Position numbers and translations under genes: made by a program. Shown one piece after another: positions 1 through 49,817 of a stretch of 49,817 nt of DNA. The notes beneath the pieces were generated by a model that was not told the DNA's origin, searched no databases, and saw nothing but the letters and a program-made list of their open reading frames with translations. Location of the stretch: positions 7,937 through 57,753 of the forward strand of contig JAGQNA010000005.1 of assembly GCA_020428315.1 (NCBI GenBank), read 5' to 3'. The DNA is from Candidatus Saccharimonadota bacterium. GTDB taxonomy: Bacteria; Patescibacteriota; Saccharimonadia; Saccharimonadales; Saccharimonadaceae. Every line of letters starts with the position of its first letter. The first letter of the stretch is position 1.

Positions 1-387
1 AACGGTCAAGGCGTATTTGCTAGTAGCGATATTCCAAAAGGTAAAATCGTATGGTTATTCCAGCAAGACTACGACCAGAGACTGACGAATAATGCGTTTC
101 AAAAACTGCCATCGGATAAAAGAGAGTATCTGTCGCATACAGCATATTTTTCACCCTGGTCTAACCTCTGGGTATTTCCACCAGAAAACGACCCAGCGGA
201 GTATACGAATCACTCTGATGAACATAACTTATCTGTTGTCTTTGATGAGAGCGTATCGCCAGAACCGTATTTTGTAGCAAACAAAAATATCCAAGCGGGC
301 GAAGAGATTACCAATAACTATCATGACTTCGACAAAATAACTCGTCAAACCAAACCTAACTGGGCAAAGCAAAAGCACATCTCTTAA
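1..387 (+). CDS. SET-domain protein (5' truncated by window edge)
   Basis: The frame is open from base 1 to a TAA at 385-387, giving the last 128 residues of a protein whose start lies outside the window. The visible part has the SET lysine-methyltransferase layout: an N-terminal NGQGVFASSDIPKG (the G-x-G-V-F-A-x-x-x-I-x-x-G block), then YTNHSD in place of the classic NHSC, then a hydrophobic strand and IQAGEEITNNY, matching the GEEx-x-x-Y end of the fold. SET proteins transfer a methyl group from SAM to lysine side chains. The Cys of NHSC is Asp here. The substrate cannot be inferred. No post-SET cysteines are seen; the protein ends about 20 residues after the Tyr. Family call fairly firm, activity inferred. 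Confidence 0.8.
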   Translation, partial: NGQGVFASSDIPKGKIVWLFQQDYDQRLTNNAFQKLPSDKREYLSHTAYFSPWSNLWVFPPENDPAEYTNHSDEHNLSVVFDESVSPEPYFVANKNIQAGEEITNNYHDFDKITRQTKPNWAKQKHIS

Positions 388-404
388 CTGATAAATGAAT
401 AATG

Positions 405-410
405 TATAAT
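405..410 (+). promoter_or_regulatory. -10 box (TATAAT) for the 420 gene
   Basis: TATAAT ends 9 bases before the ATG at 420, preceded by TG. No Shine-Dalgarno sequence, so the transcript should be leaderless or nearly so. Confidence 0.55.
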
Positions 411-419
411 CGATATTAA

Positions 420-1013
420 ATGATTGATGAGAAATTTGTAATTATTGGCGCCTTGCTAAACATTATTGGGAGTGCAACTTATGCATACCATACGGTGCGT
501 GGAAAAACTAAACCTAATCGAGTTACTTGGTTTTTATGGGCTTTGGCACCGCTGATTGCGGTCAGTGCACAATGGCTTGAAGGTGTTACCTGGGCTGCTC
601 TCATGACCTTTATGGTGGGTTTTGGGCCTCTCATTATTTTTATAGCATCTTTTATAAATAAAAAAGCCTATTGGAGGATTACAAAACTAGATATTATATG
701 TGGAGCCATATCGGTACTAGCAATAATATTATGGGCTGCTACAGGGCAAGGGATAGTGGCTGTTTTACTCAGCATTCTAGCAGACTTCGCTGCTGGCATT
801 CCTACACTTATCAAAGCATACAAGAAGCCTGAGACTGAGCACTATGGTGTATTTAGAAATGGCGCCATTAGTGCGTTAATAACGTTACTCGTCATCGATA
901 ACTGGACATTTGTAAATTATGGTTTTGCACTTTATATATTCTTAATCTGCTTGACCTTGTATCTACTTATCAAATTTAAAATTGGTAAGATTTTTCTTAA
1001 AGCCACAGCTTAG
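420..1013 (+). CDS. Polytopic membrane protein, PQ-loop-like
   Basis: A 197-residue, very hydrophobic protein with about six or seven predicted membrane segments. Two parts look like an internal repeat: the first half has GSATYAYHTVRGKTKPNRVTWFLWA and the second has AGIPTLIKAYKKPETEHYG followed by a small-residue helix. Both resemble the P-x-x-x-K-x-[YT]-x-x-K-x-P segment of PQ-loop/SWEET-type transporters, but I do not claim a substrate. The start is set by the ATG 9 bases after a TATAAT box. It follows the SET gene by 32 bases and converges with the next membrane gene. Could also be an unrelated six-helix family. Confidence 0.6.
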   Translation: MIDEKFVIIGALLNIIGSATYAYHTVRGKTKPNRVTWFLWALAPLIAVSAQWLEGVTWAALMTFMVGFGPLIIFIASFINKKAYWRITKLDIICGAISVLAIILWAATGQGIVAVLLSILADFAAGIPTLIKAYKKPETEHYGVFRNGAISALITLLVIDNWTFVNYGFALYIFLICLTLYLLIKFKIGKIFLKATA

Positions 1014-1022
1014 AAACTTGCC

Positions 1023-1628
1023 CTACAGTAAATTTTCGCTTGGTATTTTCTTTAGATAAGCAACCACATACTGTAATAAAAAAATTATAAGTACTGAGAA
1101 TGATAAAAACAGACTAACTATCATATAGACATCTAAGGGCACGGGGGGCTCGATATAGTAAACTCCGACGAGGCTAAACAGTGGGATGATTGCAAGTGAT
1201 ACTTTTAGCCATAGAGCAATCCTTGCAGTGAGCAGTTTTCTTTTCTTTTTTGTAATTTTCTGATGACGAGTAAAAATAGGAATACCGGCTTCAGCAGTCT
1301 GTTTTATGATTTTATGGCTACTCTTAGCAAATTTAAGTGGCAATTTGACTAAGATGATAGCCGTTGTAACTATCACGATAAGACTAACTGTTACTGCGAC
1401 TATTGTTAATAATAGTGATGGTTCATTCATAGCTACTGTATCGTTCGATATAGCTTTATCTTGAGGAAGAATATATTCTTGAAAAATCTTATTGTCCATT
1501 AGTAGAGGCAGATAGAGTGCCGCAACCCAGACCCATTCCAGCGCAAGCAAAATGTAGCCCACCACTCCAAAAAAATTTGCAAGCTTTTGCCAACCCCTTA
1601 TAGATCTTTGTCCTGTCATGTCACTCAT
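1023..1628 (-). CDS. Hypothetical membrane protein (about 4 TM)
   Basis: 201 residues with four hydrophobic stretches: near residues 18-45, 73-95, 140-160 and 168-192. Between the second and third lies a basic loop (KKKRK). I do not recognise the family. The start is supported by a TATAGT box 6 bases upstream at 1635-1640. It lies just downstream of rny and may be a separate transcription unit. Confidence 0.6.
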   Translation of the reverse strand: MSDMTGQRSIRGWQKLANFFGVVGYILLALEWVWVAALYLPLLMDNKIFQEYILPQDKAISNDTVAMNEPSLLLTIVAVTVSLIVIVTTAIILVKLPLKFAKSSHKIIKQTAEAGIPIFTRHQKITKKKRKLLTARIALWLKVSLAIIPLFSLVGVYYIEPPVPLDVYMIVSLFLSFSVLIIFLLQYVVAYLKKIPSENLL

Positions 1629-1634
1629 ACTTCC

Positions 1635-1640
1635 ACTATA
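1635..1640 (-). promoter_or_regulatory. -10 box (TATAGT) for the 1628 gene
   Basis: On the minus strand TG-TATAGT, then 6 bases, then ATG. Fits the leaderless pattern of the window. Confidence 0.45.
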
Positions 1641-1670
1641 CAGCTAACTATGTTATTTGAGCCTACTTCA

Positions 1671-3158
1671 CTATTTTGCAAATTCAACGGCACGCGTCTC
1701 TCTAATCACATTTACTTTGATCGTACCTGGATATTGCATAGTACTCTCAACTTTATTGGCGATATCACGAGCTAGCTTAATCGCACTGAGATCGTCAACT
1801 GCTTTATTGTTTACAATAATACGGACCTCGCGGCCTGCTGAAATTGCGTATGACTTATCTACTCCAGGAAAACTATTGGCGACGTTCTCTAGGTCTCTCA
1901 TTCGCTCGGCAAAATTCTCAGCAGAGATATTACGCGCACCAGGCCGAGCCGCACTCAAAGCATCTACTACGCGAACAACCATAGCCTCTGGTGTAGTAGC
2001 CTCAATATCATCGTGATGAGCGTGAATCGCATGTACTATCGCATCACTCATGCCATACTTCTTTGCAAGATCAGCCCCAATATGATGATGCTTACCCTCA
2101 ACCTTATGCGTAACAGCCTTACCAATATCGTGTAGTAAGGTAGCGGTTTTTGTAATTCTGGTATCCGCACCAACCTCCTCCGCAATCATGCCGGCAAGAT
2201 GAGCCATCTCGGTACAATGTAGAAGTACGTTCTGACCATATGATGTACGGAATTTTAACTCTCCAAGTAATTGAATCATCTCTTTAGGTATACCAACTAC
2301 TCCTACCTCACGAGCTGCATCCTCACCTGCTCTTTGTACTTCTTTTTCAATTTGCTTTTCTGCTTTTACCACAACTTCTTCGATGCGCCCAGGATGGATT
2401 CGACCATCTTTCATTAACATCTCAATAGTAAGTCGAGCAATCTGTCGGCGAATTGGGTCAAAGCTAGATAATACCACCATCCCTGGTGTATCGTCTACTA
2501 AAACATCGACTCCGGTTGCGCGCTGTAAGGCTTGAATATTGCGACCCTCTTTACCGATTATCCGGCCTTTCATCTCGTCATCAGTTAGCTTTATGGCTGT
2601 AACTGTTCGTTCAGCAGTAACTTCACTACTCATTCTTTCCATCGCGGTAAGAATCACCATCTGAGCCTGTTCTTCAGCATCTTCAACAGCATCTTTTTGC
2701 AACTTTGCAATTAATCCAGTTAAGTCATTCTTGATGTCTCGTTCAGTCATCTGCATTAATTTTTCTGCTGCATCCTTCTTCTTTAAGCCAGCAATCTTCT
2801 CTAGTTTTTCCTGCTGACGACTACGAATATCACGAATTTCACCCTTTAGATCCTCTACTTCATCTTCGTGCCTCCGAAGCTTTTCGGCTCTTTTATCTAA
2901 TTCGTCTAGTTTTTTATCTAAGTTAATCTCTCGATCAGCAAGCCGGCTTTCTGTTTTTTTAATTTCACGTCGTCGTTCTTTTTCGAGCTCGTCTGCATCA
3001 CGCTTTGCTTTATCAACAAGTGCAGTAGCTTTTTCTTGAGCTTTAACAATATCTTTTTCGGCTTTAAGCTTCTTGCCATTTGCTTGCTGTTCCTTATAAA
3101 CGATAGCTCCGCCACCGCCTAATAGAGCTCCCACTAATGCGAAAACTATTGCTTCCAT
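1671..3158 (-). CDS. rny: Ribonuclease Y
   Basis: 495 residues, near the usual 510-520. Order of domains: N-terminal membrane helix (residues 1-20), a long charged coiled coil (about 25-150), a KH RNA-binding domain with GRIIGKEGRNIQAL, and an HD hydrolase domain with TLLHDIGKA followed by the HHHIGADLAKKYG and HAHHDDIE metal ligands. RNase Y is a membrane-anchored endoribonuclease that starts mRNA decay. The start ATG has a strong AAAGGAG site 4 bases upstream, and a leader of about 110 bases carrying a hairpin. All key motifs are intact. Confidence 0.96.
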   Translation of the reverse strand: MEAIVFALVGALLGGGGAIVYKEQQANGKKLKAEKDIVKAQEKATALVDKAKRDADELEKERRREIKKTESRLADREINLDKKLDELDKRAEKLRRHEDEVEDLKGEIRDIRSRQQEKLEKIAGLKKKDAAEKLMQMTERDIKNDLTGLIAKLQKDAVEDAEEQAQMVILTAMERMSSEVTAERTVTAIKLTDDEMKGRIIGKEGRNIQALQRATGVDVLVDDTPGMVVLSSFDPIRRQIARLTIEMLMKDGRIHPGRIEEVVVKAEKQIEKEVQRAGEDAAREVGVVGIPKEMIQLLGELKFRTSYGQNVLLHCTEMAHLAGMIAEEVGADTRITKTATLLHDIGKAVTHKVEGKHHHIGADLAKKYGMSDAIVHAIHAHHDDIEATTPEAMVVRVVDALSAARPGARNISAENFAERMRDLENVANSFPGVDKSYAISAGREVRIIVNNKAVDDLSAIKLARDIANKVESTMQYPGTIKVNVIRETRAVEFAK

Positions 3159-3180
3159 GGTTCTCCTTTCTCACCTAGCC

Positions 3181-3201
3181 CAGTAAGTTTTCGTCTTACT
3201 G
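3181..3201 (-). promoter_or_regulatory. Hairpin in rny 5' leader
   Basis: CAGTAAG and CTTACTG form a perfect 7-bp stem around a 7-base loop, in the leader between the predicted start of transcription and the rny Shine-Dalgarno. There is no U tract, so it is unlikely to be a terminator. It may be a stability or feedback element (inference). Confidence 0.5.
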
Positions 3202-3273
3202 TATGAATAGACCAAAGCTAGCGTGAAAATATATAAAAATTATCAAATGTCGTATGAAATACAGACTATATCT

Positions 3274-3279
3274 AGTATA
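3274..3279 (-). promoter_or_regulatory. -10 box (TATACT) for rny
   Basis: TATACT on the minus strand, about 116 bases upstream of the rny start. No good -35 hexamer is visible. It implies a long leader, unlike most genes here. Confidence 0.4.
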
Positions 3280-3302
3280 GCGTGTTTCTTGCTTTTGGGC
3301 GA

Positions 3303-3692
3303 CTATTTTTTCGGTTTTGTAATATTTGGCTCACTGCCATAAAAAGGTAATGCTAGATGATCATTTTCGCCCGCCAGCAGCCTCTTCAATACTGTGTCAG
3401 CCCAGTTATCGCCTCGCCCAGAAACGATTGGTATATCTTGGTCTGAAGCAAGTGTATTCAGTATTGTCATCCCGATTCGTAAACCAGTAAAACTACCTGG
3501 CCCTGCAAATACACCAATTCCGGTTACCTCATAGACGGTCTTGTTATGAATTTTTAATTTATCGACTATAAACTTTAGTAAGCCATTTGATAATTCTCGA
3601 TCCGCTTGCCATACATAGTCAAACTGCTCATTAGTATGATTAATAAGAGTAAGCCGACACTCTCCAGTACTAGTATCTAGTAAAAGTATCAC
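3303..3692 (-). CDS. tsaB: TsaB, short form (tRNA t6A biosynthesis)
   Basis: 129 residues. The N-terminal actin-like lobe is clear: MILLLDTSTGECRLTL, then the hallmark GVFAGPGSFTGLRIG. TsaB partners TsaD and TsaE in making threonylcarbamoyladenosine on ANN-decoding tRNAs. Usual TsaB proteins are about 220-240 residues; here the C-terminal lobe is missing and the protein ends in a lysine-rich tail. The frame is clean up to its stop, so this looks like a short family variant and not a recent frameshift. It overlaps tsaE by 4 bases, implying translational coupling. tsaD is not in the window. Confidence 0.85.
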   Translation of the reverse strand: MILLLDTSTGECRLTLINHTNEQFDYVWQADRELSNGLLKFIVDKLKIHNKTVYEVTGIGVFAGPGSFTGLRIGMTILNTLASDQDIPIVSGRGDNWADTVLKRLLAGENDHLALPFYGSEPNITKPKK

Positions 3693-4153
3693 GTTGTGCC
3701 CTCCAGTAGTCGACGGCTGTTCTGGCCCCCTACCTTAAACGTCAACATTCGAGTTAATTCACTTGTTGGTGTAATCTCGACTGTTAGACGATCAGAAGGC
3801 AGCGTATTTTCGACAATATCACTCCACTCAAGAATTACAACCGCTCGACCATTTTGAATAGTTTCAGCAAGCTCATTCTGAATAATTCCAGGTTCAGTCA
3901 GTCGATAAAAGTCATAGTGAACTATTTCTATATTTTTACTAGTATCTGGTAGCTGATACCGGTTGCTTATCGTATACGTCGGACTTTGAATCTCATCTTT
4001 TACGCCCAAAGATTGAATCAAAGCCCTGGTAAAAGTTGTCTTACCCGCTCCAACGTCACCAATTAGTTCAATAATCTCACCTCCCTTAAGTGTCTTGGCT
4101 ATTTTTGACGCTAGACTAATCAGTTCTGACTCGGTGTAATTATGGGGCTTCAT
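3689..4153 (-). CDS. tsaE: TsaE, t6A biosynthesis ATPase
   Basis: 154 residues, the normal size. P-loop GDVGAGKTT at residues 32-40, the PTYTISNRY block (switch-like), and the ILEWSD motif near the end are all present. TsaE is the ATPase that drives cycling of the TsaB-TsaD complex. A TGG-TATAAT box lies 9 bases upstream of the ATG, with no Shine-Dalgarno. The promoter is back-to-back with that of the GNAT gene. Confidence 0.93.
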   Translation of the reverse strand: MKPHNYTESELISLASKIAKTLKGGEIIELIGDVGAGKTTFTRALIQSLGVKDEIQSPTYTISNRYQLPDTSKNIEIVHYDFYRLTEPGIIQNELAETIQNGRAVVILEWSDIVENTLPSDRLTVEITPTSELTRMLTFKVGGQNSRRLLEGTT

Positions 4154-4162
4154 CTGCCATTA

Positions 4163-4168
4163 ATTATA
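4163..4168 (-). promoter_or_regulatory. Extended -10 box for tsaE-tsaB
   Basis: Minus-strand TGG-TATAAT, 9 bases before the tsaE ATG. Only 11 bases separate it from the opposite -10 box at 4180-4185, so the two promoters overlap. Confidence 0.6.
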
Positions 4169-4179
4169 CCAATATATGC

Positions 4180-4185
4180 TATAAT
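4180..4185 (+). promoter_or_regulatory. Extended -10 box for GNAT-acl operon
   Basis: TGC-TATAAT ends 7 bases before the ATG at 4193, predicting a leaderless mRNA for the GNAT and ATP-citrate lyase genes. Confidence 0.7.
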
Positions 4186-4192
4186 TTTGCAG

Positions 4193-4639
4193 ATGACACA
4201 GGAAATAACCATCTCAAACGCAACCAACTCTGATCTGACTAAGATTAGTGAATTACTGACCGAAATGTATGGGGAAACTAGGAATACCTCTGATCTTGAA
4301 CAACATTGGGAAAAATACTTTAACAATAACCCAAATCGTACTATTTTAGTGGCTCACGATAGTACTGCACAAAACAGTATTGTTGGTATGCTAATAATCA
4401 ATCTAGTATACAAACTGCCAAGAATTGAAGCTCGGATTGATGAAGTTATGGTTTCAGAGAAAGCTCGCGGAAAAGGGATTGGTACACTACTAATGGAACA
4501 TGCCTACGCTTGGTCCTCCGAACAAAATGCGACAATTATAGAATTTACTAGTAGACCCTCAAGGGTTGCTGCAAATAAATTATACCAAAAACTTGGCTAC
4601 GAACTACGCGAAACTAATGTATACCAAATAAGGATTTAG
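4193..4639 (+). CDS. GNAT-family N-acetyltransferase
   Basis: 148 residues from the ATG at 4193; an upstream in-frame ATG at 4142 is rejected because it lies before the promoter. The acetyl-CoA pyrophosphate loop is visible as VSEKARGKGIGTLLMEHA (R-G-x-G-[IV]-G), followed by the C-terminal NKLYQKLGYE typical of GNAT proteins. It transfers an acetyl group from acetyl-CoA to an amine; the substrate is unknown. It is the first gene of an apparent operon with the ATP-citrate lyase subunits (1-base gap), which make acetyl-CoA, so a shared metabolic role is possible (inference). RimI is a weaker alternative. Confidence 0.85.
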   Translation: MTQEITISNATNSDLTKISELLTEMYGETRNTSDLEQHWEKYFNNNPNRTILVAHDSTAQNSIVGMLIINLVYKLPRIEARIDEVMVSEKARGKGIGTLLMEHAYAWSSEQNATIIEFTSRPSRVAANKLYQKLGYELRETNVYQIRI

Positions 4640-4640
4640 A

Positions 4641-5771
4641 ATGTCACGAGTAAAACTATCAGAATACAGAGCGAAGCAATTACTAGACGCCTCATCGAGT
4701 GCAGTCTCTATACATCTGGATACTGCGTCGTCCGACATTGACAAGCTAGATAGCAGCCTTGCCTATGTTATAAAAGTTGATCAAGGTATAAAAAAACGTG
4801 GCAAACAGGGATTGCTTAAATTAAATATAGCTAAAGCTAACGCGTTAGCGGCTGTAAGGGAACTGTCATCTAAGGGTTTTGTAAGATTTATTGCCGAGCC
4901 AATGCTTGAACATGGCGACGACGAAGAAAAATACCTTAGTTTTGAGCGAACTAGAAATGGTATTGTAGCTAGCTTCTCGCATACAGGAGGGATTGATATC
5001 GAGGACAACCCCGAAAGCGTTAATCAACTAGACCCTCAAGACCTACCTCTACCTAAGGATTTTATCGACAAAATACTGACGATAATAGACAAGGAGCATA
5101 TCACATTTCTTGAAATTAACCCTCTAGTAGTTCGAGATGGAAGCTGTATTTTACTTGATGCAGCCGTATTGGTGGATAGTGCCGGTGAATATCAGGCTTC
5201 ATGGACGAGTGACGACATCGTAGAAGCAAGAACTCTTACCGAAGCTGAGTCGACAGTATCTGTAATGGACCAAAATTCACCTGCTGCATTTTCATTTCGG
5301 GTGTTAAATCCTAATGGTGCATTATGGATGCTACTATCTGGTGGTGGCGCGAGCATTACGATTGCCGATGAAGCTGCCAACCAAGGTAAAAGTCATATCA
5401 TTGGGAATTACGGAGAGTACAGTGGTGGCCCAACAGCCGAAGAGACTTACTTATATACACTAGAGGTCATAAAACAAGCCCTAGCATCAGAGGCTGAACC
5501 ACTCGCAATTATTGTTGCGGGAGGAGTTGCAAATTTTACAGACGTTAAAAAAACGTTTAAGGGTATAATTCAGGCACTGGGTGAAAGACTTGAGGATCTC
5601 CAGAGTAAAAAGGTTCGTGTTTATGTACGACGTGGTGGCCCAAATGAAACTGAAGGCCTAGCACTGATAAGAGAATTCTTAGATAGAAATAATCTACTCG
5701 GTGCAGTACATGGCTCAGATATGGTATTGACTGAGGTAATTAATGAAGCATTGGAGTATTTAGATGCTTAA
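4641..5771 (+). CDS. aclB: ATP-citrate lyase, small (ATP-grasp) subunit
   Basis: 376 residues. The sequence follows the N-terminal part of ATP-citrate lyase: KVDQGIKKRGKQGLL (ATP-grasp), FIAEPMLEHG, TGGIDIED, FLEINPLVV with the metal-binding Glu-Ile-Asn, then the CoA-ligase-like half with LLSGGGASITIADEA, NYGEYSGGPTAEE and VRRGGPNETEGL. NYGEYSGGP separates it from ordinary succinyl-CoA synthetase SucC. With the next gene it should convert citrate, CoA and ATP to acetyl-CoA and oxaloacetate. It overlaps the large-subunit gene by 8 bases. The bacterial convention (small = AclB) is used; plants name the subunits the other way round. Confidence 0.87.
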   Translation: MSRVKLSEYRAKQLLDASSSAVSIHLDTASSDIDKLDSSLAYVIKVDQGIKKRGKQGLLKLNIAKANALAAVRELSSKGFVRFIAEPMLEHGDDEEKYLSFERTRNGIVASFSHTGGIDIEDNPESVNQLDPQDLPLPKDFIDKILTIIDKEHITFLEINPLVVRDGSCILLDAAVLVDSAGEYQASWTSDDIVEARTLTEAESTVSVMDQNSPAAFSFRVLNPNGALWMLLSGGGASITIADEAANQGKSHIIGNYGEYSGGPTAEETYLYTLEVIKQALASEAEPLAIIVAGGVANFTDVKKTFKGIIQALGERLEDLQSKKVRVYVRRGGPNETEGLALIREFLDRNNLLGAVHGSDMVLTEVINEALEYLDA

Positions 5772-7533
5772 TATAGATAAAATTCGTAATAACCCAGGAA
5801 ACATCCTAGCTCTTGGTAGCTATCGACCGGGCTATCAAGCCGTGCTTGACTTTGACAGACTATGTGGACGAAGTGAGCCATCGATTGTCTGTATTATTAC
5901 AGCAGGTAAACGATTCGAAAAATACTTCTGGGGAAACGGCGAGGTACTTATACCCTGCTACCCCACTCTAGATGATGCCCGCAGGAATATCGGAAATATA
6001 GATTGGCTTCTCAATATGTCATCTGGTAGACGTACTCTTGCAAGTACACAAGCTTTTTTTGAAACATTTCCAGACGCACTGGGGGCCCACTTGTTCGCAG
6101 AAGACGTCCCTGAAAAACATGCAATTGAGATATATGATAAATACCAGGAAAATGGAAAGTGTATTATTGGACCGGCCGGTGTCGGTTTAATTGTGCCTGG
6201 TAGCCTTAAATTAGGGGTTGTCGGTGGTGTTGACTGGCGACAGATACAAGCATCTCGCCTACATCTACCTGGAAACGTAGCTATTTTATCTGCCTCTGGT
6301 GGCATGATAAATGAGATAATCACAATGACTGCACGCAGCCAGCATGAAATTAGTTTTGCACTTTGCTTCGGAGGCGATCGCTGGCCAACAACCCAACCCT
6401 ACGACGCATTTCTGGCTGCAGAAAAAGACCCAAATACAAAATATATAATTTACTACGGTGAGCTTGGCGGTCAAGATGAATATAAATTAGCAAACCTACT
6501 AAAAAGTGGCCAAGTAACTAAGCCTGTTATTGCTTACATTGCTGGCATAATAGGCGAAACCTTCGACCAGCCCGTTCAATTTGGTCATGCTAAAGCTCTT
6601 GCAAGCGAAAAAAGTGAGACAGCTAGTGCGAAGCGACAAGCCCTGAAAGAAGCAGGGGTACAAGTAGCTAACTCAATGACCGAATTTAGCGATATAATTA
6701 CCAATATCCCTCAAAACAGCCATCCTCAGTCTTCAGATGTAAATTTAGCTAATCGTCAACACAGTCTATTTAGTTCAACAATCTCTACCGAAGATGATAA
6801 AGGCTATGCATTTACCGGCTTGCTATTACAAGACTGGGCAAGTAAACAAGATATCGCTCTCCAAATAACAAGCGCTTTGCTTGGTCGACAGCCAAAGTCA
6901 ACACTAACCTCTGACTTAGTACGTACGATTTTTCTCTTATCGGTAGATCATGGACCTCAAGTCTCTGGAGCACTAAATACAATTATTACAGCACGTGCGG
7001 GTAAAGGTATAGTAGACAGTCTCGCTGCTGGGCTCATGACAATTGGACCACGTTTTGGTGGCGCAGTTAGTGGCGCAGCTCGAGAATGGTTTGATGGCGC
7101 CAACGCCGAGATTACACCTAGTGAGCTCGTAGAGGAGCGTGCGAAAGCACGACAATACATACAAGGGATTGGTCATAAGAAATATCGTCTTGATCTACCA
7201 GACCCTCGTACGGCTATCCTCGCGGACTTTGCAAAGTCACTTAGTGCAAGTCAGTATTTTACATTTGCTAAAGAGGTCGAAGCAATCACAACTACAAAAA
7301 AAGGTAACCTTATACTTAATGTCGATGGTCACATAGCTGCCTTAATGCTAGACGTATTAGAGAACGAAGAAAAGATCTCAAAAACTGACATCAGCAGAAT
7401 GATTAACGCAGACTTTTTCAATGCATTGTTTATTATACCCCGCATCGTTGGCTTTACCGCCCACTACTTAGACCAAAAACGCATAGATGAAGGCCTCTTT
7501 CGCCTACCAGATGATGCGATACTACTAGCCTAA
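5764..7533 (+). CDS. aclA: ATP-citrate lyase, large subunit
   Basis: 589 residues, close to the roughly 610 of bacterial AclA. The first half is a SucD-like CoA-ligase domain with the phosphohistidine site QFGHA (His275) followed by SETASAKRQALKEAGV, a signature of this family. The second half is the citrate-synthase-like lyase domain: SVDHGP (His396), GIGHK (His471) and NLILNVDG (Asp521), then HYLDQKR and the C-terminal EGLFRLP. Spacing of His396, His471 and Asp521 (75 and 50) nearly equals that of human His900, His975 and Asp1026. Deviations: GHAK for GHAG and GIGHK for GIGHR. Catalytic residues are otherwise present, so an active enzyme is likely. Confidence 0.88.
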   Translation: MLNIDKIRNNPGNILALGSYRPGYQAVLDFDRLCGRSEPSIVCIITAGKRFEKYFWGNGEVLIPCYPTLDDARRNIGNIDWLLNMSSGRRTLASTQAFFETFPDALGAHLFAEDVPEKHAIEIYDKYQENGKCIIGPAGVGLIVPGSLKLGVVGGVDWRQIQASRLHLPGNVAILSASGGMINEIITMTARSQHEISFALCFGGDRWPTTQPYDAFLAAEKDPNTKYIIYYGELGGQDEYKLANLLKSGQVTKPVIAYIAGIIGETFDQPVQFGHAKALASEKSETASAKRQALKEAGVQVANSMTEFSDIITNIPQNSHPQSSDVNLANRQHSLFSSTISTEDDKGYAFTGLLLQDWASKQDIALQITSALLGRQPKSTLTSDLVRTIFLLSVDHGPQVSGALNTIITARAGKGIVDSLAAGLMTIGPRFGGAVSGAAREWFDGANAEITPSELVEERAKARQYIQGIGHKKYRLDLPDPRTAILADFAKSLSASQYFTFAKEVEAITTTKKGNLILNVDGHIAALMLDVLENEEKISKTDISRMINADFFNALFIIPRIVGFTAHYLDQKRIDEGLFRLPDDAILLA

Positions 7534-7553
7534 TTATCTCTTTTCATTTATAG

Positions 7554-7559
7554 TATTAT
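7554..7559 (+). promoter_or_regulatory. -10 box (TATTAT) for the pil operon
   Basis: TATTAT ends 6 bases before the pilB ATG; no Shine-Dalgarno is present. Confidence 0.55.
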
Positions 7560-7565
7560 AAGCAT

Positions 7566-9344
7566 ATGCGTATTGCCGACAGAACTATGGAGGCGCTCCT
7601 AAAACAGGGTGGGACGCTGACCGATGAAGACCTGGCTGAGCTTGTTGAACAAGCCTCACGTTCAAGACGCCCCTTGCAGGAAGTGGCTCTTCAAAAAGAG
7701 GCCATTAAAGAGTTAGATCTTGCGAAAGCATTTGCCGAGTACATCAATATCCCGTTTGTTTCAGTTGAACCAAAGGACATTCCATCAGATGTTCTGAGTA
7801 GAATACCTGAAAGAATTGCCAGGCAATATAACGCGATACTCTTTAAGGTTGATAACGATGGTAAATGTCACTTGGCCATGGATGATCCAGATGATATCCA
7901 AGCAGTAAACTTTATCGAAAAACAAATTGGAAATAATATAAAACTATATCTGGCTACCAGGGAGAACATCCTTACTTGTCTTGAAAATTATTCTGGTGAT
8001 GTTGATAAGAAGTTGAATGACGTAATTGACGTTCAGCGTGAAGATGATGCCTCAAGCCAAAAAGTTACCGAAGATGACATCGCGGAAGATTCACCGATCG
8101 CTAAAACAATCAATCTTTTACTTGAGTATGCGATCAAATCAAGCGCAAGTGATATACACATAGAACCACGTGAAGGCTACGTACAAATACGTTATCGTGT
8201 CGACGGCGCCCTAAAAGAGGTAAACCGACTACCTAGAAACGTACTTGGCGCACTGGTAAGTCGAATTAAAATTCTTTCAAACCTGAAGATCGATGAACGT
8301 CGTGTACCACAAGATGGGCGCTTCAAGATCAGGCTCGGTGGTAAACAATACGCATTTCGTGTTTCAACTCTACCAATTGCCGATGGAGAAAAAATTGTTA
8401 TGCGTATTTTGAACGAAAGCAACCAAGCAATCACTCTTGAAGAATTAGGCTATTGGGGTAAATCAATTCGTACTATCAAGGATGCACTAACTGAATCGAA
8501 TGGTATTGTGTTAGTCACTGGACCTACAGGCTCCGGAAAATCTACTAGCCTTTTTAGTGTATTAACGATGCTAAATCAACCCGATGTTAACATATCAACT
8601 ATCGAAGATCCTGTAGAGTACAAAGTACCAGGTGTAAACCAAACACAAACCAACGCTAAAGCAGGGATGACATTCGCTAGTGGCTTGCGGGCCCTATTGC
8701 GGCAAGACCCAAATATCATAATGGTAGGTGAGATTCGAGACGGGGAAACAGCGAATCTTGGCGTACAAGCGGCTCTAACGGGCCACCTAGTATTTAGTAC
8801 GCTCCACACCAATAACGCTGCAACTTGTTTACCACGACTGCTTGACATGCAAATTGAACCATTTCTAATAGCTAGTACTGTAAGGGCAGTAGTCGGGCAG
8901 CGCCTCGTACGCCGTTTATGCATGAATTGTCGTCAACAATACCAGCCAGATGATATCGAAATAAAAAGCTTCTATGAGTCATTCAAGATTAGTCCCGAAG
9001 AGCTTTCAGCGCTTCATAAGCTTGAAGAAGAGGCTGCAAATGATAACATTGGCGGAGATACTCCGCTTGGCACTAATGATCAAACTATTGTTAATCTTTT
9101 CAAACCGTCTGATCACGGCTGCGATGAATGTCATGGTAGCGGATTTAAAGGCCGAGTTGGAATTTACGAAGTCTTAGGTAACTCACCAAAGATTGAGAAA
9201 TTAATTATGGCAAACGCTACTGCAACCGATATTCAAAATCAAGCGATCGAAGAAGGTATGGTCACCATGCAGGTCGACGGCATTATTAAAGCGTTCAGGG
9301 GTATCACGACTCTTGAAGAAGTACTAAGGGCAACGAAAGAGTAA
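7566..9344 (+). CDS. pilB: PilB, type IV pilus extension ATPase
   Basis: 592 residues. An N-terminal MshEN/GspE-N domain (about 1-150) precedes the ATPase. Walker A GPTGSGKST is at residues 319-327, Walker B is IIMVGEIRD (about 384-392), and the His box TGHLVFSTLHTNNA follows. A zinc-type tetracysteine is formed by CMNC (452-455) and CDEC (519-522). PilB powers assembly of pilin subunits into the fibre at the inner membrane. It opens a tight operon with pilC (3-base gap). No retraction ATPase pilT or prepilin peptidase pilD is in the window. Confidence 0.95.
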   Translation: MRIADRTMEALLKQGGTLTDEDLAELVEQASRSRRPLQEVALQKEAIKELDLAKAFAEYINIPFVSVEPKDIPSDVLSRIPERIARQYNAILFKVDNDGKCHLAMDDPDDIQAVNFIEKQIGNNIKLYLATRENILTCLENYSGDVDKKLNDVIDVQREDDASSQKVTEDDIAEDSPIAKTINLLLEYAIKSSASDIHIEPREGYVQIRYRVDGALKEVNRLPRNVLGALVSRIKILSNLKIDERRVPQDGRFKIRLGGKQYAFRVSTLPIADGEKIVMRILNESNQAITLEELGYWGKSIRTIKDALTESNGIVLVTGPTGSGKSTSLFSVLTMLNQPDVNISTIEDPVEYKVPGVNQTQTNAKAGMTFASGLRALLRQDPNIIMVGEIRDGETANLGVQAALTGHLVFSTLHTNNAATCLPRLLDMQIEPFLIASTVRAVVGQRLVRRLCMNCRQQYQPDDIEIKSFYESFKISPEELSALHKLEEEAANDNIGGDTPLGTNDQTIVNLFKPSDHGCDECHGSGFKGRVGIYEVLGNSPKIEKLIMANATATDIQNQAIEEGMVTMQVDGIIKAFRGITTLEEVLRATKE

Positions 9345-9347
9345 ATT

Positions 9348-10562
9348 ATGACAACTTTTTCATATCAAGCAATAAAAAAAGATGGGTCGAGCGTTTCTGG
9401 AAATGTCGAAGCAAGCGAAAGAGCAACCGCAATTGAAACATTAACTAAGCAAGGACTCAGACCACTGACAATCAATGAGAAGAAATCTGGACCAGTCAAG
9501 CTTTCTCTTGGTGGCAAAAAAGTAAAATCTGACGATCTTGTAATCTTTACTCGAGAGCTTAGCGCAATGGTTAGTGCTGGGGTCCCCTTGCTGCGGTCAT
9601 TAAACTCCCTCGAGGAGCATAGTGAAAACCGTGCCCTACAAACTATTTTAAAGGATATCGTTTCCGACGTTGAAGGAGGTGCACAGCTAGCCGATGCATT
9701 AGAAAAACATCCAAGAACATTCAATAACGTTTACGTCAATATGATACGAGCTGGCGAGGCTGCTGGTATCCTCGATGATATCCTGAAACGAATAGCCCTG
9801 CAGCAAGAGAAAAACGCAACAATTAGAAAAAAGATTAAGAGTGCGATGACTTACCCAATGGTACTCATTAGTATTACAATCCTTGCCTTCTTTGGCCTGA
9901 TGATTTTTGTTATTCCTCAAATTGGTAAAATTATAAAAGACTTGGGTGGTGAAGATGCAAAACTACCAATGCTTACCACTATCATGTTGAATATCAGCAG
10001 TATGATTATTTCCTACTGGTGGATTGTTTTGCCGATGCTAGCTGGCTCTGTTTTTATGCTCTTGCGATTTATTGGCACCCCGAAAGGTCAGAGAATATTT
10101 CATAATATAATTTTGAAGCTGCCTGGGATTAATTCAATTATACGAAAAGTGGCTGTCGCTCGTTTTGCGAGAACTTTCTCAGCTCTAATGGGTGCGGGTG
10201 TCTCGGTACTTGAATCATTAGACGTTACCGCTCATGCAATTGGCAATAAGCTCTACGAAGAAGCTTTAATAGATGCAATCGAGCAAGTAAAGCAAGGTGC
10301 TGAATTATCCAAGATTATTGAAAAGAATAAACTTTTTCCATCAATTGTTGCTCAAATGTTATCTGTTGGAGAGGAGACAGGCCAAACTGATCAAGTACTC
10401 GTAAAGGTTGCCGACTTCTACGAGGAAGAAGTAGATGTCGCTATCGATGGCTTAAGCTCAATTATTGAACCGGTTATGATTGTTACCATGGGTGCCATGG
10501 TAGGATTAATCGCTGCTAGTGTTATGATGCCTATTGCCAACTTATCAAATACAATCAAGTAG
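9348..10562 (+). CDS. pilC: PilC, type IV pilus platform protein
   Basis: 404 residues, the normal length. Two T2SF domains with the repeated pattern FTRELSAMVSAGVPLLRSL and FARTFSALMGAGVSVLESL, each followed by a helix-rich stretch and a membrane hairpin. The C-terminal domain carries SVGEETGQTDQVL and ends with a membrane helix near 375-395. PilC is the inner-membrane platform turned by PilB. It follows pilB by 3 bases. Confidence 0.95.
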   Translation: MTTFSYQAIKKDGSSVSGNVEASERATAIETLTKQGLRPLTINEKKSGPVKLSLGGKKVKSDDLVIFTRELSAMVSAGVPLLRSLNSLEEHSENRALQTILKDIVSDVEGGAQLADALEKHPRTFNNVYVNMIRAGEAAGILDDILKRIALQQEKNATIRKKIKSAMTYPMVLISITILAFFGLMIFVIPQIGKIIKDLGGEDAKLPMLTTIMLNISSMIISYWWIVLPMLAGSVFMLLRFIGTPKGQRIFHNIILKLPGINSIIRKVAVARFARTFSALMGAGVSVLESLDVTAHAIGNKLYEEALIDAIEQVKQGAELSKIIEKNKLFPSIVAQMLSVGEETGQTDQVLVKVADFYEEEVDVAIDGLSSIIEPVMIVTMGAMVGLIAASVMMPIANLSNTIK

Positions 10563-10595
10563 TCATTTAAGATAGTCAAACCGCTAATGTTTTAG

Positions 10596-10601
10596 TATAC
10601 T
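10596..10601 (+). promoter_or_regulatory. Possible internal promoter before pilM
   Basis: TATACT 24 bases upstream of the pilM GTG, followed by GGAAGGA at 10607-10613, the likely ribosome-binding site. Unlike most starts here this one has a short leader. Confidence 0.4.
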
Positions 10602-10625
10602 ATATTGGAAGGAATATAAATAAGA

Positions 10626-11678
10626 GTGCCAAAATTATACTATAAAGATAAACCAGTCATCGGCATAGACATCAATCAAACAGGCATTAAGGTAATGGCG
10701 GTTGATGTTAAGAAGTGGCTTGTCAGCGCCTACGGCTCAATTGATTTAGATCCTGCAAAAGCAACAAAATCCCTCGAGGGAGATGGCACATATATCAAAG
10801 AGAGTCTGGCAGGTCTAATAGAGAATAATTTGGTTGGTAATCTACCTAGCAACCATGCAATCATGAGTGTGCCTGCTAGTAATTCATTTACACGAGCTTT
10901 CTCGATGCCAATTGAAATAGCAAAAAATATCGATAGTGCAATCGAGCTTGAAATTGACCAGTATATTCCGATCCCTGCTGCTTCTTTGTACGTTGACTAT
11001 GAGGTTATCAGTCAAAGCAAGGACAAGCTGGCTATATCAATGAGTGCTGCGCCAAAAAAACTTATTGATAACCTCATAGGTGCCGCGGAGGGCGTCAATC
11101 TTCGTGTCTGTGCGGTTGAACCAAGCACAAGCTCTGTTGCACGCTTACTAAACCGTACTGAAGACGGTCATCTACCAACAGTAATTATCGATATTGGACC
11201 AGCCTCGACAGATATCGCTATTCTTGATGACATCATAAAGGTAACTGGAAGCATAAGTCAAGGTGGCAACACCTTTACACTTGATATCGCTAAAAAACTT
11301 GGCGTCTCGCTTGAGAAGGCGCACCAATTAAAAATTATAAATGGCCTTTCCTATGGGCCACGTCAAAAAAAATTACGTGCTGCTCTTGAGCCCAGCTTAA
11401 ATGCAATTCTTAATGAAACTAGAAAAGTGATCCGCTATTACAATGAAAGGCTAGATACAAAAACTAAACTGGAGCAAGTATTAGTAGTGGGTGGAGGAAG
11501 TAATATTCCTGGGATCGGAGATTTTTTTACAAACTCCCTAGTTATGCCGGCCCGTGTAGCTAGCCCATGGCAAAAACTAAATTTTGGTAAATTGCCTCAA
11601 CCTGCAAAACAATTTCGACCACGATATATCACTGTAGCTGGTCTAGCTTCGATAGACCCAGAGGAAGTAAGACAATGA
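10626..11678 (+). CDS. pilM: PilM, actin-like pilus assembly protein
   Basis: 350 residues, starting at GTG. Actin/FtsA-type ATPase features: phosphate-1 loop VIGIDINQTGIKVMAVD, the central IIDIGPASTDIAIL (phosphate 2) and VLVVGGGSNIPGIGDFF (adenosine site). PilM is cytoplasmic and binds the N-terminal tail of PilN. The INLLP motif that PilM normally binds is present at the start of the next gene. Overlaps pilN by 4 bases. Confidence 0.93.
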   Translation: MPKLYYKDKPVIGIDINQTGIKVMAVDVKKWLVSAYGSIDLDPAKATKSLEGDGTYIKESLAGLIENNLVGNLPSNHAIMSVPASNSFTRAFSMPIEIAKNIDSAIELEIDQYIPIPAASLYVDYEVISQSKDKLAISMSAAPKKLIDNLIGAAEGVNLRVCAVEPSTSSVARLLNRTEDGHLPTVIIDIGPASTDIAILDDIIKVTGSISQGGNTFTLDIAKKLGVSLEKAHQLKIINGLSYGPRQKKLRAALEPSLNAILNETRKVIRYYNERLDTKTKLEQVLVVGGGSNIPGIGDFFTNSLVMPARVASPWQKLNFGKLPQPAKQFRPRYITVAGLASIDPEEVRQ

Positions 11679-12259
11679 TCAACCTATTACCTGACAATAA
11701 CCGAAAAGAAATACACGCTGGTTATGCAAATTATATACTTATTCGTTATATTTTTATGGTATTCATCGCGATAATTGTCCTTGCTAGCATAATAGTTATG
11801 GCCTACGTTGTTCAATTAAGCATGCATGCCTCAGCAGAGGAGCGGGTCGCAAGTGCAGAAAAAGACGCAGCTAGGTTTTCATCCACAGTTAGTGAATCAG
11901 AAAAATTTAAATCCAACCTAGCAACAGCAAAACAAATACTAGATAAGGAAGTTAAATATTCAAAACTCATACTAATGATAGCTGAGGTGCTACCTAAAGG
12001 CGTCTATATTGATAGTCTTACGTTAGATTCAAAATCACTCGGTACGCCGATTACACTATCGGCACATACTAAGACGATGAAAGATGCTGTCAATCTTAAG
12101 TCAAGATTCGAAAATAACAAAAAATTATTCTCAGATGTACATTTTCAATCAATAACCCCACAGGAAACATCAGATAATAACTCAGGTGGATCTACATCAG
12201 CCAACACCCATCCAATTCAGGTGCTGATCAATGTAACTATAAATAAAGGAGTGATGTAG
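11675..12259 (+). CDS. pilN: PilN, pilus inner-membrane alignment protein
   Basis: 194 residues: cytoplasmic MINLLPDNNRKE tail (the PilM-binding motif), one membrane helix (about 25-48), a coiled-coil (about 55-90), then a ferredoxin-like periplasmic or extracytoplasmic domain ending in a Ser/Gly/Asn-rich linker. It overlaps pilM by 4 bases and abuts pilO directly (TAG then ATG). Confidence 0.9.
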   Translation: MINLLPDNNRKEIHAGYANYILIRYIFMVFIAIIVLASIIVMAYVVQLSMHASAEERVASAEKDAARFSSTVSESEKFKSNLATAKQILDKEVKYSKLILMIAEVLPKGVYIDSLTLDSKSLGTPITLSAHTKTMKDAVNLKSRFENNKKLFSDVHFQSITPQETSDNNSGGSTSANTHPIQVLINVTINKGVM

Positions 12260-12916
12260 ATGAAGTCTGCCAAGATGAATGCTCAGCTCTTTCGTATTGT
12301 TCTAGTGTTATGTCTTATTGCATTAATTGGTCTTGGGTCTGCTGGATTCTACTTTGTACAAAATCTACTTAGGACTAAATCACAAGAAATTAGTAAACTA
12401 AATAGCGAGGCATCAGCTAGCGAGGAGAAGCTGAGTGCACTAAGTAAGATGAAAGTTTATTTAGACGAACATAAATCAAGCCAGGACAAGGCAGAACATA
12501 TCGTTGCAGAGAGTAAAAAATATAAGTATCAAAATGATATTATCGATTCACTTTCAAAAATTGCTGCTGAAAGCGGCATAAATATAGTTAGTTATACTTT
12601 TGTTGAAGGAGCTTCAGCAGCGCCTACAGCTGGCACGACACCGGCACCTGGGCCTGCTACATCTCCAACAAGTCCAGCTGGAAACGCAGATTCTGCTACC
12701 CCAGTATCAACGTTGAAGTCAAAGTCTGTTACCGCTGCTATAAAAAGCCCTGTTCCCTACAAGAATCTTATTACTTTTATCCGTAAGATTGAGGGAAATA
12801 GTAAAAAAATGCAGATATCAAACGTTAGTATAAGTCGATCAGCAGCTGACAGCAAACAAGCCAATAACCAGGCAGTGAGTTCCGACTCATTCTTGATAGA
12901 GGTGTACGTAAGGTAA
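12260..12916 (+). CDS. pilO: PilO-like pilus assembly protein
   Basis: 218 residues: one membrane helix (about 12-34), a coiled-coil region (38-70), a small alpha/beta domain, and an Ala/Pro/Thr/Ser-rich insertion of about 35 residues near 112-150 that splits it. Position right after pilN and the topology make PilO the best call. The low-complexity insertion is unusual for PilO. Confidence 0.8.
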   Translation: MKSAKMNAQLFRIVLVLCLIALIGLGSAGFYFVQNLLRTKSQEISKLNSEASASEEKLSALSKMKVYLDEHKSSQDKAEHIVAESKKYKYQNDIIDSLSKIAAESGINIVSYTFVEGASAAPTAGTTPAPGPATSPTSPAGNADSATPVSTLKSKSVTAAIKSPVPYKNLITFIRKIEGNSKKMQISNVSISRSAADSKQANNQAVSSDSFLIEVYVR

Positions 12917-12918
12917 CT

Positions 12919-13206
12919 ATGAAAAAATCGCTTGACTTATCCTCAATAGCTAAAAGTATTACTCACTTTTTTGGTAGATATCATGCGTTAATATTCTTTA
13001 TTCTAATTGGCTCCCTGCTAGCGGTAGGACTTCTAATCACCATCAGCATCGTCACAGCCACGGACAGTGTTAGCCCTCAAGATACAGCTACCACAGTACA
13101 AGGATTCGACGAGAATACAATCGACAGGATTGACTCCCTGAAGAATGCTAATGATAAACTAGAGCCATTGCCAAATGGAAGAGTAAACCCATTCTACGAT
13201 GAATAG
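12919..13206 (+). CDS. Small single-pass membrane protein of the pil operon
   Basis: 95 residues: short cytoplasmic N-terminus, one strong membrane helix (about 24-48), then a polar tail ending GRVNPFYDE. It follows pilO by 2 bases, so it is co-translated with the pilus alignment complex. The terminal R-x-N-P-F resembles the R-x-D-P-F segment of PilP, suggesting a shrunken PilP analogue (inference). No lipobox is visible. Confidence 0.7.
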   Translation: MKKSLDLSSIAKSITHFFGRYHALIFFILIGSLLAVGLLITISIVTATDSVSPQDTATTVQGFDENTIDRIDSLKNANDKLEPLPNGRVNPFYDE

Positions 13207-13230
13207 TTGCGGCTATAAACGATAAGAGAG

Positions 13231-13236
13231 TATACT
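13231..13236 (+). promoter_or_regulatory. -10 box (TATACT) for the PRC-barrel gene
   Basis: TATACT ends 6 bases before the ATG at 13243. It gives the PRC-barrel gene its own leaderless promoter after the pil operon. Confidence 0.55.
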
Positions 13237-13242
13237 AAGCTT

Positions 13243-13818
13243 ATGCTGATCGCTCGAGATAAATTTATTAAAACACCTGTCATGAGCTTACAGACAGGCG
13301 GTAAATTAGCCGAAACCACCAGGATAATAATCAACCCGCATAATTTATCTGTTATGGCTTTCGAGCTCCGTGGATCTTTGCTGAGTGATGATAAAGTATT
13401 CTTACTTGTCCAGGATATTCGAGAATACAGTAGTCTTGGCTTAATAGTTGACAGTAACGACGAATTTGTATTGTTAGATGATATCATAAAGCTAAAAGAG
13501 GTGTATAATTTAAATTTTCATCTTATGGGTCTATCCGCCTACGACACCAAAAAAACTAAATTAGGTAAGGTAATCAATTATTCACTAGAGCCGCACAGCT
13601 TCTTAATAAAACAACTTAATATTAAACGTCCCCTACTGAAGAGCTTCGTAGATACGGAATTAATAATTGACAGAACCCAGGTAGTTGAAGTAAATAGAAC
13701 TTCAATTATTATAGAAAGTGATGATCGCCAGCCTAGTCCAGCTAAAAAATCTACTACTGTCTATGCTAATCCATTTAGGAGCACCTCCCCTCAAGCTGAA
13801 GTGATCCAGCCTAAGTAA
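13243..13818 (+). CDS. PRC-barrel domain protein
   Basis: 191 residues. Two beta-rich modules of about 75 residues: the first begins LIARDKFIKTPVMSL and has IIINPHNLSVMAFELRG; the second starts HLMGLSAYDTKKTKLGKVINYSLEP and has FLIKQLNIKRP. Both match the PRC-barrel pattern (G-x-x-[LV]-G-x-V-x-[DN]). The tail is Ser/Pro/Lys-rich. PRC barrels bind partners in RNA processing, photosynthesis or cell division; no specific role is claimed. It lies next to the pilus operon and converges with recX, the two overlapping by 8 bases. Confidence 0.75.
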   Translation: MLIARDKFIKTPVMSLQTGGKLAETTRIIINPHNLSVMAFELRGSLLSDDKVFLLVQDIREYSSLGLIVDSNDEFVLLDDIIKLKEVYNLNFHLMGLSAYDTKKTKLGKVINYSLEPHSFLIKQLNIKRPLLKSFVDTELIIDRTQVVEVNRTSIIIESDDRQPSPAKKSTTVYANPFRSTSPQAEVIQPK

Positions 13819-14473
13819 GATTACTTTGGAATTCTTTAATAGTGTCTTTAATGTCATCATACCCAAATCCATTGCGAGCTAGGTATTGAACTAATTTTTG
13901 CTTATCCTCATATTTATAGTATTTTTTTCTAATTACTTTCTGCAGCTCTGAGAGATCATCTCGTGTTGATTGGCTGAACTGGTCATCGATAATTGAACCT
14001 GCAACACCTTTAGCTATTAACTCTGACCGAAGTTTTCTTAGGCTAGTTCCTTTTTTTATATTACGATTCTCGATCCATAGCTTTGTAAATTTAACATCAT
14101 CTAGGTATCCTTTACTTACTAGCTCTGTGAAGACCCTATCTAAAATACTCTGGCTAATACCTGGTCTAGTTCTTAACTCACCACTGTTTCTGTCTTTATA
14201 TCTTCTGTCTATGGCTTTGCGGCTCAAATAATCCCGTACTTCTTTCTTGCTTCGTGGTCGTATGAGACAAAAATCAAGAGCTCTGGTATACAATTTACCG
14301 AATTCGCTTTCACTCTTTAATAGCTCAAGCTTTTCACCGCTTAGAACTTGGTCTACCTTAAGGCTATAGTTAGCAAGCTGTGGGATTGTTAGACTAAAGC
14401 TATAACTTCCATCAATTGCTACATTCACACGGCCCGGATTATTTTGCTGAACTGATATGCTAGTTATTTTCAT
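13811..14473 (-). CDS. recX: RecX, RecA regulator
   Basis: 220 residues from the ATG at 14473, chosen because AAAGGAAG sits 7 bases upstream; the earlier ATG at 14500 has no such site. An N-terminal beta-rich part (MKITSISVQQ to QVLSGEKLE) is followed by the three-helix RecX repeats: SKKEVRDYLSRK, VSKGYLDDVKFTKLWIENR, GTSLRKLRSELIAKGV and YLARNGFGYDDIKDTI. RecX binds and modulates RecA filaments. It follows recA by 81 bases on the same strand. Confidence 0.9.
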   Translation of the reverse strand: MKITSISVQQNNPGRVNVAIDGSYSFSLTIPQLANYSLKVDQVLSGEKLELLKSESEFGKLYTRALDFCLIRPRSKKEVRDYLSRKAIDRRYKDRNSGELRTRPGISQSILDRVFTELVSKGYLDDVKFTKLWIENRNIKKGTSLRKLRSELIAKGVAGSIIDDQFSQSTRDDLSELQKVIRKKYYKYEDKQKLVQYLARNGFGYDDIKDTIKEFQSNLT

Positions 14474-14554
14474 ACTATCGCTTCCTTTGGTATTGGTCAT
14501 TGGCTCAACACAAACAACCGAGATCTAACTAACTACACTATTTACCCCAGCAAC

Positions 14555-15586
14555 TTAGACTTCTTGTTCAGCAACCTTCTTGCGGACCAGACTATCAATG
14601 TCCTTTAAAGCTTTAGGATTAGTTTTTAGATACTCCTTAGTTTTATCGCGACCCTGTCCGATTGTTTCACCGCCATATTTGTAGAATGCACCAGATTTCT
14701 CAACAATACCGTGTAGAGCCGCAAGGTCCAAGATGTCGCCAGTGTTACTAATACCCTCATTATACATAATATCGAATTCAGCGACTCTAAACGGCGGTGC
14801 TATCTTATTCTTAACTACCTTAACCTTGGTGCGATTTCCTTTAATATCATCACCTACTTTGATTTGACCAATCCGTCGAATATCTAGACGAACCGAAGCG
14901 TAAAATTTTAAAGCGTTACCACCGGTAGTAGTCTCAGGATTACCAAACATTACACCGATTTTCATGCGAATCTGATTAATAAATATAACAGTGGCTTTTG
15001 ATTTATTAATTATACCTGTAAGTTTACGTAACGCTTGGCTCATCAGACGTGCCTGTAGGCCCATATGGCTATCACCCATATCTCCATCAATTTCAGCCTG
15101 CGGCACCAGTGCTGCAACTGAGTCAACTACCACCAGATCGACCGCATTAGATCGCACTAGTGTTTCGGCTATCTCTAACGCTTGTTCACCATTATCGGGC
15201 TGACTGACTAGTAAGTTGTCAGTATCCACGCCAAGTCGCTTTGCATAGGCTGGATCAAGCGCATGCTCAGCATCAATGAAAGCCGCTGTACCACCCTTGC
15301 GCTGGACTTCGGCAATAGCATGTAGCGTCAAGGTTGTTTTACCTGAGCTTTCAGGACCATAAATTTCGATAATCCGGCCTTTTGGATAACCTCCCCCGAG
15401 TGCCAAATCTAAAGATAGTGCTCCGGACGGAATTAATTCTACGTTAACCGACGAATTATCACCAAGTTTGCGAATAGACCCGTCGCCAAATTGTTTGGTA
15501 ATTTGGTCCATTGCTAGCCCAAGTGCTTTCAATTTACTTTCTTGATTAGCATCGGTTTTCTGCGTAGAATCATCTTTCTTTGCCAT
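14555..15586 (-). CDS. recA: RecA recombinase
   Basis: 343 residues from the ATG at 15586, set by a perfect GGAGGT at 15594-15599; the more upstream ATG at 15622 is rejected. Walker A GPESSGKT is at residues 77-84, VDSVAALVP is the Walker B region, and [29 protein letters not shown] gives the L2 loop area. The C-terminal domain is short. RecA forms filaments on single-stranded DNA for strand exchange. No LexA gene is in the window. Confidence 0.97.
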
Positions 15587-15613
15587 ACTGTATACCTCCA
15601 TTGTTATAGTTCT

Positions 15614-15635
15614 ATTGTACAAGATTTGCTATACT
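15614..15635. promoter_or_regulatory. Back-to-back promoters for recA and the pilin-like gene
   Basis: Plus-strand TGC-TATACT at 15630-15635 ends 7 bases before the ATG at 15643. A minus-strand TACAAT at 15614-15619 lies 28 bases before the recA start. The two -10 boxes are separated by 10 bases. The recA box is the weaker call. Confidence 0.5.
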
Positions 15636-15642
15636 TATTCTA

Positions 15643-16029
15643 ATGAAACATCGCGGTTTTACAGTCATAGAAATCTTTTCTGTTATTTTAATAGCTATTG
15701 TCGTTGCTGTTGTGGTCTACACACAACTAACCAATCTGCAAATAACAAACCGTAATAATATCCGCAAATCAACTATAAACTCACTATATTATAATCTTGA
15801 GGATATATACTTCCCAAAACATAGATCTTATCCTCAGCAAATTACCAGTGAGACCCTGCCCGGTATAGACAATACGATCTTGACTGACCCTGATGGTCAT
15901 AGGCTTGGAACGAGTGAATCTAATTACAGGTATGAGCCAGTTAATTGTGTTGATGGAAAGTGTAAAGGCTATAAGTTACGAGCAATCTTAGAAAAAGAAG
16001 CTGATTTCGTTAAACAAAACCGTCAATAG
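15643..16029 (+). CDS. Type IV pilin-like protein (minor pilin)
   Basis: 128 residues. It opens MKHRGFTVIEIFSV: a prepilin cleavage site between Gly5 and Phe6, with the conserved Glu at position +5 of the mature protein, followed by a hydrophobic helix of about 20 residues. The C-terminal half has two Cys (CVDGKC) in a short loop. It would be cut by PilD and may serve as a minor pilin. It sits between recA and the PH-domain gene, away from the main pil operon. Confidence 0.82.
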   Translation: MKHRGFTVIEIFSVILIAIVVAVVVYTQLTNLQITNRNNIRKSTINSLYYNLEDIYFPKHRSYPQQITSETLPGIDNTILTDPDGHRLGTSESNYRYEPVNCVDGKCKGYKLRAILEKEADFVKQNRQ

Positions 16030-16042
16030 TAGAGTTATTAGG

Positions 16043-16894
16043 TTAATTGTCGTGAGATAAGGAAACTGGTCGACCATTCTTGAATGCCTCAACAGCGTCG
16101 TTTAAGATGGCAACTTGTTTTTTAGGATTCTCAACATAATGAAACTTGTAGGTAGTTTCCTCACCTTCTGTACTAAGTCGAATAGTACCAAAATCAAAGA
16201 TTGTTTCAAGGATATTAACTTTCTTAAAGCTAACATCTTCAATGCTGCCCAGGCTAACAGTTTGTTCGTGACGTGCAAATAGACTAGCCTGAATCTCCTG
16301 GATCACACTCTCATTTGTAAGAAAAAATCTATTTCGTTGATAAATCCAAACTGCAATGTATCCAAAAATAGACACCAGTATAGCAAACAGTGAGCTAATT
16401 AGCAGTATAGCATCATACGAAATAACTGTGTTTGATCCCATTTTTACCATCGTTTTCTCCATAAAGAATGGATAGCCTACAACTAAAGCTAGTATTAGAA
16501 TCAATACTATTGCAGTAGTGATTATTGGTATAGCTAGGCCAATTGGATGACGATGGACAACCAACAGAACATGCTCACCACTCGAAAGGTTTAGTGTTGG
16601 AAATAGACGTTTTGAACTCTCATGTTTTTGGATTATCTGATCGGATAATGGAATATTACTTGGCTCAACAGGGCGAATCATGTGTCTTACGTCCGGCTCA
16701 TTACTGAGTTGGACGCGCGTGACAGGATCAAAACCATAACCATCTTGTGAGATAGCGGCGTTTGTAACATGCGATGGAATCTCAGACCTTACGTTTGTAG
16801 TCGACTGTTTTGATGTAGACTCGGGCGGATGTGCATATAGTGGCCTTCCTTGAGCATCATACGCGACTGGACTATTATAATCTTGTGGATTCAT
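16043..16894 (-). CDS. Bacterial PH-domain membrane protein
   Basis: 283 residues from the ATG at 16894. The start is chosen because a TGG-TATAAT box ends 7 bases upstream; the earlier ATG at 16927 would precede that promoter. A long Pro/Ser-rich cytoplasmic region (1-110) leads to two membrane helices (about 122-143 and 162-185), then a bPH_2/DUF304 domain: [41 protein letters not shown]. The function is unknown. Its start lies inside the 3' end of ruvB (20-base overlap). Confidence 0.8.
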
Positions 16895-17924
16895 CGGTAG
16901 TATTATACCATTCTTGACTACTATCAACTAGATGCTTCCGAGCACGTGGTGTGACTAATCTTCCTCGGGGAGTTCGCTCAATAAAACCAATTTGTAATAA
17001 ATATGGCTCATAAAAATCTTCTATAGTACTGGCCTCATCTCCAGTCAATGCAGACAGGGTGTTCAGCCCCACTGGTCGACTATCGTACATCTCGATCATC
17101 CGCTGCAATAGGTTTCTGTCTGCAGCGTCCAACCCAAGCCGATCGATCTCAAGCATAATTAGCGCCCCCTCGGTCATCGATGTATCGATTATACCGTCAC
17201 CATTAACGTCTGCGTAGTCGCGGACACGTTTCAAAAGCCGATTAGCTATACGGGGTGTCAATCGGGCCCGAGTGCTAAGCATTTCTGCAGCTTCAATCTG
17301 TATATTTGCACCTAATATATTTCCTGAACGCTCGATAATCTTCTGTATTTCTCCTGTTGTATAGAATTCAAGACGATGGATGTGCCCAAATCGGTCACGC
17401 AATGGTGCAGCTAATGCGCCAGTTCGAGTAGTTGCCCCAATTACTGTAAACTTTGGCAGATCCAGCCTAACGCTTCGTGCTGCCGGACCCTTTCCAATTA
17501 CTATATCCAGCTTATAGTCTTCCATGGCGCTGTATAAAATCTCCTCAACTGCGCGATTAAGCCGATGTATTTCATCAATAAATAGTATATCTCCGTCTTG
17601 TAGGTTTGTGAGTATACTAGCTAAATCTCCAGATCTTTCGATTGCTGGGCCTGCCGTAACCCTAAGACCAGCTCCCATCTCATTAGCAATTACTGTAGCC
17701 ATGGTAGTTTTGCCGAGACCAGGCGGGCCGTACAATAAGACATGATCCATCGTGTCTCCTCGCTTCTTCGCTGCCTCAATAGCTAATTTGAGATTCTTCT
17801 TTAACCTTTCCTGCCCAATATATTCTAAAAAACTTTGTGGACGTAAAGTTATTTCAATCTGATTCTCATCATTATTGTCATCGTTAGATGGTAATGTAGA
17901 GTTCACAATTCGTTCAATCGCCAT
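16875..17924 (-). CDS. ruvB: RuvB, Holliday junction branch-migration ATPase
   Basis: 349 residues, full length. Walker A GPPGLGKT at 66-73, Walker [10 protein letters not shown], the sensor [18 protein letters not shown] and the C-terminal winged helix [16 protein letters not shown] are intact. RuvB hexamers drive branch migration with RuvA. It follows ruvA by 26 bases in the same direction. Its final codons also hold the promoter of the PH-domain gene. Confidence 0.97.
16902..16907 (-). promoter_or_regulatory. Extended -10 box inside ruvB for the PH gene
   Basis: Minus-strand TGG-TATAAT within the ruvB coding sequence, 7 bases upstream of the PH-gene ATG. In ruvB it encodes Trp-Tyr-Asn. 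Confidence 0.6.
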
Positions 17925-17950
17925 ATTCTAAAATCTCTTATAGTTCAATA

Positions 17951-18526
17951 TTATTGTTGCAAAGCCTTTTTAACGCGCTCGCTCGTACTAAGATCAGTTG
18001 ATACCCCCTCGAGCATGATACTTGCATCACCAAGACTGTAGCCCAGGGCCATTAAAGCTTCGTGCGCCTCATCACTACTCGATATAAGTTGTGAGTTACC
18101 TATGGCATCGTTATCCCGTCTCAAAGCGAGTCCGACTTTATCAGATAAGTCGACTACTACCCTCTCGGCTGTCTTCTTGCCCACACCGCTTGCTCTGGCT
18201 ATAAAATCTTTATCAGTATTCGCAATAGCATTACGTACCGCCTCACTATTGCCTAGGCTCAGTATCGAGATTGCTGCCTTCGGTCCAACGCCCTGTACCG
18301 TAATTAACAACTCAAATAATTTTTTACCAGCTAAAGAGGTAAAGCCAAATAATTCCTCTGACTGCTCACGAATATGATGATAAGTGTAAAGTTTAATTCT
18401 ATCTCCGAGTATTAAACTCTCGTACTCACCCTGTGGAACTTGAATCTCGTAACCTATGTTATTGACGTCTATTATTAGACTACCGAGTATCTTCTCGACT
18501 ACTTCGCCGTTTATATGTGCAATCAT
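17951..18526 (-). CDS. ruvA: RuvA, Holliday junction-binding protein
   Basis: 191 residues. N-terminal OB fold (MIAHINGEVVEKI to FGFTS), central helix-hairpin-helix pair (ELLITVQGVGPKAAISIL and ASGVGKKTAERVV), and a C-terminal domain III for RuvB binding (ALMALGYSLGDASI). The start is set by TGG-TATACT 6 bases upstream, a leaderless start. It is encoded with ruvB. Confidence 0.96.
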   Translation of the reverse strand: MIAHINGEVVEKILGSLIIDVNNIGYEIQVPQGEYESLILGDRIKLYTYHHIREQSEELFGFTSLAGKKLFELLITVQGVGPKAAISILSLGNSEAVRNAIANTDKDFIARASGVGKKTAERVVVDLSDKVGLALRRDNDAIGNSQLISSSDEAHEALMALGYSLGDASIMLEGVSTDLSTSERVKKALQQ

Positions 18527-18532
18527 ATACTA

Positions 18533-18538
18533 AGTATA
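18533..18538 (-). promoter_or_regulatory. Extended -10 box for ruvA-ruvB
   Basis: Minus-strand TGG-TATACT, 6 bases before the ruvA ATG and directly after the stop codon of the PBP gene. Confidence 0.6.
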
Positions 18539-18542
18539 CCAC

Positions 18543-20870
18543 TCAGGGTGTAACTGGGACACTTGGCGTAGAGCATCCGTCAGTATCTACAACCTCGCCT
18601 TGATTAGTGTCAGGACATTTATCGGTTGAATCAACCACCCCATCCCCATCTGTATCTATCTCTGAAGGGTCCGTATCAGGCTTGCAGCTAGGATCATTTT
18701 TTGCCAAATGTTCTTTTCCTGTAATTGTACAGAATTCTTCTTTGCAGTTAGGATCGTTTGCGGCCAGTTTTTCTTTTCCAGCAACATTACACGGTAGTTT
18801 TGTATCGGTAGGTTTTTCGTTCTTGTTAATGTCTGGTTTTTTACTTTCTTTTTTATCGACACAGCCGGTTTTATTCGGAACATGAGACACCAGGAACACG
18901 TCAGATAACCTACCAATATCTGAACATACAGTTGCTTTTACTACGCCAGAGGGTTGAACAAATTTTGGATTACTTTTTCCAATAAGCTTACTCATTATTT
19001 CCTGCCATATAGGTCCAGCCATACTCGAGCCACCATTCTGCATAGGTGTATTATCATTATTACCAACCCAGACAGCAGTTGCAATATCCGGAGTATACCC
19101 AATTGTCCATGCGTCTCTTGCGTTCTCCGTCGTACCGGTTTTAACTGCTACAGTCTTGATTTGATAGTCTGTTCCAGTCACATTTAGACTATTGCCAAAG
19201 ACTCTTGCCCTGGCGGAATTGTCTGACAAAATATTCGATATCAAATATGCACCTTGCTCCGAAATACTCCTATGACTCTCTGGTGATGCAGAGAATATCA
19301 CACTATTGTATTTATCCTCAATATTTTCAATTGTTGACGTATCGTACTGTCGACCACCGTTTGCAAATGCCGCATAAGCATTAGCCATGTCTACTTGGGA
19401 TATCTCTGCAGTTCCTAATGCCAAAGCTAGGCCATAATCTGTCGTTTTGTTTAATGATTTGAGGCCTAGTTTATTGGCACCAGATATCGATTTCTGGATA
19501 CCATACTTCTGCATAACCATGACACTTGGTATATTTAATGACCAATTCAGTGCTTGTCGTACCGATACTTTGCCATAGTTCTGTAAGCTAGCGTTCTTTG
19601 GCATATATCCCCCGCCAAAATCAGTTGGCTTATCAATAAAAACGGTTGTTGGCGTTATTATTCCATCTGCGAGGGCTTGCGAATAATAAACTGGCTTAAA
19701 GCTACTTCCAGGCTGACGTGGTGTAGTCGTCATGTTCACTCTACCGAACTTCTTATTATTGTAATTAACGCTACCAACCATAGCTCTAATTGTGCCGTTT
19801 TTTGGATCGATTACGGTAACGCTAGCATTACTACCACCATTCGCTTTGATAAAATCTATATGATTTTGAACTGCATCATGAGCAATTTTCTGTGTGCGTA
19901 GATCTAATGTAGTTTTTACCTGATACCCGGAACGGTTGACTTTCTCCTCACCATACTTTGCATATAGCTCCTCGAGTACTTTTTCAGTGAAATGGGGTGC
20001 CTCGTTTACTATATCGGTTGGCTTTGCATACTTCAGTTTTGTATCGATTGCCTTATCGTGCTGCTCCTTTGTTATGAACTTCTCTTCTTTCATTCGTCCC
20101 AGTACGTAGGTTTGTCTCTCTTTAGCGTATTTAATATTACCTGATATAGGAGAGTAGGCGCTGGGCGCTGGTAATAATCCAATCAACATTGCACTTTCAG
20201 CCAAGTTAAGCTCAGACGGTTTCTTGCCAAAATAGGTCTTTGCTGCCGCTTCAATACCAAAAGCATTTTCACCAAAATACACTGAGTTAAGATACATACT
20301 AAGTATTTCATCTTTGCTGTAGCGCTGCTCTATAACCATTGCTATTGTTAGCTCTTGGTATTTTCTAAGGAAAGTTCGATTTTTAGTTAATAATGTATTT
20401 TTTGCAAGTTGCTGAGTGATAGTACTTCCACCACCCTTGATCCCCCTTGCTAGTATATTCGAGTACATTGCTCTCATGATTCCGAACGGTGAAAATCCAC
20501 TATGTTTATAAAAATCTTTATCTTCAGATGCTATCAGCGCATGTTTAATATAAACCGACATCTTATCAAGTGGAAGTAGCTCACGATGTGCCGAATTACC
20601 GGTACTGAAGAATTTTTTGCCATTTTTATCATATAATGCTACACCTGTATTGTTACTGTTAAGAAGCCGTTCGACATTGCCAATATCGTTATAGAAATAA
20701 ATATAGGTTGCAACTGGTACGATAACCAGAAATAGAATAATCGGTGCCAGTACATAAACTAGTTTCTTCCAAAGTGGCTTAGATCTCCACCACTTCTTAA
20801 ACCTTTTAAAGTTATATTTAGCACCGCTCACAAGACCGCGTTTTTTTGTATACTTACCTTTTCGATACAT
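18543..20870 (-). CDS. Class A penicillin-binding protein (PBP1A type)
   Basis: 775 residues. Basic cytoplasmic tail, a membrane helix at about 37-60, then a GT51 glycosyltransferase with catalytic Glu116 in IASEDKDFY and GGSTITQQLAKN. The transpeptidase has SSFK at 389-392, the SLN triad motif in NWSLN, and KTG at 577-579. It polymerises and crosslinks peptidoglycan outside the membrane. The C-terminal tail of about 110 residues is unusual: two Cys-containing repeats (AGKEKLAANDPNCK, TGKEHLAKNDPSCK) and a thrombospondin type 3-like calcium loop DTDGDGVVDSTDKCPDTN. Promoter TATAAT lies 8 bases upstream of the ATG. Confidence 0.95.
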   Translation of the reverse strand: MYRKGKYTKKRGLVSGAKYNFKRFKKWWRSKPLWKKLVYVLAPIILFLVIVPVATYIYFYNDIGNVERLLNSNNTGVALYDKNGKKFFSTGNSAHRELLPLDKMSVYIKHALIASEDKDFYKHSGFSPFGIMRAMYSNILARGIKGGGSTITQQLAKNTLLTKNRTFLRKYQELTIAMVIEQRYSKDEILSMYLNSVYFGENAFGIEAAAKTYFGKKPSELNLAESAMLIGLLPAPSAYSPISGNIKYAKERQTYVLGRMKEEKFITKEQHDKAIDTKLKYAKPTDIVNEAPHFTEKVLEELYAKYGEEKVNRSGYQVKTTLDLRTQKIAHDAVQNHIDFIKANGGSNASVTVIDPKNGTIRAMVGSVNYNNKKFGRVNMTTTPRQPGSSFKPVYYSQALADGIITPTTVFIDKPTDFGGGYMPKNASLQNYGKVSVRQALNWSLNIPSVMVMQKYGIQKSISGANKLGLKSLNKTTDYGLALALGTAEISQVDMANAYAAFANGGRQYDTSTIENIEDKYNSVIFSASPESHRSISEQGAYLISNILSDNSARARVFGNSLNVTGTDYQIKTVAVKTGTTENARDAWTIGYTPDIATAVWVGNNDNTPMQNGGSSMAGPIWQEIMSKLIGKSNPKFVQPSGVVKATVCSDIGRLSDVFLVSHVPNKTGCVDKKESKKPDINKNEKPTDTKLPCNVAGKEKLAANDPNCKEEFCTITGKEHLAKNDPSCKPDTDPSEIDTDGDGVVDSTDKCPDTNQGEVVDTDGCSTPSVPVTP

Positions 20871-20878
20871 ATCTTACA

Positions 20879-20884
20879 ATTATA
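20879..20884 (-). promoter_or_regulatory. -10 box (TATAAT) for the PBP gene
   Basis: TATAAT on the minus strand ends 8 bases before the ATG at 20870. Confidence 0.55.
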
Positions 20885-20910
20885 CGTTAATTGGCTAGAA
20901 AAGGTAATCG

Positions 20911-21381
20911 TTAGCTCATCCAGCTATACGTCATTGCCGCAGCTAATGCATCAGCGCAATCATCTGGCTTAGGCGGTTCGCTTAACCCAAGCTGCACTCT
21001 AACCATCTCCTGCATTTGTTTTTTACTCGCCCTGCCATAACCTGTCAGAGTTTGCTTGATCTGTAGTGGGGTATATTCGGCTATCTCTAGCTTCGCTTGC
21101 TGCCCCACTAGCATAGCTACACCTCTTGCATGACTAACGCTGATCGCAGTAGTAATATTTTGTGCAAAAAATAATTTTTCTATACTCATAACTACAGGGT
21201 TAGTTTCTTTAACTATTTGACTAAGGCCATCATATATCTCTTCTAGTCTGTCTGGCAATGGGGTATGCGCTGGTGTCCTTATTACACCCGCTGTAATAAG
21301 TTTCATCGCGTTTCTACCAGCTACATCTATAACTCCGAAGCCCAGGATACCAGTACCGGGGTCGATACCGATGACTCTCAT
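20911..21381 (-). CDS. ruvC: RuvC, Holliday junction resolvase
   Basis: 156 residues. The four acidic catalytic residues can be placed: Asp7 in IGIDPGTG, Glu68 in SIEKLFFAQN, and Asp141 and Asp144 in DDCADALA. QTLTGYGRASKKQMQ is the usual DNA-binding loop. RuvC cuts Holliday junctions made mobile by RuvAB. Its start overlaps the upstream lamin-tail gene by 4 bases, so it has no promoter of its own. ruvC is split from ruvAB by the PBP gene. Confidence 0.96.
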   Translation of the reverse strand: MRVIGIDPGTGILGFGVIDVAGRNAMKLITAGVIRTPAHTPLPDRLEEIYDGLSQIVKETNPVVMSIEKLFFAQNITTAISVSHARGVAMLVGQQAKLEIAEYTPLQIKQTLTGYGRASKKQMQEMVRVQLGLSEPPKPDDCADALAAAMTYSWMS

Positions 21382-23054
21382 TGGCCCAGACCTTTACCAC
21401 CGAGGAGAGAGGACACTCTCTTAATAGCACTACTCACTTCTCGTCTCCACTCCCAACCCGCATAGCCAACTGCTAGCCCGCCGACCCCACCTAGTGCCCA
21501 CCAGCCGACAAAACCTTTGCCAGTTTCTATAACCGGCTCTACCCCAAAGGGAGCCTTTGCTGCAGCACTAGCAGATTTTATACGGCAACGATTAGTTATA
21601 GGGTTACGTTCTTGATTTTGCTTGCACGGTATCAGTGTAGTCGATGCACTACTTATCATTCTACATCTGTTCGTCAGTGGATTTCGGTATTGATTTTGGT
21701 CGCACGGTTTTAAGATTGACGCAACACTTGATATTGTCCTACATCGGTTAGTATCAGGGTTTCTGTATTGGTTATCGGCACAGGGTATTAAGCTTGATGA
21801 ATCTACTTCTATCAACTTACACCGATTAGTTTCAGGATTACGATATTGATTAGCATCGCAAGCCACCAGATTACTATTTGAAGCTACCGCTTGAGCTACA
21901 CACCGACCCGTACTGGGGTTACGTTCTTGTCCATCTGGGCATGGTAGATACTCCTGAATAACATTGGTCTCGCCAGGCGTAGCTTTGTATGTCTCTTGCC
22001 ACATTCCATCTAACAATGCATAACTTTTGTCATCTGGTAAGTTCGCTGGGTACTCTATGCTGTCGATTTCTAAATTCTCCGATAGTAAAAACACTCTGCT
22101 AGCTGAGCTATTCGTCAATGAAAAGCTTAATTCTTTATTAAATATACTTAAGAAGCCATTGGGCTTGATTTCAAGACTATCTAATGAAATCGGCGTTTTA
22201 TTATCAATCTGTAGTCTGCATCCATCTAGTCTAACAGCTAAGTCTGACTGATTAATAAATTCAATAAATTCTTTACCTTCATCAGAACCCGTAGCGTTTG
22301 GTAGTATTTCTGAAATTTTGACTTTGTTCATTAGTTGATCGCAAACTGGTTGCGGAGCAATACACTCACCGCTTGCATTGTCTAGACCCATTCCTGGCGG
22401 CACTTCAGACTGCACTCCATCAATATTGAGACATAAATCAGCTTGTTGGACAGCTGGAGTAATATTGGGTGTTGGCATCTCTAGAATGTCGGAAAAATCA
22501 TTCTTATTGTTATCTGAATCGATTGGATATCCATCGAGACTAAACTTCCGCTTGATACTTTGAGACTGGGGAATTAATGAAACTGATTGTGTTTCAAAAC
22601 AGGTCGCACTAGCTCCCCAACCCACATTGTCATGTAACCTATCTTGTGTCATGCCATCACCTGCTGGCTGGACAAGTCTGATACTACCTGATTTACTGTC
22701 ATTCATAATAAGATTATTAATCATAATCGTCCCTCTGGGTTCAATAACTGTACCAGCTGCAAACTCAACTGTCTTTACGTCGCTGGATAAGTTTGATACC
22801 CATGGGAATAACGAGCAATCACTAATTACGACATCAGCTTTTAAGTATTCCACTACCCAGCCTCCTACGTCCACTGGCTGATTAGATACATTGTAAAATT
22901 CTACAAACTCTTTCGGCTCTAGACCACCGCCTACTTTAACTTCACTAATTACAATTTTAGGGTTAGATACTGTGCTGCCATCAATCGCTTTGACTGGAGC
23001 AGAAGTGATCACTATCCCAAGTATAAATGCAAAACATGCTAATGTTTTTCTCAT
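21378..23054 (-). CDS. Surface protein with lamin-tail domains and Cys repeats
   Basis: 558 residues. Signal peptide at about 1-24 (MRKTLACFAFILGIV, ending SAPVKA). Two lamin-tail (LTD) domains follow: near 30-160 (KIVISEVKVGGGLEPKEFVEFYN) and 240-350 (KVKISEILPNATGSDEGKEFIEF). Next come five repeats of about 25 residues with the core C-x-x-[NG]-Q-x-R-N-P-x-T-x-R-C, and last a membrane helix near 518-535 with a basic tail, giving a cell-wall-facing protein held at the membrane. The function is unknown; LTD domains are found in secreted nucleases and adhesion-type proteins. It overlaps ruvC by 4 bases. Confidence 0.8.
   Translation of the reverse strand: MRKTLACFAFILGIVITSAPVKAIDGSTVSNPKIVISEVKVGGGLEPKEFVEFYNVSNQPVDVGGWVVEYLKADVVISDCSLFPWVSNLSSDVKTVEFAAGTVIEPRGTIMINNLIMNDSKSGSIRLVQPAGDGMTQDRLHDNVGWGASATCFETQSVSLIPQSQSIKRKFSLDGYPIDSDNNKNDFSDILEMPTPNITPAVQQADLCLNIDGVQSEVPPGMGLDNASGECIAPQPVCDQLMNKVKISEILPNATGSDEGKEFIEFINQSDLAVRLDGCRLQIDNKTPISLDSLEIKPNGFLSIFNKELSFSLTNSSASRVFLLSENLEIDSIEYPANLPDDKSYALLDGMWQETYKATPGETNVIQEYLPCPDGQERNPSTGRCVAQAVASNSNLVACDANQYRNPETNRCKLIEVDSSSLIPCADNQYRNPDTNRCRTISSVASILKPCDQNQYRNPLTNRCRMISSASTTLIPCKQNQERNPITNRCRIKSASAAAKAPFGVEPVIETGKGFVGWWALGGVGGLAVGYAGWEWRREVSSAIKRVSSLLGGKGLGQ
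21585..21950 (-). repeat. Five tandem Cys-rich coding repeats
   Basis: Within the lamin-tail gene, five copies of a module of about 75 bases encode C-x-x-[NG]-Q-[YE]-R-N-P-x-T-[NG]-R-C. Inner copies are closest to each other (DNQYRNPDTNRC, DQNQYRNPLTNRC), suggesting growth by duplication. Confidence 0.8.
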
Positions 23055-23061
23055 TATTGCA

Positions 23062-23067
23062 ATAATA
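23062..23067 (-). promoter_or_regulatory. -10 box (TATTAT) for the lamin-tail gene and ruvC
   Basis: TATTAT ends 7 bases before the ATG at 23054; it should drive both genes. Confidence 0.5.
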
Positions 23068-23104
23068 CTACATTCTATAAGTTTTGGGTATATCAGCTAG
23101 ACGA

Positions 23105-23812
23105 TTAAAGTTCGGCATTCGTATGAATATTAACTACGTCAGATAAATCATCTAACACATCGAGCAATTTCATACATTTACTAACTATTTCGTCGTCGCT
23201 AATTTGAACTAAGGTATTGGGAACATATGCTAACTCGGCATCTTTTATACCTAGACCGCTGGCTTTTAGATTGTCACGAACTTTCATTAGATCTTTAGCA
23301 TCGGTGTATACAATTGTCTCTCCGTCGTCTTCCTTGGCGTCTTCGGCGCCTGATTCTAAGATTGCTAATAAGGTCACTTCGTCCGCACCATCAACTACAA
23401 TTACTCCTTTTCGACTAAACTGGAACGCTACGCTGCCAGCATCTGCAAGTCTTCCGCCATTCTTTATCAAAGCAGTTTTAATTTCCGGTAATGTTCGATT
23501 CTTATTATCAGTCGCAACTTCGATCATCAGTCCAATACCGCCAGGGCCCATACCTTCATAGGTTACCTCTTCAAGTGTCTTTGCATTTTTATCAGCAACC
23601 CTTGCGATACTACGTTCGATATTAGCATTCGGCATATTGGCAGATTTTGCCTTATCGATAGCCAAAGCTAGTGCTGGATTCATATCTGGATCGGCGCCAG
23701 CACGAGCCGCTAGTGCGATCTGATTACCAAGTTTTGTAAAAATAGCACCTCGCTTAGCATCGTTTGCACCCTTGTCACGTTTAATTTTACTCCATTTACT
23801 ATGTCCTGCCAT
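23105..23812 (-). CDS. yebC: YebC/TACO1-family protein
   Basis: 235 residues. Classic start MAGHSKWSKIKRDKGANDAKRG, followed by PDMNPALALAIDKAKSANMPNANIERSI and YEGMGPGGIGLMIEVATDN. The family acts in translation of difficult peptides (polyproline) or as a transcription regulator. It lies next to ruvC as in many bacteria, here with the lamin-tail gene between. A TGA-TATAAT box lies 7 bases upstream of the ATG. Confidence 0.95.
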   Translation of the reverse strand: MAGHSKWSKIKRDKGANDAKRGAIFTKLGNQIALAARAGADPDMNPALALAIDKAKSANMPNANIERSIARVADKNAKTLEEVTYEGMGPGGIGLMIEVATDNKNRTLPEIKTALIKNGGRLADAGSVAFQFSRKGVIVVDGADEVTLLAILESGAEDAKEDDGETIVYTDAKDLMKVRDNLKASGLGIKDAELAYVPNTLVQISDDEIVSKCMKLLDVLDDLSDVVNIHTNAEL

Positions 23813-23819
23813 GGATAAT

Positions 23820-23825
23820 ATTATA
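23820..23825 (-). promoter_or_regulatory. Extended -10 box for yebC
   Basis: Minus-strand TGA-TATAAT, 7 bases before the yebC ATG; starts just before the end of comEC. Confidence 0.65.
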
Positions 23826-23830
23826 TCAGA

Positions 23831-25285
23831 TTAATCTATAAGGTTACTGTCCCTTAGATTGTACTTAGTGACATACGACATGTACAAACAAGCGAAAATG
23901 ATAGTCAAATAAGTTGCACCTACTGCCCAAATTGAAATCTTAGTCTCAGTGATTGACCAATCGAAATGAGCCAAAGTACTAGCAACAAATGTCATATACT
24001 GAAGCAGCCATTGGGCTGGGACAGCCACTAGCCAAGCAATTGCTGGTACTGCTAGCGATAAAATACCGCTTAAAAACACTAATAGCATAGCTAGTGGAAG
24101 TAGAGGTAAAATAAGTATATTTGCAATTATTGCCACGTTTGAAAAATAGCCAAAAGTATAGACTATAATTGGTAAAGTAACGATAAACGCTGAGATTGTT
24201 TCTCCAATAATCTGTCGCATCAGACCGGGTTTCTTATCTCCAAAAAAGTATCGTTGGAGTAAAGGCGAAAGTATCATTACCCCAGCAAAGGCTGCAAAAC
24301 TTAATTGCCAGCCCAAATCACCCCAGGCATAGTTTGGATTTATCATAAGGGAGACCGCAGCTACGAAAATTAAAAGTACGAATGGGTGAAATTTTCGCCC
24401 GTAGTACCAAGCTAGTAAACTCAGTCCTGCCACTAGTCCGGCTCGATTCATACTTGGACTCATGCCAGTAACTGCAATAAAACACAATATTAGTGAGGAT
24501 GACACTAGTGTAGTTAGATATTTTGAAATTTTTACAAATAATCGCCTGGTAAGTCTGATTAGTATCGTTAAGTTATACCCGCTAGCTACTATTATGTGTG
24601 TTAGCCCAGCGAGCCTGAGCGACTCCTCTAGCTCTGAAGGTAAATCTCCCTTCTGCCCAACTAAAAAACCAATCCCTAGTGAGGCTTCAGGTTCAGTAAT
24701 TACTCTTCTCACGGCATCAGCAAACCAATCACGGACTTCTAAGGCTAGATCCCCCGGCATTGGGCGCTTAACTTTAATAATTTTACCGTTGTACACTGAC
24801 GCTTTAAAGCTTCCAAAACCCTGATTGAATAGACCAGAAACTACTATTATATCCCCCCGCCTTAAGTCTTTTACTGGGTCAATAGTTAGCCATAATTGGC
24901 CGGGTAGTCGTCGGCCAGTTACAGAAATATCATCTAGATGAACTGTTGACTTACCTTGTTTATTTTTTTCTAGATCATCAGAAATTCTCCCTTTAAATTC
25001 AATATTATGCCCATATAATTGCGAGTAATCCTGGAGTTGATGCTGCGTAACCGAACCACGCCATAAACCAATAATTACTCCGGCCAATACTGCCAACAAA
25101 ACCATCCAGAACTGCTGCTTCCAAACAGTCAATAAAAATAAAGCTAGGCCGACTATCAGCCATACAAATGAGTCAAAACCACTTTGATAACTATACTGTG
25201 ACAAAAAAATGCCCGCTACTACCCCTGCGGACAACCAGGCGATAAACCATGAATAGTGAAGCTTAGTAGCTACAAAACGATGCAT
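23831..25285 (-). CDS. comEC: ComEC-type DNA uptake channel, no nuclease domain
   Basis: 484 residues. N-terminal membrane helices and a DUF4131 OB-like domain (about 60-165), then the Competence domain with LGIGFLVGQKGDLP and GLTHIIVASGYNLTIL, and several C-terminal helices. ComEC carries single-stranded DNA across the membrane in natural transformation. Full ComEC proteins of about 750 residues end in a metallo-beta-lactamase domain with H-x-H-x-D-H; none is present. With the type IV pilus genes it fits a DNA-uptake pathway. TATAAT lies 6 bases before the ATG. Confidence 0.9.
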   Translation of the reverse strand: MHRFVATKLHYSWFIAWLSAGVVAGIFLSQYSYQSGFDSFVWLIVGLALFLLTVWKQQFWMVLLAVLAGVIIGLWRGSVTQHQLQDYSQLYGHNIEFKGRISDDLEKNKQGKSTVHLDDISVTGRRLPGQLWLTIDPVKDLRRGDIIVVSGLFNQGFGSFKASVYNGKIIKVKRPMPGDLALEVRDWFADAVRRVITEPEASLGIGFLVGQKGDLPSELEESLRLAGLTHIIVASGYNLTILIRLTRRLFVKISKYLTTLVSSSLILCFIAVTGMSPSMNRAGLVAGLSLLAWYYGRKFHPFVLLIFVAAVSLMINPNYAWGDLGWQLSFAAFAGVMILSPLLQRYFFGDKKPGLMRQIIGETISAFIVTLPIIVYTFGYFSNVAIIANILILPLLPLAMLLVFLSGILSLAVPAIAWLVAVPAQWLLQYMTFVASTLAHFDWSITETKISIWAVGATYLTIIFACLYMSYVTKYNLRDSNLID

Positions 25286-25291
25286 AGGCTA

Positions 25292-25297
25292 ATTATA
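25292..25297 (-). promoter_or_regulatory. -10 box (TATAAT) for comEC
   Basis: TATAAT on the minus strand ends 6 bases before the ATG at 25285. Confidence 0.55.
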
Positions 25298-25380
25298 CCT
25301 AACGTATCCACTAATAAGTCAGCTCACCAACTTTACAGACTATCCTTGCAGCTGAATTAACACAGAGCCTTATATATTAT

Positions 25381-25728
25381 TTATCCTAGCTTGATGAAGA
25401 TTCTATATGAAAGCTTATGAATAAGAGTTACACATAAAACAACTAGTAATATTCCGAAGAAGCCTTTGATATTTATATAGTCACCAAATAAAAAGTCTAG
25501 CGTCCAAATGAAAATAAACTTAGACAAGAACATTACAAGCCATACGCAAAAGAACATGACTATACGATACAAACTTCCTGTACGATCTTTCAGCCAGGCT
25601 ATAACTAAACCTTTTGTTTGAAATGCCAAATAGGTAAGTATTTCTAAGACGATACTAGCAAAGAATACCGTTGAGAAGCTCATTACATAAACAATCTCAG
25701 TGTAGTCATTAAAAAAACCGAGTACCAT
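25381..25728 (-). CDS. Hypothetical small membrane protein
   Basis: 115 residues, three hydrophobic segments near 14-36, 54-78 and 88-108, aromatic-rich (many Phe and Trp). I do not recognise it. No clear -10 box or Shine-Dalgarno precedes the ATG, so the start is less certain than others. Confidence 0.5.
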   Translation of the reverse strand: MVLGFFNDYTEIVYVMSFSTVFFASIVLEILTYLAFQTKGLVIAWLKDRTGSLYRIVMFFCVWLVMFLSKFIFIWTLDFLFGDYINIKGFFGILLVVLCVTLIHKLSYRIFIKLG

Positions 25729-25821
25729 TTACATAAATAAGAGTACCTACAAATATCTCTTGAAACGCAAGTTGCTTTGAATTGAATTTTTTGGTCTTAT
25801 ATGACACGACCTAATGATAAC

Positions 25822-25841
25822 AAAAAAGAGCCTCAGCGGCT
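25822..25841 (-). terminator. Rho-independent terminator after tRNA-Lys
   Basis: On the minus strand AGCC and GGCT pair around GCTGA, followed by C and six T. It lies about 50 bases downstream of the tRNA 3' end. The stem is short, so a moderate call. Confidence 0.5.
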
Positions 25842-25891
25842 ATTTAATCATAGTATGTCTACTAGTGTTAGATGGAACGATTTTTTGAGCT

Positions 25892-25968
25892 TGGAGGGCC
25901 CAGTGAGGCTTGAACTCACGACACCCTGCTTAAAAGGCAGGTGCTCTAACCAGCTGAGCTATGGGCCC
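25892..25968 (-). tRNA. tRNA-Lys (anticodon UUU), CCA encoded
   Basis: All stems pair: acceptor GGGCCCA/TGGGCCC (7 bp), D stem GCTC/GAGC, anticodon stem CCTGC/GCAGG with loop CTTTTAA (anticodon TTT), T stem GTGAG/CTCAC with loop TTCAAGC. The 3' CCA is encoded. The discriminator base (73) reads U, where bacterial tRNA-Lys normally has A. Confidence 0.93.
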
Positions 25969-25986
25969 ATAGCATGCACTCTGCAA

Positions 25987-25992
25987 ATATTA
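25987..25992 (-). promoter_or_regulatory. -10 box for tRNA-Lys
   Basis: Minus-strand TGC-TAATAT, 18 bases before the tRNA 5' end. Confidence 0.4.
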
Positions 25993-26022
25993 GCACCTTC
26001 CGAAGGTGTTTGTCAATAATGA

Positions 26023-26028
26023 TACAAT
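26023..26028 (+). promoter_or_regulatory. Extended -10 box for the aldolase gene
   Basis: TGA-TACAAT 28 bases before the ATG at 26057; GGAGGG precedes that ATG by 3 bases, so this gene has a short leader with a ribosome-binding site. Confidence 0.5.
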
Positions 26029-26056
26029 AGTTAAAACAAACCAATTTGGAGGGAAC

Positions 26057-26938
26057 ATGAACCAAGAACAATTAGACAAAATGCGTAGCGCAAAAGGCTT
26101 TATTGCAGCACTTGATCAGAGTGGCGGAAGTACACCAAAAGCACTTGCCGAATACGGCATTAGCGAGAGTGAGTATTCTGGCGAGGAAGAGATGTTTACA
26201 AAAGTACATGAAATGCGAACTCGTATTATGACAGCCTCGTCATTTAGCGGTGACAAGATCATTGGAGCAATCCTTTTTGAAAATACAATGGATCGACAGG
26301 TAAATGGCAAGTCAACGGCGGCTTATTTATGGCAAGATCGTAATATAGTACCGTTCCTAAAGATTGATAAAGGCCTAGCTGACGAACAAAACGGTGTTCA
26401 GCTACTAAAGCCAATACCAGAACTTGATGATCTGCTTCAGCGCGCAATCACAGCTGGTATATTTGGTACAAAGATGCGTTCAGTCATTAAATCTGCCAAT
26501 CCAACTGGAATTGCTACAGTCGTTGATCAGCAATTTAAAATTGCGAACCAAATACTATCCTATGGTCTAATGCCAATTGTTGAGCCAGAGGTTGACATTA
26601 ATGCTCCAGACAAAGCTGAAGCTGAGCAGATTCTGAAATCAAAACTAATCGAAGCGCTTGACGAACAAACGCAACCAGTAATACTAAAGCTAACTCTACC
26701 TACTGAGGCTAATTTCTATAGTGAGCTAATGGCTCATAAAAATGTAGTCAGAGTAGTAGCTTTATCTGGTGGGTATCCACGAGTGCTCGCCAATCAAAAG
26801 CTGGCCGAAAACAACGGTATGATTGCAAGCTTCAGTCGAGCGCTCGCCGAAGGGCTTAGTGCGAGCCAATCTGATGAAGAATTCAACGCCACAATTGCAA
26901 GTTCTATCGAGACTATCTACCAAGCATCTATAACTTAG
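26057..26938 (+). CDS. fda: Class I fructose-bisphosphate aldolase
   Basis: 293 residues from the ATG at 26057, chosen by the GGAGGG site; a start at 26006 would lie upstream of the promoter. The sequence closely follows the staphylococcal-type class I aldolase: [60 protein letters not shown] (the Lys region for the Schiff base), [10 protein letters not shown] and ASFSRAL. It splits fructose 1,6-bisphosphate to two triose phosphates without a metal ion. Its stop codon overlaps that of the convergent gene by 4 bases. Confidence 0.94.
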
Positions 26939-27417
26939 TGAGTCGAACGCTTGTGGTGCTTTGAGGTTCTTGTAAATAAAATATCTACCAGAGCCACGAT
27001 TAGTCCAGCTGTGATGATATATACTCTGTAGTCATAAAAGAATTTATAAAGCTCTAGGTTTGAACCGTCCAGAGATAATGCCGACCCGAGTGGCTCGACT
27101 AGAAGAGCAAAAGCTAGCGCTGCGAAAAGAGCTGCACCGATCAGTCTTTCTCCGGTATGTTTGTAACTAGGGCCACCAAAAAGCAATACTACAGCCGGTA
27201 ATAAAACTAAAATGATTGATACGAGAGTGATCAAAGGTGGCACGCTCACCTTTACGCCAACTTCAGCGACTATCGGAGTAAGTGTCTGCGCCCACAAGTC
27301 ACTCATCATTGAACCAGCAGCTAATGCTAGGCCAAGCACACCAAATCTACGCTTTGTCAGATAGGCTAGTATAAATAATATCAGTAATGCGGCACCGAAA
27401 ACCATTAACACATTCAT
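26935..27417 (-). CDS. Hypothetical membrane protein downstream of rimK
   Basis: 160 residues with about five hydrophobic segments (near 4-18, 26-46, 58-80, 90-108 and 128-148) and a basic His/Lys/Arg tail. The family is not recognised. A TGA-TATACT box 6 bases before the ATG supports the start. It lies on the same strand 33 bases after rimK, but with its own promoter. Confidence 0.6.
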
Positions 27418-27423
27418 ACCCCT

Positions 27424-27429
27424 AGTATA
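27424..27429 (-). promoter_or_regulatory. Extended -10 box for the 27417 gene
   Basis: Minus-strand TGA-TATACT ends 6 bases before the ATG. Confidence 0.6.
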
Positions 27430-27450
27430 TCACTCGCTCAGAACTATGAC

Positions 27451-28362
27451 TTATGCGCCGATTTTGTCTTTTTTCGGACGACGTTTGGCGTTTTGCTCTA
27501 CGTATTCAATGATTGGTGTAGTGACATCTCGCTTAGTATAGGTCTCTATCCCAAAGCCAGGGCTAGCATTAACTTCAAGAACTAACGGGCCTCGACTTGA
27601 ACGCATCATGTCGACGCCCGCTACGTTTAAGCCCATAGCTCTGGCGGCTTTGGTGGCCATTTTTCTTTCTTCTTCAGTAAGCTTGATAGCCACACCCTCG
27701 CCGCCTTTATGTAGATTTGATCGGAAATCGTCGTCAAGACTCTGGCGTTTCATACTTGCAACCACTCTACCGCCTACCACAAAGGCTCGAATATCAGTAC
27801 CGGCAGACTCTTCGATGAATTCTTGTATCAGCACGTTGGTGCCATCTTCATTACTGAGATAAAACGCCTGGAGAACAGATTTAGCAGCTTTTTTAGACTC
27901 GGCCAGCACTACACCATTGCCGTGAGTACCTCTCGCGAGCTTGATTATCACCGGTGTACCACCCAACTTTTCGAGTAAGTCGTCGATATCTGTTGAATTA
28001 CGTGAAACAACAGTTTTAGGTATGCCCACGCCTGCTTTCGCAAGTACTTGCATACTACGGAGTTTATCTCTAGAGCGATTTATAGCTAGAGATCCTGAAA
28101 CTGTATAAATACCCTGCATCTCAAGTTGCCTAACTATAGCAGTACCATATCTAGTCATATGACTAGCAATACGTGGAATTATCGCATCAAAACCTTCTAA
28201 GTCCTCTCCTTTATAGCTCACAGTTGGGTTATTTTGCTCGATCGAAGCATAACAATCACGGTATTTAATAACCTTTACTTCATGACCGCGCGCGCAAGCC
28301 ACTTCTTTAAGGCGTTTTGTTGAGTAATTACCTGGACCGTTTGATAGGATAGCTATCCTCAT
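27451..28362 (-). CDS. rimK: RimK-type ATP-grasp amide ligase
   Basis: 303 residues, the normal RimK length. N-terminal domain MRIAILSNGPGNYSTKRL, then ATP-grasp: VIIKLARGTHGNGVVLAE (P-loop-like lid), LIQEFIEESAGTDIRAFVVGG, and the Mg2+-binding end GVDMMRSSRGPLVLEVNASPGF. RimK ligases add glutamate residues to a carboxylate, in enterobacteria the C-terminus of ribosomal protein S6. The acceptor here is unknown. It overlaps the RimB-like gene by 4 bases. Confidence 0.92.
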   Translation of the reverse strand: MRIAILSNGPGNYSTKRLKEVACARGHEVKVIKYRDCYASIEQNNPTVSYKGEDLEGFDAIIPRIASHMTRYGTAIVRQLEMQGIYTVSGSLAINRSRDKLRSMQVLAKAGVGIPKTVVSRNSTDIDDLLEKLGGTPVIIKLARGTHGNGVVLAESKKAAKSVLQAFYLSNEDGTNVLIQEFIEESAGTDIRAFVVGGRVVASMKRQSLDDDFRSNLHKGGEGVAIKLTEEERKMATKAARAMGLNVAGVDMMRSSRGPLVLEVNASPGFGIETYTKRDVTTPIIEYVEQNAKRRPKKDKIGA

Positions 28363-28823
28363 TTAACCTCGCTTCCCGTGAATTCTGTCGCCTCTTCTGG
28401 GTATTTATACAATTTAGCTTCTCCTGGATTACTACAATCAACTAGAAAATTACCACGCAACGTATTCCGTCCGACAAGTATAGGATAAGTCTGGGTCGAA
28501 CGATCTGAAAGTGTAAATTTAGCATTAAGTCTCTTCCCGTGTATGTGAATCGACATACCAACAACTGGACGCTTCTGAACATGTCCAGTTGAGCTAGTTA
28601 CCTCGCGCCACTCTATAATCTTACGCCTCACCACTTTACCAGTGTACCATGGCGAATCAGGACCAAACAGCTTAAATACTGCTTCACCATCTCTAATATT
28701 GATGTCACTCGCCCACAGCGAAGATGTCCGGGCACCAGTATCGATACGTGTTGGAATTTGTTTCAGATTTTTATAACCAATAAAATCGAGAAATGAAGAT
28801 ACACCAATAATATCCATGATCAT
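28359..28823 (-). CDS. rimB: RimB-like retropepsin-fold protease (DUF785)
   Basis: 154 residues. The active-site motif is RIDTGARTSS with Asp28-Thr-Gly-Ala, and the second strand pair ends in VGRNTLRGNFLVDCS. This fold, once called ATP-dependent zinc protease, is related to retroviral aspartic proteases; in Pseudomonas RimB acts with RimK. Promoter TGT-TATAAT ends 7 bases before the ATG at 28823, supporting that start over the second Met at codon 3. It is the first gene of the rimB-rimK unit. Confidence 0.88.
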   Translation of the reverse strand: MIMDIIGVSSFLDFIGYKNLKQIPTRIDTGARTSSLWASDINIRDGEAVFKLFGPDSPWYTGKVVRRKIIEWREVTSSTGHVQKRPVVGMSIHIHGKRLNAKFTLSDRSTQTYPILVGRNTLRGNFLVDCSNPGEAKLYKYPEEATEFTGSEVK

Positions 28824-28830
28824 ACTTTTT

Positions 28831-28836
28831 ATTATA
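28831..28836 (-). promoter_or_regulatory. Extended -10 box for rimB-rimK
   Basis: Minus-strand TGT-TATAAT, 7 bases before the ATG; no Shine-Dalgarno. Confidence 0.65.
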
Positions 28837-28862
28837 ACACATATTTTTATTTAATGCAATAT

Positions 28863-28895
28863 GATCAGTTCTTCCTAGAAGTTTGATAACTGATC
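28863..28895. other. Nested inverted repeats in an intergenic region
   Basis: GATCAGTT (28863-28870) pairs perfectly with AACTGATC (28888-28895), and CTTC/GAAG pairs inside the loop. The 221-base gap between rimB and the 29045 gene holds no gene-like frame. There is also a TATAAT on the plus strand near 28915. A small RNA or regulator site is possible. Confidence 0.4.
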
Positions 28896-29032
28896 CGAGA
28901 ACAACTTATAGACTATAATACCATCGAATTACTAAACCAAGCGATTCTGACATAGCCAGATTATTAATCTACCCTCAAGTCTCTACCTGCCTAAGGTATC
29001 GGCGGTAAGTTTAATTCAGGGAATAACTCTGC

Positions 29033-29038
29033 TATGAT
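29033..29038 (+). promoter_or_regulatory. Extended -10 box for the 29045 gene
   Basis: TGC-TATGAT ends 6 bases before the ATG at 29045. Confidence 0.55.
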
Positions 29039-29044
29039 GTACTC

Positions 29045-30022
29045 ATGAATCTTAAGAGTGGTGACTTTCAAAAAATCCAGCATGAAACCCTTGATAATAT
29101 TGTCGCATCAACATATTCAACGTACATACAACACCTAAATGAACTACCCAACTACAATAAAATTCAATTTCTAAGTCGCATGTACCTTTTTTGCGGTAAA
29201 GAACAAGCGCATGCCAAACTTATAGATTTATTTGGCAAAAAATACCGTGACAAAACCCAGCAAAAAGAGCTTATACACAAAGCCTTGCTATACGACTTTC
29301 CTGTCAAAAACAGTGCCACAAAGCGTGCTCCATACTTAAAAAAACACCCAAAAATACGCAAGCACGCTTTAGTCCTTATCGAAGGAGTGCTAGCAGAATC
29401 GTTGTTTAACATAGATATTCGACAGGAAATCACATCTATCGTTGGCGGTGATGAATTGCATACTACGTACGAAGATATTATGAATGACAAAGAATCTATC
29501 GCCTACCTGTCAACATACGCCATTAACTTCATTTTCCTATACAAGCTCTACTATCTAGGCGAGACGATTGACATAGAGTGCGTCCTACAACAATCGCAAC
29601 TGCTTAAACTAGACGACAGTGAAGAGTTTCTTCTCTATTTCTATTTCATTACGCACTGCGTTATTGGGGCTAGCCAATTCTATCAGAATCTACCAGCTGA
29701 GAAGCATCTCGACATAATAAAACCATACGTCAGTGATCTAATTACCAAACTCAATACTGATAAAATTTATAATCTACTTCATCTTGACTGCAAGTATGAA
29801 ACTCTAGTTGTTGCTAAGATTTGCGACATCGATGTAGCAAGTATTAAACCTAAAATCGTACAAGAAACACTGGAGTCATTTTATGCTATCCAAGGAAAGT
29901 GCTATGTGATTGATCAAAAATACGTCAATAATATGGAAACAAATAAACTATCACTAACTGATTCACAACATCGCAATATGCTCATGATTATGTCTCAAGT
30001 AGAACGCCATGCCTTATCGTAG
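29045..30022 (+). CDS. Uncharacterised 325-residue protein
   Basis: Not recognised. The protein looks soluble and mostly helical, rich in Tyr, His, Lys and Leu. Visible segments: RMYLFCGKEQAHAKL, a basic KRAPYLKKHPKIRKHA loop, and an aromatic core FLLYFYFITHCVIGASQFY. No metal-binding, nucleotide-binding or membrane motif is clear. The start fits the leaderless pattern. Its 3' end overlaps the convergent ATP-grasp gene by 9 bases. Any link to that ligase is only by position. Confidence 0.6.
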   Translation: MNLKSGDFQKIQHETLDNIVASTYSTYIQHLNELPNYNKIQFLSRMYLFCGKEQAHAKLIDLFGKKYRDKTQQKELIHKALLYDFPVKNSATKRAPYLKKHPKIRKHALVLIEGVLAESLFNIDIRQEITSIVGGDELHTTYEDIMNDKESIAYLSTYAINFIFLYKLYYLGETIDIECVLQQSQLLKLDDSEEFLLYFYFITHCVIGASQFYQNLPAEKHLDIIKPYVSDLITKLNTDKIYNLLHLDCKYETLVVAKICDIDVASIKPKIVQETLESFYAIQGKCYVIDQKYVNNMETNKLSLTDSQHRNMLMIMSQVERHALS

Positions 30023-30814
30023 TAAGTCAAGTTTACTAGCCAACAGTTCACCAATAACATCTATACCTGTCCTAGCTTGAAAAATCTTTATCTGTGGACT
30101 TCGGTTCGCTTCTATGAGGCAATGGCGGCCGTCAGCGACCGCAACATCAAGACCGATCAGGTCAAAACTTGGAGCTAGCTCGAGTATCTTGTTTGCAAAA
30201 TTCATATCAAGTTCAGTCAGTTCATGCACACCGACTGTCTTACTTACCGAATCATTATCACGTTTGGCTGTACGCTTAAGTGCATATGGCATTATTTTTT
30301 TATTCAGACAGATTATTCTGTAATCATACTCAATATTTATTTTTTCTTGCAACAGGAATATATCTTCCTGAAAGTCAAAACCCTTATTAAAGAATACGCC
30401 CTTGCCACCAGCATTTAAGCGTTCTTTAATTATATACTTATCACTATCGTAGTTACCCGCATCATAACTCTTTGGGGTAAGTAAACTAGTCACAGGCATG
30501 ACGTCAGAAAAATAATTGTACTGCACAAGTTTGTCCTCAAAAAATAAATCACCATACGCCTTTAGATTATCAACATATACAGCGTTGGGGTTATCTGCTA
30601 CAAGAGATGAAATAAATTTGCTAGCAGTGGCATTCGCACCCATATTGAATGGGTCACGAAAATATATGATATCACCATATAATTTCGGTGCCTCTCCTTT
30701 TGCATACAGTGAAAACTCTAGTCGAATCTGCAATGCCTCACATGCAGCCTGAAATGCGGGTAGAGATATCTCTTCGCGACTCGTTCCTACCAATAATAGT
30801 GTTTTTTGGCTCAT
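30014..30814 (-). CDS. ATP-grasp ligase (glutathione synthase/RimK-like)
   Basis: 266 residues. A short N-terminal domain (MSQKTLLLVGTSREE to about 110) precedes the ATP-grasp: KYIIKERLNAGGKGVFFNKG, FLLQEKINIEYDYRIICLN, and the metal-binding end LIGLDVAVADGRHCLIEANRSPQIKIFQ, with Asp, Glu and Asn in the usual places. It should activate a carboxylate with ATP and join it to an amine. The substrate is unknown. A TATAAT at 30824-30829 ends 9 bases before the ATG. It follows dnaJ by 26 bases and may also be read from the dnaJ promoter. Confidence 0.8.
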   Translation of the reverse strand: MSQKTLLLVGTSREEISLPAFQAACEALQIRLEFSLYAKGEAPKLYGDIIYFRDPFNMGANATASKFISSLVADNPNAVYVDNLKAYGDLFFEDKLVQYNYFSDVMPVTSLLTPKSYDAGNYDSDKYIIKERLNAGGKGVFFNKGFDFQEDIFLLQEKINIEYDYRIICLNKKIMPYALKRTAKRDNDSVSKTVGVHELTELDMNFANKILELAPSFDLIGLDVAVADGRHCLIEANRSPQIKIFQARTGIDVIGELLASKLDLLR

Positions 30815-30823
30815 ACAAATATA

Positions 30824-30829
30824 ATTATA
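30824..30829 (-). promoter_or_regulatory. -10 box (TATAAT) for the ATP-grasp gene
   Basis: TATAAT on the minus strand ends 9 bases before the ATG at 30814. Confidence 0.45.
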
Positions 30830-30840
30830 AACTCTTAGAC

Positions 30841-31950
30841 CTACGAGAACAGTCCATGCTTCTTCAGGCTGGCAAACTGCTCCAGTAACTCTTTTTGTTT
30901 CTTAGAAAGTTTAGTCGGAATATCAACAATTACCTGAACGATATGTGCGCCACGACTATCTCGACGTAAATGAGGTACACCATGGCCTGATAGCTTAAAA
31001 TCGGTCCCACTTTGGGTGCCAGCAGGTACCTTCATCGTAACGATACCGTCAACCGTTTCGACGTCAATCTCGGTACCTAGTGCCGCGTCGACCATACTAA
31101 TATGTTCATCGCTCAGTATTAGATCACCCTCACGAGTGAATTTTTTATGGGCTTTCACTCGGATATGGACGTATAGATCACCAGTCTGCCCATTGCCAAT
31201 TGCTTCGCCACGCTCTTTGAGTCGTATGGTCGATCCGTCATCTATACCAGCCGGAATCTTGACCTTAATATCTTGCTTTTTACGTTTCGTACCACGACCA
31301 TGACAGACAGTACAAACCTTCTCGGGTATTTTTCCCTTTCCTCCGCAGGTCTCACACGTAACAGCCTGCTGGATAGCACCAAACATCGTATTCATAACTC
31401 TGGTCTGCTGACCGGCTCCCTTACACGTGTCACAGGTTTTCATACTACTACCAGGCTCAACTGTACTACCATCACAGTGTTCGCATATGGCCTCCAGATC
31501 GAGTGATAGCTGATGCTCAACACCAAAAATTGCCTCTTCGAAACTTAACTGTATCTCGACTTCAACGTCACGACCACGCTGTGGGCCTCGGGTTGATTGA
31601 CTGCCACCAAAAAATTGTCCAAAAATATCGCCTAGACCACCGTCACCAAAATTAAACTCAAAACCTTGTGAACTAGCACCACCAAATCCTTCAAATGGAT
31701 TACCTCCATAGCCCGCACCATTGCCAGATGCTCCACCAACACCAGCGTGACCAAACTGATCATAGCGCTGTCGTTTTTGCTTATCTTTTAAGACCTCGTA
31801 GGCCTCGTTTACTTCTTTGAATTTTGCCTCATCGCCAGTATCCTTGTCTGGATGATACTTAACTGCAGCTTTACGAAAAGCTTTCTTCAGTTCATCGTCA
31901 CTAGCGCCTTTGGAGACGCCAAGTACTTCATAGTAATCACGTTTACTCAT
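30841..31950 (-). CDS. dnaJ: DnaJ (Hsp40) co-chaperone
   Basis: 369 residues. J domain with the HPD motif (KYHPDKDTG), a Gly/Phe-rich linker (about 75-125), and four zinc-finger motifs: [31 protein letters not shown] type. The first deviates from C-x-x-C-x-G-x-G at its last residue. DnaJ delivers substrates to DnaK and stimulates its ATPase. Its promoter carries a perfect CIRCE, and TATACT lies 8 bases before the ATG. Confidence 0.97.
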
Positions 31951-31958
31951 CTAATATT

Positions 31959-31987
31959 AGTATAAAAAATTAGCACTCAAATGTAAA
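31959..31987 (-). promoter_or_regulatory. dnaJ promoter, -35 inside CIRCE
   Basis: Minus-strand -35 TTTACA (31982-31987), 17-base spacer, -10 TATACT (31959-31964), then 8 bases to the ATG. The -35 lies in the CIRCE spacer. Confidence 0.8.
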
Positions 31988-31996
31988 GAGTGCTAA
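31970..31996. promoter_or_regulatory. CIRCE operator (dnaJ)
   Basis: TTAGCACTC, 9 bases, GAGTGCTAA: both arms match the CIRCE consensus exactly. HrcA binds it. It overlaps the last codon and stop of the upstream FAD oxidoreductase gene. Confidence 0.95.
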
Positions 31997-33660
31997 AATT
32001 CTTTCCTGATATGAGAGAAGCTGTAGTCCCAATCGGCATCAGTCTTCTTACGGGGGTTAAACATCCCGTCTTTATCAAAAATAGTCTTAATCTCCTTCAT
32101 GATTCCTAATACCTTTTTACCATACATGGCCTCGAGCCATGGTCCACGAACTAAGCCATCGTTATGCTCACCGCTAAGTGACCCACCGTACTTCAGAACA
32201 AGGTTATTAACTTCCTTCATTGCTGGTAATATTTTCTTACGTTCACCCTTTAGTTGAATGTTCATAAGAGGGATGATATGAAAATTACCATCACCCATAT
32301 GGCCAGCAATGGTTGCAAATAATTTATACTTTTTAATAATTTTACGAAGTTTGGGTAGGAATTCAGGCATATATTCTGGTCTCACGATTAAATCATCAAT
32401 GAATGGTGCGGTATGTTTGTCTTTTACGCTACTTCTGAGTATCTGGAAACTATACCGACGCATAATCCAAAACTTCTCACCTTTTCGATCAGTTGGTGCT
32501 TCCTCAAAACCACTTATACCGTACTGCTTTGCGTCAGAGGCAAGCTCTTCATGTAAAGTACGGATCTTGCTAGCGACCTCATCTGGTGAGTTACCCTTAA
32601 TTGAAACCATAAGGATAAGTCGAGGCATACCTTTAAATAGAAGTAGAGCTTCAGGAATTAAACTAAATAGTAATTTTATAAACTTAATTGGTCCTAAAAA
32701 ACCAAGGAATTTTGGCATAAATTTCATAGAAAGAAAAACTGTATTATCGTCAAATGACTCAAATCGTGACGGCTTATGTTCAACTACTTTTTCTATTAAC
32801 TTACCGAGATTTTTCATGTCTTTAATAAATATCACAAGCAGACCCTCATCACTTCGTGCGCTAGTCATACCAAACTTTATGTTAGTCGTTAAGCCTAATG
32901 TCCCCTGTGAACCAGTTATTAGCTGTGTCAGATCAAAAATACCAGTTTCTCGATTCCAAACGCGCCACAAATGATAGCCTGTCGAATCTTTGCTGACATT
33001 CGGCTTGGCAGCCTGAATTACATCATAATGCTTATCAAGTAAATCAAAGGTTTGCTTGTAAACCTTACCTTCGAAGTCATTTTGTGCCATTTTTTTAACT
33101 AGCTCACGTTTATTTAGTGGCTTAACTACCCGCTTTACGCCATCTGCAAAAACAACCTCTAGCTCTTTAACGAAGTCCTCTACTTTACCAAATTCGATTG
33201 ATTTTTCGCCACCAGCATTATTATTTACCATACCACCGACTGTACAAAGGTCACGTGAGGCTGGATATGTCGGCATTAGTACGCCTTTTTTCTTAGCCTG
33301 ATCATCAAGATCTTTGAACATAACACCTGGTTGCATCTCACTAGTCATTTTCTTGTTGTCAATCGCTTTGATTGCAGTAAAATATCGTTTAAAATCGACA
33401 ATCACAGACTCATTAATAGCACCGCCGCTCATATCGGTACCGGCTCCGCGACCAGTTAGCGAAAGCCCAGGAATTTTCTTCTTGTATTTTACCGCAAGGC
33501 TAACTAACACTTCTACATCCTCGTCTGTCCGTGGAAAAACTACAGCTTTTGGCATTAGTTCAAACATGCTAGCATCATGCGAGTAAAGCTCTAACGTGTC
33601 TTGATTTGTTTCTATATCCCCTTTAAATGAGCCCTCTAGCTCTGTAAGAAATTCTTTCAT
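31993..33660 (-). CDS. FAD-binding oxidoreductase (GlcD / D-lactate dehydrogenase type)
   Basis: 555 residues. N-terminal FAD_binding_4 (PCMH) domain: AVVFPRTDEDVEVLV, LTGRGAGTDMSGGAI, and YPASRDLCTVGGMVNNNAGG. The C-terminal FAD-oxidase domain has GHMGDGNFHIIP and SGEHNDGL, the latter giving metal and substrate ligands. Such enzymes oxidise D-2-hydroxyacids (D-lactate, glycolate, 2-hydroxyglutarate). No Fe-S partner (GlcF) or fused Fe-S domain is present. AATAAT with TGC upstream ends 6 bases before the ATG. It sits inside the heat-shock block. Confidence 0.88.
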   Translation of the reverse strand: MKEFLTELEGSFKGDIETNQDTLELYSHDASMFELMPKAVVFPRTDEDVEVLVSLAVKYKKKIPGLSLTGRGAGTDMSGGAINESVIVDFKRYFTAIKAIDNKKMTSEMQPGVMFKDLDDQAKKKGVLMPTYPASRDLCTVGGMVNNNAGGEKSIEFGKVEDFVKELEVVFADGVKRVVKPLNKRELVKKMAQNDFEGKVYKQTFDLLDKHYDVIQAAKPNVSKDSTGYHLWRVWNRETGIFDLTQLITGSQGTLGLTTNIKFGMTSARSDEGLLVIFIKDMKNLGKLIEKVVEHKPSRFESFDDNTVFLSMKFMPKFLGFLGPIKFIKLLFSLIPEALLLFKGMPRLILMVSIKGNSPDEVASKIRTLHEELASDAKQYGISGFEEAPTDRKGEKFWIMRRYSFQILRSSVKDKHTAPFIDDLIVRPEYMPEFLPKLRKIIKKYKLFATIAGHMGDGNFHIIPLMNIQLKGERKKILPAMKEVNNLVLKYGGSLSGEHNDGLVRGPWLEAMYGKKVLGIMKEIKTIFDKDGMFNPRKKTDADWDYSFSHIRKEF

Positions 33661-33666
33661 AATACT

Positions 33667-33672
33667 ATTATT
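33667..33672 (-). promoter_or_regulatory. -10 box (AATAAT) for the FAD oxidoreductase gene
   Basis: Minus-strand TGC-AATAAT, 6 bases before the ATG at 33660. One mismatch to consensus. Confidence 0.4.
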
Positions 33673-33703
33673 GCATATGTTTATCTAAAATCATAAGATA
33701 CCA

Positions 33704-35104
33704 CTATACAACCGAACTTGCACCCTTTTCATATAGCTCAAGCTGCACATCACCGTCTGCCCATGCATCAAGAATAGGCTGACTAGCTCTCCAGGACTCA
33801 AGTACCTCCTCGCTTGTTGCAAACAAGGTCCTATCCCCATGCAAGGCATCTGCAATGACCCTTTCATACGCATCTGGATATTTTAGACTTTTTCGTTCTT
33901 TATAGTAAAAATCAACCGGTATCGTTTCAACTGCCTCACCAAAGCCTGGTACCTTCACTCGAACATCAAGAATTACACCATCTTCTGGCTGTATTTTAAC
34001 TGTCAGTATATTTGATGCTTCCTCAGGTCGCTGACGACTCTTAAATTCAACGACAATTTCTGTCAGCTTTTCATTCATAGCCTTGCCAGTTTCTAACTTA
34101 AGAGGAACGCCGCGCCAACGATCGTTATCAATCGAGAAAATTGCCGATGCATAGGTCTCTGTGATCGACTCTGTATTATCTACTTCTTCTGTATATCCCC
34201 TATACTGCCCGCGGACACTTTGACTTACCATCATTTCTCTCCGTGGTGCCTGTATTTGTTCCAGTACTGATACTTTTGCCCGATGAACTGAATCAGTATT
34301 TATTGATTCTGGCATTTCCATGGTAATTAATGCCAGAATTTGCATTAAATGACTCTGTATGACGTCCCGGAAGGCCCCTGTCTGCTCATAGAAGTCAACA
34401 CGGTTCTCTATACCAATTGACTCAATAGCTCTAATTGTAATACTTTTTATGTACTTATGTCCCCAAGATGCCTCTAGTACTGGATTTTGAGACCTCAATA
34501 TTAAGATATTCTGGACAGTTTCTTTTGCCAGATAATGGTCAATTCGATAAGTCTCGTGCTCTTTGAATGATTTTAAAATATCACCAATGAGTAATTTGGC
34601 AGATTTTATATCATAACCAAATGGCTTTTCAATCAATAAGCGACTCTCGACATTAGCATGCTGACAGCCTTTATTTAGGCCAGCCGCACCAATCATACTC
34701 ACAAGTGGACTAAATGCACTAACTGGAACTGCTAAATAAAATAACCGACTCAAGCAAACTGACACCTTATCTTCAATTCTATCCAGTGTATCTCTTAACT
34801 TCTTAAAGTCGGACTGTTCATCTAAGTCCATGACTTGGATTGTTAATCTATCTTTTAGCCAATTAATTGTATGCTGATCAATCTTTCGTCGACTGGAGGT
34901 AAGATGCTCTTCAAGGTCATCGATCAGCCTATCTACGGTCAGCTCCCGTCTTGAAACTCCAACAATATATGTATGCTCTGATATGATATTAGCCTTGGCT
35001 AAGTTGTACAATGCAGGTAGCAGTTTTCGTCTGGATAAATCACCGCTAACACCAAAAATTGTAATAATCGCGGGCTCTCTTTGCTCGTGACTGCTTTTTA
35101 CCAT
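33704..35104 (-). CDS. zwf: Glucose-6-phosphate dehydrogenase
   Basis: 466 residues, slightly shorter than the usual 480-510. NADP-binding GVSGDLSRR at 18-26, EKPFG at 159-163 and the active-site RIDHYLAKE at 187-195. It makes NADPH and 6-phosphogluconolactone, entering the pentose phosphate pathway. TGG-TATAAT lies 6 bases before the ATG, so it is transcribed separately from dnaK despite the 92-base gap. Confidence 0.96.
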   Translation of the reverse strand: MVKSSHEQREPAIITIFGVSGDLSRRKLLPALYNLAKANIISEHTYIVGVSRRELTVDRLIDDLEEHLTSSRRKIDQHTINWLKDRLTIQVMDLDEQSDFKKLRDTLDRIEDKVSVCLSRLFYLAVPVSAFSPLVSMIGAAGLNKGCQHANVESRLLIEKPFGYDIKSAKLLIGDILKSFKEHETYRIDHYLAKETVQNILILRSQNPVLEASWGHKYIKSITIRAIESIGIENRVDFYEQTGAFRDVIQSHLMQILALITMEMPESINTDSVHRAKVSVLEQIQAPRREMMVSQSVRGQYRGYTEEVDNTESITETYASAIFSIDNDRWRGVPLKLETGKAMNEKLTEIVVEFKSRQRPEEASNILTVKIQPEDGVILDVRVKVPGFGEAVETIPVDFYYKERKSLKYPDAYERVIADALHGDRTLFATSEEVLESWRASQPILDAWADGDVQLELYEKGASSVV

Positions 35105-35110
35105 GTATGT

Positions 35111-35116
35111 ATTATA
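35111..35116 (-). promoter_or_regulatory. Extended -10 box for zwf
   Basis: Minus-strand TGG-TATAAT, 6 bases before the ATG at 35104. Confidence 0.65.
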
Positions 35117-35147
35117 CCACTACAGGGTCTGTATATTGCCCTAGCTG

Positions 35148-35182
35148 ATCAAATAGCCAGTTAAATAAACTAGCTATTTGAT
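35148..35182 (-). other. 15-bp hairpin in the dnaK 3' region
   Basis: Starts 14 bases after the dnaK stop. On the minus-strand RNA it pairs as 10 bp, one G-U, then 4 bp, with a UAUUU loop. On the plus-strand RNA the G-U would be a C-A mismatch, so the structure is made for the dnaK transcript. No U tract follows, so it is either a weak terminator or a 3' stability element. Confidence 0.65.
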
Positions 35183-35196
35183 TATGTTTCCTTGCG

Positions 35197-37113
35197 TTAT
35201 TTTTTCTTATTTTTAGATTTCTTATCCTTATCGTCATCAATGATCTCGCCTTCAACTGGCTCATCATCTTTCTTCTCACTGTTAGTATCTTCTTCGTCCG
35301 CCTTGGCCGCAGCTTCATATAGCTTCGCACCAATAGGCATAATTTTTTCGTTTAACTCTTTCATGGCAGCATCGAGCTTATCCTTATCGGCTGCTTCATC
35401 CTTTAGAGAGCTTTTTGCTTCCTTCACAGCGTCTTCAAGAATCTTCTTGTCTTCATCACTAATCTTATCTTTATGCTCATTTGGTAGTTTTTCAGCCTGA
35501 TAGATAGCATTTTCAAATTGATTACGAACATCGACTGCTTCACGCTTCTTCTTATCCTCATCGGCATGAGCTTCAGCCTCTTTTTGTGCTTTTTCGATAT
35601 CTTCTTTACTCATATTACCACTGTCTTGGATAGTAATATTCTGCTCTTTGCCAGTACCTTTGTCTTTAGCGGTAACTGTCAGAATACCATTTGCATCAAT
35701 ATTAAATGTTACTTCAATCTGTGGTATTCCGCGTGGAGCTGGAGCAATTCCATCAAGTATAAAGCGACCAAGCGACTTATTGTCGGCTGACATCTCTCTC
35801 TCACCCTGCAGGACATGGATTTCAACCTGAGGTTGATTATCGGCTGCTGTACTAAATGTCTCACTCTTACTAGTTGGAACCGTCGAATTACGATCGATCA
35901 GAGCCGTCCTAACACCTCCCATTGTCTCGATTCCAAGTGTTAGTGGCGTAACGTCTAGTAGTAATACGTCTTTAACATCGCCTTGTAGAACACCGCCCTG
36001 AATTGCTGCGCCGACAGCAACAACTTCATCAGGATTAACACCTTGCAAAGGATCTTTGCCGAAGATTGTCTTAACTTTTTCAACAACTGCAGGCATTCGT
36101 GTCATACCACCGACTAGAACAATTTCATTAATTTCACTTGGTTTTAGTTTGGCATCTTTTAATGCCTTTTCAACTGGTGTTGCTAGGCGATCGATTAAAT
36201 CACTAACTAAATCTTCAAGCTTACTACGGGTCAATGTATACTCGAAGTGCTTTGGACCGTCAGCATCAGCTGTAATAAAAGGTAGATTTATGTCTGTTTC
36301 ACTAGTACTTGATAGTTCTTTTTTAGCCTTTTCAGCTTCGTCCTTAAGTCGTTGAAGTGCTGCTTTGTCGTTCTTTAGATCAACCCCTTGATCTTTCTTG
36401 AAAACGTCAATAAAATGATCAACTATTCGATTGTCAAAGTCCTCACCACCTAAATGAGTGTCGCCGTTGGTACTTTTAACTTCAAAAACACCGTCTCCAA
36501 GTTCTAAAATCGAAACATCAAAGGTGCCACCACCGAGGTCAAAAACAGCAATTTTCTCATCTTTTTTACTTTCAAGACCGTAGGCAAGTGCAGCTGCTGT
36601 CGGCTCATTAATGATTCGCTTTACTTCAAGCCCAGCGATCTTGCCAGCATCTTTTGTAGCTTGTCTTTGTGAGTCATCGAAGTACGCAGGAACGGTAATA
36701 ACCGCTTCGGTGACTGGTTCACCAAGAAAAGCCTCGGCATCAGCTTTAATCTTACTTAGTATCATGGCACTAACTGACTCAGGTGTCTCATCTTTACCAC
36801 CGAGTTTTACAGCTACACCGTCGCCCTTCTTAACTATTTCATAAGGCATAATATCGTGATCTTTTTGAACTTCATCATCACCATACTTCCGTCCAATTAA
36901 TCGTTTAACGCCAAAGACTGTATCTTTTGCATTGGTTACTCGTTGTCGTTGAGCGACCTGACCAACTAGTCGTTCGCCTTTTTTATTCACAGCAACCACA
37001 CTTGGCGTAGTTCTGTTACCTTCCGCGTTGGTAATAACTTCTGGTTTTCCAGCAACCATATAAGCAAAGGCGCTGTTTGTCGTACCGAGATCGATGCCAA
37101 TAATCTTTCCCAT
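35197..37113 (-). CDS. dnaK: DnaK (Hsp70) chaperone
   Basis: 638 residues, full length. Nucleotide-binding domain with [56 protein letters not shown] and [12 protein letters not shown]. The substrate-binding domain starts near [14 protein letters not shown]; the lid ends in a Lys/Asp-rich tail (KKSKNKKK). It folds client proteins with DnaJ and GrpE. An AGGAGG lies 8 bases before the ATG. HrcA control is shown by the CIRCE at 37202-37228 and a second weaker copy at 37156-37182. Confidence 0.98.
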
Positions 37114-37155
37114 TGTTTAATCCTCCTGGTCTATTATTTTCTTGCTTAGTATATT

Positions 37156-37182
37156 TTAGCACTCTAGTACTTAGATTGCCAA
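37156..37182. promoter_or_regulatory. Second, degenerate CIRCE in dnaK leader
   Basis: TTAGCACTC (perfect arm), 9 bases, GATTGCCAA (7 of 9 matches). It lies between the main dnaK promoter and the gene, next to another TATACT at 37148-37153. Confidence 0.6.
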
Positions 37183-37189
37183 TAGTCTT

Positions 37190-37219
37190 AGTATATACTG
37201 GTTGGCACTCTCGTGTCAA
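37190..37219 (-). promoter_or_regulatory. dnaK promoter, -35 inside CIRCE
   Basis: Minus-strand -35 TTGACA (37214-37219, consensus), 18-base spacer, -10 TATACT (37190-37195). Leader of about 70 bases with AGGAGG. Confidence 0.8.
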
Positions 37220-37228
37220 GAGTGCTAA
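37202..37228. promoter_or_regulatory. CIRCE operator (dnaK)
   Basis: TTGGCACTC, 9 bases, GAGTGCTAA: one mismatch to the consensus. It ends directly at the stop codon of the upstream pilin gene. Confidence 0.95.
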
Positions 37229-37816
37229 TTATTCAACTCTTTTGACGTAATTCATACCGTAGTCTGAATCATATGAAGCAGCGACCTGACAAGTGTTATC
37301 TGTTAAGTTTGTTGCCGTCCGATCACCGAGCTGAATATTAGCATACACGAAAGTCTGATAGGCACCATTAGTTAAACAAGTGGCAACCATATAGCTATAG
37401 CACTCACGTGAACCAGCTGTGCAATTTAAAGTTTGAGTTGGATCGCGTAATGGCTCTCTAATCAGCTTAGCGTCTAGCAGACACTTTTCAATAGACTTAC
37501 GAGGACCGGAATTATCATAATCGTAGGATATAAAACCACTCATATAATGGCCATAGCCTGGCTGCGAAGAATTACCATAGGTAGGATCTGCAACTGCTCC
37601 ACAATCTAGGTTCGGCCTTTCCGTACCATAGTATGTCTTTAGAGCGTCTGCTAGTGTATCAACATTACTTTGACGCTGAGTATCACGCGCACGATCTCCC
37701 ACAACCCTGTAAGATACAATAGCGACGCTTGCTAAAATCGCAATGACTGTTACCACAACTAATGTCTCGATTAACGTAAAACCTCGAGATTTCTTTGTCG
37801 GTAGATATTTTCGCAT
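37229..37816 (-). CDS. Type IV pilin (major-pilin-like)
   Basis: 195 residues. Prepilin leader MRKYLPTKKSRG with cleavage before Phe13 (FTLIETLVVV), Glu at +5, and a hydrophobic helix of about 22 residues. The globular part has six Cys (LDC, EKC, LNC, REC, ATC, NTC), enough for disulfides. A candidate subunit of the pilus built by PilB and PilC of this window. TACAAT lies 6 bases before the ATG (37823-37828). It sits between grpE and dnaK, an odd place. Confidence 0.87.
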   Translation of the reverse strand: MRKYLPTKKSRGFTLIETLVVVTVIAILASVAIVSYRVVGDRARDTQRQSNVDTLADALKTYYGTERPNLDCGAVADPTYGNSSQPGYGHYMSGFISYDYDNSGPRKSIEKCLLDAKLIREPLRDPTQTLNCTAGSRECYSYMVATCLTNGAYQTFVYANIQLGDRTATNLTDNTCQVAASYDSDYGMNYVKRVE

Positions 37817-37822
37817 ATATCT

Positions 37823-37828
37823 ATTGTA
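37823..37828 (-). promoter_or_regulatory. -10 box (TACAAT) for the pilin gene
   Basis: CTG-TACAAT on the minus strand ends 6 bases before the ATG at 37816. Confidence 0.45.
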
Positions 37829-37842
37829 CAGCCTATGCTTAT

Positions 37843-37869
37843 ACTAGAAAAGGCAGACTATTTTCTAGT
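37843..37869. other. Inverted repeat over the grpE stop
   Basis: ACTAGAAAA and TTTTCTAGT are perfect 9-base arms around a 9-base loop. One arm holds the last codons and stop of grpE. No U tract follows; possible processing or terminator-like structure between grpE and the pilin gene. Confidence 0.5.
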
Positions 37870-38322
37870 TACCTTAACCATACTTGGTCGTAAAACTTCT
37901 CCGTCTTGCAGGTATCCACTCTGCAACTCCTCTGCGATAACTTCATTCTCACCTTGCGCATCTTCATCCATCTGAATTGCCTCATGCAGTAGAGGATTAA
38001 AGGAAGTACCAGTGTTTGCATCTATTCTCTGTAAGCCAAGTGTACCCATTGCGGATTCAAGATTTTTACTCACACCAGCAATACCTTTTGCCCAAGGATG
38101 CTCCTCAAGTTCTGTTGGAATGTGTACTACTGCTCTGTCAATGGCATCCAGTATTGGAAGTAGCTTGCTAACTGCAGTCGACTTTCCGGTAGCTCTTGCC
38201 TGATTCTTTTCAATATCAACACGCTTACGATAATTCTCAAAGTCTGCCCGAAGTCGCTGCAGGTCTGCAGTCAATTCACCAACTTGTTGCTCAAGTTCTT
38301 GCTGTTTTTTATTCTTTACCAT
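37858..38322 (-). CDS. grpE: GrpE nucleotide exchange factor
   Basis: 154 residues. N-terminal coiled coil (ELEQQVGELTADLQRLRADFENYRKRVD), then ILDAIDRAVVHIP, and the C-terminal beta domain with GTSFNPLLHEAIQ and LQSGYLQDGEVLRPSMVKV. GrpE releases ADP from DnaK. GGAAG lies about 12 bases before the ATG. A TATAAT at 38401-38406 gives it a leader of about 70 bases with no CIRCE, so HrcA control probably reaches it by readthrough from hrcA. Confidence 0.95.
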   Translation of the reverse strand: MVKNKKQQELEQQVGELTADLQRLRADFENYRKRVDIEKNQARATGKSTAVSKLLPILDAIDRAVVHIPTELEEHPWAKGIAGVSKNLESAMGTLGLQRIDANTGTSFNPLLHEAIQMDEDAQGENEVIAEELQSGYLQDGEVLRPSMVKVTRK

Positions 38323-38340
38323 TTTATTGCTTCTTCCTTC

Positions 38341-38385
38341 TTAGTGTTGGTACATCCATTGGTTTACCAAGGGCACCCGATACAT
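38341..38385 (-). other. 14-codon open frame in grpE leader
   Basis: An ATG at 38385 opens a 14-residue frame (MYRVPLVNQWMYQH) that stops just before the grpE ribosome-binding site. It includes TTGGT/ACCAA pairing. A leader peptide is possible but unsupported. Confidence 0.2.
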
Positions 38386-38400
38386 AACCGCTAATCGCTG

Positions 38401-38406
38401 ATTATA
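38401..38406 (-). promoter_or_regulatory. -10 box (TATAAT) for grpE
   Basis: TATAAT on the minus strand about 79 bases upstream of grpE; no CIRCE nearby. Confidence 0.4.
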
Positions 38407-38427
38407 TGCCCTAGCCATTCTACCATC

Positions 38428-39132
38428 TTACAATATTTCCTCTAGCATTGAGCCCGTTTGTTGTACAAGCCTCATAACCCGATTATAGCTTTGCCTAGTG
38501 GGACCTAGGACACCGATGTAGCTCTTGTCACTGTATGGCGAACGATACCGACTAATAATCAATGTTGCTCCACTAGTTTTGCCAATTGGGTTTTCACTGC
38601 CAATAAAAACATTAAGTGGTTCATTTGGAGCAGTTTCACGTAGCCACGGCTCAATATTATCGAGTAACCGAGCCATATTTTGAACCGTGTTACCAACTAA
38701 AAACTCAGGTTGACTAAATAAATTACCAATCCCGTTCATGTAAAGCTCATCACCGATGGTTGCTAAACCAAGATTTTGCGTCAGATCAACTAAACTATCA
38801 ACTGCCCGACGAATCACCTTATCAGCACGGTCAATCCCCTGGACTCTTGCCTCAATGGCACGCGCGCTACGATCAAACTCAGGTGGGTTTGAAAGATTTG
38901 ATTCGGTCAAGGTATTTACATAAAATCGATAACCCTTATCAGTCGGAATTCGACCAGCACTAGTATGAGGTTGTGATATAAAGCCGTGTTCTTCAAGTAG
39001 TGCCATTTCGCTACGAATCGTTGCACTACTGACATTAAATAATTTTGCTAGAGTAACGCTACCAACAGGACTAGCAACTTCAGCATACTGCTCAATAATA
39101 GCTGCTAAAATTCGGGCTCTTCTCTCGTTCAT
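38428..39132 (-). CDS. hrcA: HrcA heat-shock repressor
   Basis: 234 residues from the ATG at 39132, set by a TATAAT 6 bases upstream; ATGs further upstream precede or overlap the promoter. N-terminal winged helix: MNERRARILAAIIEQYAE, SPVGSVTLAKLFNVSSATIRSEMALLEEHGFI, PHTSAGRIPTDKGYRFYV. The C-terminal HrcA domain has IGVLGPTRQSYNRVMRLV, and is shorter than in larger homologues (about 340). HrcA binds CIRCE and represses chaperone genes, with its own promoter also carrying one (autoregulation). Confidence 0.95.
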   Translation of the reverse strand: MNERRARILAAIIEQYAEVASPVGSVTLAKLFNVSSATIRSEMALLEEHGFISQPHTSAGRIPTDKGYRFYVNTLTESNLSNPPEFDRSARAIEARVQGIDRADKVIRRAVDSLVDLTQNLGLATIGDELYMNGIGNLFSQPEFLVGNTVQNMARLLDNIEPWLRETAPNEPLNVFIGSENPIGKTSGATLIISRYRSPYSDKSYIGVLGPTRQSYNRVMRLVQQTGSMLEEIL

Positions 39133-39138
39133 AACAAT

Positions 39139-39167
39139 ATTATACATTATTACTGGCACTCTTTCAA
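39139..39167 (-). promoter_or_regulatory. hrcA promoter, -35 inside CIRCE
   Basis: Minus-strand -35 TTGAAA (39162-39167), 17-base spacer, -10 TATAAT (39139-39144), then 6 bases to the ATG. Confidence 0.8.
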
Positions 39168-39179
39168 TGCGAGTGCTAG
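39153..39179. promoter_or_regulatory. CIRCE operator (hrcA)
   Basis: CTGGCACTC, 9 bases, GAGTGCTAG: seven or eight of nine matches per arm. It overlaps the stop codon of gmk. Confidence 0.9.
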
Positions 39180-39868
39180 TTTAATTCTGCAAGCAGTTTT
39201 CTTGCTATTATTTCACCATGTTTTTGTGAATCTTGACTATAGTTACCCTCCACGCATAACATAGTTTCTTCGACTGCTCTATCCAAATCATCGTTAACTA
39301 TAAACTTATAATAGCCAGAATCAAGTGCGGTCTTTAACTCAATACGAGCTGTTTTCAAGCGTAACAAAATGTCACCTTCGTCAATATCATGACCACTATA
39401 TCGTGACATAAGCCGAGCATTCCACGTTTCGAAGCTTGGTGGTAATATAAATACTGCATTAACTTTTGGGTTAATCATTTTATATTCCTCAACACCCTGT
39501 ACTTCAATATCGTTTAGTGCAATTTTATTCGTCTTAACCGACTCTTCCAAGTCGTACAAACCAGTACCATAGATGTTTCCGCTGTACAGTTTTGCCTCTA
39601 TCATCTCTCCATTTTCCAATAAAATTCGCATTTCATCTCGGGTTACAAAATGGTAGTCTTTGTGGTTCTGTTCTGGAACTCCTTTATTCGTTCTTGGTAG
39701 TCTTGTGGTGTAGCTAACGAAATTATGAAATTTGTTAGTCGCGAGTAGTTTTTGCTTTATACTATCCTTACCCGCACCACTAACACCAACCAAAAGTAGC
39801 ATTGGAGTAGTTTTAACAAACTGCTTTACAATATCACTTGGCTGATAGTTATCTAATAGATCTTCCAT
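39176..39868 (-). CDS. gmk: Guanylate kinase-like protein
   Basis: 230 residues, about 20 longer at the N-terminus than usual. P-loop LLLVGVSGAGKDS, then the GMP-binding block SYTTRLPRTNKGVPEQNHKDYHFV, EAKLYSGNIYGTGLYDLEES, and LNDIEVQGVEEY. It phosphorylates GMP to GDP. The P-loop is unusual: Lys is followed by Asp-Ser instead of Ser/Thr. A TATACT at 39882-39887 lies 13 bases before the ATG. Confidence 0.88.
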   Translation of the reverse strand: MEDLLDNYQPSDIVKQFVKTTPMLLLVGVSGAGKDSIKQKLLATNKFHNFVSYTTRLPRTNKGVPEQNHKDYHFVTRDEMRILLENGEMIEAKLYSGNIYGTGLYDLEESVKTNKIALNDIEVQGVEEYKMINPKVNAVFILPPSFETWNARLMSRYSGHDIDEGDILLRLKTARIELKTALDSGYYKFIVNDDLDRAVEETMLCVEGNYSQDSQKHGEIIARKLLAELN

Positions 39869-39881
39869 AGGTTCTAATAAC

Positions 39882-39887
39882 AGTATA
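39882..39887 (-). promoter_or_regulatory. -10 box (TATACT) for gmk
   Basis: TATACT on the minus strand, 13 bases before the ATG, giving a leader of about 6 bases. Confidence 0.4.
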
Positions 39888-39991
39888 CTACTAATGCCAC
39901 CACTTGGTGTAATAGCACTCTAGATTAGAGGGTCAAGACCGCATGCAACCGCCTTATATAGTCAGTATCCCGCTAAACAATAAAAGGGTAG

Positions 39992-41782
39992 CTAGTCACG
40001 CTTCAACATGACGGTGAACGCTTCTGATGGAATATCAACTTTACCAAATCTCTTCATGCGCTTTTTACCTTTAGCCTGCTTGGCAAGAACTTTCTTCTTT
40101 CGTGAAACATCTCCTCCATAAAGGCCAGTTGTAACATCTTTTCGAAAAGCACTTAAGTCTTCGCGTGCGATAAATTTCCCGCCGATAGCTGCTTGGAGAG
40201 CCACCTGGAAATTCTGTCTTGGTATTACGTCTTTAAGTTTTCTGACTACCTCACGACCAATAAATTGCGCTTCGCTACGATGCACCATTATCGACAATGA
40301 ATCGACCATTTCACCAGCTACATAAAAATCAACTCGTACTAAATCCTCCATACGATAATCTGCTAGTTCATAATTAAAACTACCGTAACCGCTAGTAATA
40401 CTCTTTAATTGATCATAAAAATCTGTTAACAAGTTTGCTAGTGGTGCTTCAAAACTGATTAACGCCCGTTCATCAATATAGCTAAGGTTCTTTTGTCTAC
40501 CGCGCTTACTAACAACAAGCTGAATGACTCCACCTACATAGTCTTTCGGAACAACAATCTCACCGTTGATCCACGGCTCACGAACTTCTGCAATTTTTGT
40601 AACTTCAGGCAGATCCGAAGCACTTTTTATATTTAGCTCTTCACCGGTATTTAAAGTAACTTGGTAGTCCGTACTTGGATTAGTAACTACCAGGTCAAGG
40701 TTGTACTCACGCTCCAAACGCTCACGGATTATATCCATATGAAGCAAGCCGAGAAAGCCAATTCGTACACCAAAACCAAGCACAGGAGAATTTTCTGGCT
40801 CAAACTGTAAAGCACTGTCACTCAAGCTTAATTTTTCAATTGCCTCTTTTAGGTCATTGTAGCCTTCGTTACTAGTTGGAAAAAATCCAGCATAGACGAA
40901 AGGCTGTACATACTTGTAGCCAGGAAGTGGTTCGTTTGACTCGTGTTGTTTGGTTGTAATCGTATCGCCAACTTTAGCATCACGCGTTGTCTTTAGGTTC
41001 GTAACGATATAGCCAATTTCTCCGGTGTTAATGCTGTTGAGTGGCTTCATGCCAGGCGATAATGCACCAACCTCAAGAGCCAAGCCCTGTGCCCCAGTTG
41101 CAAGCATCTTAATAGTGTCACCCTTACTCACACGCCCATCAACAACTCGTGTATAAAGAATAACTCCACGATAATCATCGTAATAACTATCAAATATTAA
41201 ACTTTTTACTGGCTTATCCTCACTACCGACCGGTGCTGGAATTTTTTGGACAATGGCGGCCAAAACATCATTAACACCTTCTCCGGTCTTAGCACTTATT
41301 TTTAATATATCAGCCTGCTTACAGCCTAGTAGGTTCATGACTTCCTTGGAGACTCGCTCAACATCACTTGCGGGTAAATCGATCTTGTTTAGTACCGGAA
41401 TTAACTCCAGACCAACATCCATTGCAAGGTAAACATTTGCCAAAGTTTGTGCTTGGATGCCTTGACTGGCATCAACTACCAATACTGCACCCTCACATGC
41501 CTGTAAGCTTCTTGACACCTCATAGCTAAAATCAACGTGGCCAGGAGTATCAATCAGATTAAGTTCATAGCTACTATTTTCATACTCATATTTCATCCTA
41601 ACAGGTGCCAACTTAATGGTTATCCCTTTTTCCTGCTCTAAGTCCATTGTATCAAGCAGCTGTTTTTTCATATCGCGCTTATCAACAGTACCTGTCTTTT
41701 CAAGCATGCGATCAGCAAGAGTACTTTTACCATGATCAATGTGGGCAATTATACAAAAATTTCGAATTTTCTCTAAGCTCAT
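39992..41782 (-). CDS. lepA: LepA (EF4) translational GTPase
   Basis: 596 residues, the usual length. G1 AHIDHGKSTLADRM, G2/switch EKGITIKLAPV, G3 DTPGHVDF, G4 NKIDLP. The family-specific C-terminal domain ends KKVLAKQAKGKKRMKRFGKVDIPSEAF. EF4 acts on stalled ribosomes. TGA-TATAAT lies 8 bases before the ATG. A 123-base gap to gmk follows. Confidence 0.97.
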   Translation of the reverse strand: MSLEKIRNFCIIAHIDHGKSTLADRMLEKTGTVDKRDMKKQLLDTMDLEQEKGITIKLAPVRMKYEYENSSYELNLIDTPGHVDFSYEVSRSLQACEGAVLVVDASQGIQAQTLANVYLAMDVGLELIPVLNKIDLPASDVERVSKEVMNLLGCKQADILKISAKTGEGVNDVLAAIVQKIPAPVGSEDKPVKSLIFDSYYDDYRGVILYTRVVDGRVSKGDTIKMLATGAQGLALEVGALSPGMKPLNSINTGEIGYIVTNLKTTRDAKVGDTITTKQHESNEPLPGYKYVQPFVYAGFFPTSNEGYNDLKEAIEKLSLSDSALQFEPENSPVLGFGVRIGFLGLLHMDIIRERLEREYNLDLVVTNPSTDYQVTLNTGEELNIKSASDLPEVTKIAEVREPWINGEIVVPKDYVGGVIQLVVSKRGRQKNLSYIDERALISFEAPLANLLTDFYDQLKSITSGYGSFNYELADYRMEDLVRVDFYVAGEMVDSLSIMVHRSEAQFIGREVVRKLKDVIPRQNFQVALQAAIGGKFIAREDLSAFRKDVTTGLYGGDVSRKKKVLAKQAKGKKRMKRFGKVDIPSEAFTVMLKRD

Positions 41783-41790
41783 TCTAGGTG

Positions 41791-41796
41791 ATTATA
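41791..41796 (-). promoter_or_regulatory. Extended -10 box for lepA
   Basis: Minus-strand TGA-TATAAT, 8 bases before the ATG at 41782. Confidence 0.6.
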
Positions 41797-41814
41797 TCAT
41801 ATCTATCAGAGGTG

Positions 41815-43470
41815 TCATCTCTTACGGGCTAAACCAGTTGCGAATATAAATTTCTTTACCGTCTGAATAACTGGTTCGGCCTCTCTTAAGCCTAGTAGCC
41901 GGGAGCAGGCTATATACGTCAATGAGCTCAACGAACATATTATAATAAATTTTGGCACTGTTAAACTAAGACTCACATCAGTTGCTTGGAATGGGAATAT
42001 TTTTACGAGTACATAGCTGACTACTGCCATAGACGAGCTTGCGATTATCATGCGTCGGACAGCCCGAATTAAGTTTTTATCTATTAATCCACGGATTCGC
42101 CTAGACATAACCACAAATAATATAAGCACTTCGATGACTGCCACTATTGACTGTGCCCAAGCAAGTCCGTAAGGACCAGTACCTAGTTTTTGAGTAAACC
42201 ACACTGCAAGAAAAATATTAAGACCAATTGATACAAACGATATATATAGAGGTGTCTTCGTATCCTGCTGCGCATAAAAGGATCGTGAAGCAAGATGGTA
42301 TATTGACCTAAATAGAATTGCAATCGTTAGTGCTCCAAGTAACCCTGCGATTATAGTACTCCCTCCTGGCTTAATGAAGCTAACAATATAACCTCTGGTC
42401 GCAAAAATAAGCATAGCGACTGGCATTGCAATCCAAATAATTACTCGAAGTACTGCCTGAAGTTCCTTCTTAAATAAATCGGGCCTACCTTGGCTCAATC
42501 GCTCAGACATCTGAGGGAAAGCAGCAGTTGATATTGCAACACCAATCAAATTAATCGGTGCCATATATAAATTACTTGCCTGATTGTATGCCCTAACTGT
42601 ACCGGCGGCCATACGGCTTGCTAGATTAATCTCAACGACGGCAAGAATATAATCCATTCCTTGGTCAAGCGAGCGTGCGGGCAGTAGAGTAAGAACTTTT
42701 CGAAAACCCTGGTTCTTCCAGAATATCTTAAACCGATAATCAAACCCAAGCCCGATCAAGCCTATTGTGCTTATAATAAGCTGCATCACTGATCCTAGTA
42801 CTACACCAAGTGCTAATCCCATGATCCCACCATCAAATACCTGAAAACCAAAAATATTGATACCCTTAGTAAACCAAAGTATTCCGATAATAATTCCAAT
42901 ATTATACACACTTGGGGCTAAGGCGTAAAAAGTAAAGCGACCAATTGCCTGCTGCATACTAGTTATTACACTGGTAATTGCAAAAAGAAATGGATTAATT
43001 GCAACTACCCTAGTCATACTAATTGCTAGCCCCATACCCGACTCATCAAGCCCTGGTGCTACAATATATCTAATAAGCGGATCTGCGAAGATTATAATCA
43101 AAATACTAGCAACTAGGGTGATAAGTGCCATGAAATTGATTAAACTGGTTGACAGCTCCCAAGCAGATTTCTTATTTCCAGCTACAAGCCGTTGATTGAA
43201 AACAGGTATAAATGTTACGCTAAGTGCTCCTGAAACCAAAATAAAAAACATAAAATCGGGAACTGTAAATGCAGCCGTGTAAGCATCAATCCCAACTGGA
43301 TAGCCACCAAAGCCAGTCGTATCACTTGGTAGGTACATACTATTGAGTAGCCTGTCTCTATATAGCCCAAACAATAGCGAGAAAAATGTTGACGCAGACA
43401 ACAATGCTGCAGCCCAGCGTATTGAGAGTTTCTGATTGGCTTTTGCTACTAGGCTACGTACATTTGCCAT
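41815..43470 (-). CDS. murJ: MurJ lipid II flippase (MviN family)
   Basis: 551 residues with about 14 membrane segments, as expected. Family features: FFSLLFGLYRDRLL near the N-terminus, PDFMFFILVSGALSVTFIPVFN, and QASNLYMAPINLIGVAISTAAFPQMSE. MurJ flips lipid II outward for wall synthesis by enzymes such as the PBP here. It starts 15 bases after ftsH; a weak TAGTAT lies 5 bases before the ATG. Confidence 0.95.
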   Translation of the reverse strand: MANVRSLVAKANQKLSIRWAAALLSASTFFSLLFGLYRDRLLNSMYLPSDTTGFGGYPVGIDAYTAAFTVPDFMFFILVSGALSVTFIPVFNQRLVAGNKKSAWELSTSLINFMALITLVASILIIIFADPLIRYIVAPGLDESGMGLAISMTRVVAINPFLFAITSVITSMQQAIGRFTFYALAPSVYNIGIIIGILWFTKGINIFGFQVFDGGIMGLALGVVLGSVMQLIISTIGLIGLGFDYRFKIFWKNQGFRKVLTLLPARSLDQGMDYILAVVEINLASRMAAGTVRAYNQASNLYMAPINLIGVAISTAAFPQMSERLSQGRPDLFKKELQAVLRVIIWIAMPVAMLIFATRGYIVSFIKPGGSTIIAGLLGALTIAILFRSIYHLASRSFYAQQDTKTPLYISFVSIGLNIFLAVWFTQKLGTGPYGLAWAQSIVAVIEVLILFVVMSRRIRGLIDKNLIRAVRRMIIASSSMAVVSYVLVKIFPFQATDVSLSLTVPKFIIICSLSSLTYIACSRLLGLREAEPVIQTVKKFIFATGLARKR

Positions 43471-43485
43471 TTTCTATACTAGCTC

Positions 43486-45357
43486 CTACGATGCAGTGTG
43501 CAATATCGCTTCTTTTGGTAGTTTAGTATCCTTTAATATACTGCTCACAGCGGCTTCCTCAAGCGTTTCCTCTTTTAATAATTCTTCTGCTAGACTCTTT
43601 AGTGCATCCATATTACTTCGTAAAACTTGTTCGGCTCGATTTGCAGCTTCAATCATAAGTATCTTTACTTCCTCATCAATTTTTCTGGCAGTATCATCAC
43701 TATATGGCCTCTCATGAGTTATCTTGTCAAAAACCATGCCTCCGTTGTCTTCGTGGAAAACCTGATCACGTAGCTCTTTGCCCATACCCTGTTCGATGAC
43801 CATGTCACGTGCAATTTCAGTTGCTTTTCTTAAATCACTCCCAGCCCCAGTCGTTATTCCGTCTTTACCATAAATTATCTTTTCTGCTATTCGACCACCA
43901 AGTGCGCGAGCTAATATATCTTTGAATTCGTAGACGTTGGTATAGCTTTTATCTTCTGGCGGCAAGAACCAAGTCACGCCACCTGTACCACCTCGAGGTA
44001 TAATAGTAACTTTATGAACAGGATCCGAGTCGGGCAACACATGTCCAACAACCGCGTGACCTGCTTCGTGATAAGCAGTCAGTTCTTTCTCTTTTTGGTT
44101 CATAACTTTTGCCTTGCGTTCAGGCCCAATAGCCACCTTTTCAAATGCTTCAGTTAAATCGTCATTACTAATTTTCTTTGAATTTCGCCGTGCGGCAATA
44201 ATTGCTGATTCATTAGCAATATTTGCAAGATCGGCACCGCTACTACCGGCTGTTTTTGCGGCTAACTTATCCAGATCAACTGTCTCATCAACTGGTTTTG
44301 TCTTAAAGTGAACTTTTAATATCGCCTCTCGGTCTTTACGCTCTGGGAGCATAATGTTTGTTCGTCGGTCAAAACGACCCGGTCTCAATAGTGCTGGATC
44401 CAGTACGTCAGCTCGGTTTGTAGCTGCAAGTATAATTACATTTGTATCATTTTCAAAGCCATCCATCTCGACAAGAATTTGATTCAATGTCTGTTCACGC
44501 TCATCATGACCACCACCCATACCGCTACCACGCTTACGGCCCACGGCATCAATTTCATCAATAAAAATAATCGCGGGGGCATTTTTCTTTGCTTTGGCAA
44601 ATAAATCCCTCACTCGGCTAGCACCAACTCCCACGAACATCTCAACAAACTCTGAGCCAGAAATACTAAAGAATGGCACATTAGCTTCACCAGCAACGGC
44701 TCGAGCTAGCATTGTTTTTCCTGTCCCTGGATTACCAACGAGCAACACACCCTTGGGAATCTTAGCACCCAGCTGTTGATATTTCTTGGGATGCTTCAGA
44801 AAATCTACTACTTCTTCAAGATCTTGTTTCGCACTATCATTCCCTGCGATGTCAGTAAAAACAACTTTTTCCTTGTCGTTACCGTATAATTTAGCCTTAC
44901 TTTTCCCGAATCCCATTGCTTGGTTGTTATGCCCCTGTGCTTGACGCATCATAAATATAAACAAGCCACCAATCAACAGCACCGGTAGAAGCATACTTAC
45001 TATATTCCAGACTACATTTCCGGTTTGTGATGGCTCAGAGTTTGTGACTGCGGCGCCACTATCAACTTTTAATCCTTGCTCATAAATACTAGACTTAGGA
45101 TCCTTTCGCGACTTCTCCGTTGGCTTATCCTTTCCTTTGGGAGTAATTGTTAAAACATCACCCTTGACTTCAATTGTTTTAATTTCACCTCTGTTTGCTC
45201 GCTCGATAACGCTACTGAGGGGCACCTCCTTTAGGTTTGACTGAGGAGTGCCAACCAGTAGGGCTGTGGCAACAATCGCAAATGTTATTATCCAAAATAA
45301 TACTAGACGAACCGTATTTGATATTGATTTTTTCGATGGTTTTTTTCGTGAAGCCAT
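43486..45357 (-). CDS. ftsH: FtsH membrane AAA+ metalloprotease
   Basis: 623 residues. Membrane helix at about 16-36, a small extracytoplasmic domain, and a second helix at about 116-138. Walker A GNPGTGKT (208-215), Walker [11 protein letters not shown], second region of homology [18 protein letters not shown], and zinc site HEAGH at 430-434. It degrades membrane and regulatory proteins. TAGTAT (45364-45369) lies 6 bases before the ATG. Confidence 0.98.
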
Positions 45358-45363
45358 AAGTAA

Positions 45364-45369
45364 ATACTA
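45364..45369 (-). promoter_or_regulatory. -10 box (TAGTAT) for ftsH
   Basis: TAGTAT on the minus strand, 6 bases before the ftsH ATG. Confidence 0.4.
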
Positions 45370-45422
45370 GCTGTCCTTTCTCTGATAGACTCTGGATTAT
45401 TTCATTATATATTCTATCATCT

Positions 45423-46250
45423 TTACCTATCTATGCACAACCACCCACTAGAGTTAATTTTTATTGTTATTCCTGCTCCTGGCTGAATTTCTTTATTATC
45501 TTTAGTTGTCTTAATCTTAACCAAAAGCACTTCAAGCTGCGGTGTCGTTAGCCTATAATTCGTTAAGGCATTTAATAGTTCAATTGCCGTTTTTTTATCG
45601 ATCATAGTTATAAAATATCTAGTTAGGCTACGTCCAAGTATCTTGTCAACTTCTGATTCAATATTTTTTCTAACAATCCGTTGCCTACTGACACCATGCA
45701 ACAAGGCTATCTTATTTAAGTCTGACAGCCTATACATATGTTTTCTTAGTCTATTGCGAGTATACCGAGCACTTTGATTCGTCTCGTCTTCCACCCACTC
45801 AAGACTATTTGCTAATGCATAATTATAGATATCCTGCTTTGTCATACCGATTAAAGGCCGTAAGACGCGCTTATCAGACATTGGCGTTAGCCCGCGCCAA
45901 CCTGTACCACGTTTAATGTTCAAAGCGATAGTTTCGATTAAATCATCTTGATGATGAGCTACAATAAGCTGAGCATTATTTTGACGAGCAACTTTATATA
46001 AAAAATTATAACGCTTCTCTCGAGCCAGTGCTTCACTCGCATTACTACCTAATCCACCGTAGCCAATCTTGCAGGTCAACCCATATTTACGACTTAAAGC
46101 TTCTACAAATCTAGCATCGGCTTTAGAATTAGCACCCCTAATGCCATGTTCAAAGTGTGCAACTATTATCTCTTTTCTATTCTTCCTTACTGCCATATCT
46201 AGTAGCACTACAGAGTCTACACCTCCGCTTACAGCAATAACATATTTCAT
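45423..46250 (-). CDS. tilS: TilS, tRNA-Ile lysidine synthetase
   Basis: 275 residues from the ATG at 46250. PP-loop SGGVDS at 8-13, HFEHGIRGANSKADARFV, IVAHHQDDLIETIALNIKRGTG and NQSARYTRNRLR. It converts C34 of the CAU-anticodon tRNA-Ile to lysidine so that it reads AUA. The C-terminal domain is short compared with E. coli TilS. A TTG start 12 bases upstream is possible, but this ATG shares a base with the stop of the upstream small gene, which supports coupling. Confidence 0.95.
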   Translation of the reverse strand: MKYVIAVSGGVDSVVLLDMAVRKNRKEIIVAHFEHGIRGANSKADARFVEALSRKYGLTCKIGYGGLGSNASEALAREKRYNFLYKVARQNNAQLIVAHHQDDLIETIALNIKRGTGWRGLTPMSDKRVLRPLIGMTKQDIYNYALANSLEWVEDETNQSARYTRNRLRKHMYRLSDLNKIALLHGVSRQRIVRKNIESEVDKILGRSLTRYFITMIDKKTAIELLNALTNYRLTTPQLEVLLVKIKTTKDNKEIQPGAGITIKINSSGWLCIDR

Positions 46251-46426
46251 CAGCCAAGCCAATTACTGAGTCGGACAGCCAACCATATACCAAAGAATCC
46301 TAGTACAGTTGCAAAAAATATACTTGCCATACCAAATGAATTATAATCGCCCCACAGAAATGGCAATACGGAACCAATAGTCATTCCACCAACTGCACCT
46401 GCCATTACTGTAGATTTACTAGCCAT
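46250..46426 (-). CDS. 58-residue membrane protein coupled to tilS
   Basis: A short frame: starts MASKSTVMAGAVGGM and ends WLAVRLSNWLG, stop TGA at 46250-46252 sharing one base with the tilS ATG. Two hydrophobic stretches (about 8-24 and 33-54) separated by WGDYNSFG. TATAAT at 46435-46440 ends 8 bases before the ATG, as for other genes here. The family is not recognised. The coupling and promoter make it a likely real gene. Confidence 0.7.
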   Translation of the reverse strand: MASKSTVMAGAVGGMTIGSVLPFLWGDYNSFGMASIFFATVLGFFGIWLAVRLSNWLG

Positions 46427-46434
46427 ACCAAATT

Positions 46435-46440
46435 ATTATA
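46435..46440 (-). promoter_or_regulatory. -10 box (TATAAT) for the 58-residue gene and tilS
   Basis: TG-TATAAT on the minus strand, 8 bases before the ATG at 46426. It lies just past the stop end of the polymerase gene. Confidence 0.6.
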
Positions 46441-46458
46441 CAGTGTTTTACTTAATGA

Positions 46459-47703
46459 CTAAAGGTATCTAGTACCGCCAAATGGTATACGTCTTGTAAT
46501 TTTACTATTGCTCGATAGTGTATCGGCTGAATGAATAGTTCGACCACCATAGTGTAGATTTATGCTATCGATTGTACTAGTAATATTAAATCCTGGGCCC
46601 AGTCTGTCATCAAAAAATGCTAATTGAATATTTTCACTAGAATCTAATTGATAACAGCTTACACCGATCTCCTTAACAAAATTTGGTGCATCTTCAAAAA
46701 GCTGTCTGGCTATAGAGTAGATATCCTTATCAGAAGAAAACGATGTTTTAAGTAGATGCCTAGCTTGCCAGTACTCTCCATTCCAGCCACTTCCCTTATA
46801 CTGATAACCTCTAGCATATACCCTAACTCCTCGTGCCACTAAGCCTTGTGAGCGAATTTTTTGACCTACTTCCTCACACAAAAAATGTAGTCGCTGGAGT
46901 ACTTTATCGCGTGAAAGTTTATATTCGTCTAAAACGTATTGTCTGCCTACAGTTTTTATGTCATAGTCATGTTTATCAACCTCCCAACCTCGTAAACGCT
47001 TGTACCATTGAGAGCCGGTAATACTTTTAAAAACTTGTTTCCGCAGTATCTCCTCGTTTGCATCTAGAAACTCTAGTGCGGTATAGATGCCTACCTGGTT
47101 TAGACGTAATTCCATACGTTGAGCAATCCCAGTTATATCAGTCAGCTCTAGGGACTTAAACGTACTTCTAAGGTTTTTATGTGTAATCACATCAAGTCCA
47201 TTCGGTTTATTGAGCCCAGCTGCTGTCTTAGCCAAAAACCGATTAGTAGAGATACCTACGTTACAGTTTATAGCTCCCCCTATCTCCCCCCATAGCCTAT
47301 TCTTAATTTCCCAGCCAATATCACATAGATTACGTTGACGGACATCTATCGTTGCTTCAGAAAAATCAATAACCCCCTCATCGATACTCTTCATTCGTAC
47401 ATGTGCCGAGTAATCATTCATGATCCTCATTAACTGGCGATAGATATATCTATATTTTGGTGGATCGCTCTCTAGGGCTACAATATCTGGACAAATTTTA
47501 AATGCTTCGTTTAATTTCATACCGGTTGTAACCCCTAAAACTTTTGCTTCATAGCTAGCTGTCACTATACTGGTATGGTTACTGCGCCGATTAACTATTG
47601 CAACTGGACGCCCGCGTAATAATGGTCGAGCCTGTTGTTCAATAGTGGCAAAGCAAGAGTTTAAGTCAATATGCATAACACTAGGCTCGGCCTGGTTATA
47701 CAT
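46459..47703 (-). CDS. Y-family DNA polymerase (DinB/UmuC type)
   Basis: 414 residues. Catalytic acids: Asp13 in MHIDLNSCF and Asp108-Glu109 in SIDEGVIDFS. VGISTNRFLAKTAAGLNKPNG and the helix-hairpin-helix LTDITGIAQRM, plus the little-finger domain (about 240-370), complete the fold. It carries out translesion synthesis. The second Asp of the D-x-D start is Asn here, which is not catalytic in other members. It overlaps the 87-residue gene by 8 bases. No beta-clamp motif was confidently found. Confidence 0.9.
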   Translation of the reverse strand: MYNQAEPSVMHIDLNSCFATIEQQARPLLRGRPVAIVNRRSNHTSIVTASYEAKVLGVTTGMKLNEAFKICPDIVALESDPPKYRYIYRQLMRIMNDYSAHVRMKSIDEGVIDFSEATIDVRQRNLCDIGWEIKNRLWGEIGGAINCNVGISTNRFLAKTAAGLNKPNGLDVITHKNLRSTFKSLELTDITGIAQRMELRLNQVGIYTALEFLDANEEILRKQVFKSITGSQWYKRLRGWEVDKHDYDIKTVGRQYVLDEYKLSRDKVLQRLHFLCEEVGQKIRSQGLVARGVRVYARGYQYKGSGWNGEYWQARHLLKTSFSSDKDIYSIARQLFEDAPNFVKEIGVSCYQLDSSENIQLAFFDDRLGPGFNITSTIDSINLHYGGRTIHSADTLSSNSKITRRIPFGGTRYL

Positions 47704-47959
47704 GATCTGCCTCCATAGTTAGCCGCCACACAAGTTGTTCACTGTTAAATTCTAACCGGTAATCTGCTTGACCGTCAGTTACGTCAAAAACATGTATTAT
47801 TCGTACACCTTGCTGCCTTGGGTGTCGCAAACCTAATTCTGTCACTATTACTTCACGACCATTTGTGCGTTTAAATTTAATGGGTATACATGGCTGAAAA
47901 GCCTTATTAAATCGACAGATCACCTCAACCCGCTCATCTAAAGATTGTTCGTCATTCAT
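47696..47959 (-). CDS. Small protein coupled to Y-family polymerase
   Basis: 87 residues, beta-rich: IPIKFKRTNGREVIVTELG, RIIHVFDVTDGQADYRLEF, EQLVWRLTMEADHV. The Y-R-L...W-R-L end resembles small beta domains (DUF6504-like) found with translesion polymerases; that link is tentative. GAGGG lies 6-7 bases before the ATG. It overlaps the polymerase start by 8 bases. Confidence 0.65.
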   Translation of the reverse strand: MNDEQSLDERVEVICRFNKAFQPCIPIKFKRTNGREVIVTELGLRHPRQQGVRIIHVFDVTDGQADYRLEFNSEQLVWRLTMEADHV

Positions 47960-47972
47960 ATTAAACCCTCTG

Positions 47973-47995
47973 TATTAGAGAAACGTTCACTAATA
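47973..47995. promoter_or_regulatory. Palindrome upstream of the polymerase operon
   Basis: TATTAG (47973-47978) and CTAATA (47990-47995) flank a core that reads GAACGTTTC on the minus strand, close to the GAAC...GTTC core of Gram-positive SOS boxes. Candidate damage-response operator; the regulator is not in the window. Confidence 0.45.
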
Positions 47996-48110
47996 AGGTT
48001 TCGCCCGTTGCCTACTGCCCGTTTCTAGCATTGCACCGAAGACGATGATTGATAAACAAACCGGAGGGACGCTTTACAAAATGTTAGTGTGTGTCGCGGT
48101 GTTACTTATT

Positions 48111-48116
48111 ATTATA
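48111..48116 (-). promoter_or_regulatory. Possible distal -10 box for the polymerase operon
   Basis: Minus-strand TGA-TATAAT, about 150 bases upstream of the 87-residue gene. The 213-base gap between the divergent genes holds this box, the palindrome at 47973 and the padR promoter; no further gene is seen. Confidence 0.35.
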
Positions 48117-48135
48117 TCATTTTTAATAAAAACTA

Positions 48136-48163
48136 TTGACTATTCTACAATCTGTAGTATACT
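48136..48163 (+). promoter_or_regulatory. padR promoter with palindrome in the spacer
   Basis: -35 TTGACT (48136-48141), 16-base spacer, -10 TATACT (48158-48163). CTACA-ATC-TGTAG (48145-48157) fills the spacer, an ideal place for a self-repressor. Confidence 0.7.
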
Positions 48164-48173
48164 GATGGTTACT

Positions 48174-48548
48174 ATGAAGAATAAATCATACGTCGAACAA
48201 GTAGTTGAAGCTTGGGAAGAAGAGTACAAGAAAGGTCTTTTGACATTCTGGATACTACTCGCACTGCACCAAGAAAAGAAACATGTTCGAGAAATTAAAC
48301 AATTCATAGAAGCTGAAGCTACTACCAACCTATCCGTAGACGAAAAGAGCGTCTACCGATCAGTCGGTAGACTACGCAAGATGGATTTACTATCTGTCGA
48401 AGAGATGGAAAGTCCAAATGGCGGGCCAAAACTAAAATTATACGGCGTGACAAAAACTGGCGAGAAAGCCTTGTCAGAATTTTATCAGCGCAATATCAAT
48501 AGTATATTTATCACCAAAGATTTTCAAAATTTAACGAAAGGATTATAA
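48174..48548 (+). CDS. PadR-family transcription regulator
   Basis: 124 residues from the ATG at 48174, 10 bases after the -10 box. Winged helix: GLLTFWILLALHQEKKHVREIKQFIEA, DEKSVYRSVGRLRKMDLLSVEEM, and KLYGVTKTGEKALSEF, the standard PadR layout. An upstream in-frame start (48045 or 48081) would add a hydrophobic N-terminus, but the region holds a good promoter, so the shorter form is preferred. It precedes the membrane gene by 2 bases and probably controls it. Confidence 0.85.
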   Translation: MKNKSYVEQVVEAWEEEYKKGLLTFWILLALHQEKKHVREIKQFIEAEATTNLSVDEKSVYRSVGRLRKMDLLSVEEMESPNGGPKLKLYGVTKTGEKALSEFYQRNINSIFITKDFQNLTKGL

Positions 48549-48550
48549 AA

Positions 48551-49450
48551 ATGACAAAACAGACGACTAATAAAGAAGGGAAGATATCGGCTAGTATGAA
48601 ACTCGCCAAGGTGGCTTGGCGCACCTTAAAGCTTGATAAAGAGCTACTTATAGTTAGTGTAATAGGTCTTGTTATTGACATTTGCATTTTTGTAGCATTT
48701 ATCGTATCCCTCCTACTAATCGTCCCATCACTAACTAGTACAGAACCAATTACTGGCCAAGATCTGACTAGTAATATAATATATTATTTGCTAACAGCAA
48801 TCTACCTGTTCACTGCACTCACTGTGGCGAACTTTTTCACTGGAGCAATATCACATGCTGCACTTGAACGATTTCGTGGTGGCGACCCCACTGTAAGGAG
48901 CTCACTGTCTGCCGCATCAAAAAAGACTGGGCCAATCATTGCACTTTCAGGCCTACAGGCAACCGTTGGGCTAGTGTTACAAATCCTTGGTGACAGATTA
49001 CCGTTTGCTGGCAAAGTAGCTACTGTTATTGCTGGAGCAGCCTGGGGTATTGCCACTATGTTTTCTATACCTATCATCATGGACGGTAAGGAAACTGGGC
49101 CAATCAAAACAGTTCGTCACTCCGCTAAGACATTTACGAATATATGGGGCGAGAGCATATTTATTGGGCTTGGGCTTGGGCTAATCGAAATAGCCTTCGG
49201 CGTAATAATGGGACTTGTGTTAATTGGTGGTATCGCACTGTCGATTGCTCTTTCTACATGGCTGTACACAATAATTGCTGGTACAATTCTCATAATAGGT
49301 ATTCTAGTTGTAGGCACCATGTTATCTACCCTAAATATAATTATTATGACAGCTGCCTACCACTACGCATCAACAAATGCTATACCAGCTGGATTTGACA
49401 ATGAACTTATTCGTTCAATGTTTAAGCCAAAGAAACAATGGCTGAGATAA
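48551..49450 (+). CDS. DUF6159-like polytopic membrane protein
   Basis: 299 residues with about six membrane segments. Recognisable pattern: NFFTGAISHAALERFRGGDPTVRSSLSAA, LSGLQATVGLVLQILGDRLP, GAAWGIATMFSIPIIMDGKETGPIKTVRHSAKTFTNIWGE. This matches the DUF6159 family as I know it. Its function is unknown. It is in an operon with padR (2-base gap), suggesting a stress- or ligand-induced membrane protein (inference). Confidence 0.75.
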   Translation: MTKQTTNKEGKISASMKLAKVAWRTLKLDKELLIVSVIGLVIDICIFVAFIVSLLLIVPSLTSTEPITGQDLTSNIIYYLLTAIYLFTALTVANFFTGAISHAALERFRGGDPTVRSSLSAASKKTGPIIALSGLQATVGLVLQILGDRLPFAGKVATVIAGAAWGIATMFSIPIIMDGKETGPIKTVRHSAKTFTNIWGESIFIGLGLGLIEIAFGVIMGLVLIGGIALSIALSTWLYTIIAGTILIIGILVVGTMLSTLNIIIMTAAYHYASTNAIPAGFDNELIRSMFKPKKQWLR

Positions 49451-49482
49451 CGATACCCCTAGAATATATCTGTAAACTTTGC

Positions 49483-49488
49483 TACAAT
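49483..49488 (+). promoter_or_regulatory. Extended -10 box for the CAU tRNA
   Basis: TGC-TACAAT, 13 bases before the tRNA 5' end. Confidence 0.5.
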
Positions 49489-49501
49489 CACTTGAGTATA
49501 T

Positions 49502-49578
49502 GGCAGCGTAGCTCAGTTGGTTAGAGCGCAGGACTCATAAGCCTGAGGTCACAAGTTCAATTCTTGTCGCTGCTACCA
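49502..49578 (+). tRNA. tRNA with CAU anticodon, probably elongator Met, CCA encoded
   Basis: Acceptor GGCAGCG/CGCTGCT (pair 1-72 is G-U), D stem GCTC/GAGC, anticodon stem CAGGA/GCCTG with A31 opposite G39, loop CTCATAA (anticodon CAT), T stem ACAAG/CTTGT with loop TTCAATT, discriminator A, CCA. The initiator is excluded because the three G-C pairs of its anticodon stem are absent. tRNA-Ile2, the substrate of TilS, cannot be fully excluded. Confidence 0.88.
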
Positions 49579-49589
49579 AAATAGGATTT

Positions 49590-49616
49590 TTAGCCTCCTC
49601 GGAGGCTAATTTCTTT
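49590..49616 (+). terminator. Rho-independent terminator after the CAU tRNA
   Basis: TTAGCCTCC and GGAGGCTAA form a 9-bp stem around a 2-base centre, followed by TTTCTTT. It lies 11 bases after the tRNA. It could work on both strands because an A/T-rich run is found on each side. Confidence 0.85.
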
Positions 49617-49682
49617 ACTAGTAAATATGTCCCTGCATTACCTTTGCATCTAAAAGGTATAGATTTTTAATTATTACTGGAC

Positions 49683-49688
49683 TATACT
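49683..49688 (+). promoter_or_regulatory. -10 box (TATACT) for the 49696 gene
   Basis: TATACT ends 7 bases before the ATG at 49696. Confidence 0.5.
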
Positions 49689-49695
49689 AGCACGT

Positions 49696-49817
49696 ATGGA
49701 AGCATTAGAGTTACCACCCTACTTCATAATCCTACACCTCATCAACTTATTTTGTCTTATCCTTTTAATTCGAAGTGGTATCCAGATACTTTTCGACCAT
49801 CCAAAGTTATACTGGAC
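49696..49817 (+). CDS. Cytochrome b-like membrane protein (3' truncated by window edge)
   Basis: The first 40 or so residues of a protein that runs out of the window. A membrane helix (YFIILHLINLFCLILLIRSG) is followed by IQILFDHPKLYW. The His in the helix and the R-S-G-x-Q-I-L-x-x-H-P-x-L-Y-W segment are typical of cytochrome b561/b6-like N-termini, some fused to molybdopterin oxidoreductase domains. Only a short part is visible, so the call is provisional. The -10 box gives a leaderless start. Confidence 0.5.
   Translation, partial: MEALELPPYFIILHLINLFCLILLIRSGIQILFDHPKLYW

Follow-up and report, generated by a model that had tools for sequence, protein, structure and literature searches.

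ATP-citrate lyase (ACL) is chiefly associated with the reverse TCA cycle, and also with eukaryotes, where it supplies cytosolic acetyl-CoA. A two-subunit ACL was reported in the Gracilibacterium 'Detritibacteria gulfii', an organism of very limited central metabolism; that ACL was most similar to archaeal proteins, two putative citrate transporters were found, and a citrate-fed metabolism was suggested (PMC6851277). The aclAB genes were also reported as enriched in groundwater MAGs of Candidatus Saccharimonadia (PMC12577380). Earlier publications have thus described ACL in Saccharibacteria as well as in other CPR, and the original prediction, which called the enzyme 'unexpected' in a small genome, was overstated because of these two reports. 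Its genomic setting we did not find described in the literature.

Gene organisation of the locus

The window is a stretch of 49,817 nucleotides from a Candidatus Saccharimonadota bacterium (assembly GCA_020428315.1, contig JAGQNA010000005.1), in which the following features were located:

3689–4153, minus strand: tsaE, divergent, bounding the operon upstream (Pfam TsaE, 111 bits)
4193–4639, plus strand: GNAT gene, first of the predicted operon (Pfam Acetyltransf_1, 64 bits; AlphaFold GNAT fold, pLDDT 88)
4641–5771, plus strand: aclB, ATP-grasp and citrate-binding subunit (Citrate_bind, 169 bits; PDB ACLY, 169 bits)
5406–5432, plus strand: NYGEYSGGP motif of aclB (N256, Y257, S261, G262 and P264 invariant in ten homologues)
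5764–7533, plus strand: aclA, subunit carrying the CoA-ligase domain, fused to a citrate-synthase-type (citryl-CoA lyase) domain (Pfam; PDB ACLY, 375 bits)
6298–6315, plus strand: GGMINE of aclA, Glu184 equivalent to human Glu599 (Glu in 81/81 aligned AclA)
6577–6591, plus strand: QFGHA of aclA, His275 equivalent to human His760, which is phosphorylated (His in 81/81)
6943–6957, plus strand: VDHGP of the citrate-synthase-type domain (Asp in 81/81, His in 80/81 aligned AclA)
7165–7179, plus strand: GIGHK of aclA, His471 equivalent to human His900 (His in 81/81 aligned AclA)
7318–7329, plus strand: NVDG of aclA, Asp521 equivalent to human Asp1026 (Asp in 81/81 aligned AclA)
7566–12916, plus strand: type IV pilus-type genes downstream (pilB, pilC, pilM, pilN and pilO-like, from reading of the translations)

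The ORF coordinates place the GNAT gene first, as originally predicted, with a spacing of 1 base to aclB and an 8-bp overlap between aclB and aclA, so that the three genes form one tight predicted operon encoding an AclB of 376 aa and an AclA of 589 aa. With an alternative start further upstream (ATG at 4142), the GNAT gene would overlap tsaE. The pilus-type genes follow aclA on the same strand after a 32-bp gap, in which no plus-strand terminator-like site was found; their order and sizes are common to the nearest named relatives, and they are context, outside the enzyme.

Identity of the enzyme

Judged from its sequence, AclBA is almost certainly an ATP-citrate lyase (EC 2.3.3.8), the match being far beyond chance. 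Both subunits match ACL over almost their entire length, with all catalytic residues checked in place; PDB sequence comparisons set the pair closer to ACL than to succinyl-CoA or citryl-CoA synthetase. AclA passes the Pfam models Citrate_synt (72.5, cut-off 27) and Ligase_CoA (54.5, cut-off 24.5), and its score against human ACLY in a PDB sequence search (E 6e-111) compares with 336 bits for the Methanosaeta ACL and only 82 for the best succinyl-CoA synthetase. AclA is 37% identical to human ACLY over aligned positions, and Glu184, His275, His471 and Asp521 each align to the identical residue in the human enzyme, where the roles of these residues are established.

For AclB, Citrate_bind is far above its cut-off of 26.8. 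The generic ATP-grasp_2 model falls short (24.7, cut-off 29.5) but the ACL-specific ATP-grasp model, Citrate_synth_N, passes (94 bits, cut-off 83). Human ACLY gives the best matches in fold comparison, although AclB is shorter than its human counterpart (376 versus about 425 aa), and no succinyl-CoA synthetase chain was retrieved with AclB from PDB sequences at E 0.001. A misannotated succinyl-CoA synthetase is thereby ruled out, given also the 82 versus 375 bits of AclA. The claim of a complete two-subunit ACL holds: every diagnostic motif originally quoted is present and collinear with human ACLY.

Phylogeny

Most patescibacterial aclBA form a deep clade of their own. The window clade is sister to ACL of the Kaiserbacteria/Paceibacteria type, not to other saccharibacterial ACL, as assessed by SH-aLRT and an AU test on a quick tree. 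This sister position points to transfer of ACL between CPR lineages, in support of the earlier suggestion that transfer was possible. A eukaryotic origin is ruled out, since the window sequence lies in the separate CPR clade and human ACLY falls with the archaeal enzymes.

The host genome

The genome is of Saccharibacteria type and 816 kb in size, and the gene absences given here rest on a single 69-contig assembly, estimated 98% complete. Its sole citrate-synthase-fold gene is aclA. Searches with E. coli gltA, acnB, icd, sucABC, sdhAB and frdA as queries retrieved nothing, apart from aclA itself with sucD, in agreement with the prediction of a reduced genome lacking a full TCA cycle. Similarly, aceF, pflB, PFOR (ydbK), pta, ackA, acs, citCEF, fabBDFH, adhE and atoABD had no match in the host genome, while aceE found only a transketolase-type ORF, the PF00676 profile only a transketolase-type match, and lpd only other flavoproteins. 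The queries are sensitive enough, as homologues at other loci are recovered with those for acnB, icd, acs and pta. Among the families tested, this genome search, which had been proposed with the original prediction, revealed no source of acetyl-CoA besides ACL, no CoA synthesis genes and no citrate carrier of the CitMHS, 2HCT or CitT type. Compensation for a lost PDH does not discriminate, as a full PDH E1 occurs in 1 of 45 sampled genomes, with ACL or not.

With aclA as the only citrate-synthase-fold gene, and no matches to TCA enzymes or acetyl-CoA sources, the cleavage direction is favoured.

Gene neighbourhoods in relatives

Amino-sugar and peptidoglycan genes (glmS, glmM, glmU, yvcK, murA or murB) lie within 3 ORFs of aclBA at 15/51 patescibacterial versus 1/28 non-CPR loci, and a GNAT at 20/51 versus 0/28, so that the GNAT–ACL pairing is recurrent. 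In contrast, acn or icd occurs within the same distance at none of the 51 patescibacterial loci, whereas TCA-type genes adjoin 18 of the 28 non-CPR loci (Fisher p of 0.007, 3e-5 and 5e-11, respectively, relatedness ignored). YvcK is GlmR, an activator of GlmS (PMC7525490). Split-gene citryl-CoA synthetase/lyase homologues are found in other CPR (L150–L154), and some adjoin glmS. In an evenly drawn sample of the phylum, 18 genomes have both glmS and an ACL or citryl-CoA synthetase match; in 7 of them, from 5 families, the glmS start lies no more than about 4.5 kb from that match, against about 0.2 expected, a count that includes some of the genomes from which the amino-sugar hypothesis arose.

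The association is not strict. Within Saccharimonadia, GlmS is present in 6/7 genomes with ACL and in 11 or 12/21 without, hence amino-sugar synthesis can run without ACL. In one sampled genome (G278), murB is close to ACL but a full glmS is lacking. Linkage of ACL to glmS, glmM, glmU, glmR or mur genes, seen in many CPR relatives, is absent in the window, where ACL adjoins the GNAT and pilus genes and glmS sits on another contig.

Proposed role of citrate cleavage

The role that we infer comes mainly from the relatives, as glmS is not adjacent in the window. We consider it about an even prospect that imported citrate is cleaved by a working AclBA, with the acetyl-CoA most likely spent on amino-sugar N-acetylation for UDP-GlcNAc and peptidoglycan. 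The overall reaction would be citrate + CoA + ATP to acetyl-CoA + oxaloacetate + ADP + Pi: AclB would activate citrate obtained from the host or the environment, His275 of AclA would relay the phosphate, and citryl-CoA would form and then be cleaved by the C-terminal domain of AclA. Isolated from TCA and reverse TCA cycles alike, ACL would probably be the main or only acetyl-CoA source of the cell. Its acetyl groups may reach amino-sugar phosphates through the operon GNAT, and oxaloacetate may be recovered as pyruvate.

The host genome encodes GlmS, a phosphohexomutase, MurA, MurC–G, MraY and FtsW, and no hexapeptide-repeat protein was found in it. The acetyltransferase domain of GlmU would thus be missing and another acetyltransferase needed, which makes the operon GNAT a candidate amino-sugar acetyltransferase. 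Its sequence and fold comparisons single out no amino-sugar substrate: GNA1 is one of many GNATs matched, the human protein at E 0.001 and the C. parvum one in 28th place. An unlikely but by no means negligible reading, close to the original prediction, is that the acetyl-CoA serves this GNAT acting on a protein, polyamine, RNA or small molecule that has nothing to do with amino sugars. The GNAT and ACL genes are direct neighbours in the operon, homologous GNATs adjoin aclBA in other CPR, polyamine acetyltransferases and HPA2 are among the structures nearest to the GNAT, and the genome encodes three further GNATs; however, glmS, glmM, yvcK and murB beside ACL would be left unexplained where no GNAT is adjacent. 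General acetylation by the GNAT may stand, but the recurrence of these four genes in relatives favours amino-sugar and peptidoglycan precursors more specifically.

Less probable still is citrate catabolism, in which scavenged citrate would be opened for carbon and redox, oxaloacetate passing to pyruvate via malic enzyme with acetyl-CoA as by-product. A malic-enzyme homologue (L114:978-2114) scores 338 bits against the model for NADP-dependent malic enzyme, below the model cut-off, the genome encodes subunits of cytochrome bo3 and a protein resembling NDH-2, and there is the precedent proposed for the ACL-bearing Gracilibacterium (PMC6851277). Yet ACL spends ATP, neither Pta, AckA nor another ATP-recovering route was found, and the genome yielded no Ldh_1-type malate dehydrogenase and no citrate carrier. 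Operation of ACL in reverse, from acetyl-CoA and oxaloacetate to citrate and ATP, is very improbable: the reaction is reversible in principle, and Desulfobacter is known to use ACL oxidatively, but no acetyl-CoA source was found, nor any aconitase or IDH to use the citrate. Hardly credible is a reverse TCA (CO2-fixing) cycle, for all that ACL is best known from it, or contamination binned into a CPR genome, as no other cycle enzyme was found (acnB, icd, PFOR-type ydbK, frdA and sdhAB without match) and the GNAT–aclBA gene order is common to other Saccharibacteria-type records, with the sequence in the CPR clade.

The amino-sugar reading bears on the acetyl-CoA supply of CPR cells, which have next to no central metabolism. 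If ACL is the source, citrate would be a specific nutritional tie of Saccharibacteria to their hosts, and the glmS/glmR/mur link would point to the supply of wall precursors as a concrete and testable purpose of a gene that has so far only been listed in MAG inventories, adding a further context for ACL beyond those of the reverse TCA cycle and eukaryotic acetyl-CoA supply. More speculative, and on balance unlikely, is that citrate cleavage across the CPR (by aclBA or by citryl-CoA synthetase plus lyase) is a dedicated supply for amino-sugar acetylation, such that episymbionts draw their sole acetyl-CoA from host citrate, an ACL-paired GNAT replaces the GlmU acetyltransferase, and host citrate ends as N-acetyl groups of the parasite wall. 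No paper linking CPR to citryl-CoA, or to GlmU together with acetyl-CoA, turned up in literature searches whose scope took in neither preprints nor the majority of subscription papers.

Comparison with known systems

The window ACL shares its domain order and fused citrate-synthase-type domain with the heteromeric AclBA of Chlorobium limicola (6hxj) and Methanosaeta/Methanothrix (6hxi, 6znw), and with human ACLY (6hxh, 3mwd), where the catalytic residues checked also agree. It differs from these enzymes in its separate deep clade, its shorter AclB and its clade's neighbours, which are amino-sugar, GNAT or pilus genes instead of the aconitase and IDH genes that usually adjoin ACL elsewhere. SucCD belongs to the same superfamily but lacks the citrate-synthase-type domain, while citryl-CoA synthetase plus citryl-CoA lyase (Hydrogenobacter thermophilus 6hxq; lyase 6hxp) has an equal net reaction, the window having the fused two-subunit form. 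The Saccharimonadia MAGs (PMC12577380) match the window in gene pair and class, the passages found giving enrichment only, with no pathway role or genomic context. Finally, the ACL of 'Detritibacteria gulfii' is archaeal-like and accompanied by transporters, whereas the window ACL belongs to a CPR-specific clade, in a genome with none of the tested carrier families.

ATP-citrate lyase operon

The GNAT (N-acetyltransferase), aclB and aclA genes form a tightly packed trio on the + strand, set among the following features of the window:

4193-4639, + strand: GNAT ORF
4641-5771, + strand: aclB ORF; ATP-citrate lyase (ACL) citrate-binding and ACL ATP-grasp domains (Pfam)
5764-7533, + strand: aclA ORF; CoA-ligase and citrate-synthase-type domains (Pfam)
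from 32 bp after aclA to 12916, + strand: pilB, then further pilus-type genes
upstream of the operon, divergent: tsaE (Pfam)

Judged from its sequence, this operon almost certainly encodes ACL. In comparison with PDB sequences, AclA scored 375 bits to human ACLY versus 82 bits to the best succinyl-CoA synthetase, and AclB scored 169 bits to ACLY. A fold search with the predicted AclB structure (pTM 0.55) also returned human ACLY ahead of all other matches, at a global TM-score of only ~0.6 that probably reflects domain placement in the model. The residues aligned to Glu599, His760, His900 and Asp1026 of human ACLY, whose catalytic roles are established, are conserved in 81 of 81 AclA sequences, including the human row, which was transferred from the pairwise AclA-ACLY alignment. 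In AclB, K45, R53, E86, N160, D173, N298, T300 and R330-R331 are invariant in ten homologues. The closest named relatives, too, have type IV pilus-type genes 3' of aclA (7566-12916 in the window), which makes co-transcription of the ACL and pilus genes possible.

Metabolic setting in the host genome

The host genome (815,932 bases, 69 contigs, estimated 98% complete) has Candidatus Saccharibacteria, UBA1050 among them, as nearest named relatives (AclA identity 65-68%). It was searched whole with E. coli protein queries and family profiles. The original prediction that a full TCA cycle is likely lacking was borne out: aconitase, IDH, 2-oxoglutarate dehydrogenase E1/E2 and succinate dehydrogenase were not found in the 69 contigs, and aclA is the sole gene of citrate-synthase fold. 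Nor did the genome search find PDH E1/E2, PFL, PFOR, Pta, AckA, Acs, AdhE, thiolase, CoA-transferase, CitEF, Ldh_1-type malate dehydrogenase, or citrate carriers of CitMHS, 2HCT or CitT type; a malic-enzyme homologue is present. Queries with acnB, icd, acs and pta picked up homologues in other loci, so the negatives for these genes are meaningful. Because the alternatives are missing, ACL probably works in the direction of citrate cleavage and serves as the principal source of acetyl-CoA. CoaBC, CoaD and CoaE were undetected with E. coli queries, and CoA itself is therefore presumably imported; the organism would make acetyl-CoA yet is apparently unable to make CoA.

Among other genes, cytochrome bo3 oxidase subunits and an NDH-2-like protein (host loci L028:7228-10119 and L112:1780-2958) give this 816-kb genome a short aerobic electron chain. 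Within the window, translation reading points to a FAD-linked oxidase like D-lactate dehydrogenase (31993-33660) and an adjoining glucose-6-phosphate-dehydrogenase-like gene (33704-35104).

Gene neighbourhoods and the fate of acetyl-CoA

Neighbours were defined as lying within three ORFs either side of aclBA. Patescibacterial aclBA lies near glmS, glmM, glmU, yvcK, murA or murB in 15 of 51 loci and near a GNAT in 20. None of the 51 is near acn or icd, and one has a sucC-like neighbour; left out of this count is genome G039 (locus L138), whose ACL is of outside type and has an isocitrate-dehydrogenase-like ORF upstream by translation reading. ACL loci from other phyla are near TCA-type genes in 18 of 28 cases, nearly all acn or icd, with no GNAT neighbour and one murB-like neighbour. 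Of the 18 genomes in an unbiased sample that have both glmS and a citrate-binding match, 7, from five families, place the glmS start no more than ~4.5 kb from that match, where ~0.2 would be expected. These tallies carry three cautions: most of the adjacencies had been noticed before counting, clade members are not independent, and the named loci were chosen by similarity to the window.

Representative neighbours were confirmed by family (GlmS 745 bits, YvcK 213, GlmM 443 at a cut-off of 447; also MurB and GNAT). The glmS gene lies 3' of aclA in one saccharibacterial group and glmM in another; murB is near aclA in Levybacteria, and yvcK in a Woesebacterium and an Uhrbacterium. Other loci carry glmS, or glmS-yvcK-GNAT, 5' of a split enzyme. 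YvcK is also known as GlmR, a direct activator of GlmS in B. subtilis (PMC7525490). Directly upstream of aclB in two relatives is an Acs or Pta homologue (L146:5538-7409, L180:4808-5830), again tying the locus to acetyl-CoA.

The host genome carries GlmS, a phosphohexomutase, MurA, MurC-G, MraY, FtsW, two sugar nucleotidyltransferases and four Acetyltransf_1 GNATs. No hexapeptide-repeat protein turns up in it at E 0.1, whereas all control genomes have one; it thus lacks the acetyltransferase half of GlmU, as do most related Saccharimonadia, ACL-bearing or not. Given the neighbourhoods in relatives and the intact Mur pathway, amino-sugar acetylation for peptidoglycan is an even prospect as the main destination of acetyl-CoA. 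That the operon's own GNAT performs it is doubtful; its fold and sequence are compatible with many GNAT types. Elsewhere in the genome, a 454-aa ORF (L092:1569-2930, contig C66) joins an N-terminal GNAT domain to a part that, by sequence reading, resembles diaminopimelate epimerase.

Distribution and phylogeny

Of 380 evenly sampled Patescibacteria (CPR), 24 had the citrate-binding domain above cut-off: 13 with two-subunit ACL, the host included, and 11 with split versions. In the latter, a stand-alone gene resembling the C-terminal part of AclA usually comes after a citryl-CoA synthetase pair. One such gene, when tested, scored 247 bits on the NCBI citryl-CoA lyase model (cut-off 212). Split citryl-CoA synthetase and lyase loci occur in genomes G114, G040, G099, G323 and G124 (L150-L154), several adjoining glmS and yvcK; our literature search found no report of such loci in CPR. 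In the relative UBA6040, aclA is broken across two overlapping frames (L148:8692-10475, = L200), which looks like decay or assembly error; this genome is also without full-length glmS.

CPR AclA sequences fall mainly into a single clade (SH-aLRT 99-100), distinct from the ACLs of archaea, Aquificota, Cloacimonadota and human; the outside-type ACLs of a few other patescibacterial genomes are separate acquisitions. In both subunit trees, the eight Saccharibacteria-type sequences that group with and include the window's have a Kaiserbacteria/Paceibacteria/Uhrbacteria group as sister, and not the remaining saccharibacterial ACLs; forcing saccharibacterial AclA together was rejected (AU test, p-AU 0.0009). 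Several sister-group members have a GNAT just upstream of aclBA. Transfer of a GNAT-aclBA cassette from one CPR lineage to another is therefore possible, although these GNATs are of more than one type.

Comparison with known systems

ACL has been described in a Gracilibacterium, as 'rarely detected in CPR' (PMC6851277), and in Saccharimonadia MAGs (PMC12577380). Our literature search found no paper tying CPR ACL to UDP-GlcNAc or GlmS; the prediction made for the Gracilibacterium is external UDP-GlcNAc instead. Since the enzyme's presence in CPR is already known, the novelty lies in its setting and its separate clade.
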